From assembly GCA_030830895.1 (NCBI GenBank), contig JAURMC010000005.1, positions 91,030 to 155,029 of the forward strand: DNA of 64,000 nt, written 5' to 3'. The notes under the pieces were generated by a model. It did no database searches. It was not told where the DNA came from and saw only the letters and a list, made by a program, of their open reading frames with translations. This document shows, piece after piece, positions 1 to 64,000 of the stretch. Position 1 is the stretch's first letter. Each line of letters begins with the position of its first letter. Both the position numbers and the translations under genes were made by a program. This DNA is from Crocinitomicaceae bacterium (GTDB lineage Bacteria > Bacteroidota > Bacteroidia > Flavobacteriales_D > Crocinitomicaceae).

Positions 1-831
1 CAACCCTTTGGGTGAAGAAACAGCAATACCCACATCTGCATAGTCATGATATACAATTTCATTTCCGTCAATTTGACCGTTTACAGCAGGATATAGTTTC
101 AATGCTTCCGTTACGGCTTTTGTGAAAAATGACATGAAGCCTAAATTCACTTCATGGTGTTTTGCAAAAGCATCTTTATATTTCGCGCGCAACTCCATTA
201 TCGGCTTCATATCAATTTCATTGAAGGTAGTAAGCATTGCTGTTTCATTTTTCACTGAAACAAGTCGTTCTGCAATTTTTCTGCGCAACATTGACATTTT
301 CTCACGACGTGTATCACGTGTGCCGCCCCATCCTTCTGACGCACTACCATCAAATCCGGTGGATAATGCATTGATTACATCATTTTTTGTGATTCGACCA
401 TCTTTACCGGTAGCTTTTACTTGAACCGCATCCAGTTTGTTTTCATTCATCAATTTTGCTGCCGCGGGCGATGGAGTTCCAGCCGCGTATGAAGGCACAG
501 GATCAGGGTTTGGTGCAGGTGTTTCTTTTATCTCCTCCACAGGCGCTTCTTCCTTTGCACTAACAGGTTTTGACTTCCCTGCGGTACGCTTTGCGCTCGT
601 GTCAATGTGACACACCACTTGGCCCACTTTAACTGTATCTCCTTCTTGCGCTTTTAAGGTAATTATTCCACTTTGCTCCGCAGGCAATTCAAGTGTAGCT
701 TTATCTGAATCAACCTCTGCAATTGGTTGGTCTTTTTCTACATAATCTCCATCAGCAACTAACCACTGAGCGATTTCTACTTCTGATATTGATTCCCCTG
801 GAGAGGGTACTTTCATTTCAAGTATTGCCAT
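1..831 (-). CDS. odhB: 2-oxoglutarate dehydrogenase E2 component (dihydrolipoyl succinyltransferase), truncated at the window edge
   Basis: Reverse strand from the ATG at 829-831 reads MAILEMKVPSPGESISEVEIAQWLVADGDYVEKDQPIAEVDSDKATLELPAEQSG, a lipoyl domain with DKA motif; it sits just downstream of the E1 gene. Confidence 0.93.
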   Translation of the reverse strand, partial: MAILEMKVPSPGESISEVEIAQWLVADGDYVEKDQPIAEVDSDKATLELPAEQSGIITLKAQEGDTVKVGQVVCHIDTSAKRTAGKSKPVSAKEEAPVEEIKETPAPNPDPVPSYAAGTPSPAAAKLMNENKLDAVQVKATGKDGRITKNDVINALSTGFDGSASEGWGGTRDTRREKMSMLRRKIAERLVSVKNETAMLTTFNEIDMKPIMELRAKYKDAFAKHHEVNLGFMSFFTKAVTEALKLYPAVNGQIDGNEIVYHDYADVGIAVSSPKGL

Positions 832-835
832 AATA

Positions 836-3562
836 TTATTTTACAACCGTTAATTTAGCATAAGCAAAAAGCGAATCGTATAAGTTCGCTAAATGTTTTT
901 CATGCAATTTTTTAGACCCCTCGGCGGATGCTGCACTAGCTCTTCTATGAATTCCAATAAGGTTCAACGCCTTCAAATTCATAGCCATATATGTCCATGC
1001 ACCCATATTGGCAGGTTCTTCTTGTGCCCAAATAACATGCTTTGGGCTATATTTTTTAATTATTCCATTTATTTGTTTTTCAGGTAAAGGATATAGCTGT
1101 TCAACACGCACAAAAGCCATATTTTGAACACCTAATGCCTTTGCTTTTTCTTTCATTTCGTAATAAAACTTACCTGAACATAAAACTACGGAATCTATAG
1201 ATTTCAAATTTACTCCCTTATCATCTATCACCTCGGAAAAACAACCTTTTTCAATTTCTTCAAGAGATGAAGTTGCATCTGGATATCGCAATAACATTTT
1301 TGGTGAGAAGACCACTAAAGGTTTTCTAAAATCACGTTTCAATTGACGTCTTATTACATGAAAATGATTGGCAGGGGTTGAAGTATTTACAATCTGCATA
1401 TTATAATCTGCACATTGTTGTAAAAACCTTTCAAGCCGGGCACTTGAGTGCTCGGCACCTTGACCTTCATATCCATGCGGAAGTAACATCATTAAACCTG
1501 ATTGAGTTGCCCATTTATCCTCCCCCGCTGAAATAAACTGGTCTACCATAATTTGAGCACCATTAAAGAAGTCGCCGAATTGAGCTTCCCAAATTGTTAA
1601 ACCAGATGGGTGGGCAAGCGAATAACCATACTCAAAGCCAAGTACTCCATATTCTGAAAGCAACGAGTTATAAGCGTAAAACTTAGCTTGACGATCTGTT
1701 AATAAATTTAAGGTCTCAATTTCTTCTTCCGTATCTTCGGTTTTTACTACTGCATGACGATGAGAAAAGGTACCCCGTTCAACATCTTGACCAGAAAGAC
1801 GAACACTATGTCCTTCATTTAAAAGCGAGGCATAGGCTAGCATTTCAGCGGTTCCCCAATCCAATTTATTATTTTCTACGGCAGCTAAACGATCTTCATA
1901 AATCTTAGATATCTTTCGAAAGTATTTTTTATCCTTAGGCAAGGTCGCCAATTTTCTACCTAGTTCAAGTAAGATTTTCTTGTCAACCCCTGTTATTGGA
2001 GATTGCTCAAAATCAGCTTGGGTGCCATGCCGGAAACCTTCCCACGTTGCACTCAAGAAATCAAACACTTGTGACTTATCTTTCTTCTGTGCTTCTTCAT
2101 ATTCATGTTCAAGAAATTGCAAGTAAGAATCCTCAATGGATTTAGCTTGATCAGCCATTAATACCCCTTCTGCCTCCAATTGCTTTTGATAAATCACTTT
2201 GGGATTAGGGTGTTTCATGATAATATCATACAACGTCGGTTGGGTAAATTTAGGCTCGTCTCCTTCGTTGTGCCCGTATTTTCTGTAGCATAATAAATCA
2301 ATAAAGATATCACGCTTGAATTCTTGGCGATAAGCAACTGCAATCTCCATTGCCTGAACCACCGCTTCAACATCATCTCCGTTCACATGAAATACTGGAG
2401 AGAGCGTTGTTTTAGCGACATCAGTGCAATAGGTAGATGATCTACCATCCAGGTAATTGGTAGTAAATCCAACTTGATTATTGACAACTATATGTATGGT
2501 CCCGCCTACACGGTAACCATCTAACTGAGCCATTTGAACGGTTTCATAAACAATCCCTTGCCCGGCAATCGCAGCATCTCCATGAATCAATACAGGACAT
2601 ACTTTATTCTCACTGTAAAAAACATTATCAATTTTCGCACGAGCGATGCCTTCAACCACTGTATTTACAGCCTCTAAATGAGAAGGGTTTGGAGCAAGTG
2701 TAAGACCTAGTTCATTACCGTTTTCGAGGGTGATATTAGAGGTAAAACCTTGGTGATATTTTACATCACCATCAAAATACATATTAAACTCAAATTCTTT
2801 CCCTTCAAACTCAGAGAAAATGTTGCTTGGTTTTTTATTAAATATATTAGCCAAGGTGTTTAGGCGGCCTCTGTGAGCCATTCCCATCACGAAATAAGAA
2901 ATGCCTGCTTCAGCTCCTTTGCGAATTAGGGTGTCAAGGGATGGAATTAGTGCCTCTCCCCCTTCAATTGAAAAACGTTTTTGGCCAACGAATTTCTTAC
3001 CTAAAAAAGCTTCAAATACTGAGGCCTGAACAAGTTTCTCGAATATTTTTATCTTCCGAGTTGCATCTAATTTGGGTCTATTATTTAGTTCTATTTTATT
3101 TTTCAACCATGCGATTCGCTCTGGATCTCGCATGTAAACGAACTCAATGCCTATCGATTGGCAATACGTTAATTCAAGGTGTTGGATGATCTCATTTAGA
3201 GTGGCTGGACCAATACCAACTTCCTCCCCAGCTTGAAATATTAGATTTAAGTCTGTTTTAGCTAATCCGAAATTCTCAATCTCTAAGTTAGGTGAATATT
3301 TTCTGCGTTCCCTAACGGGGTTGGTTTTCGTGAACAAATGTCCTCGTGTTCGGTAGGCATTTATAAGATTGATTACATTAAATTCTTTTTGGAAATTCTC
3401 AGGAATGCCCCCGGAAGCAGAAAAATCCGTTTGTGCAAATTCAAATCCCTCAAAAAACTTCTGCCAACCTAAATCAACATTGGCTGGGTTTTGTTTGTAT
3501 TGGTTGTATAAATGCTCAATAGCATTTACATCAGCGTTCCCTACATAAGAAATTTTATCCAT
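836..3562 (-). CDS. sucA: 2-oxoglutarate dehydrogenase E1 component
   Basis: 908-aa ORF with typical E1 motifs (GMAHRGRLNTLANI, HGDAAIAGQGIVYE, YRKYGHNEGDEP, LLPHGYEGQGAEHSSARLERFLQ). Confidence 0.97.
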   Translation of the reverse strand: MDKISYVGNADVNAIEHLYNQYKQNPANVDLGWQKFFEGFEFAQTDFSASGGIPENFQKEFNVINLINAYRTRGHLFTKTNPVRERRKYSPNLEIENFGLAKTDLNLIFQAGEEVGIGPATLNEIIQHLELTYCQSIGIEFVYMRDPERIAWLKNKIELNNRPKLDATRKIKIFEKLVQASVFEAFLGKKFVGQKRFSIEGGEALIPSLDTLIRKGAEAGISYFVMGMAHRGRLNTLANIFNKKPSNIFSEFEGKEFEFNMYFDGDVKYHQGFTSNITLENGNELGLTLAPNPSHLEAVNTVVEGIARAKIDNVFYSENKVCPVLIHGDAAIAGQGIVYETVQMAQLDGYRVGGTIHIVVNNQVGFTTNYLDGRSSTYCTDVAKTTLSPVFHVNGDDVEAVVQAMEIAVAYRQEFKRDIFIDLLCYRKYGHNEGDEPKFTQPTLYDIIMKHPNPKVIYQKQLEAEGVLMADQAKSIEDSYLQFLEHEYEEAQKKDKSQVFDFLSATWEGFRHGTQADFEQSPITGVDKKILLELGRKLATLPKDKKYFRKISKIYEDRLAAVENNKLDWGTAEMLAYASLLNEGHSVRLSGQDVERGTFSHRHAVVKTEDTEEEIETLNLLTDRQAKFYAYNSLLSEYGVLGFEYGYSLAHPSGLTIWEAQFGDFFNGAQIMVDQFISAGEDKWATQSGLMMLLPHGYEGQGAEHSSARLERFLQQCADYNMQIVNTSTPANHFHVIRRQLKRDFRKPLVVFSPKMLLRYPDATSSLEEIEKGCFSEVIDDKGVNLKSIDSVVLCSGKFYYEMKEKAKALGVQNMAFVRVEQLYPLPEKQINGIIKKYSPKHVIWAQEEPANMGAWTYMAMNLKALNLIGIHRRASAASAEGSKKLHEKHLANLYDSLFAYAKLTVVK

Positions 3563-3619
3563 CTTTAACTACGGAATTTAGTCGAATGCAAAGTTATCAA
3601 ATTACAAGGAATTCCCCTA

Positions 3620-4009
3620 CTAATCGTCTTTATTTGTAACATACTTTATTCCGATAGCAAGGATAGAAGAAATCATTAGCAGACCTCCGATTGGAGTAAT
3701 CGGCCCAAGAAAGGAAAGGTCTAAGTGCGTAATTTCGGCAACAACAAGACCGTAAATTGATCCTGAAAAGCAGGCCAAACCAACCAAAAAAAGGAGTACC
3801 CATCGTTTAATTTGAATCCGACTAAAAATTGGCTGAAATGAAAGAATTAAGAGAAATAGTGCTCCATAAATTTGATATTTTACCGCTGTTTCAAAAGCAA
3901 GCTGCCATTTAATGATTACAAGCTTTTTTAGCGCATGGGCCCCAAATGCACCCAAGGAAATAGCAAGTGCAAATATTATAAAAGCAATAAGCGTCAACTT
4001 TCGATTCAT
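3620..4009 (-). CDS. DUF423 family small membrane protein
   Basis: 129 aa, four hydrophobic segments, N-terminal LGAFGAHALKK motif typical of DUF423 (YgdD-like). Confidence 0.85.
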   Translation of the reverse strand: MNRKLTLIAFIIFALAISLGAFGAHALKKLVIIKWQLAFETAVKYQIYGALFLLILSFQPIFSRIQIKRWVLLFLVGLACFSGSIYGLVVAEITHLDLSFLGPITPIGGLLMISSILAIGIKYVTNKDD

Positions 4010-4060
4010 TATCTTGTTTTATTCAAAAGTATATATCTTCGTTGACATATAATTCAGCTC

Positions 4061-4606
4061 ATGAAACTGAACCTGCTAATTCTTTTATCTCTTGGTTTGT
4101 TATTGTCTTGCGACAATAATGAGAATAAACAAGCGATGGCTGAAGATTATTATCAATTCAAAGAAGTAGACCTCAGCCCTTACGACTTACCTGCCACCTT
4201 TTTTATTCCGGATGAAACGGCTGGAATTGGTGCCTCATTTCAAACTACCATTGAACATGAGGAAGAATTTAAATGGAAAGTAATGGCTGGACCGAATTTT
4301 CAATTATTCATTGAAGATTGGGGAAACAATGCTAATAAATTTTCGGAGTTTAAAAAAACGTTACAAGAAAGCGATGTATTTAAGGTATCCATTATCTCTG
4401 ATGAACGTGATTGTATTATTTACAAACGAGAATTAATAAAACACATTAAAGTACCAAAATACAAGCATGTTTCTTATCACATCTACGGTTTAAAAAAATT
4501 GGGCGATTATTATTATGAGATAAAAAACAAAGATAATGGAGACAGTAAATCCGTAGTTGAACTTATGAGAAAGTCGGTAAAATCCTTTAAATATAAATCA
4601 AATTGA
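4061..4606 (+). CDS. putative lipoprotein of unknown function
   Basis: 181-aa ORF with lipobox-like N-terminus (LGLLLSC). Confidence 0.7.
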   Translation: MKLNLLILLSLGLLLSCDNNENKQAMAEDYYQFKEVDLSPYDLPATFFIPDETAGIGASFQTTIEHEEEFKWKVMAGPNFQLFIEDWGNNANKFSEFKKTLQESDVFKVSIISDERDCIIYKRELIKHIKVPKYKHVSYHIYGLKKLGDYYYEIKNKDNGDSKSVVELMRKSVKSFKYKSN

Positions 4607-5664
4607 TTTCAAGAGAAGAAATATTAAACGTATTAGCAAATATTCAAGATCCAGACTCCAAGCAGGATATTGTTAGTGCTAATTTGCTCGGAAAAATTGA
4701 AATCGATGAATCACGAATATTCATTCAAGTTAACAGCATTAACCCAGCTTTACACGCCAGAAAACGCATGGAAGAAGCGGTAAGATTTAGATTAACCAAT
4801 GAATTTGGTAAGCAATTTAAGATTGAATGTGAAGTTAAAACTGTATCCGGTAATGAGCGAAAAAGCAGGCGCAATGTACTTCCTGAAGTCTCTCACGTGG
4901 TTGCAATCGCCTCGGGTAAGGGCGGAGTAGGTAAATCTACCTTGACGGCCAACCTTGCAGTTGGATTAGTACAAGCAGGGTTCACCGTGGGATTAATTGA
5001 TGCGGACATTTACGGTCCAAGTATGCCTACCATGTTCGACGTAATCGGAGAGCGCCCTAAAATGATAGAAATAAATGGAAAATCATTGATTGAACCTGTT
5101 GAAAATCATGGCGTTAAGTTACTTTCCATTGGGTTTTTTACCGATCAAGAGAACGCTGTCGTTTGGCGTGGTCCAATGGCTTCTAAAGCACTCACACAAA
5201 TGATTACGGAAGCAAATTGGGGAAAGCTAGATTTTTTATTGGTTGATTTACCTCCGGGAACAGGAGACATTCATTTATCATTGTTACAGACCTTACCATT
5301 AGATGGTGTTGTTATTATAAGTACCCCTCAAGAGGTAGCTTTAGCCGATGCTCGTAGGGGTGTCAATATGTTCAAAGTAGAAGGATTGCAAGTTCCTATT
5401 GTTGGTATTGTAGAAAACATGGCTTGGTTCACACCTGAAGAGTTGCCTGAAAATAAATACTATATTTTCGGAAGGGATGGTGCTAAAAACCTTGCCAATG
5501 GTATGGGTATTGAGTTTTTGGGGGCAATTCCTTTGGTACAAAGCATTCGAGAAGCCGGCGATGTAGGGCGTCCCGCAGTTCTTCAAAGGGGATCAATTAT
5601 TGGGTTGGCATTTGACGAATTAGTTCATAATTTTGTTCAACGCATACAGAATTTAAAATCTTAA
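4603..5664 (+). CDS. Mrp/NBP35-family Fe-S cluster carrier ATPase (apparent TTG start)
   Basis: P-loop ASGKGGVGKSTLTANLA, DADIYGPSMPTMF, LVDLPPGTGDIHLSL; N-terminal DUF59-like segment. Confidence 0.95.
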   Translation: MISREEILNVLANIQDPDSKQDIVSANLLGKIEIDESRIFIQVNSINPALHARKRMEEAVRFRLTNEFGKQFKIECEVKTVSGNERKSRRNVLPEVSHVVAIASGKGGVGKSTLTANLAVGLVQAGFTVGLIDADIYGPSMPTMFDVIGERPKMIEINGKSLIEPVENHGVKLLSIGFFTDQENAVVWRGPMASKALTQMITEANWGKLDFLLVDLPPGTGDIHLSLLQTLPLDGVVIISTPQEVALADARRGVNMFKVEGLQVPIVGIVENMAWFTPEELPENKYYIFGRDGAKNLANGMGIEFLGAIPLVQSIREAGDVGRPAVLQRGSIIGLAFDELVHNFVQRIQNLKS

Positions 5665-5671
5665 TTTTCTT

Positions 5672-5908
5672 ATGGATGATTTAACTTCAAAGGTACTTTC
5701 TGCTATCGCTTTAATTCGACCATTTCTCAACGATGATGGTGGTGACGTTGAGTTGGTTGAAGTAACACAAAATCATGAGGCAAAAGTTAGGTTAACCGGT
5801 TCTTGCCGAGAATGTTCAATGAAGCAATCTACCCTAAAAGGAGGGATTGAAGAAACGATCCGAAAAGCAGTACCTGAAATTAAGAGTGTGATTGCCGTGG
5901 AAGATTAA
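5672..5908 (+). CDS. NifU C-terminal-like Fe-S scaffold protein
   Basis: 78 aa, FLNDDGGDVELVEV...GSCRECSMKQSTLKGGIEETI. Confidence 0.93.
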   Translation: MDDLTSKVLSAIALIRPFLNDDGGDVELVEVTQNHEAKVRLTGSCRECSMKQSTLKGGIEETIRKAVPEIKSVIAVED

Positions 5909-7569
5909 ATCACCACAATTTTGGCCATTTGTCCTTTACATTTTACGAAATAAACCCCTTTAATGGGGCTGCTTTTATAAACTTCATTGGGTTCTAGTCT
6001 TATAATACTATGCTGTCCTGAGGTATTGATTATTTGGACAACTTGAAGTTCTGAACTTTGATTTTTGAATTCAATAATGGTTGAAGGATTGGCACCAATA
6101 GCTAATGGTTGAACAGCCGAATTTTGCGTCCCTGACAATGCGGTTATTGCCATTACAACCGCTAAATGCGCGTTTAAACGGCCATATCCTGCTTCTAGGT
6201 CCCATGCACCAAGTACTGCCATGCTGTCATATCCATAAGTTACCTTTTCCGCTGTCCAGCAGAGTATTTGTCTAACTTGTTCATTGGTTAGGTTAGGATT
6301 TGCACTAACCAACAACGCACCTACCCCAGCGGCATTTGGGCAGGCGGCACTCGTTCCATTAAAGGTTAACGTGAGTGCGTTGGCAGTAAAACCATTAGCT
6401 CCAAGCATGTCGGTAGTTGCGATTTTTACACCCGGTGCCATGAAATCTAAGTAATCACCAAACGTGCTGCCCCAATTTTCGCCTGAACAATCCGTTGGGC
6501 TTTTTCGATTATCGCACATGTCACTTGCCCCAACTGCCAACGTTGTTGATAAATTAGCAGGCCAAAGTACATCATTTATGTTGTCGTTACCTGCAGAGAA
6601 GAACATGGAAACCCCGAGTCCATTTCTTCCTTGATAAAAAGCACTGTCGATTTCATCGTTGATAATTTGTGTGTCAATTTGAAGCGCCTGAATGAACAAG
6701 GTGCTTAATCCCGCCGACGTACTCATAATATCACAATCCGCGATTCGCCATGCGTAAGCAGCACCATTCAATAAGCCAAGGGTACTCGTAAAGGGCTGCA
6801 CGCCTATATTCCCCGCGTATTGCATGTAATAAAAAATTCTAACCGGTATGAGCCTAGCTTCTGGGGCAATTCCAGTTGTGCCAATTGCATTATCCTGCAC
6901 GGCAGCTACGATGCCAGCGCATGCAGTGCCATGACCATCTGAACTAAAATTTGGGGTTGGATAGCCATGGGTATTCGATAAACTATCCGCATATGCATCA
7001 AAACCAGGAAGCAGGTTAGACATTAAATCAGGATGTAACGTATCTATCCCTGAGTCAAGAATGGCGACCTTTACCCCAAGACCCTTGGCGTAATCCCAGG
7101 CCGGTATTACCTCCATATCTGCCCCTATTGTACCATTATAATTTAATGGTCCTCCAAGATTTTCTATCGCCCATTGTCGATTGAAATTTGGGTCATCGGT
7201 AGTCGATTCCATGGTGAAAACCTGGTTGTAAAAGACGTCTACGTTCCAGTTTTTTTCAATAAGTTCTTTCTCCTGTTTTAAGGATTCAGCATCTTTAGCG
7301 GTTGACTTTACCAAGTAAATATTTGGAATAAACGGATGTGGATTAAAGTTTTCTGGTAGGGATGCAATTATATTTGGTTCCCAAGTTTTATTCCTAACTA
7401 TTAACGTATTGGTTTCAAAGCAAAGGTGTTTTCCTGCCGTTCTAACTTGCGTTTGAAAATTCCCATTAACCACAGTTTTTCCAACAACTCCCCAAGAAAA
7501 CCCATGGGGGAGTTGCGCATTAATTGTCCAAAAAATCAAGCAAAAAAATATAGAAACGTACTTATTCAT
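5905..7569 (-). CDS. secreted subtilisin-like S8 serine peptidase, probable T9SS C-terminal domain
   Basis: Catalytic motifs AILDSGIDTLHPDL, GHGTACAGIV, NGTSAACPNAAG; likely start at internal Met (MNKYVSIFFCLIF, signal peptide); C-terminus VYFVKCKGQMAKIVVI resembles a sorting domain. Confidence 0.92.
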   Translation of the reverse strand: MNKYVSIFFCLIFWTINAQLPHGFSWGVVGKTVVNGNFQTQVRTAGKHLCFETNTLIVRNKTWEPNIIASLPENFNPHPFIPNIYLVKSTAKDAESLKQEKELIEKNWNVDVFYNQVFTMESTTDDPNFNRQWAIENLGGPLNYNGTIGADMEVIPAWDYAKGLGVKVAILDSGIDTLHPDLMSNLLPGFDAYADSLSNTHGYPTPNFSSDGHGTACAGIVAAVQDNAIGTTGIAPEARLIPVRIFYYMQYAGNIGVQPFTSTLGLLNGAAYAWRIADCDIMSTSAGLSTLFIQALQIDTQIINDEIDSAFYQGRNGLGVSMFFSAGNDNINDVLWPANLSTTLAVGASDMCDNRKSPTDCSGENWGSTFGDYLDFMAPGVKIATTDMLGANGFTANALTLTFNGTSAACPNAAGVGALLVSANPNLTNEQVRQILCWTAEKVTYGYDSMAVLGAWDLEAGYGRLNAHLAVVMAITALSGTQNSAVQPLAIGANPSTIIEFKNQSSELQVVQIINTSGQHSIIRLEPNEVYKSSPIKGVYFVKCKGQMAKIVVI

Positions 7570-9007
7570 ATTTAATAAAAATGTTTTTAGGCTCCGTAAA
7601 AAACCGAAGTGCCTCCCATCCTCCTTCACGCCCCACACCTGAATCTTTCATCCCTCCAAATGGTGTTCGTAAGTCCCTCACCAACCAAGAATTTACCCAC
7701 ACAATGCCCATTTCCAAGCGATCTGCCATTCGATGGGCGGTGTTTAAGTCCTTTGTCCAAACCGAAGCTGCCAATCCGTATCGGGTGTCATTCGCCATAG
7801 CCAATACTTCCTCCTCGGTGGAAAAAGGCATCAAGGTTACCACCGGACCAAAAATCTCTTCCTGATTAGTTCGACACTCATTGGTTAGACCTTCAATGAT
7901 GGTAGGAGCGAGATAATAGCCTTCGTCATAGGGTGCTTCAAGAAACACTCGTTTTCCGCCCGTAAGTACATTTCCTCCTTCTGATTTAGCCAATTCAATA
8001 TAGCCTAGTACCTTTTCCATATGTGCCTTAGAAACTACGGCGCCAATTTGCGCTTTTGGGTCTGTTGGATTACTCACTTTGGCTGAAGAAACCCAATTCA
8101 CGAAGGCGCTTTTAAAGGTGTCATAAATATCATTATGGATGAAGATTCGCGAACCACAAAGGCATATTTGGCCTTGATTTGAAAATGATGACCTGAAAAT
8201 TTCTTTCACGGTTTGTTCGATGTCTACATCGGGAAATATAATGGTGGGATTTTTTCCCCCCAATTCTAAGCTCAATTTTTTAAACATAGGTGCAGCTACC
8301 TTCGCAATATGCTTCCCTGTTGCTGTTCCTCCGGTAAATGAAATGGCCTTTATTTTTGGATGCGCAACCATTGCATTTCCAATTTCAGGACCGGTTCCAT
8401 GTAGAATATTAAGCACCCCCGGGGGCAACCCGGCTTCCTTGGCTACTTGCCCTAACAAAAATGCGGTATATGGAGTAATTTCACTGGGTTTTGCAATCAC
8501 GCAATTCCCTGCAGCAAGGGCAGGCGCGATTTTCCAAGAAAACAGATAAAGTGGAAGGTTCCATGGTGAAATGCAACCGACAACACCAATAGGACGCCGT
8601 GTGGTGAAATTCACTCCAACATTTTCCATGTAGTGAGATTCAGAAGCGAAGTGCTCTATAGCCGTAGCAAAAAAATGAAAATTTGAAATCGCTCTTGGGA
8701 TGTCAACATGTGCCGCTAATTTCTCTGGCTTACCATTGTCTTTTGATTCAGCTTTCACGAATTCATCCATACGAGATTCTATTCCTGCGGCTAAACGAAG
8801 TAAAATCGCACTTCGTTCGTTTACAGACATTCCCGACCAAATGGGAAACGCTTTCTCGGATGCAAGCACAGCCATGCTTAAATCTTCATCACCTGATCGG
8901 GGTATTTTGGAATATACCGCCCCGGTTGCTGGTTCGACATTGTCAATGTATAGGCCGCTTACAGGAGCGTGGAATTCTCCATTGATAAAATTTTCTAATA
9001 ATTCCAT
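7562..9007 (-). CDS. NAD-dependent aldehyde dehydrogenase (possibly 2-aminomuconic/2-hydroxymuconic semialdehyde type)
   Basis: PWNLPLYLFSWKIAPALAAGN, FTGGTATGKHIA, LELGGKNPTIIFPD, NQGQICLCGSRIF. Confidence 0.93.
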   Translation of the reverse strand: MELLENFINGEFHAPVSGLYIDNVEPATGAVYSKIPRSGDEDLSMAVLASEKAFPIWSGMSVNERSAILLRLAAGIESRMDEFVKAESKDNGKPEKLAAHVDIPRAISNFHFFATAIEHFASESHYMENVGVNFTTRRPIGVVGCISPWNLPLYLFSWKIAPALAAGNCVIAKPSEITPYTAFLLGQVAKEAGLPPGVLNILHGTGPEIGNAMVAHPKIKAISFTGGTATGKHIAKVAAPMFKKLSLELGGKNPTIIFPDVDIEQTVKEIFRSSFSNQGQICLCGSRIFIHNDIYDTFKSAFVNWVSSAKVSNPTDPKAQIGAVVSKAHMEKVLGYIELAKSEGGNVLTGGKRVFLEAPYDEGYYLAPTIIEGLTNECRTNQEEIFGPVVTLMPFSTEEEVLAMANDTRYGLAASVWTKDLNTAHRMADRLEMGIVWVNSWLVRDLRTPFGGMKDSGVGREGGWEALRFFTEPKNIFIKYE

Positions 9008-9032
9008 GAGCGTGAATTTAATGATTCTGCGG

Positions 9033-11807
9033 CTAATACTTTAAGACTTTACCTTTTTCTCGGGCATCTATTCCTTCCTTCATCCAAAGTGGTTGAACTC
9101 CATTATTCAGGTAAAAATCAAAAAACTGGCGCATTCTAATACTTAAATCCATTTTATTGGGTAACCGAGTTAGGTTGTGGTCATCATCATTATAATTCAA
9201 CAACCAACAGGGTTTTCCTAATCGTCGGAGTCCAGTATACAATTCTATGCTTTGGTACCATGGAACCGCACCGTCTTTATCATTGGCCATTACGAGCAAG
9301 GGAGTATTGACTTTTGGTAAATGAAATAGCGGAGAGTTTTCGAGGTATAAGTCAGGACGCTCCCAAATGGTGGCTCCAATTCTACTTTGAGTAGACTCAT
9401 ACTGAAACTGCCGGTTTAATCCACTTCCCCAGCGAATTCCACCATATGCTGAGAACATATTGCTTACAGGAGCTCCAGCCATAGCCGCCTTGAAACGGTT
9501 AGTCATGGTGATGAGCTGTGCGGTTTGATACCCTCCCCAACTTTGGCCTTGTAAGCCCATGCGTGTTGAATCGATTGAATAGTTTTTTAGCAGGTAGTCT
9601 GTTCCACTCATGATGCAATCGTAGGCCCCTTTAGCTGGATATCCGGGCTTATATTTTATATCTGGAATAAAAACTAAGTACCCCGATGAAGCATATTCGG
9701 TTGGATTAATGGTGCTTGCCGTAGGTGCAGGACTTCGATAGTTGTGCAAATTATGACCATTCAATTCATAGTAATAAATCAAAAGAGGGTATTTATTAGA
9801 TGGATTATAATTCTCCGGTTTATACACTATCCCTTCTAAATCAAATCCTTGATAGCTTTTCCAGCGGATTAATTCAGCCGAAGGCCAGAGGTATTCTGCC
9901 TGTTGAGGATTTGCACATGAGATTCTTTTGAAATTGCTATCCTTACTACCGAACTCTATATCTGGAAATTGATTAACCCGCATTCTTCGCAATACATATA
10001 TGAAGGTGTCTTTTGCTTTAGTGAAAGACATTACTTTGAAATCTCCGCGATCCAACAATTCAAATAAAAATGAGGGTGTTGCAGTCCATATAGATGCGGT
10101 TTTTGTAGTACGGTTTCTTGCTAGTAAATACCCACTATTCCACGCCACATTGGTTGAGTCTGAATTCCATTTAATCCATTCCCAATCCAAGGTTTCTGTT
10201 TCGCTGAAGGTCAAGCAGCGATTTTGTTTCGTACTTAGGTTATACTCATAAATGTTATCTCTAGAACCATAATAAAATAAATCCCCTTCCTTATTGAACC
10301 CATAGGTCGCAGCAGGGCCAGGATCCATTGGTTGCCCATTGAGATATTCCTCCAATGGTTCTTTCACCGAGCAGCTCATACAAATTTCTCGCATTCCTTG
10401 ACTAATATCGACGAGAAAATGGTTCTTCTTTTTAGCATCAAAAAAAGTAAAGGAATTTCCGTCGTTGGACAAATATCCCTCATACGCCAATGCTTTTTTA
10501 AGCAACAATCTTTCCCCGGTACTAAGATTCAATCGATACACATCACTCAAGCTTGGATTTTTCCACTGAGATTGAATCGCATAAGGCCGATCATCGAATA
10601 CCAAGGTAAAGTTGCTTTGCTGATGCTCGTTAAAAGCACCTCGCAATGAATCTGGACACCACGGTTTAATGGTAAAATCACGCAAATCCAAGGCAACAAT
10701 TTCGCCCGATTTATCACCATTCTTAAGGCGAATAAGCTGCTGAGGCTGAAGGGTATAATCGCTTGGTGACCATATATCTAAGTGGACCTTTTCTGATTCC
10801 AACAAAGTATCTTTCTGAAAAACAATTCGATCGCTGAGTGTAAATTTCACGTAGGGTAAATAGTCAAAAAATGTAGGTTGCACCCTGTCATTAATTCCTT
10901 TAAACCCAAAGGCTTTTGTGGTGGTTGAATCTCCAAAGGTAAACAAGGAGTCCTGTTCTACAGCATACACTCCAAGTTCGTATTGTTTGATTTTATTGGT
11001 GTCTGAAGAGTAAAGGAAGGAAAGAAGCGTCCCTTCTTTATTCCATTGTAGACCTTTAATGCTTAACTGTTTGTTTCCAATCCTTTTAGACAAAAAGCCA
11101 TGCTCAGAAAGCACAAATAAGTTCATTGTATCTTGTTTGCCTTTTTCTTGAGTAATGTATGCCAGTGTACCTTGTTTTGATAATAAAAAATCTATGGTAT
11201 TACTTACCCGGAATAGTTGGGAATATTTCCTTAGCACCAAGGTAGTTCCATCTGTTTTAATTTCTTTCGTAGTCGATTTAGGTGCTTCCTTTATATGAAA
11301 CCAACATTTCTTGGTCGGTTCAAGTAGAGGAGTTGGATCTTTGTCATTTTGTTCTTTTAAATAGGCGATAAAATCCGTGGATTCCGCCACTTGGAATCGT
11401 TTTACTTGTGGAATTTTAAATAAACTATCCTTGCTAGATTCATAGATAACCAAGGTGTCTTTTGGCCATTTCTTTTTGTCTACTTTATTAAGTTCACAAC
11501 TACGTAAGGTATCAAAGCCAGCCGTTCGGCGCCAAGCCATCAAGGACCCTGATTCGTTCATTTGAAGATCCTTAGCACAGTACATAGAATCTTGATGGTT
11601 AGTAACTGTATTATGTATGTGTAGGTAGCCATCACCTTGAAGCGGGAGGACTTCAAAAGTAAGCCAGGTACCTTGACTAGACTGTTTTACTTTATCTATA
11701 CGATTCCACCGAGCATAGGCATTATGATCAATTACTTGCTTTTGACTGTAAAATATTGGGATAGCAACTAATCCAATAAGAACCGAAAAAAATCTAGAAA
11801 GAATCAC
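9033..11807 (-). CDS. S9 family prolyl oligopeptidase-like peptidase
   Basis: 924 aa; C-terminal alpha/beta hydrolase with GLQGQSWGGYQTAQL and late His in DDDHNLTR; N-terminal propeller-like region. Confidence 0.88.
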   Translation of the reverse strand: MILSRFFSVLIGLVAIPIFYSQKQVIDHNAYARWNRIDKVKQSSQGTWLTFEVLPLQGDGYLHIHNTVTNHQDSMYCAKDLQMNESGSLMAWRRTAGFDTLRSCELNKVDKKKWPKDTLVIYESSKDSLFKIPQVKRFQVAESTDFIAYLKEQNDKDPTPLLEPTKKCWFHIKEAPKSTTKEIKTDGTTLVLRKYSQLFRVSNTIDFLLSKQGTLAYITQEKGKQDTMNLFVLSEHGFLSKRIGNKQLSIKGLQWNKEGTLLSFLYSSDTNKIKQYELGVYAVEQDSLFTFGDSTTTKAFGFKGINDRVQPTFFDYLPYVKFTLSDRIVFQKDTLLESEKVHLDIWSPSDYTLQPQQLIRLKNGDKSGEIVALDLRDFTIKPWCPDSLRGAFNEHQQSNFTLVFDDRPYAIQSQWKNPSLSDVYRLNLSTGERLLLKKALAYEGYLSNDGNSFTFFDAKKKNHFLVDISQGMREICMSCSVKEPLEEYLNGQPMDPGPAATYGFNKEGDLFYYGSRDNIYEYNLSTKQNRCLTFSETETLDWEWIKWNSDSTNVAWNSGYLLARNRTTKTASIWTATPSFLFELLDRGDFKVMSFTKAKDTFIYVLRRMRVNQFPDIEFGSKDSNFKRISCANPQQAEYLWPSAELIRWKSYQGFDLEGIVYKPENYNPSNKYPLLIYYYELNGHNLHNYRSPAPTASTINPTEYASSGYLVFIPDIKYKPGYPAKGAYDCIMSGTDYLLKNYSIDSTRMGLQGQSWGGYQTAQLITMTNRFKAAMAGAPVSNMFSAYGGIRWGSGLNRQFQYESTQSRIGATIWERPDLYLENSPLFHLPKVNTPLLVMANDKDGAVPWYQSIELYTGLRRLGKPCWLLNYNDDDHNLTRLPNKMDLSIRMRQFFDFYLNNGVQPLWMKEGIDAREKGKVLKY

Positions 11808-11823
11808 GCAATTAGAAAAAGAA

Positions 11824-14800
11824 TCAATGTGAAACCATGAACCTTAGTTTTTCTCCGTTTTTCATTGAAACAACGTATGTTCCTGAAGATAACATTCCCA
11901 CATGAATAGTTTTTTTGGTATAACCTGTTGAAGGTAAATGTAATACAACACGACCAAGTGCGTCGAGAATTTCCATATCCGACAATAATTCATTTGTAAG
12001 CGACTCAATCGTTAACTCTGAATTCGTTGGGACGGGATAAATCCTTGTTTTCTCTACCTTAAGGTCATCTATGTTCTGAATTCCAAAAGCAAATTGAATG
12101 GATGTTGCTGAACATCCAGAAGGGTATGTAACTTCAACAGTATAGTATCCAGGTGTAATTGGTACATACGATGCCGAATTACTGTTTTGAATCTCTTGAC
12201 CACCAAAATACCATTGATAAGAAATTCCTACTGCACTTGTTGTAAGCGTACCATTATTGAAGGTTATAAGCGGAACTGGAGCATTGTTCGCTGTAATGGA
12301 AACAGAAGAGGAGGTACAAGTCGTAATAATTCCTGAAATAGCATGGGACGTTGATTTACCAGACTCAATGAATGTTGTTCCATGTAATGTTGATATATGT
12401 ATTGGCTCGGAAGTATTCAATCCGGCAGTAAGTTGAGATTCAGTATTATCTCCAAATCCAAACACCGAGTAATCATTTCTTAAAAGCAGGGTGTGGTATT
12501 GGCCACAAGATACACGCTGCACTCCAGAAGTTGCAATTTTCTCGAGGAAATTTCTATCTACATTATCATTTAATCCAAGCTGACCGAAATTATTTTTTCC
12601 TGTAGACCAAACCGTTCCATCTGATTTTAAGATCACTGTAAAATCAGCACCTCCGCTTATCTGAATCGCTTGTTTAAAGGATGAAACAGTGGGAATTAAT
12701 CGATTCAGGTTATCACCTAATCCAAGTTGTCCGTTTGCATTATTACCCCAAACAAACAAATTACCAGAAGAATCTATTGCGAAAGAATGATATTCACCAA
12801 CTCCAATTTTCTCAATGCCCGATAGATTAGGAATCAATACAGGATTCGCCGTAGAATTGAGGTTTCCTAGTCCTAACTGTCCAAAGGTGTTATTTCCAAA
12901 AGCTAGTACAGTTCCATCGCTTTTCAAACACAAGAAGTGCCTTCTTCCACCAACAATAGTATCGATGTTTTGTAAGGTTGGATTTAGGTATGGGAAATTA
13001 TAAATTGACGTATTCCCGGTGCCTAATTGTCCATATGTATTATTACCCCAAACATATACATCCCCCACATTTGTAACAACCATTGCGCTGTTTTCAGAGC
13101 TAGCAAGAGATTTAATTGATGAAAGGGAAGGCATTAACAAAGGGGCGTTGGACGAAGTAAACGTTCCATTTCCAAGCTGACCGTTTGAATTATCACCCCA
13201 AGAGTAAACCTGTCCTGTAGCATCTCTACCAAGTACGAAATTCCATCCGGAAGTAATCTCTTCGAGTGCTAAATTAGCATTCATTTCTGTAGGTTGATTC
13301 CCACTTTGATTGGTACCATCTCCAAACATTCCATTCGCGTTATATCCAAATGAATAGGTTTGATTTAATACCGATGAATGTTGAGTTAATGTTACATTAC
13401 TCGATTGATAAACGACTAACGTAGAATCGGTAGTTTGTGCTATTGGAAGTCCTCCAGTTGTCCATTCATTATTGGAAATTGAGTTAGAGAACAAAATCAC
13501 TGAATCTCCTTCACAAAACGAAAGTGACGAAAAATAAGTAATAACAGGCGATGGCATTACATCGATTACTATGGTATCATTAAATGGCTGATAACATCCC
13601 GTTCCTAGATTAAACGCCGTAAAGGTAACCTGATCATTATCCTGAAAAGTACTGCTACTGATTTGACCTGAAGGCCCAAACGTACCTTGGGAAACCCCAT
13701 TGATATAATATAAGTAAGTTGAACCACCAGTTGCTTGAAAATCTAATGTTGATCCATTACAAATTAATGGTTGTGGCTGCGAAGACAGCGACAAATTCAT
13801 TGAATTAACATTAAAAATAAAGGTATCTATTAAAGACGGGCAGGTTCCATTAAAGCCTTGAACTAATATCGTATCACCATTTAATAAGTTATTTATTGAA
13901 TACTGGCCGTTAGCAGTAACGGTTGGAGATGAACTGTTGTGAACAAAGTTATAGTTTAGCGCACCCGAAGCACTGAAGTTAACAGTATCATGCAAACAAA
14001 TACTTAAATCAATGTCATCACATACTGAAGTGAGAATTGGGTAGGAATAAACGACAAATGTAATTGAATTCGGAGCAGTGGATGAACAACCAAAAGTCTC
14101 GCCTACCACAGTTATTGAATCTCCATTATTTAACATCCCTGTAAAGGTATTATTATTTGAATTCGACCCCACAGGTAATGAATTAACATAAAATTGATAG
14201 TTGTTAGCGCCAGACGCAATCACATTTACCAAATCACCAACACATATTTGATTACCTCCTTGATTAATAAGATTAACATTTGGATAATTATACACATTGA
14301 ATACCAAGGATGGTGAATAATCATTGCAATTCTGATTTGAGCCCAAAACCTCTACCAAGTCATTATCTTGCAAATTATTGAGTGTAATAGTGGGTGTAGA
14401 AGAAGCGGGACCTTGAGAAACACCATTCACGAAAAATTCATAGTTAGTTGCCCCTCCTGCAGTAAATATTACAGGTGTTCCAACACACAATGCTAGATCC
14501 AATTCTGTCGAGGTTAAGGAAGTAATTGGGGTTTGATTCACAATCAATGGAGGAGAGATATTAGTATTCGAACACCCCAAATTGGAGGTTCCAACAACCG
14601 AAATCACGTCTCCATTAGCAAGGGTATTTGATTGGAAAATGTTTACTCCGGATGCTACCCCAATGTTGTTACCATTTAATTCAAACTGATACTGCGAGGC
14701 TCCTGAGGCCGTAAATGTAACATTCTGACCACTACAGATCGTAGCTCCAGCATTACTTTGCAATGAAATTGTTGGATTTGAGTTTATCAATATATTTACG

Positions 14801-17800
14801 GTTGATTGATTTGAACACCCATTGGTTGTCCCTGTAACCTGAAGCACATATGAACCGGCGGGATATGCTTGCATTAGGACGGTATTCTGTGCACTTGGTG
14901 GACCAAGTAATTGCCCATTTAAAATCAACGAATATACTGCTGCTCCACTGGCTTGATAGGTCACATTATCTCCTTGACAAAAAATGTTGTTTGGATCATT
15001 ACTAGTGATGGTAACTGAAGGAATAGGGTTTACTGTAAAGGTCATAGGAGCGGAGGTAGAGGTACAACCCAAGGAATTGCCTAATACAGTAATAGTTTGT
15101 CCGTTGGTAAAGCCATTGGATGTATAGATATTCGTATTACTTAAGCTTCCTTGAGAAGCTCCGTTTAAATAAAATTGGTATTGATTTGCTCCCGAAGCTG
15201 TAATTGAAACGGTATCTCCAGCACAAAAGATATTGTCTAAATCCGAACTTTGTAAGGTAATTACAGGAATTGGGTTTACTTGCACGTTTATTGTAGGACT
15301 TGAAGAAACGCAAGAATTTGCTCCAACACCTTGGATGCTTACTTGATTTGAACCAACTGGTAAATTTGGTGTAAACGAATTTGATGCTTGTTGGGGCCCA
15401 AAAGGAATCCCGTTCAAAAACAACTGATAATTTACAGCTCCCGCTCCAGTAAAGGTGATTGATTGACCTGAACACATTGTGTTCTGCGGATTACTTGAGA
15501 AAATCGGTACTGTAGGCAAGGGGAGGACATTAAATGGAATACTTGAAACAACATTGCACCCATTAATGGTGCCAACCACAGAAACTGTTTGGCCATTCGA
15601 CAATACATTAGTTGTAAAACTATTTAATGGACTGGAGGGCCCTTGGGATATCCCCGCTACAAAAAACTCATAGCTAGAGGCTCCAGAAGCCGTAAAAATA
15701 ACTGGGGTGTTTTGACAAATTGTTGAATCCAAATCATTTGAAATCAATGTAGTATTTGGAACAGGTAAAACCTCAAATAACACCGTATCACTGAAGTTTT
15801 CACACCCATTAAACACGCCCTTAACAAACACCTGGTCATTGTTCGCCAATGCATTGGTATTGTAAGTATTTGTTGCGCTCAAAGGTCCGAGAGGATTCCC
15901 GTTTAAATAGAATTGATAAAGAACCCCGCCTCCTGCATTAAAATTCACTTGGGTTCCTTGGCAAATCGATGTATCAATATCATTAAAGGTTAAGGTTACA
16001 TTGGGCAAACTATTAACAACAAATCCAAATGATTGAGGGGAAAGTGCCGAACATCCAGCAGCAGAAATCCCTATTACTTGTATAGTATCGAAAGTAGTTA
16101 AGGAATCTGTTGTGTAAGGGTTATTTCCGGGAGCCCCAATTGGTATATGATTCAATAGGTATTGATAGCTTGAAGCCCCCCCTCCCGTAAATGTGACGCT
16201 TTGATTGGTGCATATCACGTTGTTTCCTGCTGACTCAGTTAATGTAACCGCTGGTAAGGGATTTACTTGGACTGTAATTGCCGCTGAAGTGTCTACACAT
16301 CCTGTTGTAGTATACTTACCAATAACCCTAATAACGTCTCCATTTGCTAAATTTGCCGATGAATAGTTTGGATTAAAAGAAAACCCCGAAACGGGTACAT
16401 TATTTTTTAAGAATCTATATTGTTGAGCCCCGGAAGCGGTAAAGGTAATGGAGTCCTGTTCACAGATAATGTTATCCAAATCATCCGATGTTATAGTGAC
16501 TACTGGAGCAGGATTCACTGTAAAAATATACGTTGGTTGTTGCGCACTTGAACAACCATTTTGAAAGCTTAAAAAACTTAACGTATCATTATTTTGAATG
16601 GTGGAAATCTGAAGAAGCGTGTCATTTACTGAGGGAGGATTATTCAAAAGAATTCCATTTTGATACCAGCCATAAGTATTTGTATTACTAGAGCTTCCAA
16701 TGGTAAAAGAAACCATTGTCCCTTCACAAATTGTTGTATCCGCATCAGAGGAAATCACAAAAATATCAGGATTATTGATTTGAATCGTACTTTGCATAGT
16801 ATCTAAACAAAAGTTTGAATACTCAGCTACCAACATCACATTGAAACTACCATATCCAGCAAATATGTGTGCATTTGTATCTGGTACACCATTTATAATC
16901 AAAACGCTATCACCAACGCAAGGTGTACAAGGAGTAGGAACACCAACATATCCAGAGTCTGCGTAAAAGGAATTCGTACCATCTCCGAAATACCATAAAA
17001 AATTAACATCATTTGGGTTTCCAGAGAAACTACTTGATGTGTTAGAGAAAAATGTCGTATCGTTATAACAAAACGGTCCAAGCGCACTAAATGCTGCCGA
17101 TACAGCTGGAATAGCTGATAGGCTCCAATTAGCAATTGCGGGAGCCACACCGGAATTCGTTGAAAAATAGGCAGTAAATGTGGCAGACCCATTGGCCCCA
17201 ATTGATTTAAAATCAATGCAACTTGCAGTTACATTTCCTGGGGTATTCTTTACAAAAACAGCAGGAATAGCATTGTTACTGGAGTACAGATAAATGGAAT
17301 CTTGACAATTGCCAACCATAATTAAACTGTCAATAATAGTTTGATTAGACCCTCCTTGAATTTCTATATGGCTTCCAGCTAAAATTCGAAGTTTTTTAAA
17401 CACATTATTTCCCTCAATTTTCTGAGGTTGATTAATGGCAAATGCACCCGCATTTACTGCGTAATTGGGAAAAAATAAAGTAACCTCATTAAATGTTAAA
17501 TTAGCTGTTCTTAGGTTATTTTCAGATGATTGCGATCCAATATATATTTTTGATGTCCCTGCAAAAAATTGAAAGTTGGCGGTAGTACCAATGGAGTTAA
17601 AATTTCTAGAGATATTAACGTTTGAAGTACCAAAGCGTACACGTTGGAATGTGGTTGACAATTGATTGTTTACAGAGAAGTAACCAAAATGAGAATCGAA
17701 ATTCATGGTGTTAAAGCCCCCGTTAAATATTGAGAAATTGACCGAATCAGTCATTTGAAGAGGGCCGTTCAAAATTAAAGAATCCATCGCATCCAACATC

Positions 17801-19215
17801 ACGACACTAATATTGGCGTCGATGACGGAGTTATTTGATGATAATGTCGCTTGATCTCTGAAAATTATAGTCGCAGTAGGGACTCCTTGGATTATTGAAA
17901 GTTGTGAGTCTAGTAATAAATCTCCAAAAGCATACATATCGGTTTGCATTAATCCAACCGTTGGTTGGTTGATTGATGCCCAGGACATGTAGGCAAATTG
18001 AGCGGCTATATCGATTGTGACTTGCTGATTAGGCGATGAGAATGATAAGGCATCAAAATATACTGAATCTAATTTTCCAGGAAAGCAAGTTGTTGCAGGT
18101 CCTCCAGAAGCAAGGGACCAATGGGTGCCACTGGAGTAATTACCCGCGTTGCCTATCCAATAAAACTTAGACCCTTGATAATTCCATCCGCTTGAAAAAT
18201 TTGTGGTGTCTGAAAGTTTCAACTGGTAAACCTGAGAAGGCGCAACGATGGGTTGCAAACGATTGATTGAAAGAAATGCCCCAGAAAATACTGAGTAGCC
18301 GGTTTTAAAAATCCTCGCTACGGGGCCAATAGCGGAAGTTGCTTTTAACTGAGTTTTGTTTGAGCATGTGCCCAAAGTAATTAACGAATCCACATACAAG
18401 GTATCACCATTATTAATATTGATAGTATTTCCTGCCGGAATGGATTCTATTAGATTAAAGTGGTTGCTGTTTATCAATGATACGGCTCCTGCGTTCAAGC
18501 GCAATTCGTTGTAATTTTTTCCGCCACCTGTAAATACTGACGTACCTGAGTTTGCAAGGGTAATTCTTCCATTCGTATGAACTAGTGTAAAATTAGTCGA
18601 GGCAACATTCCAAACCGTGCCTGTAAGGTTAAGAATCGTATTGGTGAGATTTAACATTCTAAATGACGATCCCAAGGAATAGAAGTTGGCGATGCTTGAA
18701 TTGGAACCAATTAAATTAATTGTCCCCGAATCTAAATACAAATCTGAGCCTGAACTAATGACACCGATATTCAAAATACCATTTCCAGACATTTTTATAT
18801 CGTTGGTCCAATTGCGTCCATTTGAAATAATGGATCCTGTATTGTTAGTTGTCAAATTCCAAAACCCTGTCCAACCGGGAAAAGTAGGGCTTACGGAGGC
18901 TATAAGTGAGGTTGAAACCGTTATAAATGGTAAGGCACATTGAAATTGAAACGGGATATTTGCTCCGGAGAAATCAAACGTTTGAACGCTTACAGTAGTA
19001 TCCAAGATTATAATACTTGCTGCTACCAAACCAGAATTGGCATCAAAATAAACAGAATCATTAGCCGTAGGAATAATCCCTGCAGTAAATCCACCTGATG
19101 AATTAGACCAGTGGGTTGGGGATGACCATGAACCGCTTCCTCCAATCCAATATAGGGAGCCCGCCTTAACAATACAAGTAATAAACAGGATATTGAGGAA
19201 TAATATTCGTTTCAT
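11824..19215 (-). CDS. giant secreted surface protein: tandem Ig-like/PKD-like repeats, RCC1 propeller, T9SS type A sorting domain
   Basis: 2463-aa single ORF with signal peptide; about 14 repeats of the type ICxGxxVxFTASGAxxYxFxLNG; seven RCC1-like blades (VWGNNxxGQLGxG); C-term IYPVPTNSELTIESL...GTYVVSMKNGEKLRFMVSH. Confidence 0.93.
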   Translation of the reverse strand: MKRILFLNILFITCIVKAGSLYWIGGSGSWSSPTHWSNSSGGFTAGIIPTANDSVYFDANSGLVAASIIILDTTVSVQTFDFSGANIPFQFQCALPFITVSTSLIASVSPTFPGWTGFWNLTTNNTGSIISNGRNWTNDIKMSGNGILNIGVISSGSDLYLDSGTINLIGSNSSIANFYSLGSSFRMLNLTNTILNLTGTVWNVASTNFTLVHTNGRITLANSGTSVFTGGGKNYNELRLNAGAVSLINSNHFNLIESIPAGNTININNGDTLYVDSLITLGTCSNKTQLKATSAIGPVARIFKTGYSVFSGAFLSINRLQPIVAPSQVYQLKLSDTTNFSSGWNYQGSKFYWIGNAGNYSSGTHWSLASGGPATTCFPGKLDSVYFDALSFSSPNQQVTIDIAAQFAYMSWASINQPTVGLMQTDMYAFGDLLLDSQLSIIQGVPTATIIFRDQATLSSNNSVIDANISVVMLDAMDSLILNGPLQMTDSVNFSIFNGGFNTMNFDSHFGYFSVNNQLSTTFQRVRFGTSNVNISRNFNSIGTTANFQFFAGTSKIYIGSQSSENNLRTANLTFNEVTLFFPNYAVNAGAFAINQPQKIEGNNVFKKLRILAGSHIEIQGGSNQTIIDSLIMVGNCQDSIYLYSSNNAIPAVFVKNTPGNVTASCIDFKSIGANGSATFTAYFSTNSGVAPAIANWSLSAIPAVSAAFSALGPFCYNDTTFFSNTSSSFSGNPNDVNFLWYFGDGTNSFYADSGYVGVPTPCTPCVGDSVLIINGVPDTNAHIFAGYGSFNVMLVAEYSNFCLDTMQSTIQINNPDIFVISSDADTTICEGTMVSFTIGSSSNTNTYGWYQNGILLNNPPSVNDTLLQISTIQNNDTLSFLSFQNGCSSAQQPTYIFTVNPAPVVTITSDDLDNIICEQDSITFTASGAQQYRFLKNNVPVSGFSFNPNYSSANLANGDVIRVIGKYTTTGCVDTSAAITVQVNPLPAVTLTESAGNNVICTNQSVTFTGGGASSYQYLLNHIPIGAPGNNPYTTDSLTTFDTIQVIGISAAGCSALSPQSFGFVVNSLPNVTLTFNDIDTSICQGTQVNFNAGGGVLYQFYLNGNPLGPLSATNTYNTNALANNDQVFVKGVFNGCENFSDTVLFEVLPVPNTTLISNDLDSTICQNTPVIFTASGASSYEFFVAGISQGPSSPLNSFTTNVLSNGQTVSVVGTINGCNVVSSIPFNVLPLPTVPIFSSNPQNTMCSGQSITFTGAGAVNYQLFLNGIPFGPQQASNSFTPNLPVGSNQVSIQGVGANSCVSSSPTINVQVNPIPVITLQSSDLDNIFCAGDTVSITASGANQYQFYLNGASQGSLSNTNIYTSNGFTNGQTITVLGNSLGCTSTSAPMTFTVNPIPSVTITSNDPNNIFCQGDNVTYQASGAAVYSLILNGQLLGPPSAQNTVLMQAYPAGSYVLQVTGTTNGCSNQSTVNILINSNPTISLQSNAGATICSGQNVTFTASGASQYQFELNGNNIGVASGVNIFQSNTLANGDVISVVGTSNLGCSNTNISPPLIVNQTPITSLTSTELDLALCVGTPVIFTAGGATNYEFFVNGVSQGPASSTPTITLNNLQDNDLVEVLGSNQNCNDYSPSLVFNVYNYPNVNLINQGGNQICVGDLVNVIASGANNYQFYVNSLPVGSNSNNNTFTGMLNNGDSITVVGETFGCSSTAPNSITFVVYSYPILTSVCDDIDLSICLHDTVNFSASGALNYNFVHNSSSPTVTANGQYSINNLLNGDTILVQGFNGTCPSLIDTFIFNVNSMNLSLSSQPQPLICNGSTLDFQATGGSTYLYYINGVSQGTFGPSGQISSSTFQDNDQVTFTAFNLGTGCYQPFNDTIVIDVMPSPVITYFSSLSFCEGDSVILFSNSISNNEWTTGGLPIAQTTDSTLVVYQSSNVTLTQHSSVLNQTYSFGYNANGMFGDGTNQSGNQPTEMNANLALEEITSGWNFVLGRDATGQVYSWGDNSNGQLGNGTFTSSNAPLLMPSLSSIKSLASSENSAMVVTNVGDVYVWGNNTYGQLGTGNTSIYNFPYLNPTLQNIDTIVGGRRHFLCLKSDGTVLAFGNNTFGQLGLGNLNSTANPVLIPNLSGIEKIGVGEYHSFAIDSSGNLFVWGNNANGQLGLGDNLNRLIPTVSSFKQAIQISGGADFTVILKSDGTVWSTGKNNFGQLGLNDNVDRNFLEKIATSGVQRVSCGQYHTLLLRNDYSVFGFGDNTESQLTAGLNTSEPIHISTLHGTTFIESGKSTSHAISGIITTCTSSSVSITANNAPVPLITFNNGTLTTSAVGISYQWYFGGQEIQNSNSASYVPITPGYYTVEVTYPSGCSATSIQFAFGIQNIDDLKVEKTRIYPVPTNSELTIESLTNELLSDMEILDALGRVVLHLPSTGYTKKTIHVGMLSSGTYVVSMKNGEKLRFMVSH
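12340..13370 (-). other. RCC1-like seven-blade propeller segment inside the giant ORF
   Basis: Seven blade motifs read in order: SFGYNANGMFGDG, SWGDNSNGQLGNG, VWGNNTYGQLGTG, AFGNNTFGQLGLG, VWGNNANGQLGLG, STGKNNFGQLGLN, GFGDNTESQLTAG. Boundaries approximate. Confidence 0.85.
13500..16760 (-). repeat. protein-level tandem Ig-like repeat array (about 14 units of ~70-85 aa)
   Basis: Repeated signature [SD]xDxxICxGxxVxFTASGAxxYxFxLNGxxxG counted by eye; boundaries approximate. Confidence 0.8.
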
Positions 19216-19345
19216 TTTGCTAAATTTATTTGCAGAAATTAGTGCAAATATCCATTAAAAAACTTGAAAGTACTATAAAATGAAATAATAGTTATCAATT
19301 ATCGATTGATTATTTATTTCTAAGTAAAATTTGAAAGATTTAACA

Positions 19346-19353
19346 TACCTTTG
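19346..19353 (+). promoter_or_regulatory. possible Bacteroidota -7 promoter element (TAnnTTTG)
   Basis: TACCTTTG lies 22 nt upstream of the ATG at 19376; no convincing -33 TTTG at the expected spacing. Confidence 0.3.
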
Positions 19354-19375
19354 ACAAAACTTTGTAATAAACCCT

Positions 19376-19924
19376 ATGCCTATCACACCAAAATACTTTT
19401 ACGCCTACTTATTATTGGTAGTAATGTCATGTGGGCAGGTCCTTCAACTACAAGGACAAACAAGTCCTACAAACAGCCCGCAGATTCAAGAAACTTCTTC
19501 CGCACCGATGCAATGTCCTGCCAACTTAAAACTGATTACAGTCCCCGATGGATTTATTGAATCAAGCAGTTTCAACGGTTATATACATTTAAATTCTGCC
19601 ACTTCAATTGTTATGACCTCTATAGAGCATATTAATTTCATTCGCTTGTGTACAGGCATGACCCCAGAGTTTTTTACACAAAATGGATTAACATTGGTCG
19701 AGGAGAGAGACTTTACATCAACTAACAATGTTTCAGGTAAATACTACAAATCACACTTTGTTTTAAATGAAATGCCACATATTCGTTATATTGTTTTTTG
19801 TGGTGATTTAAACCGTACTTTGTGGTTGAATATCACCTATCCAAAATTGTTTGAACCAATCATTGAGAAGGAAATTTTAGAAATATTGAATTCGATAAAA
19901 TCAACCGTAACTGATGAAAAATAA
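19376..19924 (+). CDS. putative lipoprotein of unknown function
   Basis: 182 aa, lipobox-like LLVVMSC; overlaps the following adhesin gene by 11 bp. Confidence 0.7.
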   Translation: MPITPKYFYAYLLLVVMSCGQVLQLQGQTSPTNSPQIQETSSAPMQCPANLKLITVPDGFIESSSFNGYIHLNSATSIVMTSIEHINFIRLCTGMTPEFFTQNGLTLVEERDFTSTNNVSGKYYKSHFVLNEMPHIRYIVFCGDLNRTLWLNITYPKLFEPIIEKEILEILNSIKSTVTDEK

Positions 19925-22900
19925 CCTACTCATTTTCATTTTCATTTGTTTTGGTCATACTTTTTTCAGCCAACAGGTTATAAACCATCATGTACCTTTC
20001 AATACGTCAAATCAAAACATGTGGGGGCCTAATTGGAGTCCTTTTTCCATAGATCAAGAAATCACCTTGTTCAATGTGCCTTGGAACACTTCTTTTAATA
20101 CAGGAAATGCAATGATTGGTCAAGTTGCGGGCTTCTCTTTTGGGGCTGGTCTGCAAGGATCCATATCAGGAGTTATTGGTAGTAAAATTAGCCTGCTTGG
20201 TTTTACATCGGGAACCCTGGATGTGGATTATCCGATTGATGCTACAATTAACACCCCAACGGACAATACTTATGACCAGGGAGATACCGTTACCGTAGCC
20301 ACCAGTTATACCTTAGATCCGAGTGCAGAAATCACCTCATATTATCCATCTGCTGGAGAAGCGAAGTGGGATGTTTATTTTCAATTGGGTGCTTCAGCAA
20401 GTGGTACGATTTGCGTTTTCAGCTGTGCCACGTTTCCCATTATTCCAGCATTCAATACCGGTCTAGTAAACATAAATATAGTTACGGCAAACGCGAATGG
20501 AGTTTCAATGCTTTCTGGCTTGGGAATAGGCCCATTATTTTCTCAGCCTTTTTTACCATATCCTTTACCCGAGGCACTTGGCGATTACGGATTGTCAGGT
20601 GAAATCACGATTCCATACGTAAATACAGCAAGTTCGATCAATGGAACGCAACTAGATGCCTGCGGAGATTCAACTTATTTTAATTTGAACCTAAACGTTT
20701 TTGATTTAATCGGTGCAATGAACATCCCCTATGTTAGTGCAATTATGGCAAATTTAGCCGGAACAGCGAATTTTGGAATTGCCGAAGTAAGTTGGAATTT
20801 TTTTGATGCGAGTTTTGATGCCAATATTACTAACAACCAATGCTTTAATTTCGACCCTACTGTTTATGTTTCCTTTGCATTCCCTGTTCCCGTAAGTTAT
20901 CGAATTGTAAACCCCTCAAATAACACTGCCGGACCTTGGGCAACCAGTAGCATTATTAATTTTCCAGTTGGCATGAATTTACAATACAAATTCCCCTGCT
21001 ATTTTGAAACATTAAACATTACACCTACCTATACCATTAATGGAACCGTAACCAATCATACATATGATGTAGTAAGTTTTGAATTTTTAATGAGTGCATT
21101 AGAATTTGGATTTAGTATCCCTGCTGTAGAAATAACCCCGGCGATTTATGTACCTGAAATTTGTATTCCTATTTATTATCCTTGTGGTGCTTATTGGTTT
21201 GGTATTAATTGGTGCTCTACCCAAGCTTGCACTCCTTCCTTTACTATTCCTGCAATTGGATGGCCTGGATATACTTTTAGTGTTGGTCCCGTTTGGTCTA
21301 CTTCTATTCCCATCGGTTCCTTCTCTTATGACTGGTTCAATCAGACATGGTCGTTAGGTGGGTTTCAAGCCTACAGCTTTAGTTCTTTTTCTATGACCGC
21401 CAATGTGCTGTCTGCTACAGCGACCTCTACTAACGTAAGTTGTCATGGAGGCTCGGACGGCTCTGTAGCACTAAACTTTAACCATGTCGCCTATCCATTA
21501 ACTTATTTATGGACTAATGGATCTACAGCGCCCACCTTATCTAACGTAACGGCCAACTCATATCAAGCACAAATTACAGATGCGAACGGTTGTCAATTAT
21601 TAACCGGAGGTATTGTGGCCCAACCTGAATATCCATTGCTAACAAATTTACAAACGACGAATGTCTCTTGTTTTAATGGCGTCTCAAACGGTGCTGTAAA
21701 TGCTTTTGTTTCAGGCGGTACTCCCCCATACACTTACAATTGGAATAACGGGGCCTTAACTGAAGATCTTATGAATATCGGAACAGGTAATTATACAATT
21801 ACCGTTACAGATGTAAACAATTGTACCACTAGTAATTCTGCTACTATTACCGCTCCTAGTGACCTTGTGCAATCTGCTTCCATTATTAATGTTAATTGTG
21901 TTGGAGGAAGCAATGGTGCTATAGATGTAACTACTACAGGTGGCGTTACCCCATATTCCTTTTCTTGGAGTACAGGGCAAATTACCGAAGACATCCAAGG
22001 CTTAAGTGCGGGGACGTATACCTTAACTATTACCGATACAAACAATTGTACGGACATTCAAACCTATGTGGTTGCTGAGCCAAACACCTCAATCAGCTTG
22101 AGCTCGAACGTGACTAATGTGTCATGTTACGGAGGTTCGACAGGATTTATTGATATTACTACCTCCGGAGGCACGCCTGGTTACACTTTCCAATGGAGCG
22201 CTAATAATGGCATAGTTATTCCTCAGACTACTGAGGATGTCTCTAATCTTCCTGTTGGTGTGTATACCGTTAACGCTACCGATGCCAACGGATGTTCAAG
22301 CAGCCTGACCGCTTCAATTAGCCAACCATTACAAGCATTACATTCCGCTCCACAACTTTCGCACATTACATGTTTCAATGGAACGAATGGCGCCATTCAA
22401 CCACTGATTACTGGAGGCACTGCTCCATATACATATGCTTGGTCGAATGCTACCGGTGCAAATATTTTAAGCAACGTGGCAGCTGGTTCATATTCCCTCA
22501 ATATCATCGACGCAAACAACTGCTCAGCGACATTTAATTATATCCTTTCACAACCTAACTCAGCCTTATCTGTAGTGTTAAATGGTAGCAATGTGTTGTG
22601 TTTTGGCGATGCATCAGGTTCGGCAAACGCATTAATTTCTGGGGGAACTTCTCCATATATCTTGTCTTGGTCCAACGGCTCTACCAATACATCAATACAA
22701 AATATATTGGCAGGAACTTATAATATTTCAGTAACTGATTCACAAGGGTGTTTGGAAAGTCAATCCATCACAATAACAGAACCAGCGGCTCCACTTAATG
22801 TATCGACTCTCTCAACTATGGTAGATTGTTTTGGCAATCAAAGTGGCTCAATTGATGCATCCATTACTGGAGGCACCGCACCTTACTCATCAGTTTGGAT

Positions 22901-24458
22901 CAATCAAAATTCACAAATTTTTGCCTCGTCAGCCGAAGATTTATCCTTTGTAGGTATTGGAAACTATCTTACTATCGTAACTGACAGCCAAGGTTGTGTT
23001 GATTCGTCTGCGGCAATCATAACACAACCTGCTGCCTTATCAATTTCCAATTCTACCCTTCACGTTCTCTGCTATGGGGACAACACCGGATCGGTGAATG
23101 CAAACGTATCAGGTGGCACACTACCTTATACGTATGCTTGGAGTAATGGTGCATTGACCGAAGACCTAAATACAATCCCTTCAGGTTCATACACCCTAAC
23201 AGTGCTTGATGCGAACGGTTGTACTGAAACAATGAATGTAGAAGTTATTCAGCCAATTGCCCCATTGTCCATAATTACCGAATCTACATATATAAACTGT
23301 TTTGGCCTGAGTACTGGATCGGCTAATGCAACGGCAGTTGGAGGTACCGCCCCATACCAATATACTTGGAGCAACGGAGGAATTACTTCAAGCATCAGCG
23401 ATGTCCCCGCAGGAGTTTATTCGATAACCGTTACGGATTATCACGGATGTACGGCCTTTAGTGGAGCAAATGTTATGCAGCCTCTACAAGCATTAAATTT
23501 GTCGGTAAATGTTACTGAACCAACTTGTTATGGGTATTCCAACGGGAATATTGAAATGACGATTACCGGAGGTACGCAGCCGTATTACTTTAATTGGGGG
23601 AATGAAAATAACATATTACTTAACAACCCAAGCGAGCGATTGGATTCCATCGCTGTTGGTACATATCTGTTCGTTATCACGGACGATCGCGGATGTGTGG
23701 TAGATACAATTGTACAAGTAAACGAACCCACGCCGTTAAACATTGGAATCCAAACAACGGATGCACTGTGTTATCAAGGCGCTTCAGGATTGGTAGACTT
23801 AACAGTAACTGGGGCAACCCCTCCTTATCAGTTTAATTGGAATGATGGTCAATTCCTAACAGAAGATTTATCCAATTTGTCTGCAGGAAATTATATGGTT
23901 CAAATCACAGACAATCAGGGTTGTATAGATTCAATTGCTGGAGTTGTTAACCAACCTGACTCTATCCTAATTAGTACAGAAATTATTAACGTGAGTTGTG
24001 TTGATCAAGAAGATGGGGCGATTTCGTTAACAGTGAACGGAGGTATTTCGCCGTACAGTTTTGCATGGTCTTCCGGTGAAAATGTTCCATCCATTTCAAA
24101 CTTGATGGCTGGATATTATTTCTCTACTATAACGGATGATAACTCCTGCATTGCAACGATCACGGTGGAAGTATTACCTAGTACAATTCCTTGTGTAAAT
24201 CCAGTAAATACCTTTACCCCAAATGGAGATTTATATAATGATACTTGGGTTATTGATAACATGTATTTATATCCTAAAGCCTCGATTCAAGTATTTAACA
24301 AATGGGGTAATCTTGTATTCAGATCAGAAGGACTTTACACACCATGGGATGGAACATACAACAATAATCCGTTGCCATCTGAGGTTTATTACTACATCAT
24401 TGAACTCAATGACCCAACCACATCAAAACTTACAGGTACCTTGACCATTATTCGCTAA
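19914..24458 (+). CDS. SprB-repeat surface adhesin with gliding motility-associated C-terminal domain (T9SS type B CTD)
   Basis: 1514 aa; ~500-aa unique N-terminal region, then 12 SprB-type repeats (NVSCxGGxxGxxxxxxxGGxxPYxYxWxxG), then NTFTPNGDLYNDTWVIDNMYLYPKASIQVFNKWGNLVF. Confidence 0.93.
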   Translation: MKNNLLIFIFICFGHTFFSQQVINHHVPFNTSNQNMWGPNWSPFSIDQEITLFNVPWNTSFNTGNAMIGQVAGFSFGAGLQGSISGVIGSKISLLGFTSGTLDVDYPIDATINTPTDNTYDQGDTVTVATSYTLDPSAEITSYYPSAGEAKWDVYFQLGASASGTICVFSCATFPIIPAFNTGLVNINIVTANANGVSMLSGLGIGPLFSQPFLPYPLPEALGDYGLSGEITIPYVNTASSINGTQLDACGDSTYFNLNLNVFDLIGAMNIPYVSAIMANLAGTANFGIAEVSWNFFDASFDANITNNQCFNFDPTVYVSFAFPVPVSYRIVNPSNNTAGPWATSSIINFPVGMNLQYKFPCYFETLNITPTYTINGTVTNHTYDVVSFEFLMSALEFGFSIPAVEITPAIYVPEICIPIYYPCGAYWFGINWCSTQACTPSFTIPAIGWPGYTFSVGPVWSTSIPIGSFSYDWFNQTWSLGGFQAYSFSSFSMTANVLSATATSTNVSCHGGSDGSVALNFNHVAYPLTYLWTNGSTAPTLSNVTANSYQAQITDANGCQLLTGGIVAQPEYPLLTNLQTTNVSCFNGVSNGAVNAFVSGGTPPYTYNWNNGALTEDLMNIGTGNYTITVTDVNNCTTSNSATITAPSDLVQSASIINVNCVGGSNGAIDVTTTGGVTPYSFSWSTGQITEDIQGLSAGTYTLTITDTNNCTDIQTYVVAEPNTSISLSSNVTNVSCYGGSTGFIDITTSGGTPGYTFQWSANNGIVIPQTTEDVSNLPVGVYTVNATDANGCSSSLTASISQPLQALHSAPQLSHITCFNGTNGAIQPLITGGTAPYTYAWSNATGANILSNVAAGSYSLNIIDANNCSATFNYILSQPNSALSVVLNGSNVLCFGDASGSANALISGGTSPYILSWSNGSTNTSIQNILAGTYNISVTDSQGCLESQSITITEPAAPLNVSTLSTMVDCFGNQSGSIDASITGGTAPYSSVWINQNSQIFASSAEDLSFVGIGNYLTIVTDSQGCVDSSAAIITQPAALSISNSTLHVLCYGDNTGSVNANVSGGTLPYTYAWSNGALTEDLNTIPSGSYTLTVLDANGCTETMNVEVIQPIAPLSIITESTYINCFGLSTGSANATAVGGTAPYQYTWSNGGITSSISDVPAGVYSITVTDYHGCTAFSGANVMQPLQALNLSVNVTEPTCYGYSNGNIEMTITGGTQPYYFNWGNENNILLNNPSERLDSIAVGTYLFVITDDRGCVVDTIVQVNEPTPLNIGIQTTDALCYQGASGLVDLTVTGATPPYQFNWNDGQFLTEDLSNLSAGNYMVQITDNQGCIDSIAGVVNQPDSILISTEIINVSCVDQEDGAISLTVNGGISPYSFAWSSGENVPSISNLMAGYYFSTITDDNSCIATITVEVLPSTIPCVNPVNTFTPNGDLYNDTWVIDNMYLYPKASIQVFNKWGNLVFRSEGLYTPWDGTYNNNPLPSEVYYYIIELNDPTTSKLTGTLTIIR

Positions 24459-24460
24459 AT

Positions 24461-27400
24461 ATGAAGTACATAAAGACATTTTTCTTTTCATTAATATTTT
24501 TCCTTACTTGGGGAATTAATACCCCACCACCTTGCCCATCATTGATTATGTCTGGATCAAATGTTAGTTGTTTTGGCCAGTCTAATGGTTCAGCCTTGGT
24601 TTCTGTTTCGGGTGGCAGTGGAAACTATTCTATAAGTTGGTCAAACGGAAATAATACGGCTAGTAATTTCGGACTAGGTGTAGGGACATATACCGTTAAT
24701 GTTATTGACAATATTTCAGGGTGTTCCGTAAATGGAGCTTATGTAGTATCTGCACCAAGCCCTATAAGTAATTCTGGTGTAATTTCAAATGTAAATTGTT
24801 TTGGAGGATCGACAGGTGGCGTAAATATTACACCCTTAGGTGGAACGGCTCCCTATTCATATGTTTGGACGAACTCCTTGGGAAATACTGTTTCGACAAT
24901 ACAAGATTTATCCAACGTTTCCGCAGGAACATATACCGTTCAAATTACAGACAATAATGGGTGTACCTTATCCAACAGTTATCAAGTGACACAACCGAAT
25001 CAAATGTTAAACAATTCAGCGGTACTTAGTAATGTAAGTTGCTACAGTGGAACCAATGGTTCAATCGATTTACAGGTATGGGGAGGAACCGTTCCATATA
25101 CCTATTTGTGGAATACAGGCTCAAGCAACCAAGACATCACGGGACTAACCGTAGGTAATTATTCTGTTACGATTACTGACAACAAAGGATGTATGAAAAC
25201 ATCGAATTACAGTATAACACAACCAACAATTATTACTTCCCAAATGAACCCGACAACGGTTTCATGTTTTGGGTTCTCCAATGGAATTGCATCGGTCACA
25301 GCAAGTGGCGGAACCCCTCCGTATGACTACAATTGGCAAAATACCAATACGGTATATGCACAAAATAGTGCCACACTAACTAACGTGCCTTCAGATACCT
25401 ATACCGTACAAATAACAGATGCCAACGGTTGTACTATTTCCAATTCAACCACGATAACTCAGCCAAGTGTAGTTTCTAGCTCATTGACATTTACAAATGT
25501 TAGTTGTCATGGAGGTAACGATGGAAATATTAATTTAAGTGTTAGTGGAGGGATTGCTCCATACGTATATGCATGGGTAAATGCCTCTAATCAGAATATA
25601 GCAGTATCTCAAGATTTACTTCAAATTCCAGCAGATACCTTTACGGTTACCATTACAGATGCCAATGGATGTATTTCATCGATGAACCAAATAATATCAG
25701 AACCTGAATTTCCATTGACCTCTACTTCAAATGTTACAAACGTTTTATGTTTTGGTAATTCTACAGGCACAATTTCAATAAATGCCCTAGGTGGAACAGT
25801 CCCTTACACATATAATTGGTTAAGCGGACAAAATACATCAACCATTTCAAACTTAACCGCCGGATCTTATTCCTTTACTATCACGGACTTTAATGGATGT
25901 AATACTTCAGGTATTTTGAATGTTACTCAGCCTAATGCTCCATTGAGTATTACAAACTCATTGGTAAATGTTACATGTAATGGTTTCATGGATGGGTCCA
26001 TTAATACCTCTGTGTCTGGAGGGACATTACCTTATGATTTCAATTGGTCGAACAGCATTTATTTATTAGCATATAACACCGAGGATTTAATTTCAATTCC
26101 CGCAGAAACGTATACTGTACTTGTAGTTGATAATCATGGGTGTTCAATTGCAGATACCTTTACAATAACAGAACCAACTGCATTAAATAATTCTATAATT
26201 GGGGTTAATATACTGTGTCATGGTGAAAGTACAGGAAGCATTAATTTGAGTGTATTTGGAGCAACTCCACCTTATTCATATGTTTGGAATAATGGCATCA
26301 CATCTGAAGATCAAACTTCCGTTCCAGCTGGTTCATACCAAGTAACGATAACTGATGCAAATGGGTGTATAAAACTTGACTCTATCGAGTTATCAGAACC
26401 ACTATTTCCAATTACCTATTCCTACACAACGTCAGAAGTTACTTGCCGAGATGGTAACAACGGTTCTATTGAATTAATGGTTTCCGGCGGTACTCCACTA
26501 TATACATATAGCTGGACTAATGGATCAAATAATGCCTTAAACGACTCTCTTACTGCAGGAGTATATTCATTCCTTGTAACGGATGCCAATGGCTGCACCG
26601 TTATCGATTCAATCACTATTTCTCAACCAGATGCGCTTACAATCAACGAATTAATAACCCCTGTTTCTTGTTATGGATTCAGCGATGGGGTCATTGATTT
26701 GACTACCCTTGGCGGAACACCTCCCTATCAGTTTACTTGGTTTAATTCTACGTTTGCCTTATCTGCGCAAACGGAAGATTTAATAGACTTCCCAAAGGAC
26801 ACTTATCAAGTTGAAATTATTGATTCCAATGGTTGTTTTTATGAATATTTCCTAATGCTTCCTCAGCCTGACTCACTCTACATTACCACAAATGAAATAA
26901 TGGTAACGTGTTATGGCGGGTCGGATGGCGCGATTGATATCTCTGTATTCGGAGGAAACCCCGGATATATCTTTCTTTGGTCCAATGGTGAAACAACCGA
27001 GGACATTAATGATTTAACTGCGGGAATATATGACGTACTTGTTTCCGACACAAAGAATTGTATAGACTCTGCGGAGATTATTATTATTTCACCAGAACCA
27101 ATAAGCAGTAACATTACGACCACAGCCGTAAGTTGTATAGACCAAGCAGATGGTAGCGCCTTGGTAGAAGCAACAGGTGGTGTTGGGTCATTTACTTATT
27201 TGTGGTCAAATGGAACGACAAATTCACTCAATGAATCTTTGTCTAATACCCTGTATTCAGTGCTTATTACGGATGCTTTAGGATGTACAGGAATCGATTC
27301 TGTAATCGTTCCTATTAACCCAATTGCTTGTATTGATCCAGTAAATTGCTTTACACCAAATGACGACCAAATAAACGATACTTGGGTGATTGATAATTTG

Positions 27401-27595
27401 GAATTATATCCTGATTTAAGCCTAACCATTTTCAACAAATGGGGAAATTTAGTATTTGAACAAAAGGGCACCTATTCGCCATGGGACGGAACTTACGACA
27501 CCAAAGAATTGCCAGCTGGAACCTACTATTACATCATTAATTTAAATTATTTAGACAGAGCTCCTGTCACTGGAACAATCAACATTTTAAAATGA
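24461..27595 (+). CDS. SprB-repeat surface adhesin with gliding motility-associated C-terminal domain (paralogue)
   Basis: 1044 aa; signal peptide followed almost directly by 12 SprB repeats; CTD NCFTPNDDQINDTWVIDNLELYPDLSLTIFNKWGNLVFEQKGTYSPWDGTY. Confidence 0.93.
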   Translation: MKYIKTFFFSLIFFLTWGINTPPPCPSLIMSGSNVSCFGQSNGSALVSVSGGSGNYSISWSNGNNTASNFGLGVGTYTVNVIDNISGCSVNGAYVVSAPSPISNSGVISNVNCFGGSTGGVNITPLGGTAPYSYVWTNSLGNTVSTIQDLSNVSAGTYTVQITDNNGCTLSNSYQVTQPNQMLNNSAVLSNVSCYSGTNGSIDLQVWGGTVPYTYLWNTGSSNQDITGLTVGNYSVTITDNKGCMKTSNYSITQPTIITSQMNPTTVSCFGFSNGIASVTASGGTPPYDYNWQNTNTVYAQNSATLTNVPSDTYTVQITDANGCTISNSTTITQPSVVSSSLTFTNVSCHGGNDGNINLSVSGGIAPYVYAWVNASNQNIAVSQDLLQIPADTFTVTITDANGCISSMNQIISEPEFPLTSTSNVTNVLCFGNSTGTISINALGGTVPYTYNWLSGQNTSTISNLTAGSYSFTITDFNGCNTSGILNVTQPNAPLSITNSLVNVTCNGFMDGSINTSVSGGTLPYDFNWSNSIYLLAYNTEDLISIPAETYTVLVVDNHGCSIADTFTITEPTALNNSIIGVNILCHGESTGSINLSVFGATPPYSYVWNNGITSEDQTSVPAGSYQVTITDANGCIKLDSIELSEPLFPITYSYTTSEVTCRDGNNGSIELMVSGGTPLYTYSWTNGSNNALNDSLTAGVYSFLVTDANGCTVIDSITISQPDALTINELITPVSCYGFSDGVIDLTTLGGTPPYQFTWFNSTFALSAQTEDLIDFPKDTYQVEIIDSNGCFYEYFLMLPQPDSLYITTNEIMVTCYGGSDGAIDISVFGGNPGYIFLWSNGETTEDINDLTAGIYDVLVSDTKNCIDSAEIIIISPEPISSNITTTAVSCIDQADGSALVEATGGVGSFTYLWSNGTTNSLNESLSNTLYSVLITDALGCTGIDSVIVPINPIACIDPVNCFTPNDDQINDTWVIDNLELYPDLSLTIFNKWGNLVFEQKGTYSPWDGTYDTKELPAGTYYYIINLNYLDRAPVTGTINILK

Positions 27596-28548
27596 GAAAT
27601 ACACTATATACCATCGCGATTCTGTTAGGAATTACCCTTCAAGTAAACGCCCAGCAAGTCTCCTTAAATTCGCAATATTTATTCAATGAATATATTCTTA
27701 ATCCGGGTGCGGTTGGATCCAAGGACTATACACCGGTTCAGTTGAATTTCAGAAAACAATGGACTAATTTTCCAGGTGCACCTACTACTCAATTTCTAAC
27801 TGCCCATGGTGGAGTAGCAGATAAAATGGGGATAGGAGCAAATATTTACAACGATTTAGCTGGTCCAAGTAGAAGAACTGGTGTGACATTTTCGGGTGCT
27901 TATCACCTACAATTAGATAAAGCGTATAATCACAAATTAGGCTTGGGGTTAGGTTTATCATTCACTCAACATTTTATTGATATAAATAAACTTGACACCT
28001 ATGTTGATAATGATCCAACGGTGCTTAAAGGATTCAACAATCAATTTGTTCCCGATGCCAATGCTGGTATTTTTTATCATTACAAGAACAAAGGTTTTGC
28101 AGGCATTTCAGCCTATAACCTGGTTCAAGTAAGTCGTGACTTATTCAACTTCGATTCAAGTATTAACAGCCCCTTGGTTCGTCATTATTATTTTATTGGT
28201 GGATATCATTTTGAAATCACCAAGAACTTTGGCATAAAGCCAACCATCATGGCTCAAGCAATTGAAGCGGGAGTATTTCAAATTGATGGAACCTTACTCT
28301 TTACCTTTAATAAGTACTTTTGGATAGGAGGTTCATACAGACACAATGCTGATTTGGTAGGATTAATTGGGGGGCAAGTAGGACCGCTAAAATTTGGATA
28401 TTCCTATGATTTTACTTTGTCTGATATTGCTAGATATTCTAATGGGTCGCACGAAGTATTTTTGGAATTACAGATTCGAACAAAGAAAACAGAAGACACT
28501 TCAATTCCTTGGTTAAAAAGAAATAGGATATACAATACGGGTAATTAA
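27592..28548 (+). CDS. PorP/SprF family type IX secretion-associated outer membrane protein
   Basis: SLNSQYLFNEYILNPGAVGSKDYTPVQLNFRKQWTNFPGAPTTQFLTAHG is the PorP/SprF N-terminal signature. Confidence 0.95.
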   Translation: MRNTLYTIAILLGITLQVNAQQVSLNSQYLFNEYILNPGAVGSKDYTPVQLNFRKQWTNFPGAPTTQFLTAHGGVADKMGIGANIYNDLAGPSRRTGVTFSGAYHLQLDKAYNHKLGLGLGLSFTQHFIDINKLDTYVDNDPTVLKGFNNQFVPDANAGIFYHYKNKGFAGISAYNLVQVSRDLFNFDSSINSPLVRHYYFIGGYHFEITKNFGIKPTIMAQAIEAGVFQIDGTLLFTFNKYFWIGGSYRHNADLVGLIGGQVGPLKFGYSYDFTLSDIARYSNGSHEVFLELQIRTKKTEDTSIPWLKRNRIYNTGN

Positions 28549-30167
28549 TGAAGGTTCTTTTCTCCATTTTTATTTTTACGGCATTTGTTAGTATAGGGCA
28601 GACGCTTGAAGAAGCAGATCAATTATTTAATCGCTATGAATATTCGAAAGCAATTAATACCTATGAGAAGCACCTTGGGAATAATAAGCTCTCATTAAAT
28701 CAAGTTAAAAATTTAACTTTTTCTTATTTCAGTGTTGGTGATTTTGATCGAACTTACAGCATGACCGATTCCTTGGTGAAATCTTCGAATATCGAGTCAT
28801 TTTTCATCTACGCACACGGATATTCTGCCTATGCCATAGGAAAGTATGATGTAGCTAAAAAGTATCTGACAATCTATCGATCGAAGGAAAAAAACACAGA
28901 CTTAGATCAATTAATAAAGGCAACCGAAGAGATTAATTCATGGAATAAAGAACCAATTGAATATCTTTCCTCATTTTCAAATAATAGCGCTCGAGCTGAG
29001 TCGTCAGTAGCCGTTTGGAAAGGGCGCTTGATAAGTTTAAAAGAAAAGGGAATTACAAAAACCGCAGAAAGCGACAAACTTTCCGATTTATCCAGTTCTG
29101 AGTTCTTGTACAAGGTGCCGTATTTAGTTAATTCATCTGACTCGGCTTGGCAAGAAATTATTATAATGAATCCGCCTATTCGATATATGACATTAAATGC
29201 CATTTCAATAAGTGAACAAGGAACTGTACTTTGTAATGTTAGCGGTTACGACCAAAACGGAAAGTATGTCGAACCGAAAAATTACATCGGAATGCTTACT
29301 GACAAATTAACCCTTGAAAACTTAAATCTTTTTCTTCCCGATGATAGTCTATTATTCACCGGAATAGCCATCAACCAGAGTGGAAATCAGGCTGTATTTA
29401 GCGCGAAATCAAGATTACAAAAAGACAGTGACTTATATACTTCAGAATTAATAGATGGTAAATGGTCTAGGCCCACTCTTGCCATTTCATGGAATACAAG
29501 CGGAAACGAAGCTTTTCCAGTATTTAGCGGAGACTCAACCCTTTATTTTTCGAGTGATGGAAGGATGGGATATGGTGGATTAGACATCTACGCTGCCCAA
29601 ATTAGCTCTGCAATGGATGGCATAGTTACACATCTCCCATTTCCGATCAATAGTGCATCAGATGATTTTGGTATGTGTAAAATTAATTCTGACTCTTTAG
29701 TCTTTACCTCTAATAGAGTTAATGGCCATGGAGATGATGATGTTTGGAAATATATTTACCCTAAAATTCCAGAAATAGTAATTATAAAGGACAGCGTTGA
29801 TACATTGCCAAATATCCCGTATGTAAGTGTAAAAAACATGGTTTTTTACTTTGATTTTGACAGTTATTCTGTTAAGGAAATTCCGGACAGCCTTTCTGAA
29901 TTCATTTCATTTTTAAATACTAAAGAAGCATATAAACTAATATTAGTTGGGCGAACGGATCACAATGGGTCCTTAAAATACAACAATAATTTGGGAGAAA
30001 TGCGTGCTAAAGCCGTGGCCAATTTACTCATTGCTAAAGGTGTTGATTCTAACAAATTACAATTAATCTCTAAAGGTAAAACTGATCCAATTGTTCGTTG
30101 CTCTCCTTGCGATGCTGCATCCAACGCGAAAAATAGAGTCGTTAATATTGACATAGTTATTCCCTAG
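28548..30167 (+). CDS. OmpA family protein with TPR-like and PD40/WD40-like regions
   Basis: C-terminal OmpA domain FDFDSYSVKEIPDSL...GRTDHNGSLKYNNNLGEMRAKAVANLL; central GDSTLYFSSDGRMGYGGLDIY (PD40-like). Confidence 0.92.
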   Translation: MKVLFSIFIFTAFVSIGQTLEEADQLFNRYEYSKAINTYEKHLGNNKLSLNQVKNLTFSYFSVGDFDRTYSMTDSLVKSSNIESFFIYAHGYSAYAIGKYDVAKKYLTIYRSKEKNTDLDQLIKATEEINSWNKEPIEYLSSFSNNSARAESSVAVWKGRLISLKEKGITKTAESDKLSDLSSSEFLYKVPYLVNSSDSAWQEIIIMNPPIRYMTLNAISISEQGTVLCNVSGYDQNGKYVEPKNYIGMLTDKLTLENLNLFLPDDSLLFTGIAINQSGNQAVFSAKSRLQKDSDLYTSELIDGKWSRPTLAISWNTSGNEAFPVFSGDSTLYFSSDGRMGYGGLDIYAAQISSAMDGIVTHLPFPINSASDDFGMCKINSDSLVFTSNRVNGHGDDDVWKYIYPKIPEIVIIKDSVDTLPNIPYVSVKNMVFYFDFDSYSVKEIPDSLSEFISFLNTKEAYKLILVGRTDHNGSLKYNNNLGEMRAKAVANLLIAKGVDSNKLQLISKGKTDPIVRCSPCDAASNAKNRVVNIDIVIP

Positions 30168-30169
30168 TC

Positions 30170-30802
30170 TTATTTAACTACCGTAAATCCTTCTGGAATT
30201 AACAGAGAAAAGGTAGTATTAGGATCCTTAATTGTGAATTCTATATTCGTCACTTCGAATTCCATATTTAAGCCATCTTTAACCGTATTGTACTTTAAGG
30301 GAAAACCAGGAATATGTTTGTTTACTATGGATTGCTGTTTAATATCAAAGTTTAGTTCATTGGTATACCAATATGTCGTAATCAAACCATTGTCAATTAA
30401 ATACGCAAGTTTACAAGTATAACCAAGGATCTGTTTCTCCTCATTTACTAATTCTACTTTGACATTATCTTCAATCGGTATTTGATCAAAATAATCTTTA
30501 GTTAAGTAAAATGCGAATTTTCCAGCCGACGTAGAATTTAAGGTAATACCCTGCTTCAAATAATTATTAACAATAACCGAAGTTAACATTCCTTTACCCA
30601 TTTTAAAATCCATCCGAGCCAAAGAATCATTAAACTGAAGTGCCATTTTACTATCGAATAATAGCGCTGCACGTTGTTTTTGTATGGCCGTAGTGTCTCC
30701 GGGCTTGACTGTTATTGCATACTCAACTAATCCTTCTTTGTGTTGTGACAGCAAATGAGTAATCATAAATAATACCCCTACAACGGATAAGTAATATTTC
30801 AT
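30170..30802 (-). CDS. secreted protein of unknown function (GLPGLI/DUF4412-like)
   Basis: 210 aa with signal peptide, EGLVEYAITVKPGD..., LGYTCKLAYLIDNGLITTYWYTNEL. Confidence 0.6.
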   Translation of the reverse strand: MKYYLSVVGVLFMITHLLSQHKEGLVEYAITVKPGDTTAIQKQRAALLFDSKMALQFNDSLARMDFKMGKGMLTSVIVNNYLKQGITLNSTSAGKFAFYLTKDYFDQIPIEDNVKVELVNEEKQILGYTCKLAYLIDNGLITTYWYTNELNFDIKQQSIVNKHIPGFPLKYNTVKDGLNMEFEVTNIEFTIKDPNTTFSLLIPEGFTVVK

Positions 30803-31737
30803 CGTTGATTGGTTTTATTCTCAAAGTTAAGCTTTCCTGTGGTTAAATACACGCCAAAAAGGATAATAAGCATAAAAACAAGGGTTGTTTGATTAATGGC
30901 ATGAGTATAATCTGCTGACCAACCGATCAGAAAGAAGAAAAAAGAAAAGGCGATTACAAAAATCGGCTGCACATATATATAGACGGCAGTTATGGTTGAA
31001 GAAACATATTTCAACCCAACCACTGTAAGTAAATATGTTAGAAAAGTCACTGCGACAACCACAAAAACAATTTTTGCCCAAATTGGTGCAGGTATCATTC
31101 CTATATTTGTTTGAGGTAAATCTATGTATACTTGAGGAAATAACGCCAAAAAAATACTGCCAAATGAGAATACCCAGGTAATTACATGAAGTGGATTATA
31201 CTTCTGCATTAAAGGTTTAACGGCAATTAAATAAATTGCATAACTTAATGAATTACCGATTAATAACCAATCGCCAATTTTTGATTCAAAGCTTTTTGAT
31301 CCATAAGTTGTTAATGCAATTGCACCAAGAGAACCTATGAATATACCAACCCATTGGGTGCGTTGAAGCCGTTCCTTTAACCAGAAATAAGAAAGAACGG
31401 CCACCATTATTGGATTAATCGCCATAATTATACCTGCATTCATTGGGGATGATGCGTTTAGTCCATGAAAAAACAAGAGTTGATTAACAGTAACCCCGAA
31501 AAGGCCACAGACAACCAAACGCATCAAATCAACCCGTTCAAATGGCTTAATTCTCGTGAAGATGGAAACTATCCAAAAAAGGACAACCGCTCCTACAACT
31601 CTAAATAAGATAAAAACAGTTGGAGATAAAAACACAGGCATTACACCTTTAGCCAACACATGACTTGCCCCATATATCAGGTTAACTAATAACAACGCAA
31701 AAGCTGCCCATTGTTCCTTATTCTTCGCTATCGCCAA
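30799..31737 (-). CDS. EamA/DMT family transporter
   Basis: 312 aa, ten hydrophobic segments in two EamA-like halves. Confidence 0.9.
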   Translation of the reverse strand: MAIAKNKEQWAAFALLLVNLIYGASHVLAKGVMPVFLSPTVFILFRVVGAVVLFWIVSIFTRIKPFERVDLMRLVVCGLFGVTVNQLLFFHGLNASSPMNAGIIMAINPIMVAVLSYFWLKERLQRTQWVGIFIGSLGAIALTTYGSKSFESKIGDWLLIGNSLSYAIYLIAVKPLMQKYNPLHVITWVFSFGSIFLALFPQVYIDLPQTNIGMIPAPIWAKIVFVVVAVTFLTYLLTVVGLKYVSSTITAVYIYVQPIFVIAFSFFFFLIGWSADYTHAINQTTLVFMLIILFGVYLTTGKLNFENKTNQR

Positions 31738-32321
31738 AATAAAAAGCGGGGTTTAATTATGGGCTCTCTAAATTCATCCAATTTCTCAGTCATGCCTTTA
31801 TCCATGATTCGTTGAATAAATTTATTCATCCCTCGGGCTTCTTTTACATCCTTCTCAATGCTAAAAATAGGAGTAAGCCCTTTAAAGTAGCAGAAATTTT
31901 CTCCCAATTTTACCGGTGTTTTAAATTCCTCAATTGCTATTGGATCCATAAGTAACAATGCTGAAAATCCACGTTGATTAAATCTGCTAGCAGGAAGTTC
32001 CCCAAAACTAAATGTATTTCCCGATATAGCCCAAGCGCCGGATTTAATATAATTCTTTGTTGCAATTAATCGGTTAATAGACCATGTAAATAATTCATTT
32101 TCCAGCGTATCTTCCCAATAATCAGGAAGCAAGAAATACAACTCTATATGTGCTTCATTCTCATACTTGGAAGGAACCGGCATTCGATATTTCCCTAAAT
32201 CCGTAGTAAAAACAACAATACCCCGAATGCCGTTGAGTTTTACAACGCCTAATGTTTCATCACCTACCTTTATGTTTTTAATCGGTTCTTTAAAGCGTTC
32301 TTCTAATGACTTAAGAATCAT
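31728..32321 (-). CDS. suppressor of fused (SUFU) domain-containing protein
   Basis: 197 aa; HIELYFLLPDYWEDTL...WSINRLIATKNYIKSGAWAISGNTFSFG...GFSALLLMDP...FCYFKGLTPIFSIEKDVKEARGMNKFIQRIMDKG resembles bacterial SUFU domains. Confidence 0.72.
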   Translation of the reverse strand: MILKSLEERFKEPIKNIKVGDETLGVVKLNGIRGIVVFTTDLGKYRMPVPSKYENEAHIELYFLLPDYWEDTLENELFTWSINRLIATKNYIKSGAWAISGNTFSFGELPASRFNQRGFSALLLMDPIAIEEFKTPVKLGENFCYFKGLTPIFSIEKDVKEARGMNKFIQRIMDKGMTEKLDEFREPIIKPRFLFWR

Positions 32322-32325
32322 GAAA

Positions 32326-33306
32326 TTAAAAGTTTTTAAGGTAACTCGTATCGGTTAGGGCACCTAAAAACAATATAAGCTGCATCTTTTCCATTTTGGT
32401 TAATTGAAACGGTTTAATGCTAGGGTGCTGTCCTTTCGAATGTTTTCCACCTGCTATGTAATGATCGATCACCTGATCCAAAGTAGTTAAACTACCATCA
32501 TGCATATACGGGTATGTGAGGGCAATATTTCGCAAGGTTGGAGTCTTAAAAAACCCAATGTCTGCACTATCTAAATTGATTCTAAAACGGCCTTTATCTG
32601 ATCCATAATCCTGGTAAAGCCCATTATTTTCTGCTTTAAAATTGGTAAAATACGGTGCAGGATGACAGGTAGAACAATACAAGGAGTTAAATAACTTCAT
32701 TCCTGCGATTTGATCGCTTGTCAAGGCATTCTTACGGCCTTTTATGTACCGGTCATATGGACTGTTCAAAGAAATTAATGATCTCTCAAATGCGGCAATA
32801 CTTCGCGTTAAAACCCATGCATCAAAATCTCGATTAAAGATCTTCTTTGCCGCATGCTGGTATACTGAAACTGATTTTAATTTAGGTATTAATACTTTCA
32901 TATTATGTCCCATTTCAGTAGGTTCTTGTATGGGAACAAGAACCTGTAATTCCAATGTTTTAAGATGTGCATCAAACATGACCGTTTGTAAAAAAACGCT
33001 GTTGAGTAATGTTGGGGCATTACGCTCAGGGTGCTTTCCTTCTATTCCGTCACTTACCATTTTTCTATCGGTAAACGCGTATTTAGGATTATGACAATCA
33101 GCGCAAGCAATGGATTCATCCCGCGATAAGCGCTTATCAAAAAACAACGCGCGGCCTAATTCTATTTTTTGGGCTGAAGGGGGGTTGTCGGATGGAAATG
33201 GATATTCCTTACTCAAATCCTCCGGAGACTCACATGAGTACAAAAGCCAGCAAATCAAAATACCGCCAAGGTAATAAGATTTAATCACGGATTTATTATA
33301 ATACAT
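32326..33306 (-). CDS. diheme cytochrome c peroxidase/MauG family lipoprotein, MbnH-like
   Basis: Two heme motifs CADCH and CSTCH; lipobox-like WLLYSC; adjacent to an MbnP-like gene. Confidence 0.9.
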   Translation of the reverse strand: MYYNKSVIKSYYLGGILICWLLYSCESPEDLSKEYPFPSDNPPSAQKIELGRALFFDKRLSRDESIACADCHNPKYAFTDRKMVSDGIEGKHPERNAPTLLNSVFLQTVMFDAHLKTLELQVLVPIQEPTEMGHNMKVLIPKLKSVSVYQHAAKKIFNRDFDAWVLTRSIAAFERSLISLNSPYDRYIKGRKNALTSDQIAGMKLFNSLYCSTCHPAPYFTNFKAENNGLYQDYGSDKGRFRINLDSADIGFFKTPTLRNIALTYPYMHDGSLTTLDQVIDHYIAGGKHSKGQHPSIKPFQLTKMEKMQLILFLGALTDTSYLKNF

Positions 33307-34256
33307 TGCTTGCTTATTGTAACACGATCCGCTGAATCAAATACTGTTACAAAATAATTTCCTGATTTTAAATCCAAAGATACAGAACCATTGTCTCCTG
33401 TCAGATTTCCCGATGACACCAATCTTCCTGACAAATCATATACCTTAAAAGAAGCATATGCTAATTCCGTCCAATGAATTGTTACTCCATCAACCCAAAA
33501 TTTCGGGTTACTTCCGGTAATTAACCCTGCTGAGGTTGGCTGAGTAAATACATTGTAGGTTGTAACATTAGCCATAATGGTTTCATTTAATCCTGTCTCG
33601 TTATGCAACACCCCTACCGTTGACAAAGGCATATCTCTTAACCATTCATCCACGTTGCATGTCAAATATAAATCCATTTGTGTTGCATTTGTATGTGTTT
33701 CTATGACTGGCATTTGTATCGTATGTTGATTATGATCCCCTAAATTGTGCATTTCAAAATAAGCATCTGGATTTTGATCATTATTGCTATCTGCCTCACC
33801 ACCAACGATCATGTGCATGTAACCGAATTGCCACCCCCAATACATGGTGGGATTCTGAAAACTCAAAGGGTGTGTAACTGGATAGCTTGAAATATCAACA
33901 GCTTCAGCTCCGGATTGGGTATTTAACCTCGCTGGAACTCCTACCATAAACTGTATGCTTTCCAAGTCTTGAATATTATAGTTCCCAAGGAAGTAGCCAA
34001 ATTGATCAGGGGTGAATAAAAAGACATTTGTAGAAACATTGGTTTGAACTCCTCCATCATGGAATAGAATAATATCCGACACATAGTAATTAAAATGGTC
34101 AAAATTTACAACCACACCATCGTTACCGATATACATGGTGTTTAATTCAAATGGCGCTTCATTAAACGAAGGATTAATATGTATAAAAACGTCTTTCTGT
34201 GCTGCTATTTTATAACATGACACAACGAATAAAACGATTAAAATCAAATGTTTCAT
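33285..34256 (-). CDS. MbnP-like protein with probable T9SS type A C-terminal sorting domain
   Basis: FNYYVSDIILFHDGG, PTMYWGWQFGYMHMIVGGEAD, AYFEMHNLGDH are MbnP-like; C-term SFKVYDLSGRLVSSGNLTGDNGSVSLDLKSGNYFVTVFD is sorting-domain-like. Start set at MKHLILIVLF. Confidence 0.85.
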   Translation of the reverse strand: MKHLILIVLFVVSCYKIAAQKDVFIHINPSFNEAPFELNTMYIGNDGVVVNFDHFNYYVSDIILFHDGGVQTNVSTNVFLFTPDQFGYFLGNYNIQDLESIQFMVGVPARLNTQSGAEAVDISSYPVTHPLSFQNPTMYWGWQFGYMHMIVGGEADSNNDQNPDAYFEMHNLGDHNQHTIQMPVIETHTNATQMDLYLTCNVDEWLRDMPLSTVGVLHNETGLNETIMANVTTYNVFTQPTSAGLITGSNPKFWVDGVTIHWTELAYASFKVYDLSGRLVSSGNLTGDNGSVSLDLKSGNYFVTVFDSADRVTISKQCIIINP

Positions 34257-34257
34257 T

Positions 34258-35031
34258 TTATTGTTTTTTAGCAATATATAATACCTCATCAGCAGAAATT
34301 CTGAATTTATCAAAAACTTCTGAACTCAGATGGTTTTTTAACCAAAATTCTTCTACCTCAAATCCAGCACGTTTTAGATAATCCGGATAATCCCGCCCGA
34401 ACAATCGAACATGATCTTTCTGCCAATAATATCTTTCACGCTCTTTAGGGGAAGTTATAGTAGGATCTTCCAGTGTTTTCTCTCTGGAAATATCTTGAGG
34501 CACCTGCATAATAGCCCAGCCACCTGGCTTCATTACCCGAAACAATTCACGCATGCATTGATTCGGATCTTTTACATGTTCCATAACGTGGTTACAAAAT
34601 ACCACATCAAAGCGATTATTCTCCAAAGGAATTTGATGCAAATCAAAATGCATGTCTGCGATTGGAGAAACAATATCGGCGGTTAAATATTCAAGATTTA
34701 ATTGTTGTTTGAAGCGGTCTATGAAGCACTGTTCTGGGGCTATATGCAAAATCGCTAAAGATGGTGCAGTAAAAAAGGTGCTATGGTCTCTTAGATATAA
34801 CCACATCAAACGATGGCGCTCTAGGGTAAGATCATAAGGACAAAGCACATTTTCTCGGTGTGCCACATCTGAACCATATGATAGAAATTTTGAAAACTTA
34901 CGGTCACATACTGGACATTCTACCTTATTCCCTCGATACAACAAAGGCGCAAATTGCTTAAAAACATAGCTCAATCGGATCAACAAGGGCCGCGGCAATG
35001 TATTTAATAAAAATTTATATACCCTTTTCAC
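34258..35031 (-). CDS. class I SAM-dependent methyltransferase
   Basis: ILHIAPEQCF, YLTADIVSPIADMHFDLHQIPLENNRFDVVFCNHVMEHVKDPNQCMRELFRVMKPGGWAIM. Confidence 0.9.
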   Translation of the reverse strand: MKRVYKFLLNTLPRPLLIRLSYVFKQFAPLLYRGNKVECPVCDRKFSKFLSYGSDVAHRENVLCPYDLTLERHRLMWLYLRDHSTFFTAPSLAILHIAPEQCFIDRFKQQLNLEYLTADIVSPIADMHFDLHQIPLENNRFDVVFCNHVMEHVKDPNQCMRELFRVMKPGGWAIMQVPQDISREKTLEDPTITSPKERERYYWQKDHVRLFGRDYPDYLKRAGFEVEEFWLKNHLSSEVFDKFRISADEVLYIAKKQ

Positions 35032-35102
35032 CGGGTAAAATTACAACAAAAAAAGTGGATAAATTGTCAAATAAACTGCAACCCATCTAACGGTTAGGCG
35101 TA

Positions 35103-36125
35103 TTGAAGCAAATGAACATGAAATATTATCTTTTTTTTTCCTATGTCATTTGGATTACCTTGGTTAAGAGCCAAGATCAGCCATTGGCGGTGAAAGACTT
35201 TAAAGATCAACATGTGTGGTATATGGACTTTGGGGTTAGTCCTGCCCCATTCCATTTAAGTTACCCCTTCCAATTAGGCGGCAGTCCATTGAGATACAAA
35301 AACAATTTCAAACCTATTTTAGGCCTTTCGTATGCATTTAAATGGTTTTCCATGCGTATTGCATTTCCTGTGTTACCAGGAGTACGTTCAATTGGAAAAT
35401 ATGGTAAGTCAAAACAATTCGGAATAGGATTCGATTATAACTTTAAACGCTTATATACAGACTTTGATTTTCGAATCGTTCAGGGTTATGCCATTAAAAA
35501 TGCAGTAGTATTCGACACAAGTTTGACAGCAAATGTACCAAACCGTATTTATCCAACACTAGGAACCTTAAATCTTGCATTTAATCTTTGGTATTTTAAT
35601 ACGGATGATTTTAAAATGAATGCATTACAAGGACAGCGAGCTCATTTTGAAAAACAAGTTCATACATGGTATGTAAAGGGAACCTTAAATTACTTCGGGG
35701 TATCTCATGGTACACAGGATATCATTCCATTGATGCTACAAGATCCGCAACAATCTAAAACAAGTGCACAAAGCTATTCAGCGCTTGATTTTGGGGTTAT
35801 TCCGGGATATGCGTACGCGAACCGAATCAATAATTGGCAATTCTCAGGTTGGGCAGGGATTGGTCCGGTAATACAATCTAAATTTTACACCATTGATAAA
35901 GGAATTCAGGGATATCTTGGAATAGCACCCAGATACGATATTAAATTCGTTGCCGGATATTCTACGTTAGAACGGTTTTTCTTTCTTGCCGGTAACTTTG
36001 ACAATAAATCCATTAGATTTACCAACTTAACTTACCGGCAATTCTTTTATACCATTCGATTAGTGGTTGGTTTACGCATCCCTCCTAAATCAAAGCATCT
36101 AACAACTGGTCGTCTACTAAATTAG
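35103..36125 (+). CDS. DUF4421-like outer membrane protein
   Basis: 340 aa, signal peptide, beta-barrel-like pattern (YKNNFKPILGLSYAFKWFSMRIAFPVL, YGKSKQFGIGFDYNFKRLYTDFDFRIVQGY). Confidence 0.75.
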   Translation: MKQMNMKYYLFFSYVIWITLVKSQDQPLAVKDFKDQHVWYMDFGVSPAPFHLSYPFQLGGSPLRYKNNFKPILGLSYAFKWFSMRIAFPVLPGVRSIGKYGKSKQFGIGFDYNFKRLYTDFDFRIVQGYAIKNAVVFDTSLTANVPNRIYPTLGTLNLAFNLWYFNTDDFKMNALQGQRAHFEKQVHTWYVKGTLNYFGVSHGTQDIIPLMLQDPQQSKTSAQSYSALDFGVIPGYAYANRINNWQFSGWAGIGPVIQSKFYTIDKGIQGYLGIAPRYDIKFVAGYSTLERFFFLAGNFDNKSIRFTNLTYRQFFYTIRLVVGLRIPPKSKHLTTGRLLN

Positions 36126-38082
36126 GGATGGTAATATTTAAATTTGGTTCCATTTCCATAGCTCGTTTTATCGTATATACAGCATGTGGATTGCGAGCCC
36201 AATTCCTTCTAGCAATACCATTGTTTACATCCCAATGAAGCATCATTTTAAGGTTTTTAGAGGCGCGGTCTGATCCATCTAATAACATTCCAAAGCCTCC
36301 ATTTATTACTTCCCCCCAACCAACACCTCCACCGTTATGGATTGAAACCCAAGTTGCTCCCCTAAAACTATCTCCAATGACATTCTGAATCGCCATATCC
36401 GCTGTAAAGCTTGAACCATCGTAAATATTACTGGTTTCACGGTATGGAGAATCTGTTCCTGAAACATCATGATGATCCCTTCCAAGGACCACTGGACCTA
36501 TCTCCCCACGGGAAATTGCATCATTAAAGGCCTGTGCAATTCGCATTCGTCCTTCTGCATCCGCGTATAATATGCGTGCTTGCGAACCCACTACTAAATT
36601 GTTTTCCTTAGCTCCTTTAATCCATTGAATGTTATCCAACAGTTGTAAATTAATTTCAGCAGGTGAGTCTTCAAGCATTTGTTCTAAGACTTTCTGAGCG
36701 ATTTCATCGGTTTTTTGTAAGTCTTTAGAATTACCGGAAGTACATACCCATCGGAAGGGCCCAAACCCATAATCAAAACAAAATGGACCTAAAATATCTT
36801 GAATGTAGGAGGGATATTTAAAATCTAATCCGTTTGATGCCATCACATCAGCTCCAGCACGCGAAGCCTCTAACAAAAAGGCATTGCCATAATCGAAAAA
36901 ATACGTTCCTTGCGCTGTGTGTTTATTTACAACCGCAACATGACGTCGAAGCGAATTATATACAAGCTCCTTAAATTTGACCGGATCTTCAGCCATGAGT
37001 TGATTAGATTCATCATAAGACAATCCTGCTGGATAATATCCACCGGCAAACGGATTATGTAAGGACGTTTGATCAGAACCCAAATCCACAAAGATTTTTT
37101 GTTCATCAAATGCTTCCCAAACATCAATAACATTACCAAGGTAGGCAATCGATACGACCTCATTAGCTTCCAAGGCTCGAGAAACACGCTCACACAATAC
37201 CGGAATTTCTGTAATAACCTCATCAACCCAACCTTGTGAATGTCGCGTATGAACCGCTTTTGGATTCACTTCAGCGGTAACACTTACAACTCCCGCGATA
37301 TTACCCGCTTTTGGTTGAGCCCCACTCATTCCTCCAAGACCAGCGGTAACGAATAGTTTGATATTTGGATTCCGACTCGAGTTTGCAAACCTGCGAAGCG
37401 CATTTAAGACGGTTATAGTTGTACCGTGAACAATTCCTTGAGGCCCGATATACATATAAGAACCTGCTGTCATTTGCCCGTATTGAGTAACCCCCAATGC
37501 GTTATATCTCTCCCAATCATCAGGTTTACTATAATTTGGAATCATCATGCCATTCGTAACTACTACGCGAGGAGCATTGCGATGCGATGGAAAAAGTCCC
37601 AAAGGGTGCCCTGAATACATGACCAAAGATTGTTCATCTGTCATGATCGATAAATAATGCATTGTCAATAAATATTGTGCCCAATTTTGAAAAACTGCGC
37701 CATTCCCTCCATAGGTAATTAGTTCATGAGGATGCTGCGCTACACGTGGATCTAAATTATTTTGAATCATCAACATGATTGATTTAGCTTCCAATGATAA
37801 TCCAGGATACTCATCTATCGAACGAGCTAACATTGGATATGTAGGGCGAAAACGGTACATATAAATCCGACCAAATTCCGCTAATTCGTGCGCAAACTCA
37901 GGAGCAAGCACATCATGCATGCGTGAAGGAAAATACCTTAATGCATTGTGTAATGCAAGTTTTTTCTCTGAGTCAGTAAGTATTGCTTTTCGCTTTGGTG
38001 CATGGTTTACTTGTGCATCAAAACCAGGATGTTCAGGCAAATCTACAGGAATCCCTTGGGTTATTTCTTCTTTAAATGTCAT
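36085..38082 (-). CDS. hutU: urocanate hydratase
   Basis: 665 aa; LITYGGNGAVFQNWAQYLLTMHYL, YSGHPLGLFPSHRNAPRVVVTNGMMIPNY, GLGGMSGAQPKAG, NGGGVGWGEVINGGFGMLLDGS. Confidence 0.96.
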   Translation of the reverse strand: MTFKEEITQGIPVDLPEHPGFDAQVNHAPKRKAILTDSEKKLALHNALRYFPSRMHDVLAPEFAHELAEFGRIYMYRFRPTYPMLARSIDEYPGLSLEAKSIMLMIQNNLDPRVAQHPHELITYGGNGAVFQNWAQYLLTMHYLSIMTDEQSLVMYSGHPLGLFPSHRNAPRVVVTNGMMIPNYSKPDDWERYNALGVTQYGQMTAGSYMYIGPQGIVHGTTITVLNALRRFANSSRNPNIKLFVTAGLGGMSGAQPKAGNIAGVVSVTAEVNPKAVHTRHSQGWVDEVITEIPVLCERVSRALEANEVVSIAYLGNVIDVWEAFDEQKIFVDLGSDQTSLHNPFAGGYYPAGLSYDESNQLMAEDPVKFKELVYNSLRRHVAVVNKHTAQGTYFFDYGNAFLLEASRAGADVMASNGLDFKYPSYIQDILGPFCFDYGFGPFRWVCTSGNSKDLQKTDEIAQKVLEQMLEDSPAEINLQLLDNIQWIKGAKENNLVVGSQARILYADAEGRMRIAQAFNDAISRGEIGPVVLGRDHHDVSGTDSPYRETSNIYDGSSFTADMAIQNVIGDSFRGATWVSIHNGGGVGWGEVINGGFGMLLDGSDRASKNLKMMLHWDVNNGIARRNWARNPHAVYTIKRAMEMEPNLNITIPNLVDDQLLDALI

Positions 38083-38804
38083 GACATTTGAGATTTTCCA
38101 ATTAAAAAAACTACAGGTGATTTAGACAAATCTTTGGCGCATTCTCTCCAATCTTTAATACTCATTGTTTGAATACGCTGATTTGGAAGTGTGAGGTTCG
38201 CTGCAATGCATAATTCACAGGTATCCCCTAATTCGTTTAATATATCCTCCAACACATTCATATTGCGGAAAGGAGTATCCATAAATAAATGTGTAGCCCC
38301 GGTTCTACGTGTGTCCATTTCAAAATCTTTCATTTTTTTTATTCGGTCTTTTCTTTCTTTTGGAAGATAACCGTGAAAGGTAAATGCCTGTCCTGAGAAA
38401 CCACTAGACATCAAAGCTAACAAAAACGATGAAGGCCCAACCAATGGATTCACTAAAACTCCCTGAGTATGACAGAGGGCAACCAACTCAGCTCCCGGAT
38501 CCGCAACACCTGGACAACCCGCTTCAGATATTACCCCTACGGCATTCCCTCCAAGTATCGATAATAAAATTTGCATTACCTCATCCTTCGAAGAACGTTT
38601 GTTCAATTGATAAAATGTGCATTCATCAATTGGATAATTTCGGTCTATTTTTCTTAATAAGCGCCGAGCAGATTTAATTTCTTCAACCGCAAAATGACGT
38701 AAATCACTAATAATCTCTGTAATATGCTGAGGTAAAATATTGGTGGTAGATTCACCACCGAGGGTATTAGGTATTAACCAAAGGGCACCTTTTTTATTTG
38801 TCAT
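38079..38804 (-). CDS. SAM-dependent methyltransferase of the tetrapyrrole methylase/RsmI-like family
   Basis: GVISEAGCPGVADPGAELVALCHTQGVLVNPLVGPSSFLLALMSSGFSGQAFTFHGYLP. Confidence 0.9.
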   Translation of the reverse strand: MTNKKGALWLIPNTLGGESTTNILPQHITEIISDLRHFAVEEIKSARRLLRKIDRNYPIDECTFYQLNKRSSKDEVMQILLSILGGNAVGVISEAGCPGVADPGAELVALCHTQGVLVNPLVGPSSFLLALMSSGFSGQAFTFHGYLPKERKDRIKKMKDFEMDTRRTGATHLFMDTPFRNMNVLEDILNELGDTCELCIAANLTLPNQRIQTMSIKDWRECAKDLSKSPVVFLIGKSQMS

Positions 38805-39264
38805 TTGTTAAGTCAGTTATTAATGCTTCTGTTGCTTCATTAACTAGTGTAAAAACTTCATCGAAGTTAGATTGGTTTCCGTAATAAGGATCAGGAACCT
38901 CCATTTGATTTGATGGGTGGAGATGGTCTAAAAGAAAAAACACTTTGGATCGATCCGTATTTGTTTTCGCCAAACGAAGTACATTGTTGTAATTGCTTTG
39001 GTCCATTACATAAATTCGATCGAAATTCACAAAATCTATCGCCGTAAATTGCCTTGCACAGAGACCGGAAATATCTATTCCATTTGCCTTTGACGTTAAA
39101 ATCATTCGATGATCAGGAGGGTTCCCAATGTGGTAGGCGGCGGTGCCGGCTGAATCCACGGTCCATGGCAATTTCTTTTTCGATACTTTGTGACGTAAAA
39201 CACCTTCGGCTAAAGGGGACCGACAAATATTCCCTAAACAAACCATCAATATCCGCATGTACAA
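38794..39264 (-). CDS. low molecular weight protein-tyrosine phosphatase
   Basis: MVCLGNICRSPLAEGVL (CX5R loop) and VPDPYYG. Confidence 0.95.
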   Translation of the reverse strand: MYMRILMVCLGNICRSPLAEGVLRHKVSKKKLPWTVDSAGTAAYHIGNPPDHRMILTSKANGIDISGLCARQFTAIDFVNFDRIYVMDQSNYNNVLRLAKTNTDRSKVFFLLDHLHPSNQMEVPDPYYGNQSNFDEVFTLVNEATEALITDLTNDK

Positions 39265-39292
39265 AGGTATTATAAAATCAATGGATATGCCC

Positions 39293-40390
39293 TTATGATA
39301 CTACATTTCTGTCTTTCCATTTGGCTCGAAACACGGGTATCATTATCAACAAGAATAAGTTATAAATTGGGAAGAGTACTTGATAAATCGGCATGGCAAC
39401 CCAAGCTTTATACCTGTTAAATCTGAAAAAATAAGGTGCATAGAATATCAAATCTAATCCTGTTTTAACAAAAAACAAAAACATCAATTCACAATATTGT
39501 TCCTTGAATAAATAATTTCCCAAAAAGGTATAAAAAGCAATAGAGAAGGCTGTTTGAATGACTCCCAAAATTGTAGCAAAATGATCTTTAACTTTTCTGG
39601 TTTTTGAAATCCATCTGATACGCTGATGTAAAAAGGCAACAAAACCTTTTGGGGAATACGTATATACCGCAAGTAAAGAATCTGAAATCAAACGTATATC
39701 CTTTCCGTTTTTTCTAAAATCCCTTAATAAAAAGATATCATCGCCACTTGATATATGTTGATGAGTAGAATAATCATCTGCCGATAAAAACGCGCTTTTA
39801 CTGAATAATAGATTTGCACCACTTGCAATTACTGGGCGTAATAAACCGTATAAACCTACATTAATAGCATTCATAATGTGTAAATCCACCTCTTGCCATA
39901 TTTGTCGCTTGGACCGTCCAACTAATATTGCGGGTAGAATCAACATATGTGCAGCAGGAAGCTTTTCTAATGCAGCAAAGTAGTTGGGGCCAAAAAAAAC
40001 ATCTGCATCCAAGGTGAGATAATAGTCTCCATGAGCATGTTCCATACCATATCTCAGTGCTTCCTTTTTACCGAATTTATCGGGGGGTAACGAAATTACT
40101 ATTATCGGTAGCATTTCAGTGTGCTTCTCCAAATAAGCAACGCCCTGATCTTCAGAATGATCATTAATAAAAATGATTTCTAAGGGAAGTTTAATCGAAT
40201 TCTCAATCGATTGCATGATTCTAGGTAACGATTCGTGCTCATTACGAAATGGTATTAAAACCGTAATTTTTTCTAATGAAATTTTCTCCCTTGACTTTGA
40301 CCGCATCTTAATCTTATGTCTGATGCCACCAATACCAACAATTATTACTATTAAAAAAAAATATATCACAAGTAAAACCGCGCCTTCCAT
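39293..40390 (-). CDS. membrane-associated family 2 glycosyltransferase
   Basis: ITVLIPFRNEHESLPRIMQSIE, FINDHSEDQG, DYYLTLDADVFFG, QRIRWISK; C-terminal TM helices. Confidence 0.92.
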   Translation of the reverse strand: MEGAVLLVIYFFLIVIIVGIGGIRHKIKMRSKSREKISLEKITVLIPFRNEHESLPRIMQSIENSIKLPLEIIFINDHSEDQGVAYLEKHTEMLPIIVISLPPDKFGKKEALRYGMEHAHGDYYLTLDADVFFGPNYFAALEKLPAAHMLILPAILVGRSKRQIWQEVDLHIMNAINVGLYGLLRPVIASGANLLFSKSAFLSADDYSTHQHISSGDDIFLLRDFRKNGKDIRLISDSLLAVYTYSPKGFVAFLHQRIRWISKTRKVKDHFATILGVIQTAFSIAFYTFLGNYLFKEQYCELMFLFFVKTGLDLIFYAPYFFRFNRYKAWVAMPIYQVLFPIYNLFLLIMIPVFRAKWKDRNVVS

Positions 40391-41283
40391 GTACTAGATA
40401 TACGTATTAAAGCAAACAAAACCGGAAGGACCACATTAATCCCCCAAGTGAAAAATGCGGCTAACATGATCTCTTCTTTCGGATAGGTGAACCATGAAAA
40501 TACCGCGACCGCAATGAGTTCTCGTAAAACAAGTTTACCAAACAAAATTGAAGGAGACAAGGTAATTAAGCCATAGCTTAACATTAAAATAAAAATTTGT
40601 TTTATGTCAAAAGGTATTCCAAATCCTAAAATTAACAGATGGAATTGAACAGAAAATACAGCATATCTAAGAATACTTAATAATAATATTTGGCCTTTAG
40701 ACTGAGAAGCAGGTAACGCATGAAAATCCCTAATAAGTTTCCACTTCGACATACATGTCGGAAACTTCAGTTTAAAAAAGTAGCTGATCAAACTCAAGGC
40801 CCCAGCGCTAAAAAACATAAAAGTCACAAAAATTCGATGAACGCCAAATAAATACATAGCCCCCCAAAAAGCAAATAACATGGTAACTGTAAATTGAGCC
40901 AAACCAGAAAGTACCCCGGCACCCATCCATTGTAAATTTCGTATTCGGGTGTTTATCCCCAAACGCCCAATGGTAGTTGCAATTAATGCTGGCGTAAAGA
41001 AGGATACTATTATTCCCTGATAAAAAGCTTTATTTTGATCAGTAAGTGGTATCTCATACTGATTCACACTCCACTTAAAACGCTTCCACTCCAACCAAAA
41101 GTTTAATGGAAATAATAGGGTCGCACAACACACACACAAATAATTGGTAACTACAATTGCCTCAAATGACAACCATTTTAAAAAAACTTGATAGCTTATT
41201 ATAAACAAGCAGGCGAGCAAAAGAAATCGAATGAAGACCTCAAGCGTGGCATTAAATTGAGTAGCTTTACTTTTCGTTTGCAT
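40366..41283 (-). CDS. multi-TM membrane protein, flippase-like (LPG synthase TM-like)
   Basis: ~305 aa polytopic; ATG start at 41283 preferred over the TTG at 41289 in the track. Confidence 0.6.
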   Translation of the reverse strand: MQTKSKATQFNATLEVFIRFLLLACLFIISYQVFLKWLSFEAIVVTNYLCVCCATLLFPLNFWLEWKRFKWSVNQYEIPLTDQNKAFYQGIIVSFFTPALIATTIGRLGINTRIRNLQWMGAGVLSGLAQFTVTMLFAFWGAMYLFGVHRIFVTFMFFSAGALSLISYFFKLKFPTCMSKWKLIRDFHALPASQSKGQILLLSILRYAVFSVQFHLLILGFGIPFDIKQIFILMLSYGLITLSPSILFGKLVLRELIAVAVFSWFTYPKEEIMLAAFFTWGINVVLPVLFALIRISSTWKARFYL

Positions 41284-41288
41284 TTTCA

Positions 41289-41849
41289 ATGGCTGAAGAT
41301 AGAATAATTCTTGGAATTGATCCTGGAACTACAGTTTTAGGATATGGGTTAATCCATGTTAAAAACGGAAAACTTTCGTTGGTGAATTTCGGAATTATTC
41401 AACTTCATAAACTACCGAGCCATCCTGATAAATTAAAACGAATATTAGAACGAATCAATGGTTTAATAGAAGAATATCGGCCTGATGAAATGGCGATTGA
41501 GGCTCCTTTCTTTGGTAAAAATGTGCAATCCATGTTAAAATTGGGAAGGGCTCAAGGGGTGGCTATTGCTGCTTGTTTAAATCATAATATCCCCTTTGAA
41601 GAATATGCCCCACGTAAAATCAAACAAAGTATTACTAGTAACGGTAACGCATCTAAGGAACAAGTTGCTGCCATGTTGCAATCCATATTACACTTCGAAG
41701 AAATGCCTAAGTATTTGGATGCCACGGATGGATTAGCTGTTGCGGTATGCCATGTATTCTCCAAAGGAGTAGGAGAACACAACAAAACCAAAGGTGGAGG
41801 ATGGAAAAGTTTCATTAAGGATCAATCCCATCGTATAAAAAAATCATGA
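41289..41849 (+). CDS. ruvC: crossover junction endodeoxyribonuclease RuvC
   Basis: ILGIDPGTTVLGYGLI, MAIEAPFFGKNVQSMLKLGRAQGVAI, DATDGLAVAVCH. Confidence 0.97.
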   Translation: MAEDRIILGIDPGTTVLGYGLIHVKNGKLSLVNFGIIQLHKLPSHPDKLKRILERINGLIEEYRPDEMAIEAPFFGKNVQSMLKLGRAQGVAIAACLNHNIPFEEYAPRKIKQSITSNGNASKEQVAAMLQSILHFEEMPKYLDATDGLAVAVCHVFSKGVGEHNKTKGGGWKSFIKDQSHRIKKS

Positions 41850-42310
41850 TTAATTGCATACAAATATATACCGATGGTTCCTCAAGGGGTAATCCAGGAC
41901 CTGGAGGATTTGGAATCGTTATGAAATTTGGTGCTAATGAGAAAATCGTATCAAAAGGCTTCCGACTCACAACAAATAACCGAATGGAATTGTGGGCAGT
42001 TATTCATGCATTAGAACTCTTAAATACAAATAAATACACTATTCATATTTATTCAGATTCAAAATATGTGATTGAAGCCATTGAAAAAAAATGGGTTTGG
42101 GAATGGGAGAAGAAAGGGTTCAAAGGAAAAAAAAATGAGGATTTGTGGAGAAAATATCTTAAGCTGCATCCCAACTATAAACTAAATTTTCATTGGGTTA
42201 AGGGCCATGCTGGTCACCCAGAAAACGAGCGATGTGATGAGCTCGCAGTACAAGCAGCAACCGCAATGTCCTTAGGTGTTGACGAAGGCTACGAAAAAAC
42301 GCAAGGCTAA
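41846..42310 (+). CDS. rnhA: ribonuclease HI
   Basis: IYTDGSSRGNPGPGGFGIV, NNRMELWAVIHAL, YSDSKYVIEAI, WVKGHAGHPENERCDELA. Confidence 0.96.
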   Translation: MINCIQIYTDGSSRGNPGPGGFGIVMKFGANEKIVSKGFRLTTNNRMELWAVIHALELLNTNKYTIHIYSDSKYVIEAIEKKWVWEWEKKGFKGKKNEDLWRKYLKLHPNYKLNFHWVKGHAGHPENERCDELAVQAATAMSLGVDEGYEKTQG

Positions 42311-42313
42311 CTG

Positions 42314-45300
42314 TTACTTTGAACCAATTACCGTTACAAATCCATACTGGTCAATCGCGGTTCCTCCCAGCATTTCACCGATTAATCGGTAGAAATAAAC
42401 TCCATCCGTACATGGCACTCCTTCTGAAGTATCTCCGTCCCATAAGGCTATACCAGTTTGATTGTCAATCATATATACCAAATGGCCCCAACGATTAAAA
42501 ATCTGAATTTGATATGTTTTAAAGAATTGTTCAGATAAAACTAATTCATCATTTTTTCCATCTCCATTTGGTGTAAGTACATTCGGTATTATTAAATCTG
42601 GATCTTTAACATTGATAACCAATGCATATGAATCCTCACATCCCTGTTGATCAACTACGGTTAGGGTAATGGTATAAGGACCACTTAAAGCGAAACTTGT
42701 TGTTTGATCGCCATTATTATTAAGGGTATAGGTTGTGTCGTTATTTATATCCCACGTCCAACTAACAATTGGACTTCCAATAAAAGTAGACTGATCAGCA
42801 AACACAACAGGGTCATTTTGATCTACCAACATTGGAGTTGCTGTAAAGTCAGCATCCAATCCGTCGTCAAAAACGGTTACAGAATCAAGTACAGTTGAAA
42901 TTTCACAGCCGTCTGGACTAATTAAGGTTACTGTCGCCTGATATGTTCCTGGAGTTTCGTAATTATATACGAAATTTGTTTCGTTATATACATAGTTCCC
43001 ATCTCCCATATTCCAAATTAAGCTATCCACATTCAGCGGTGCTTGGACGAGAAACGTGGCGCCCTGAACACATAAATTGGGGTTTTGTACAAAACTTGGT
43101 ACTCCTTGTGGACCTCCGATTGTTACATGTTCATAAACTATTGTGTCGTCAACACAACCATATTCGTCAGTAATTTGGAGTGTAAGATCAAACGAGCCAT
43201 TAATTACAAAGGTATTACTAGGATTTTCTAAAATTGAATTATTTCCATCACCAAAGCCCCAGTTCCATGCCGCTATACTACCGTAAGATTGCGATGAATC
43301 TTGATAATTACCAAACAATGGCGGGCACTCATATTCGCCATTAGCATTCATTATGGCTCCACTAAAACTAAAGAAAGGAATGGCATGAGGTAGTGAAACC
43401 GTAACTAAATTGGTTAAGGTATCTTCACAACCATTAGAGTCAATGGCAACCAGCGTTAAAATAAAGCTACTGCTTAATTGACTTATTGGCAGATTCGGTG
43501 GAACTGTTGAAATAATGCCTGTATCCTGGGCTGATGATACCGGTTGGTTATTTACATACCAAGTATAAGTTAAATTTCCCACACCGGTGGATGTATTCAC
43601 AGTAAGCGTTGTATCTTCGGCACAAACCACGGCTGGGAAGGAAAAATCAGAGATTGGTTTTGTAATCGTTATTGGTACTGTAGCAGGGGTTGAAGAACAT
43701 CCAAATACATCGTAAACCACCATGGTCGCATAATAGGTTCCATTACCATTAAATGTGTGATTTATTGGTTGATTTACATTGTTTGTTGTAATCGAACTAT
43801 TGTCGTCAGTGAAAGTTGTAATGAAATATGAAAGTGGCATTCCGTTTCCAACTGCCATGGAATTATTAATAAATGTTACGGGAAAAGGTGAACAACCCAC
43901 CGAATTTTGAGCGTTAATTATCGGAAATGGGATATTTAATACGCGTACAGGGTGCATTATTTGTGCGGTACATCCCACACTATTTGTTACGGTAAGTGTA
44001 ATGTTATAAAGGCCTTGGGTGGAATATACAAATGCTGGATTTGGTCCTGTATTGATAGTTTGTCCATTCCCCATTGAATAGAACCAGTTCGTTAATGGAT
44101 GCGAGTTAGGTGGAGCACTCCAAGAAGTGCTAGCATCAAAAAGCAGTAAACTATCATTTCTACATACCGTATCATTAGACATTGTAAATTGCGCAGCAAT
44201 TTGGGAAAAATGAATCGTTTTAGTAATGCTATCATGGCATCCCGTAGTATAATTATGGATCACTTGTTCAACGGTATATGATCCGTATGACGCAAAACTG
44301 TGGGATGTATTCCCATTATTTACACCGTCCAACACTGCATTTCCAATGGTTGTGTTTGGGGTTCCGTCGCCCCATTCCCAAGTCATACTAACGTTATCAG
44401 GCAATTCACCATGAATCGAATTGTCTGTAAAAGAAACATTAATTGGGAAAGCGCCCGGATTACAAAATAATTGAGAAGACGGATTAAACTCTGCAATTGG
44501 TGCCAAAACATATACCGCTGAGTCAATGGTAATTGAATCTTTACAACCACGAAAATCAACAACTAGTTGAACGGATATATATCCTGTATCTTGAGTAAAT
44601 TGATGCGTCGGATTTTCTTGGGTTGAAGTACCATCACCAAAATCCCAAAAATAACTCACTTCATTTGGCTGGTGAGGGATTGAAATAATTGTTCCATTAG
44701 TGAAGTTTACATTTTGCTTTGCACAAGTAACAAGAGGACTAACTGTAAAATCAACTAAATCAATCTGGCCAACCGATATATAGTCCTGGATAAACATGGT
44801 ATCAATACATCCAGACAGTGAAGTAACTACTAGGGTTACATCATAATACCCAGGATTTAAACCATAGGTTTGTGGCGGAGGGTTTTGACCAATGAAGGTT
44901 TGTCCATTACCAAAGTTCCACTGCCAGTTTACAATTGGATTTGCAGGATTGGGCGTTGATGACGTATCCGTAAATTGCACAGTATGTGGGTCACATCCTC
45001 CCGGTTCGTCGGCAAAAAATCCAGCCTCAATGTTCACAATGTTGATGTAATCATTTTGTGTGGTACTTCCGGTACAACCGGACGGAGTTGTTACAGAAAG
45101 TGTTACCGAGTATAAACCGGAGCCGTTGTATACTTGTGGTGGTGGGTTCGTACCTGTAAAGGTTTGGCCATTTCCAAATGACCATGTGTAATTACCTGCA
45201 ACTCCAGTTGTGTTATTAAATGTAACATTCGACGGAGCACAATTGGTCAATGGATTTGCAGTAAAAGATGGTGTTATATTGTTTTGTATAGTTATTTGAT

Positions 45301-46093
45301 GTTGCACATTTCCCGAACAACCAGACCCAGTGTTTTGCGCCTGCAGCGTAACGTTGTAAACCCCTGGAGTATTGAAGGTAAAACTTGGGTTTTGTTGTTG
45401 GCTATTCCCTTGACCAGAAAAATTCCAACTCCATTGGTTAGCGCCGGCAGTGGAATTATCTTGAAAAAGAACTGGGGTACCAACACAACCTGCTGACGGT
45501 GCGGTAATTCCTGCTTGAAAATTGCTCACAACAATCGAATCCGTGAAGTTGCCAATGCATCCGGTTGTTGTATTGGTAACGGTTAATTGTACGCCATAAC
45601 TTCCCGCCACATTGTAGGTAACATTGGAAGGGTTCTGCAGATTGGAGTTTTGTCCATTGCCAAAATTCCAGGCGTAACTGAAATTCGCCCCGTTGGAAGA
45701 TGTATTCGTAAATCCTACCGTTAACGGAACAGTGCATCCAAGACCGCTGACATTAAACCCTACGTTAGGTGCAGGTAAAACGGTAATGTAGTTACTTTTG
45801 ATTTCTGAATCGACCGCTCCGTTTGCGTTGGTAACGACTAACGTTATGGTAAAGGTCCCCGCTGTAGTAAAAATGTGTGTCGGGTTTTGATTACTAACTG
45901 TTACCCCATCACCAAAATTCCATGAATATTGATTTATAGCGGGACCCCCATTTGTAGTAGAAGTTGAGGTAAAACTAACAGGAACACCCACACAAACACT
46001 AAGAGGTAATGCCGTAAAATTTGCCGTTGGAGCTTGCCCTAAAACAATAGATACAACCGTAGTAAAAATAAGGACTGAGAGCGATCTAATCAT
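42314..46093 (-). CDS. PKD-domain array protein with gliding motility-associated C-terminal domain
   Basis: ~1259 aa from MIRSLSVLIF; many PKD motifs (YSWNFGDGxxxxxQNPTHxFxxxGxFxxxLxV); CTD NVLTPNGDGKNDELVLSEQFFKTYQIQIFNRWGHLVY. Confidence 0.93.
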   Translation of the reverse strand: MIRSLSVLIFTTVVSIVLGQAPTANFTALPLSVCVGVPVSFTSTSTTNGGPAINQYSWNFGDGVTVSNQNPTHIFTTAGTFTITLVVTNANGAVDSEIKSNYITVLPAPNVGFNVSGLGCTVPLTVGFTNTSSNGANFSYAWNFGNGQNSNLQNPSNVTYNVAGSYGVQLTVTNTTTGCIGNFTDSIVVSNFQAGITAPSAGCVGTPVLFQDNSTAGANQWSWNFSGQGNSQQQNPSFTFNTPGVYNVTLQAQNTGSGCSGNVQHQITIQNNITPSFTANPLTNCAPSNVTFNNTTGVAGNYTWSFGNGQTFTGTNPPPQVYNGSGLYSVTLSVTTPSGCTGSTTQNDYINIVNIEAGFFADEPGGCDPHTVQFTDTSSTPNPANPIVNWQWNFGNGQTFIGQNPPPQTYGLNPGYYDVTLVVTSLSGCIDTMFIQDYISVGQIDLVDFTVSPLVTCAKQNVNFTNGTIISIPHQPNEVSYFWDFGDGTSTQENPTHQFTQDTGYISVQLVVDFRGCKDSITIDSAVYVLAPIAEFNPSSQLFCNPGAFPINVSFTDNSIHGELPDNVSMTWEWGDGTPNTTIGNAVLDGVNNGNTSHSFASYGSYTVEQVIHNYTTGCHDSITKTIHFSQIAAQFTMSNDTVCRNDSLLLFDASTSWSAPPNSHPLTNWFYSMGNGQTINTGPNPAFVYSTQGLYNITLTVTNSVGCTAQIMHPVRVLNIPFPIINAQNSVGCSPFPVTFINNSMAVGNGMPLSYFITTFTDDNSSITTNNVNQPINHTFNGNGTYYATMVVYDVFGCSSTPATVPITITKPISDFSFPAVVCAEDTTLTVNTSTGVGNLTYTWYVNNQPVSSAQDTGIISTVPPNLPISQLSSSFILTLVAIDSNGCEDTLTNLVTVSLPHAIPFFSFSGAIMNANGEYECPPLFGNYQDSSQSYGSIAAWNWGFGDGNNSILENPSNTFVINGSFDLTLQITDEYGCVDDTIVYEHVTIGGPQGVPSFVQNPNLCVQGATFLVQAPLNVDSLIWNMGDGNYVYNETNFVYNYETPGTYQATVTLISPDGCEISTVLDSVTVFDDGLDADFTATPMLVDQNDPVVFADQSTFIGSPIVSWTWDINNDTTYTLNNNGDQTTSFALSGPYTITLTVVDQQGCEDSYALVINVKDPDLIIPNVLTPNGDGKNDELVLSEQFFKTYQIQIFNRWGHLVYMIDNQTGIALWDGDTSEGVPCTDGVYFYRLIGEMLGGTAIDQYGFVTVIGSK

Positions 46094-46180
46094 AGATATT
46101 ACATTGACAACAAAACTAAATAAAAAGTTGCACAACATACCGTATTGCGATCGTTAAAAACTGCTCCTTTGCACGCCTAT

Positions 46181-48796
46181 TTATCTGATTAAATTAACGA
46201 ATCCATAAAGATGCTCCCATTGATTATCCCCCTGTCCGCCGTAACGGAGTAAGTAAGTATATACTCCCACAGGACATTTTACACCAACAGGTAAGTATCC
46301 ATCCCATCCATAATCTGGGTCATAGCTTTCAAAAACGATTTCTCCCCAACGGTTATAGATAGCAAACAAATAATTCGCAGGCTTGAAACCTGGAGTAAAA
46401 ACAGGGTAAAAGGTTGAATTTTCCTCTTCTCCGTCAGGGGTAAATGAATTGGGGATATAGCACGAAACGGTATTGGTTACTTCTATGGTACGAGAAATCG
46501 TTTGACTACATCCTAAATTATTAATAGTGGTTAGTTCAATAATAAAAACACCTTCTACCATTGGTAACTCCCAAGTAAACTCAGCTGAATTATTAACAAA
46601 ACTCTCCCCGTTGATTACCCACTGATAGGTTTGATTGGGATTTACATTGTTCGAAATAGTTAGGGTTGGATTACTAAGTTCAAGTTGCAATGGATCTAGC
46701 GAAAAATCTGGAGGTGTAATTGCTTCAACGTTAACCTGAGCGCTCACCGGCAAAGAAGCACATCCCAAGGCGCTAACCCCTTGAACTGAATAAGAAGAAC
46801 TTATCGTTGGACAAACTGTGTTTTGAGGACCAAAAACTGCGGCATCTTGCCAAACATAATATTGAGCTCCAAGTGCAGACAATGCAACGCATTCCCCCCA
46901 ACAAATGATTGTATCTGTGGCAGTAACAATTGGAATAGGGTTGACCTGCAGGCTTAAAATTACCAAAGAGTCACATCCTGAAAGGTTTTGAAGGTGTTGA
47001 GAATATAACCCGGTTGAGGTTAGTAATTGACCATTGAACAACACTGAAGAATCCGAACATATTTGCGACATCAAAAGTGTCGTGTCTGGGAGATGAAGCG
47101 AAACCAACACACTATCGGTATAGGTGCATCCGTACCCATCCACAACGCTCACGGTATAAATACCTCCATTTTGTAGCCAGACTTGGGGCCCTATATTCCC
47201 GTTGGACCAAGTATAACTTTGATAATTAATAGGGGCTACAATTAATGAAGAATCTCCTAAACAATGGGACAAGTCTGGCCCTAAATCAAACGTGTCTGGT
47301 ACTATTGAAACAACGATTGAATCGCGTGCTGTACCACAACCACTTGGAACATCTAACCAATAGATGCCAGGAACGCCCACGGTCAAGCTAATTCCAGTTG
47401 ATCCATTACTCCAAGTATAAGAGGCATACAAGGAGTCTGGCTGAAGGGTTACCAATGTGCCAGGGCAAATCATGGTGTCAGGGCCTATATTAACTCCGCC
47501 GGGAGGCCCTTGTGGTACATAATTGGGTTGAATGATACCGTTTGTACCCGGCTGTGCACCATGAGGCGTACCGGCACAAGCGGGGCCGTTATGCAACACC
47601 GAGCCAGAAAGACCACCAGTAATTAAAGGGTTAACATTTGCAGGAATAGCCGCTTGTTGAACCACTATAGCACCGCCACCGCCACCGCCACCGGGACCAT
47701 GACAAGCCGAAGACCAAAGGGTGCTTAAGATATTTCCACCACTACCTCCTCTAACATCCAATGAAAGCGTTGAAGTTACATTTTGAGTTAACAAATAAAT
47801 ACACCCTCCTGCTCCTCCACCACCAGCGCCCTCGGAATCAGAATTCCCAACAACATTGGATCCAGAAGCAATAATTTGGGCATTATTTCCTTGAACTGTA
47901 GGCGCAATTAAAAAAACTATTCCTCCCCCCCGTGAACCATTAGTCGTAGTTAGACCATTGTCTCTATAACCACCACCGCCACCACCACCTAGAAAGGCCC
48001 GATAGTTTGAATAATTCAATGGATATCCGCCCATTCCATAAGACCCATTTACAGCACACCATCCTAAAAATTCGTTGCCACCTCGACCACCTGAGCCACC
48101 ATTACTTCCTCCACCAGCTCCAGGATTTCCTGAATTCGACCCCCCTCCTCCATTGGCTAAAGGAGCCCTGTTTCCATCCATGTTTATCGGTGCTGAAACA
48201 ATTCCTTCACCTTTTTTTCCTGCAGAATTTCCAGAATTGGCAAAGTTAGGATCTCCACAAGCAAAAAAACCATTAGTCCATGTTCCTCCTAAGAATCCTT
48301 GACCTTGTACATCAATATTTGCATTGAGCGTAATTGATGCCGTTGCCTCAATAGCAACCACGCCACCAACTGTCCCGTTCCAAGGTTGGGACGTAATTAT
48401 GCCTGAAACAATAGCTTGGTTGTACACAGGCACTTTAATCAATTGTACCAGTCCATTAACAGTAAATGTTTTACATAAATTTTGAACGAACGTAATACTA
48501 GATCCATTGATTGCAGCAATGTTGGTGAATTCGAAATTACCTGCATCCCCATAGTTCTGAATTTGCCCAAAACTCGCATTGTTCGTAGATGAAATTGTTG
48601 CTCCTTTCATTTGGATTAACAAAACTCTGTCCCCAACCGAAAATCCCTGTGCAGAGGTAACATTAACACTGTTTAAATTTACAGCCGTTACCGCCACATA
48701 CTGATTCACAATACCGCTAATCGGTTGGGCATGCGAAGCGCTAACTGTTATAATTAGCCCAATTAACCCAATGATTTTCAGCACTTGAATTTGCAT
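46181..48796 (-). CDS. glycine-rich secreted protein with gliding motility-associated C-terminal domain
   Basis: 871 aa; signal peptide; Gly-rich region; CTD NSFTPDGEEENSTFYPVFTPGFKPANYLFAIYNRWGEIVFES. Confidence 0.92.
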   Translation of the reverse strand: MQIQVLKIIGLIGLIITVSASHAQPISGIVNQYVAVTAVNLNSVNVTSAQGFSVGDRVLLIQMKGATISSTNNASFGQIQNYGDAGNFEFTNIAAINGSSITFVQNLCKTFTVNGLVQLIKVPVYNQAIVSGIITSQPWNGTVGGVVAIEATASITLNANIDVQGQGFLGGTWTNGFFACGDPNFANSGNSAGKKGEGIVSAPINMDGNRAPLANGGGGSNSGNPGAGGGSNGGSGGRGGNEFLGWCAVNGSYGMGGYPLNYSNYRAFLGGGGGGGYRDNGLTTTNGSRGGGIVFLIAPTVQGNNAQIIASGSNVVGNSDSEGAGGGGAGGCIYLLTQNVTSTLSLDVRGGSGGNILSTLWSSACHGPGGGGGGGAIVVQQAAIPANVNPLITGGLSGSVLHNGPACAGTPHGAQPGTNGIIQPNYVPQGPPGGVNIGPDTMICPGTLVTLQPDSLYASYTWSNGSTGISLTVGVPGIYWLDVPSGCGTARDSIVVSIVPDTFDLGPDLSHCLGDSSLIVAPINYQSYTWSNGNIGPQVWLQNGGIYTVSVVDGYGCTYTDSVLVSLHLPDTTLLMSQICSDSSVLFNGQLLTSTGLYSQHLQNLSGCDSLVILSLQVNPIPIVTATDTIICWGECVALSALGAQYYVWQDAAVFGPQNTVCPTISSSYSVQGVSALGCASLPVSAQVNVEAITPPDFSLDPLQLELSNPTLTISNNVNPNQTYQWVINGESFVNNSAEFTWELPMVEGVFIIELTTINNLGCSQTISRTIEVTNTVSCYIPNSFTPDGEEENSTFYPVFTPGFKPANYLFAIYNRWGEIVFESYDPDYGWDGYLPVGVKCPVGVYTYLLRYGGQGDNQWEHLYGFVNLIR

Positions 48797-48850
48797 ATAC
48801 TTGTTAAAGATACACTTAAGATGATAAAATATCCTTTTCGGTTGCCTCTG

Positions 48851-51517
48851 TTATTTCAGAATCGCATTGAACCAAGTGCGATGCGCTGATTTATCTACTC
48901 CTCTACGTGCACAAACTGACTCAAATTGATCGGATAAGATTCCCGTTATGCCAAAGTATTTTGCATCCGGATGGGCAAAATACCAACCAGAAACTGAAGA
49001 AGCTGGATGCATGGCAAGGCTTTCAGTAAGGCTAACACCTATGGTTTCTTTCGCCTGTAGCATCTCAAAAATACCGAGCTTTTCGTAATGATCCGGGCAT
49101 GCAGGGTAACCTGGAGCAGGACGTATTCCCCGGTATTTTTCCGCAATTAATTCCTCATTAGACAGAGCCTGATTTTCATAGCCCCAATATTCTTGACGTA
49201 CGCGTTCGTGCAACCATTCCGCCATTGCTTCGGCAATTCGATCAGCCACTGCTTTCAACAGAATGCTCTTGTAGTCATCGTGGGCTATTTCAAATTCCCT
49301 ACATACTTCTGTGACATCGCCGGCAGTTACAACAAAACACCCTACATAATCCCGAAATCCGGAATTTATTGGAGCGATAAAATCGCTCAAACAAAGGTTG
49401 GGTTGACCTGCAACTTTTTCCGTTTGTTGACGCAAACCAATTTGGCGGTGTAAGCATTTACCCGAATTGGTTTCGAAGATATGTATGTCGTCACCTTCCG
49501 ATTGAGCAGAAAAAATTCCAAAAACGTATCTTGGTGTAAACCAGCCTTTTTGTTGACCTTCGAATAAACAAACTTTGGCATCCTCCAACAACTTGCGAGC
49601 CTCTTCACCTACTACCTCATCGTTCAAAATTTCTGGAAATTTTCCATGAAGGTCCCAACTTCGAAAGAAGGGCGACCAATCGATGTATGGAATGATTTCG
49701 TCCAAAGCGGCGATTTCCCCACTGAAAACGCCCTGCTTTTTGGGGAGGGAAACGGTATGTTCATTGAACTCCAATTTCAACGAATTTTTTCGGGCGACAT
49801 CGATGGGTATCAGGCGTTTAGACGCGGCATGCTGTTCATGATGCTGTCGTAACTTTTCGTAATCTATACGAACATCTTCCTGAAAAATTCCTTGATCACC
49901 CCCTAATAATTTCTCGGCCACCGTCACCGCCCTAGAGGCATCTGGAACGTAAATTACCGAGCCGGAATAGTTCGGGGCGATCTTCACGGCGGTATGCACT
50001 TTCGAGGTGGTGGCTCCTCCTATGAGCAAGGGGATATTGGGGTTTCGTTCTTCCATAGCCGATGCTACCTTGACCATTTCATCCAAGGATGGGGTAATCA
50101 AACCGCTCAATCCAATAATATCGCAACCTTCATCGATGGCGCGTTGAACGATTTCATTACCCGGGACCATCACGCCCATATCGATAATTTCGTAATTGTT
50201 GCAGGCAAGAACTACCCCAACGATATTTTTGCCAATGTCGTGCACATCGCCTTTGACCGTAGCCATGAGAATTTTCCCCGCTTTTTGGATTTCACCTTGG
50301 CTATCTGCCTCGATATACGGCTGAAGAAAAGCAACGGCTTTTTTCATGACCCTAGCCGATTTCACCACTTGAGGTAAGAACATCTTTCCTTCTCCAAATA
50401 AATCCCCCACCACGTTCATTCCCGACATTAAGGGCCCCTCAATGATTTGCAGTGGTTTATCGTACAAGGGCAAGCAAGAAGCAATGTCTTCTTCGATGTA
50501 CTTATCAATCCCTTTAACCAACGAATGTTCAATGCGTTTCACCAATTCGAAACTTCTCCAAAATTCTTGCGCTGCTACTTCTTTAACCCCTTGTTGCACG
50601 GTTTCTGCCAAGGACAAAAGGCGCTCCGTTGCATCTGGCCTTCGGTTGAAAAATACGTCTTCAATATGTTCTAACAAAATGGGGTCAATGTCGGAATATA
50701 CCGTTAACATGGTCGGGTTTACGATGCCCATGTCCATGCCGTTTTGAATGGCATGGTAAAGAAAAACAGCATGCATCGCTTCACGAACAGCATTGTTGCC
50801 ACGAAAGGAAAAAGAAACGTTTGAAACTCCTCCGCTAATATGGCATCCGGGAAGATTCTCAGTGATCCATGCCGTAGCGCGAAAAAAGTCTAAGGCATTA
50901 AGTGCGTGTTCTTCCATTCCTGTTGCAACAGGAAAAATATTTGGGTCAAATATGATGTCATTCGGATGAATTCCTGCCTTTTTCACCAATAAATCGTAAG
51001 AACGTGAACAAATTTCAACCCTTCGGTCAAAAGAATCAGCCTGCCCCACCTCATCGAAAGCCATAACGATCATGGCGGCTCCCATGGTATTAATAAATTT
51101 CGCTTGTTGAAGGAAGACCTGTTCTCCTTCCTTCAAAGAAATAGAATTCACCACCCCTTTACCCTGCAAACATTTTAATCCCGCTTCAATAATATCCCAT
51201 TTTGAACTGTCTATCATGATGGGGATTTTCGCGATTTCTGGTTCGGATGCAATGAGATTCAAAAAAGTAACCATGGCGGATTTTCCATCAATCATGGCCT
51301 CGTCCATGTTTACGTCTAAAATTTGAGCGCCTCCTTCTACTTGCTCACGAGCAACAGAGAGCGCTTCTTCAAATCGTTCCTCGCGAATTAACCGTAAAAA
51401 AGCCTTAGAGCCGGTCACATTGGTTCTTTCACCAATATTCACAAAATTGCTCTCTTTAGTAGCGACTAATGGCTCAAGACCCGATAAACGTAAAACTCTC
51501 TCCATCAGCTCTCCCAC
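48851..51517 (-). CDS. metH: cobalamin-dependent methionine synthase, pterin-binding/B12-binding/activation module
   Basis: [58 protein letters not shown]; activation domain [15 protein letters not shown]. Confidence 0.96.
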
Positions 51518-52485
51518 TTTCTTGGTTCATACTTTCGCGCTAATTCTGCAATTTCTCGAATATGTTCGGGAGTGGTTCCACAACACCCCCCGACGATATT
51601 GACTAGTTTTTTCTCAAAAAAAGAAACCATTTTATCTCTCATAAGTGCTGCAGTTTCATCGTATTGACCAAAGGCGTTAGGGAGTCCGGCATTTGGATGT
51701 GCACTTACTGCAAAGGGAGCTCTTTCTGCCAAGGCACTTAAGTAGGGTTCCATCAATTCTGAACCCAAAGCACAATTCAATCCAATACTTAAAAGAGGCA
51801 TGTGTTGTAAGGAAATTAAAAAAGCCTCGGGGGTTTGGCCCGACAAGGTTCTTCCGCTGAGATCAGTTATGGTCCCTGAAACCATTATGGGCAAAGCCAT
51901 ATTCCGTTGTTCAAATACTTTCTCAGCAGCAAATAGTGCTGCCTTTGCGTTCAAGGTATCAAAAACAGTCTCAATTAGTAAAATATCTACACCACCATCC
52001 ATCAGAGCGTTGATTTGATGTGCATAGGCCCTTGATAAATCATCAAATGTAACGGCACGAAATCCTGGATTATTAACATCAGGAGAAATAGAGGCAGTGC
52101 GGTTGGTAGGTCCGATAGAGCCGGCTACAAAACGCGGCCGGTCCAAGAATAATTTTGTTGCTTCTTTTGCTAGGCGCGCGCCTTGAAAGTTAATGTCGTA
52201 AACGGCTTCTTCCAATTGGTAATCTGCTTGCGCAATTGTCGTGCCTGAAAACGTGTTTGTTTCAATAATGTCGGCACCTGCTGCTAAATAAGCCTTGTGA
52301 ATTTCAAATATGATATCGGGCCGGGTAATGTTTAACAAATCATTATTACCTTGCAAGGATTCGCTATGGCTTTTGAATACTTCACCACGAAAATCCTCCT
52401 CAGTCAAGGTATACCGCTGGATCATGGTGCCCATTGCGCCATCCAATATCAGAATTCGATCCTGAAGTAATGTTGTTATATCCAT
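51505..52485 (-). CDS. metH: methionine synthase homocysteine-binding module (separate ORF)
   Basis: [71 protein letters not shown]. Confidence 0.95.
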
Positions 52486-52518
52486 TCTAATTTTTAAGGA
52501 AGAAAAGGCGCTTGCCTG

Positions 52519-52617
52519 AACTTATCTTTTTCCATTTGGAATAGGAATTGGCACCTTATTTTTCAACAGGTTGCCAAGGTATCATAGGGCCGGTCCCTCC
52601 ACCTTTCTTCATAAGTT
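52519..52617 (-). promoter_or_regulatory. SAM-I (S-box) riboswitch aptamer upstream of split metH
   Basis: Minus strand: aacttatgaagaaaggtggagggaccggccctatgataccttggcaacctgttgaaaaataaggtgccaattcctattccaaatggaaaaagataagtt. Canonical AGGTGGAGGGACYGGCCCTATGA(A/T)ACCTYGGCAACC core, and a perfect P1 AACTTAT/ATAAGTT. Confidence 0.95.
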
Positions 52618-52700
52618 AATTTCGCAAAGAACTGGTGCAAAAATAAAGAGTAATTTGCAAATATTTGATGTATTACGAGATGTTTTTTAATTTAACACAT

Positions 52701-54263
52701 ATGAAATTACTCCTTTTCGCATGCTTTTTTCTTCCTGCTATAATTCTAGCACAGGTAAATCTCACTAGTTCTAACCTTCCCATCGTTAAGATTGTTGTTC
52801 CAGTGGGGCAACAAATCAATGACAATACGAGAATTGTTTGTGATATGGGAATAATTGACAACCCCAACAATGTTAATTTAATTAATGACCCATTTAATAA
52901 TTACAACGGAAAGATTGCCATTGAAATACGTGGATCAACCTCACAACAATACCCAAAAAAAAGCTATGGTTTTGAAACTCAAACGGGTTTAGGTAGTAAT
53001 AACAACGTTGCTTTAATGGGATTACCTGTCGAAAACGATTGGATATTAAACGGCCCTTATCCGGATAAAACTTTATTAAGAAACGCTTTAACGTATGAAT
53101 TGTCGCGCAAAATGGGGCATTATTCTTCGAGATTCAGGTTTTGTGAATTACTCATTAATAATCAATATTTGGGAGTTTACATTCTATTAGAACGAATTAA
53201 AAGAGACAATGATCGAGTAAACATTGCCCGTTTGGATCAAGATGACCTGGCAGGTGACTCATTAACCGGAGGATATATAGTTAAAGTAGATAAGCTCACA
53301 GGAGAAGTAGGAACCACTTGGAACTCAAATTTCAGCAATGAGGTGGTATTTCAATTTCACGACCCCGAATCCGATGAACTTCAACCGGCCCAAGTCAATT
53401 ATATTCAAAGTTATATTTCTGATTTTGAGAATGCGATTCAATCTAATCCCGAAAGCAACTATTTGCAATGGATTGAACCCATATCCTTTTATGATTTTTT
53501 TATTTTACAGGAACTTGGCAGAACAGTGGACGGTTATCGTTCTAGTTCGTTCATGTACAAAGATAAAAACTCAGGAAGTTTTCAAGGTAAATTGGTAGCG
53601 GGGCCCATGTGGGATTTTAACCTTTCATACGGTAACGCTGATTATTGCGAAGCATTTGAAACTACTGGATGGCAATACAACTTTGACCAAATTTGCAATT
53701 TCACCACCCAAATACCATTTTGGTGGAAACGCTTACTCGACGCCCCGAGTTATAGAAACGGCTTGCGTTGTCGGTGGAATGAATTACGAGAAGGCCCCTT
53801 GCATACCGATTCATTGTTTCAATGGATTGATTCTATGTCAAATTACCTGCAAAATGCAAGAATTCGAAATTTTCAAAAATGGCCAATTATTGGACAATAC
53901 GTTAATTGGAATGCCTTCGTTGGTAATACTTATCAAGAAGATTTGGACTTCATGAAAGATTATATAAACCAAAGAGCTGCTTGGTTGGATATTAACATTC
54001 CAGGGAATTGCAACCTTGGCTTATCTGAAAGCACTTTTGAACCATTAATTAGTTGTTACCCAAACCCTGCTCATGATTGGATATTTATAAAAGGTAATAA
54101 ATCTGACATTAGAATTGATGTGCTGGACATGGAAGGGAAAATTATCATGTCTCAACCTATAAGTGACGCATTAAATGTAGAGAATTTAACGAAAGGAATG
54201 TATTTTCTAAGAGGAGCCACCTTAACCGGTCAACAACAAATCCTCCGATTTATCAAACAATGA
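52701..54263 (+). CDS. secreted CotH-like spore-coat kinase family protein with T9SS sorting domain
   Basis: KIAIEIRGSTSQQYPKKSYGFET, GLPVENDWILNGPYPDKTLLRNALTYELSRKMG, GPMWDFNLSYGNADY; C-term ISCYPNPAHDWIFIKG...GMYFLRG. Start set at MKLLLFACFF. Confidence 0.92.
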   Translation: MKLLLFACFFLPAIILAQVNLTSSNLPIVKIVVPVGQQINDNTRIVCDMGIIDNPNNVNLINDPFNNYNGKIAIEIRGSTSQQYPKKSYGFETQTGLGSNNNVALMGLPVENDWILNGPYPDKTLLRNALTYELSRKMGHYSSRFRFCELLINNQYLGVYILLERIKRDNDRVNIARLDQDDLAGDSLTGGYIVKVDKLTGEVGTTWNSNFSNEVVFQFHDPESDELQPAQVNYIQSYISDFENAIQSNPESNYLQWIEPISFYDFFILQELGRTVDGYRSSSFMYKDKNSGSFQGKLVAGPMWDFNLSYGNADYCEAFETTGWQYNFDQICNFTTQIPFWWKRLLDAPSYRNGLRCRWNELREGPLHTDSLFQWIDSMSNYLQNARIRNFQKWPIIGQYVNWNAFVGNTYQEDLDFMKDYINQRAAWLDINIPGNCNLGLSESTFEPLISCYPNPAHDWIFIKGNKSDIRIDVLDMEGKIIMSQPISDALNVENLTKGMYFLRGATLTGQQQILRFIKQ

Positions 54264-54619
54264 AACGTTTCATTAAAAGTTTTTATTACGCAATCGCGGG
54301 TATTCAATACCATTTAAAAAGTGGGCTAAATATTAAAATTCAAGTGTTATTGGGCATTATCGCCATTACTCTAGGAATCATTTTATCTATTGACCCTTTG
54401 GAATGGGTCTTATTAACGATAATTATCTCTGGAGTTTTAGCTTTAGAAACCCTTAACAGTTCGATTGAGTTATTGTGCGATGTGGTTACCCTTGATCACC
54501 ATGAAGGCATTAAAAAAATTAAAGACCTTGCGGCAGGAGCTGTTCTTCTGTTTTCCTTCGGTGCGCTAATCGGAGGTATACTAATTTTCCTTCCTAAAAT
54601 TTGGGCCTTTATTCCCTAA
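54260..54619 (+). CDS. dgkA: diacylglycerol kinase family protein
   Basis: 119 aa; LETLNSSIELLCDVVTLDHHEGIKKIKDLAAGAVL. Confidence 0.93.
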   Translation: MKRFIKSFYYAIAGIQYHLKSGLNIKIQVLLGIIAITLGIILSIDPLEWVLLTIIISGVLALETLNSSIELLCDVVTLDHHEGIKKIKDLAAGAVLLFSFGALIGGILIFLPKIWAFIP

Positions 54620-55698
54620 AGTGCTGTAAATTTTCCACCGCCCATATTCAATACCCCTCCCTTTAGCTGAAGTGTTAGTAGTAGCCCCATTAATTGAGCT
54701 GTTGATATACCGCACTTAAAAGATAATTCATCTAAATACAACGATTCGTGCCTCTTTAAATGGCATAACACATTTTTTTCCTCCAAATTTAGATCAAGGA
54801 ACATGGATTTTTGGGTAGTAGGTAAAAAATGATCCCATCCCATTATGTTTAGAAAATCCTTAGCCCCACTAATCAGATGGGCTTTTTGTTGACGAATCAG
54901 AGCATTACAACCTGCAGAGTGCTTTTGTTTCACAGATCCAGGAAAGGCAAAAACATCCCTGTTATATTCGTTTGCCAATTCAGCGGTAATTAAGGACCCT
55001 CCACGTTCTTTACTTTCCGCAACAATGACTGCGTCACAAAGCCCTGCAATGATTCGATTTCGTACTGGAAAGTTCTCTCTAACAGGATTAGAAAAAAGGG
55101 AATATTCACTTACAAGGCTCCCTTGGTTATCCATCATTTTTTGAGCAAGCGAAAAATTTTTAATGGGGAATACGTCCTTTAACCCATTGCCAAGTACTCC
55201 AACCGTAATAATGCCATTTTTAAGGCATGCCTCATGAGCTATTGCATCAATACCCAATGCAAGGCCAGATACTATAATAGGCTGTAAATCCTTTAAATCT
55301 GATACAAAATCCTTTACAATTTCTTTTCCGTATTCAGTAAAATTCCTCGTTCCAACCAAGGCAACAATTCTTCTGGCATTTAAATCTGCCTTCCCTTTCT
55401 GATATAAAACAATAGGTGCATCAGGACATTGACGTAATCGTCTCGGGTATGCATCATCTTGGAAAAAAAGTGCTGTAATTCCATTTTTATAACAAGCTTC
55501 TAATTCTTTTTCAGCTGAAATTAGCGCATTAGGACGGTCCATAGTTGCTAATTGCAAGTGCGTAAATCCGGTTAGATGTTTTAAATCCTGGATGGAAAGT
55601 TTGAAAAAATCCTCTGGGTATGCTAATTTTGATATTGCCGCATTAACTCTCACGGGCCCCATTCCCTTCAAAAAACTCAACGCTACCTTTTCCAACAT
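54616..55698 (-). CDS. dprA: DNA processing protein DprA
   Basis: VALVGTRNFTEYGKEIV, IVSGLALGIDAIAHEACL, NRIIAGLCDAVIVAESKERGGSLITAELANEYNRDVFAFPGS. Confidence 0.95.
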   Translation of the reverse strand: MLEKVALSFLKGMGPVRVNAAISKLAYPEDFFKLSIQDLKHLTGFTHLQLATMDRPNALISAEKELEACYKNGITALFFQDDAYPRRLRQCPDAPIVLYQKGKADLNARRIVALVGTRNFTEYGKEIVKDFVSDLKDLQPIIVSGLALGIDAIAHEACLKNGIITVGVLGNGLKDVFPIKNFSLAQKMMDNQGSLVSEYSLFSNPVRENFPVRNRIIAGLCDAVIVAESKERGGSLITAELANEYNRDVFAFPGSVKQKHSAGCNALIRQQKAHLISGAKDFLNIMGWDHFLPTTQKSMFLDLNLEEKNVLCHLKRHESLYLDELSFKCGISTAQLMGLLLTLQLKGGVLNMGGGKFTAL

Positions 55699-55759
55699 CC
55701 CAATAAAATTTGTTTTTTATCTTAGCAACACTAATTTAACTATTTAAATCAAGACTATT

Positions 55760-58102
55760 TTGAATAAGTGGATTTTTAACATATTGCTAATATTACCATT
55801 AGGGTTTTTCAGTCAAACTAACGTAACATTGACTGGTAAAGTGCAATCTACCGAAACTGGTTTTGCTATTCAAGGCGCAGTAATTAAAAATAATCAAAAT
55901 GCAGAAAAGATTAAATCAGATTCGGCTGGTACATTTACGATTGAGTTTAAAAATTTCCCAATTGATGTAAGCATTTCTGCCAACGGTTTTGAAAATCAAA
56001 AATTTCAAATTAATTCAGATCAATTTAAAGTATTTTCACTTGAAACGAAGCAACGCACACTGAATACAGTAGTAGTTAGCTCCGGCCGTCGAGACCAAAG
56101 AATTGAAGAAATTCCAATTTCCATTGAGATTATTAAACCCTCATTAATCGTCAATAAAGGGTTAACCAATTTGGCACAAGCTGTTGACCAATGCCCTGGG
56201 GTATATGTCATGGATGGACAGGTAAGTATCCGTGGAGGGGGGGGCTATGCTTATGGCGCGGGAAGTAGGGTATTACTATTATGGAATGGTATTCCTATGC
56301 TTTCTCCTGATATAGGAGACGCTAAATGGAATGCCGTGCCGATGGAACAAGCTTCCCAAATAGAGATATTAAAAGGAGCCTCATCTGTACTTTATGGATC
56401 TGGTGCATTAAATGGGATAATTGCGCTTAACGAACGAGAGCCGGGGCCGGATGGGGTTCTCGAGGCTAAAATTCAAAGTGGTATATATGATAATCCTTCA
56501 CGAAAGTCGCTCCAGTGGTGGGGAAAGGGAAAGGAACAATCATTCAACCCTATGTTTCATATGGCGGATTTATATGTTGGAAAGTCAATTAAAAACATGG
56601 GGTACACCATTGGAACAAATGTATTTTACAATGATGCCTTTCGCCAGGGTGAACAAGAAAAACGTGCGCGGATTAATGGGAGTTTCTTCTACCGTCCATT
56701 GAAGGAAGACAGTAAATGGAAAGTTGGCATGAGTTATAATTTACAGCTCCAAGATGCTGGGGTTTTTATATTATGGAAAAATGATTCTATGTGTTACCAA
56801 CCTTTGGACAATACCATATCAAGACAAAAAGCGGTGCGATTTAACATTGATCCTTACTTTAAGTTTATTGACCATAAAAACAATAAACACCACATTAGAA
56901 CTAGATACTATTTAGTCACGACAGGGAATGACGCCAAGGTATACGATGCCTCATTTGCACAGATGTATTATTTCGACTATCAGTATCAAAAAAAGATAAA
57001 AGACGGTACTAATGTTACACTTGGAGCCACCAATACGCTCAATAAGATTACAAGTTGGGTTTTTGGAGATCATATTAGTGAAAATGCTGCCGCTTATAGT
57101 CAACTAGAAATAAAAGTAAAAAAATGGGATTTTACGACTGGATTGAGATTAGAATTCTGTAAATTAGATACACTACCATTGGATTCTAAAGTAACCATTG
57201 GGCAATTTGAATCCCCCATATATCCCATTCTGCGTGCGGGAATTCATTATGAACCGTACAAGGGAACTCACCTCAGAGGTTCATTGGGACAGGGTATTCG
57301 ATTTCCTTCAATAGCCGAACGATTTGTATCCGCCTCAGTAGGTGGTGTGATTATTTTTAAGAACCCGACCCTTCATCCGGAAACTGGTTCTGCGGCTGAA
57401 CTTGGCGTTAAACAAATCTTTAAAATTGGGGGTTGGAAAGCGGTGGCCGACGTTGCTGGATTTGCTAATTATTATTCGAATATGACGGAGTTTACCTTTG
57501 GGTTGTATAAACCAGACAGCATCACGGTATTACAAACTACAAATCCAGACACCATTAATTACTTTTACAATTGGGTAGGATTTCAGGCTCAAAATGCAGA
57601 ACAAGCACTCATTAGCGGAGCTGAATTCTCTTTCAACAGCATGGGTAAAATCGGTGAAGTAGATTTAACTACCCTAATCGGATATACTTATATGTATCCC
57701 ATAAGTCTTAATAAAGATTCCATTTACAAACTATCCTTCTCAGACCCAAGTACAAACATGTTAAAATATCGATTTAATCACATGGCCAAGGCCGATATTC
57801 AAGCAACTTACAAATCTATAAGTATTGGTCTATCTTCGAGGTATAACAGCTATATGAAGAACATCGACAGGGTATTTGAAGACGGGGTTCTTGGGGAAGA
57901 GTTATTGGTTGGAATGGCCCACTACAGATCAGTTTTCAATAAGGGTGTCGCTGTTTTTGATGCGCGCTTTGGATATCAAATTAATGAAGCGTTTAAAGTT
58001 AATTTTATTGCTAATAATGTGTTTAATAAAGAATATGTCAGTAGGCCTGGCGATGTACAGGCTCCAAGAAACTTCATCCTTCAAATGCAATTAGCGTTGT
58101 AA
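55760..58102 (+). CDS. TonB-dependent receptor with carboxypeptidase-regulatory-like N-terminal domain (apparent TTG start)
   Basis: Plug motif QVSIRGGGGYAYGAGSRVLLLWNGIPML, EILKGASSVLYGSGALNGIIAL; C-terminal FIANNVFNKEYVSRPGDVQAPRNFILQMQLAL. Confidence 0.93.
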   Translation: MNKWIFNILLILPLGFFSQTNVTLTGKVQSTETGFAIQGAVIKNNQNAEKIKSDSAGTFTIEFKNFPIDVSISANGFENQKFQINSDQFKVFSLETKQRTLNTVVVSSGRRDQRIEEIPISIEIIKPSLIVNKGLTNLAQAVDQCPGVYVMDGQVSIRGGGGYAYGAGSRVLLLWNGIPMLSPDIGDAKWNAVPMEQASQIEILKGASSVLYGSGALNGIIALNEREPGPDGVLEAKIQSGIYDNPSRKSLQWWGKGKEQSFNPMFHMADLYVGKSIKNMGYTIGTNVFYNDAFRQGEQEKRARINGSFFYRPLKEDSKWKVGMSYNLQLQDAGVFILWKNDSMCYQPLDNTISRQKAVRFNIDPYFKFIDHKNNKHHIRTRYYLVTTGNDAKVYDASFAQMYYFDYQYQKKIKDGTNVTLGATNTLNKITSWVFGDHISENAAAYSQLEIKVKKWDFTTGLRLEFCKLDTLPLDSKVTIGQFESPIYPILRAGIHYEPYKGTHLRGSLGQGIRFPSIAERFVSASVGGVIIFKNPTLHPETGSAAELGVKQIFKIGGWKAVADVAGFANYYSNMTEFTFGLYKPDSITVLQTTNPDTINYFYNWVGFQAQNAEQALISGAEFSFNSMGKIGEVDLTTLIGYTYMYPISLNKDSIYKLSFSDPSTNMLKYRFNHMAKADIQATYKSISIGLSSRYNSYMKNIDRVFEDGVLGEELLVGMAHYRSVFNKGVAVFDARFGYQINEAFKVNFIANNVFNKEYVSRPGDVQAPRNFILQMQLAL

Positions 58103-58135
58103 TTTTTTGTTTCTTTAAGCCCCAAAACCAACACT

Positions 58136-60520
58136 ATGCGCTACTTATTATTACTGCTCTACTTTTCGTTGTTTTTCACATTTTCTTTCGCTCAATTGCA
58201 TGGAGTAGTTACTGATCAATCTACCGGAAAGCCGTTGTATGGTGTAAAAATATATTCCTCAACTGGAGAAAAACAACTTTCTGATTTCGACGGGAAGTTT
58301 AGTTTTAGCAATACAACCCTTCCCTTAAAATTAGTTTTCAATTTATTAGAATATCGAATAGATACCGTAGTTGTTACTTCAATAAGTACTTTGAATCATG
58401 CCATGCGGGTGAATGAAAAAACAGAGCAAACCGTGGTGGTATCCGCAAATAAACGCGCACAAAAAATTGAAGAAATCCCAATTTCGATTGAAGTAATTAA
58501 GCCTCGCTTAATTGAAAACAAGGGGATGGTAAATTTAGAGCAAGCGGTGGAACAAACACCGGGTGTCTTTACCATGGATGGTCAAGTGAGCATTCGAGGT
58601 GGTTCAGGCTTTGCATACGGTGCAGGAAGTCGGGTTATGATGCTATGGAATGGCTTACCCCTGCTATCAGGGTATGCGGGGGATGCCCAATGGAATGCGA
58701 TCCCAATAGAACAAGCATCCCAAGTTGAAGTGATTAAAGGAGCCTCTTCCGTTCTCTATGGAAGCGGCGCATTGAATGGCGTTATTGCTTTGTCGGAAAA
58801 AGAACCTGGTTTAGTTCCAGAAACTAAAATACGCGTGCAAGCAGGAATTTACGATGCTCCAAAGCGAAAGTCGATGAAATGGTGGGGACCAGATAGTTCC
58901 CAGCTATTCAATCCCATGAATCAGCAAGTCGAATTTTTTAGAAGTCAAATGTTTAAGAAAACGGGATATACGGTTTCAACGGTTTTCTACAACGACCAAG
59001 GGTATCGTCAAGGAGAAACGGAAACAAGGGGAAGAATTAGTGGAACCTTATACCTGCGTCCGGTTAAAATTGAACGCTTGAAGGCTGGTGTTAGTTTTAA
59101 TTACCAATTTCATAAAACAGGGAGTTTTATTATTTGGCAAAGTGATTCCTTAGGGTATACACCCAGTGGGGGTGCCGATACCGCAAATCCTGCTTCAACC
59201 TTGACATATAACTTTTCAAACCGGTTATTTATTGACCCTTATGTAAAGTACATTGATAAATTCAATAACAAGCATACATTAAAGACGAGGGCCTATCTAA
59301 CAACGAATAATAATATAAGCAATAACCAGCAAAGTAATGGTGCAGTAGTATACATGGCCGATTACAACTTTCAACGCAATTTTAAATCGGGTGGGACTTT
59401 AATCACTGGGTTGTTTGGAACCCATAACGTTGTGTTTTCAAATCTTTTTGGAGACCATACTTCTAACAATGCTGCATGGTATACACAATATGATCACCAC
59501 ATTGGTAAATTTGATATTACCGCTGGAATGCGCGCGGAGTATTTCACCATGGACAATAAGCAAGGGGATTCCGATTACAAAATTGGAAACATGGTACTCC
59601 CTGTTTATCCGGTTTTTAGGGCCGGCGCTCATTATGAGTTGAAAAAATACACGCATTTGAGGGCTTCCATGGGTCAAGGAATCAGATATCCTTCCGTTGG
59701 TGAGCGCTTCACCAGCACATCGGTTGGAGCATTAAATATCTTCCCTAATCCAAACTTAACGCCTGAAACCGGTTGGTCAGCGGAAATTGGAATCAAACAA
59801 GGGGTTAAAATGGGGGATTGGAAAGGTATGATTGATGTATCGGGGTTCGTTAATAATTACAATAACATGATTGAGTTTTCTTTTGGATTTTTCAACCCTG
59901 CTAATGGAAACAGCATCAATGTATTTACGCCTCAAGGACAGGCTGAATTATTATACGTGCAACAAACCTTAGGATATACCATTAATCAAATCATCGGGTT
60001 TGGAGCGCAGAATGTGGAAAAAGCCAGAATCTCAGGAGTTGAATTTTCATTCAATAGTACAGGAAAGATTGGGGAAGTGGAAGTTGTATCACTTCTGGGA
60101 TATACCTATATGAATCCAATCTCATTAAATCGTGACACACTTTACACCATGTGGAGCTCTGATACTTCAGGTATTTTAAAATATCGCTTTAAACACTTGG
60201 TACGTGCGGATGTTGAGGCTGTATATAAAAAGTGGAGTTTTGGGGTTTCAAGCCGTTACAATAGTTTTATGAAAAATATTGATAAGGTATTTGAAGAAGC
60301 AATTGCAGGAAATACGTATATTCTTCCTGGGTTAAAAGCTTATCGAAACATATACAATAAAGGAAATCTGGTTTTTGATGCGCGCATTGGCTACCAAGTA
60401 AACGACGCCTTTAAAGTGAGCTTTATCGCAAATAACGTATTTAATTCTGAAACTACGAGTCGTCCTGGAGATATTCAAGCACCTCGGAACTTCTTAGTTC
60501 AATTAGCAATAAAATTCTAA
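58136..60520 (+). CDS. TonB-dependent receptor, tandem paralogue of the preceding gene
   Basis: QVSIRGGSGFAYGAGSRVMMLWNGLPLLSG, EVIKGASSVLYGSGALNGVIALSEKEPG; ends FIANNVFNSETTSRPGDIQAPRNFLVQLAIKF. Confidence 0.94.
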   Translation: MRYLLLLLYFSLFFTFSFAQLHGVVTDQSTGKPLYGVKIYSSTGEKQLSDFDGKFSFSNTTLPLKLVFNLLEYRIDTVVVTSISTLNHAMRVNEKTEQTVVVSANKRAQKIEEIPISIEVIKPRLIENKGMVNLEQAVEQTPGVFTMDGQVSIRGGSGFAYGAGSRVMMLWNGLPLLSGYAGDAQWNAIPIEQASQVEVIKGASSVLYGSGALNGVIALSEKEPGLVPETKIRVQAGIYDAPKRKSMKWWGPDSSQLFNPMNQQVEFFRSQMFKKTGYTVSTVFYNDQGYRQGETETRGRISGTLYLRPVKIERLKAGVSFNYQFHKTGSFIIWQSDSLGYTPSGGADTANPASTLTYNFSNRLFIDPYVKYIDKFNNKHTLKTRAYLTTNNNISNNQQSNGAVVYMADYNFQRNFKSGGTLITGLFGTHNVVFSNLFGDHTSNNAAWYTQYDHHIGKFDITAGMRAEYFTMDNKQGDSDYKIGNMVLPVYPVFRAGAHYELKKYTHLRASMGQGIRYPSVGERFTSTSVGALNIFPNPNLTPETGWSAEIGIKQGVKMGDWKGMIDVSGFVNNYNNMIEFSFGFFNPANGNSINVFTPQGQAELLYVQQTLGYTINQIIGFGAQNVEKARISGVEFSFNSTGKIGEVEVVSLLGYTYMNPISLNRDTLYTMWSSDTSGILKYRFKHLVRADVEAVYKKWSFGVSSRYNSFMKNIDKVFEEAIAGNTYILPGLKAYRNIYNKGNLVFDARIGYQVNDAFKVSFIANNVFNSETTSRPGDIQAPRNFLVQLAIKF

Positions 60521-61236
60521 TGAGAGTGTTGGGCATTATTCCTGCGCGTTTTGGATCGAGTAGGTTCCCCGGTAAACCTTTAATCGATATCAAGGGAAAA
60601 ACAATGATTCAACGGGTTTATGAAGGCGCATGTAAATGCCCTGAACTGTCCCGGGTCATAGTTGCTACGGATGATGATCAAATTTTTCAGCATGTTCAAT
60701 CGTTCGGAGGTGAGGTAATGATGACTTTGTCTACACATCAATCAGGCACGGAACGTTGTGGTGAAATTGCTGCGCACTTTCCAGAAATGGATATTGTATT
60801 AAATATTCAAGGAGATGAGCCCTTAGTAGATCCCCGTCAACTTTCACAATTAATTCAAGAATTTAATAATGAGGGGGTTGATATAGCAACCTTAGTAACA
60901 AAACATATCGAAAATTCAGAACTGAATAATCCCAATCGAATTAAAGTGGTGCTAAATTATAAACACGATGCCTTACTTTTTAGCCGAGCTACAATTCCGT
61001 CTTTACATTATCCTTCAGTAATTGTGCCCATGCGACATATTGGCTTGTACGGTTTCCGAAATGTTATCCTTCAAAAACTCGTTGCCTTACCCGTCACTGA
61101 ACTCGAGCAAAGCGAGTCGCTTGAGCAACTTAGGTGGTTGTATTATGGTTTTAAAATAAGAGCGGTTATCACAGAGATTGAAACGCCGAACATTGATGTT
61201 CCTGAAGACCTTGAGAAGGTTCTGCGACTCCTTTAA
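60520..61236 (+). CDS. kdsB: 3-deoxy-manno-octulosonate cytidylyltransferase
   Basis: IIPARFGSSRFPGKPL, SGTERCGEIA, VLNIQGDEPLVDP. Confidence 0.96.
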   Translation: MRVLGIIPARFGSSRFPGKPLIDIKGKTMIQRVYEGACKCPELSRVIVATDDDQIFQHVQSFGGEVMMTLSTHQSGTERCGEIAAHFPEMDIVLNIQGDEPLVDPRQLSQLIQEFNNEGVDIATLVTKHIENSELNNPNRIKVVLNYKHDALLFSRATIPSLHYPSVIVPMRHIGLYGFRNVILQKLVALPVTELEQSESLEQLRWLYYGFKIRAVITEIETPNIDVPEDLEKVLRLL

Positions 61237-61265
61237 ATGAATTTTTATTTCTTTTTAAGTTTTTG

Positions 61266-61273
61266 TAAATTTG
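61266..61273 (+). promoter_or_regulatory. possible Bacteroidota -7 promoter element (TAnnTTTG)
   Basis: TAAATTTG is 4 nt upstream of the ATG at 61278; would imply a leaderless or very short leader transcript. Confidence 0.25.
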
Positions 61274-61277
61274 AAAC

Positions 61278-62240
61278 ATGGTCTCACTTGATGGAATCCT
61301 ACTAGAATTATTACAATCCAATGACTGTGTCGTTGTTCCTTCATTTGGTGGGTTTATTGTCAAGCAGAAAAGTGCTCGCATTGATCTCGAAAACGGAAAG
61401 GCATTTCCCCCATACAAGGAACTCGGTTTTAATATTCAATTGAAAGAACAAGATGGATTATTGGCTAATCGATTCGGGATATTAAACCATCTTGATTATA
61501 CAACAAGCGTTCGCCACATAGAAAATGAAGTGAGCCAATGGAATGAAACTATTGCATTAGGTAAACCGCTTAAAATTTCTAACATTGGCCAATTTTGGAA
61601 AGACCCCGAGGGGAACATACAATTCGAACAAGATCGTTCCTTTAACCTACTCATGAGCGCTTACGGACTCGAAGTAATTCGCTTCATTCCAAATACCTTA
61701 CAGCCTTTAGAGAAAATTCCCGCTGTTGTAAAGAACCCAAGCAACACTAAGGTTTGGAAATATGCTGCAGCAGCAGCTATTGCAATACCCATTGCCTTTT
61801 ATTCTTTTTGGATTCCTGTAAAGACACCTGCACTCGAATCAGGTATGTTCTCATACCAGGATTTCAATCCTTTTAAAACTCAAAAAAGGAGCGTATACCA
61901 AGAAGCATATGTTCGACTTCCTGAACTTAAGGAAGTACCTATCGAATCAACCTATATAGATGCTTTTGAGAACAATAAACGCCTGAAAGCAAAGCCAAAT
62001 GATCTCACATTATCTGTCATTGAACCTCATGTGATGTACTGCATTGCAGGCTGTTTTTCAAGTAAAGAAAATGCTCATCGGCTTGAACAAAAACTTACAG
62101 GTTTAGGATTTAAATGCTCAGTACTTCACGAAGGGTCACTGTACAAAGTATCCCTTGGACAAGGCTTTTCTATAGAATCTATGGATTTGATTATAAACAA
62201 AGCTAACTCATTACATATCCAAACTTGGATTTTAAAATAA
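61278..62240 (+). CDS. CCDC81-type HU-like domain plus TM plus C-terminal SPOR-domain protein
   Basis: LLELLQSNDCVVVPSFGGFIVKQKSARID; hydrophobic KYAAAAAIAIPIAFYSFWIPV; C-term MYCIAGCFSSKENAHRLEQKLTGLGFKCSVLHEGSLYKVSLG. Confidence 0.88.
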   Translation: MVSLDGILLELLQSNDCVVVPSFGGFIVKQKSARIDLENGKAFPPYKELGFNIQLKEQDGLLANRFGILNHLDYTTSVRHIENEVSQWNETIALGKPLKISNIGQFWKDPEGNIQFEQDRSFNLLMSAYGLEVIRFIPNTLQPLEKIPAVVKNPSNTKVWKYAAAAAIAIPIAFYSFWIPVKTPALESGMFSYQDFNPFKTQKRSVYQEAYVRLPELKEVPIESTYIDAFENNKRLKAKPNDLTLSVIEPHVMYCIAGCFSSKENAHRLEQKLTGLGFKCSVLHEGSLYKVSLGQGFSIESMDLIINKANSLHIQTWILK

Positions 62241-62245
62241 CTTAC

Positions 62246-63442
62246 ATGAAATCATTTAAATTTACTCCAATTCTTTTTTTAAGCTTCTTTGCATTTTCAC
62301 AAACTGTAACTAATATTGAAGGTAGTAATTACAAATTCACCAAAATTTACCACCTCGATGCAACACCCGTTCAAAGTCAAGGGAAAACAGGTACGTGTTG
62401 GAGTTTTTCAGGACTTTCTTTTTTTGAATCTGAATTAATTCGAAAAGGGAATAAAAATCCTGATCCCCTTTCTGAAATGTTTGTTGTAAGGAAATCTTAT
62501 GAAAATAAGGCGGATAAGTTTATTCGAATGGATGGGAAAATTAACTTCAGTGAAGGAGGGGCTTTCCATGATATCCCATGGGTAATAAAACATTATGGCA
62601 TAGTTCCTTACGACGTATATAATGGCCTCAATGGAACTGAATCCTATGACCACGCTGAGTTTTTTGGGGTATTAAATGGTTCTGTTCAAGGTTTATTAAC
62701 ATATATGGCTTCAAGTTCCAATGGAATCAGCGGAAATTGGAAGCCTGCCATAAGTGGAATATTAGATGCTTATTTAGGTAAAGACATTAGAGAATTTGAA
62801 TGGAAGGGTAAAAAATATACCCCACTAAGCTATGCCTCAAGTATCGGATTAAATATGGATGAATATGTTTCTTTAACTTCATTCACCAATCATGAGCTAT
62901 ATTCCAAATGCCAATTGGCGATTCAAGATAATTACAATTGGGGAGATTCCTACAACGTGGGGTTGGAAGATTTAATGACCACAGTAGAAAATGCATTATC
63001 ACTTGGTTACACAATAGCTTGGGGAGCCGATGTATCCGAGAAAGGATTTAGTTTTAAAAATGGAATTGCATTAGTTCCAGAAGATCCAAGTACCATTTCA
63101 ATATCGGGAAAAGATAACAGAAACTATAACGATGCTGGCGCAGACCGTAGTTCCAATGCTTTTTTCAATCCGACAAAAGAAATATCAGTTACCTCAGAAT
63201 TACGTCAAAAAGGTTATGACAATAAAACAACTACAGATGATCATGGTATGCACATAGTTGGGTTATACAAAGATCAAAACGGCGCCAAATACCTATTGGT
63301 AAAGAATTCTTGGGGAACGGGAAATTATCCCAAAGGATATTTATATGTATCGGAGCAATATTTCCGGTTAAAAACGATTAATATTTATCTGCACAAAGGG
63401 GGAATAAATGTTGATCTGAAAAAGAAAATTAATTTAAATTAA
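62246..63442 (+). CDS. C1 family (bleomycin hydrolase/PepC-like) cysteine peptidase, secreted
   Basis: Cys site QSQGKTGTCWSFSGLSFFESEL; His/Asn DDHGMHIVGLYKDQNGAKYLLVKNSWG; signal peptide. Confidence 0.93.
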   Translation: MKSFKFTPILFLSFFAFSQTVTNIEGSNYKFTKIYHLDATPVQSQGKTGTCWSFSGLSFFESELIRKGNKNPDPLSEMFVVRKSYENKADKFIRMDGKINFSEGGAFHDIPWVIKHYGIVPYDVYNGLNGTESYDHAEFFGVLNGSVQGLLTYMASSSNGISGNWKPAISGILDAYLGKDIREFEWKGKKYTPLSYASSIGLNMDEYVSLTSFTNHELYSKCQLAIQDNYNWGDSYNVGLEDLMTTVENALSLGYTIAWGADVSEKGFSFKNGIALVPEDPSTISISGKDNRNYNDAGADRSSNAFFNPTKEISVTSELRQKGYDNKTTTDDHGMHIVGLYKDQNGAKYLLVKNSWGTGNYPKGYLYVSEQYFRLKTINIYLHKGGINVDLKKKINLN

Positions 63443-63860
63443 TTAAAGCATCCTTCAGTTAATTCAATACATGATTGAGTTATAGACCGCTACTAATAAA
63501 CAGCTATTATGCTATGTGGTTATTAGCAATAGAAAAAAATCCGAGTATTAAGTTACTCATATATACAGTTTATAAAAAAGACAGGTACTTTAGATTATTG
63601 TATGAATTTCATTCAAATCTATAATAATGAACCTACTAATTATGATAAAACCGGATATATAACAACGTTTTGTTTATCTGAATTTGGTCGTTACTTCTTA
63701 TCAATTTATCTATCAAGGAACAGCCTGTTTTTGCCCTAGTTAGATTGTTGATTTTTATTTTAATCCGTTTCAAATCTATCAACAGCTGTATTTTTTTATA
63801 CACTAGGCAGTGCACTTACTTGCTTTAAAATAACTAAATACGATTTAACAAAATTGAAAC

Positions 63861-63895
63861 AAAAAACCCCGACGATTCTTGCGAATGTCGGGGTT
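63861..63895 (-). terminator. intrinsic terminator downstream of 5S rRNA
   Basis: Minus strand AACCCCGAC-ATTC-GCAA-GAAT-C-GTCGGGGTT followed by TTTT; GNRA tetraloop and one bulged C. Confidence 0.92.
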
Positions 63896-63901
63896 ATAAA
63901 A

Positions 63902-64000
<99 letters not shown>

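Follow-up and report, generated by a model that had tools for sequence, protein, structure and literature searches.

A conserved MbnP/MbnH-type gene pair in Bacteroidota combines a predicted type IX secretion cargo with a diheme enzyme lacking the inter-heme tryptophan

Do two overlapping genes in a Crocinitomicaceae genome encode an MbnP/MbnH-type system whose MbnP is routed through the type IX secretion system (T9SS)? The question was raised by an earlier note on the window, the 64,000-nucleotide stretch of DNA analyzed here, which read the locus as a diheme MauG-family gene overlapping by 22 bp an MbnP-like gene with a sorting-domain-like tail. The open reading frame coordinates bear out this layout. 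An MbnP-family gene of class A, that is, T9SS-tailed (33285..34256, 323 aa, ATG at 34256), runs into the gene for a diheme MauG/MbnH-type enzyme of a Trp-less clade (32326..33306, 326 aa), with the end of mbnP and the start of mbnH sharing 22 bp at 33285..33306; both genes, and all of their features described below, lie on the minus strand. The quoted motifs CADCH, CSTCH, FNYYVSDI (MbnP residues 55–62) and YWGWQFGYMHM (MbnP residues 139–149), as well as the tail, are all found as written.

Profile searches support the identity of both proteins. MbnP matches the Pfam MbnP family PF20243, the match that the note had named as a test of its reading, with 83.5 bits (E 2.3e-23; gathering cut-off 27). 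MbnH matches the CCP_MauG family PF03150 with 170 bits (E 5.9e-50) and carries two CxxCH motifs, in keeping with its description as a diheme MauG-family enzyme. Scores with the equivalog models fall below their cut-offs, at 34.2 bits for MbnP with TIGR04052 (cut-off 140) and 251.9 bits for MbnH with TIGR04039 (cut-off 362.85). The AlphaFold2 model of the window MbnP (63 aligned sequences, pLDDT 89.7) consists of a beta-rich core to approximately residue 240, a loose linker in which residues 246–248 have pLDDT <50, and a seven-strand domain spanning residues 252–320. When this model was searched with Foldseek, six chains of 7L6G, the M. trichosporium MbnP, ranked first (E 5e-7 to 4e-6) with a probability of 1.0 and whole-chain TM-scores of just 0.43–0.49. 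It was Foldseek that settled this match: phmmer with MbnP alone returned chance-level PDB matches only, and a profile search recovered 7L6G weakly. For MbnH, the top Foldseek match was 6E1C (TM 0.82), the solved structure of a MauG-like copper-homeostasis protein. The conserved MbnP/MbnH-type pair is real. Since neither protein reaches its equivalog cut-off, and since a four-Cys motif and an inter-heme Trp were both sought and found absent, we file the pair as a variant form that probably works like MbnP/MbnH, and not as an equivalog. The homology and the T9SS routing proposed in the earlier note are supported; the MbnH, lacking that Trp, is not canonical.

The routing of MbnP is predicted from several observations. 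Residues 250–323 (33288..33509) match the T9SS type A C-terminal sorting domain TIGR04183 with 34.5 bits (cut-off 23); the Pfam counterpart PF18962 scored 21.3, below its cut-off of 27. In the model, this tail folds as a domain distinct from the core, behind the low-confidence linker, as the note had expected of a genuine sorting domain. The window genome (1.6 Mb assembled, 64% complete) encodes PorU (1256 bits) and SprA (2341 bits) together with 52 type A tails above cut-off. TIGR04183 was matched in 32 of the 39 long-form MbnPs sampled; a set of 51, made up of 50 short MbnPs and the window MbnP as control, gave one match, the best E-value being that of the window protein. At the N-terminus, residues 1–19 (MKHLILIVLFVVSCYKIAA; 34200..34256) form a hydrophobic helix in the model and are a candidate export signal. 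We regard the window MbnP as a probable T9SS cargo; in the literature searched we found no paper naming both MbnP and type IX secretion. Elsewhere in the window, at 24461-30167, a protein with a T9SS type B tail clusters with a PorP/SprF-family protein and an OmpA/PD40 protein, and positions 11824-19215 encode a 2463-aa protein with a type A tail and otherwise without identity here.

Which residues of MbnP might be modified, and which might bind copper? The earlier note had proposed the W residues of WGWQ as candidate modification sites and had looked to an alignment for the conserved Trp and copper ligands. Both Trp of the WxW motif W140-G141-W142 (33831..33839) are conserved, each being kept in 111 of 112 MbnPs, and His170 (33747..33749), a candidate copper ligand, in 110 of 110 that could be scored; all three are invariant across 141 MbnPs having an assigned MbnH. 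A further candidate ligand, His218 (33603..33605), is present in all 86 MbnPs that occur with a Trp-less MbnH, and the column is His in 31 and Met in 20 of the 55 MbnPs without one. The four-Cys motif for which 7L6G is termed a ‘four-Cys motif protein’ is absent, the mature window MbnP having Cys200 in its core and one Cys in its tail. The Kyn-x-His copper motif of CorA/MopE was likewise not found, W140-G-W142 being present instead. The copper site of CorA is formed by Kyn62, His64 and His114 (PMC3912023), so that two His and an oxidized Trp would, by analogy, be a sensible model for the MbnP site.

In MbnH, the two heme motifs, CADCH (residues 68–72, 33091..33105) and CSTCH (residues 211–215, 32662..32676), are invariant in 152 MbnHs. 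Tyr283 (32458..32460), the counterpart of the MauG axial Tyr294, aligns with that residue and with the Tyr of 6E1C; as a control, the column holds Met in two peroxidase-like proteins (G289, G116). Distal Gln121, Pro125 and Glu131 are kept, spaced as Gln103, Pro107 and Glu113 of MauG, and the MbnH alignments show full conservation of the heme ligands and the distal pocket. By alignment, Phe111 (32974..32976) replaces the inter-heme Trp, which is Trp93 in MauG and is a Trp also in M. trichosporium MbnH. Among 75 class A first MbnHs, the position is occupied by Phe in 60, Tyr in 2, Arg in 6, Ser in 2, Met in 1 and Trp in 4. A tree of 80 MbnHs is divided by one branch (SH-aLRT 100) into 40 with and 40 without the Trp; the Trp state changes once on this tree, a number as low as in 0 of 500 shuffles. 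Given the Trp in MauG, in bacterial peroxidases and in 6E1C, we infer that its absence is the derived state. The lipobox-like LLYSC ending in Cys25 (33232..33234) looks acceptable from its sequence, and the Cys is nearly invariant in A4. Across class A MbnH N-termini (for example L222:7282-8259) the anchor Cys is kept, often after Arg, Lys or Met, and with such odd residues before the Cys in many MbnHs of the group, their location is uncertain.

The pairing extends well beyond the window. Its genome encodes three MbnPs by PF20243, one T9SS-tailed, one lipoprotein-like (L002) and one plain secreted (L003), and behind each lies an MbnH of its own. No MauG-family gene beyond these three partners was found in the genome; the partners of the lipoprotein-like and the plain secreted MbnP are of the Trp type. 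Across 37 genomes of the genus, its own included, MbnP and MauG-family counts are equal in 29 (Spearman 0.90), and the remaining 8 have one MauG-family gene extra. The arrangement is found in dozens of relatives, MbnH nearly always lying directly downstream of MbnP. Tailed MbnPs are spread over several families of the phylum: the profile finds matches in 35 of 297 genomes, and about a dozen of these matches are full length. In a tree of tail-free MbnP cores, all 41 tailed proteins lie beyond one branch (SH-aLRT 99), a single clade compatible with the tail having arisen once.

Tail and enzyme type go together. Counting loci, which are not independent events, 81 tailed MbnPs have an adjoining MbnH, which is of the Trp-less type only in 71, of both types in 9 and of the Trp type only in one (L064, at a contig end); short MbnPs mostly have the Trp-type MbnH alone (55). 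In distant families, the gene order MbnP, Trp-less MbnH, Trp-type MbnH recurs (L243, L244, L245, L247, L248, L252), a Trp-less MbnH stands alone in L246, L249 and L251, and in L250 a lipoprotein-like MbnP with a Trp-type MbnH adjoins a longer MbnP (320 aa) with a Trp-less one. A distant 346-aa MbnP at L253:2509-3606 has just one MbnH after it, which is of the Trp type and bears the motif FFWDGGVGDLDLF. Two apparent exceptions were set aside: an MbnP–MbnH fusion in L187 reflects an assembly gap of Ns, and short loci with a lone Trp-less MbnH beside a lipoprotein MbnP mostly end before the second MbnH, longer loci showing the tandem. In genome G025 (98% complete), the single MbnP is tailed and the single MauG-family gene is Trp-less, which makes the Trp-less enzyme the sole candidate found there.

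Of 74 class A loci, 64 have a gene for a class I methyltransferase (34258..35031, minus strand, in the window) directly upstream of the tailed MbnP, mostly at a gap of a few bases. We treated it as synteny and not as a pathway member, since in other families it is usually single-copy and away from MbnP. On the other side of the pair, MbnH is followed by a SUFU-domain protein (31728-32321) and then an EamA transporter; near the tailed MbnP of relatives, a SUFU match was seen in six and an EamA match in six. Two genomes (G006, G021) lack the tailed MbnP and have the Trp-less MbnH directly after the methyltransferase, the order of SUFU and EamA behind it being unchanged. At L217:2752-3768 and L218:3163-4167, an intact Trp-less MbnH directly follows the methyltransferase and no tailed MbnP intervenes.

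Taken together, a model for the pair emerges, to which we give somewhat better than even credence: a dedicated protein-modification system in which MbnP is a copper protein oxidized by MbnH and exported by the T9SS. MbnP would be exported by Sec and would then fold in the periplasm, where the membrane-associated diheme MbnH, using a peroxide-level oxidant, would oxidize a Trp of the WxW motif, most likely to kynurenine. Kynurenine, His170 and His218 would complete the copper site, after which the C-terminal domain would pass the folded MbnP to the T9SS (SprA/PorU) for delivery to the cell surface or the medium, where it may scavenge or buffer copper. As this MbnH belongs to the Trp-less clade, its two hemes would have to share charge without the usual Trp relay. 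The model proceeds from computational observations, namely the homology and folds of both proteins, their pairing, the tail and T9SS, and the missing Trp; from these we infer kynurenine formation, copper binding, secretion and the order of events. The tight pairing, the matched gene counts, the retention of WxW, His170, the axial Tyr and the distal residues, and G025 speak for it. So does BthA, in which Ser occupies the inter-heme position and a stable bis-Fe(IV) state forms (PMC6405878), so that loss of the Trp alone need not mean loss of function. Against it stand the equivalog scores, the absence of an inter-heme Trp considered necessary in MauG, the two genomes with a Trp-less MbnH and no tailed MbnP, and three tailed MbnPs without a neighboring MbnH (L073, L171, L201). 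We extend the model only tentatively, rating it somewhat short of even, to a Bacteroidota-wide branch of T9SS-secreted copper proteins matured by a Trp-less diheme clade that makes kynurenine. The tandems of Trp-less and Trp-type MbnHs in many lineages would fit two successive oxidations of WxW.

The missing Trp admits a different division of labor, in which a Trp-type MbnH encoded elsewhere oxidizes MbnP in trans and the Trp-less MbnH is an electron carrier or partner. In MauG, the inter-heme Trp is reported to be needed for bis-Fe(IV) stabilization and substrate oxidation (PMC6405878), the window genome does encode two Trp-type MbnHs elsewhere, and both types stand in tandem in many families. 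We nevertheless consider this unlikely, as only the Trp-less type stands beside 71 of the 81 tailed MbnPs, G025 has no other MauG-family gene that we could find, and the heme ligands and distal pocket of MbnH are fully conserved.

MbnH may also act on MbnP and yield another product, such as a hydroxylated or cross-linked WxW Trp pair or a redox-active radical site, in a protein whose role is not copper binding. Both Trp of WxW are conserved, whereas CorA has Kyn-x-His, MauG itself cross-links two Trp, and no copper gene was recognized among the neighbors of the pair that were examined. The fold and the WxW are nevertheless common to MbnP 7L6G, and copper binding in that family needs kynurenine, going by the title of a 2021 PNAS paper cited in PMC9426467; such a product is, in our estimate, rather improbable. 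A further reading, that of an ordinary diheme peroxidase which detoxifies peroxide and merely adjoins MbnP, we hold to be very improbable. Bacterial peroxidases do rank high in a PDB sequence search with MbnH, and the enzyme remains in the two genomes that lack the tailed MbnP; against this reading, its axial ligand is Tyr and not Met, the genome counts of MbnP and MauG-family genes are near one-to-one, and 6E1C is the best match both for the whole fold and for the C-terminal half.

If the favored model of an MbnH-oxidized, T9SS-exported copper protein holds, Bacteroidota carry on their cell surface a copper site that is made post-translationally, far outside the methanotrophs. The Trp-less clade would also allow a natural test of whether heme oxidation over long range depends on an inter-heme Trp, a requirement raised by MauG and contradicted, among the literature found, only by BthA; where a genome has a single MbnP and a single Trp-less MbnH, the question can be tested directly.

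Among known systems, the M. trichosporium MbnP/MbnH pair (7L6G, 6E1C) shares with the window pair its adjacency, the WxW motif, both folds, two CxxCH motifs, the axial Tyr and the distal Gln, Pro and Glu. Unlike it, the window MbnP has a T9SS tail and lacks a four-Cys motif in its core, its MbnH is without the inter-heme Trp, and the pair scores below the equivalog cut-offs and lies away from any methanobactin operon. CorA/CorB and MopE/SACCP of methanotrophs offer an analogy, in that a surface copper protein with a diheme partner is predicted here as well; the CorA/MopE type has a site of two His and kynurenine (PMC3912023), whereas the window MbnP has WxW in place of Kyn-x-His and would reach the surface via a T9SS domain. 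With MauG of Paracoccus denitrificans, the window MbnH shares the axial Tyr, the same distal residues and, by prediction, the role of a diheme oxidant of protein Trp; it differs in having Phe in place of Trp93, and the MauG substrate is methylamine dehydrogenase. BthA of Burkholderia thailandensis is likewise a MauG-like diheme protein with a Tyr ligand and no inter-heme Trp (Ser257 in BthA; PMC6405878), yet it is only 22% identical to the window MbnH, ranks 47 in the fold search and is not linked to an MbnP in that report. Lastly, like T9SS type A cargo, the window MbnP has a C-terminal sorting domain above cut-off that forms a separate beta domain, in a genome that encodes a T9SS; what sets it apart is that the cargo is an MbnP.
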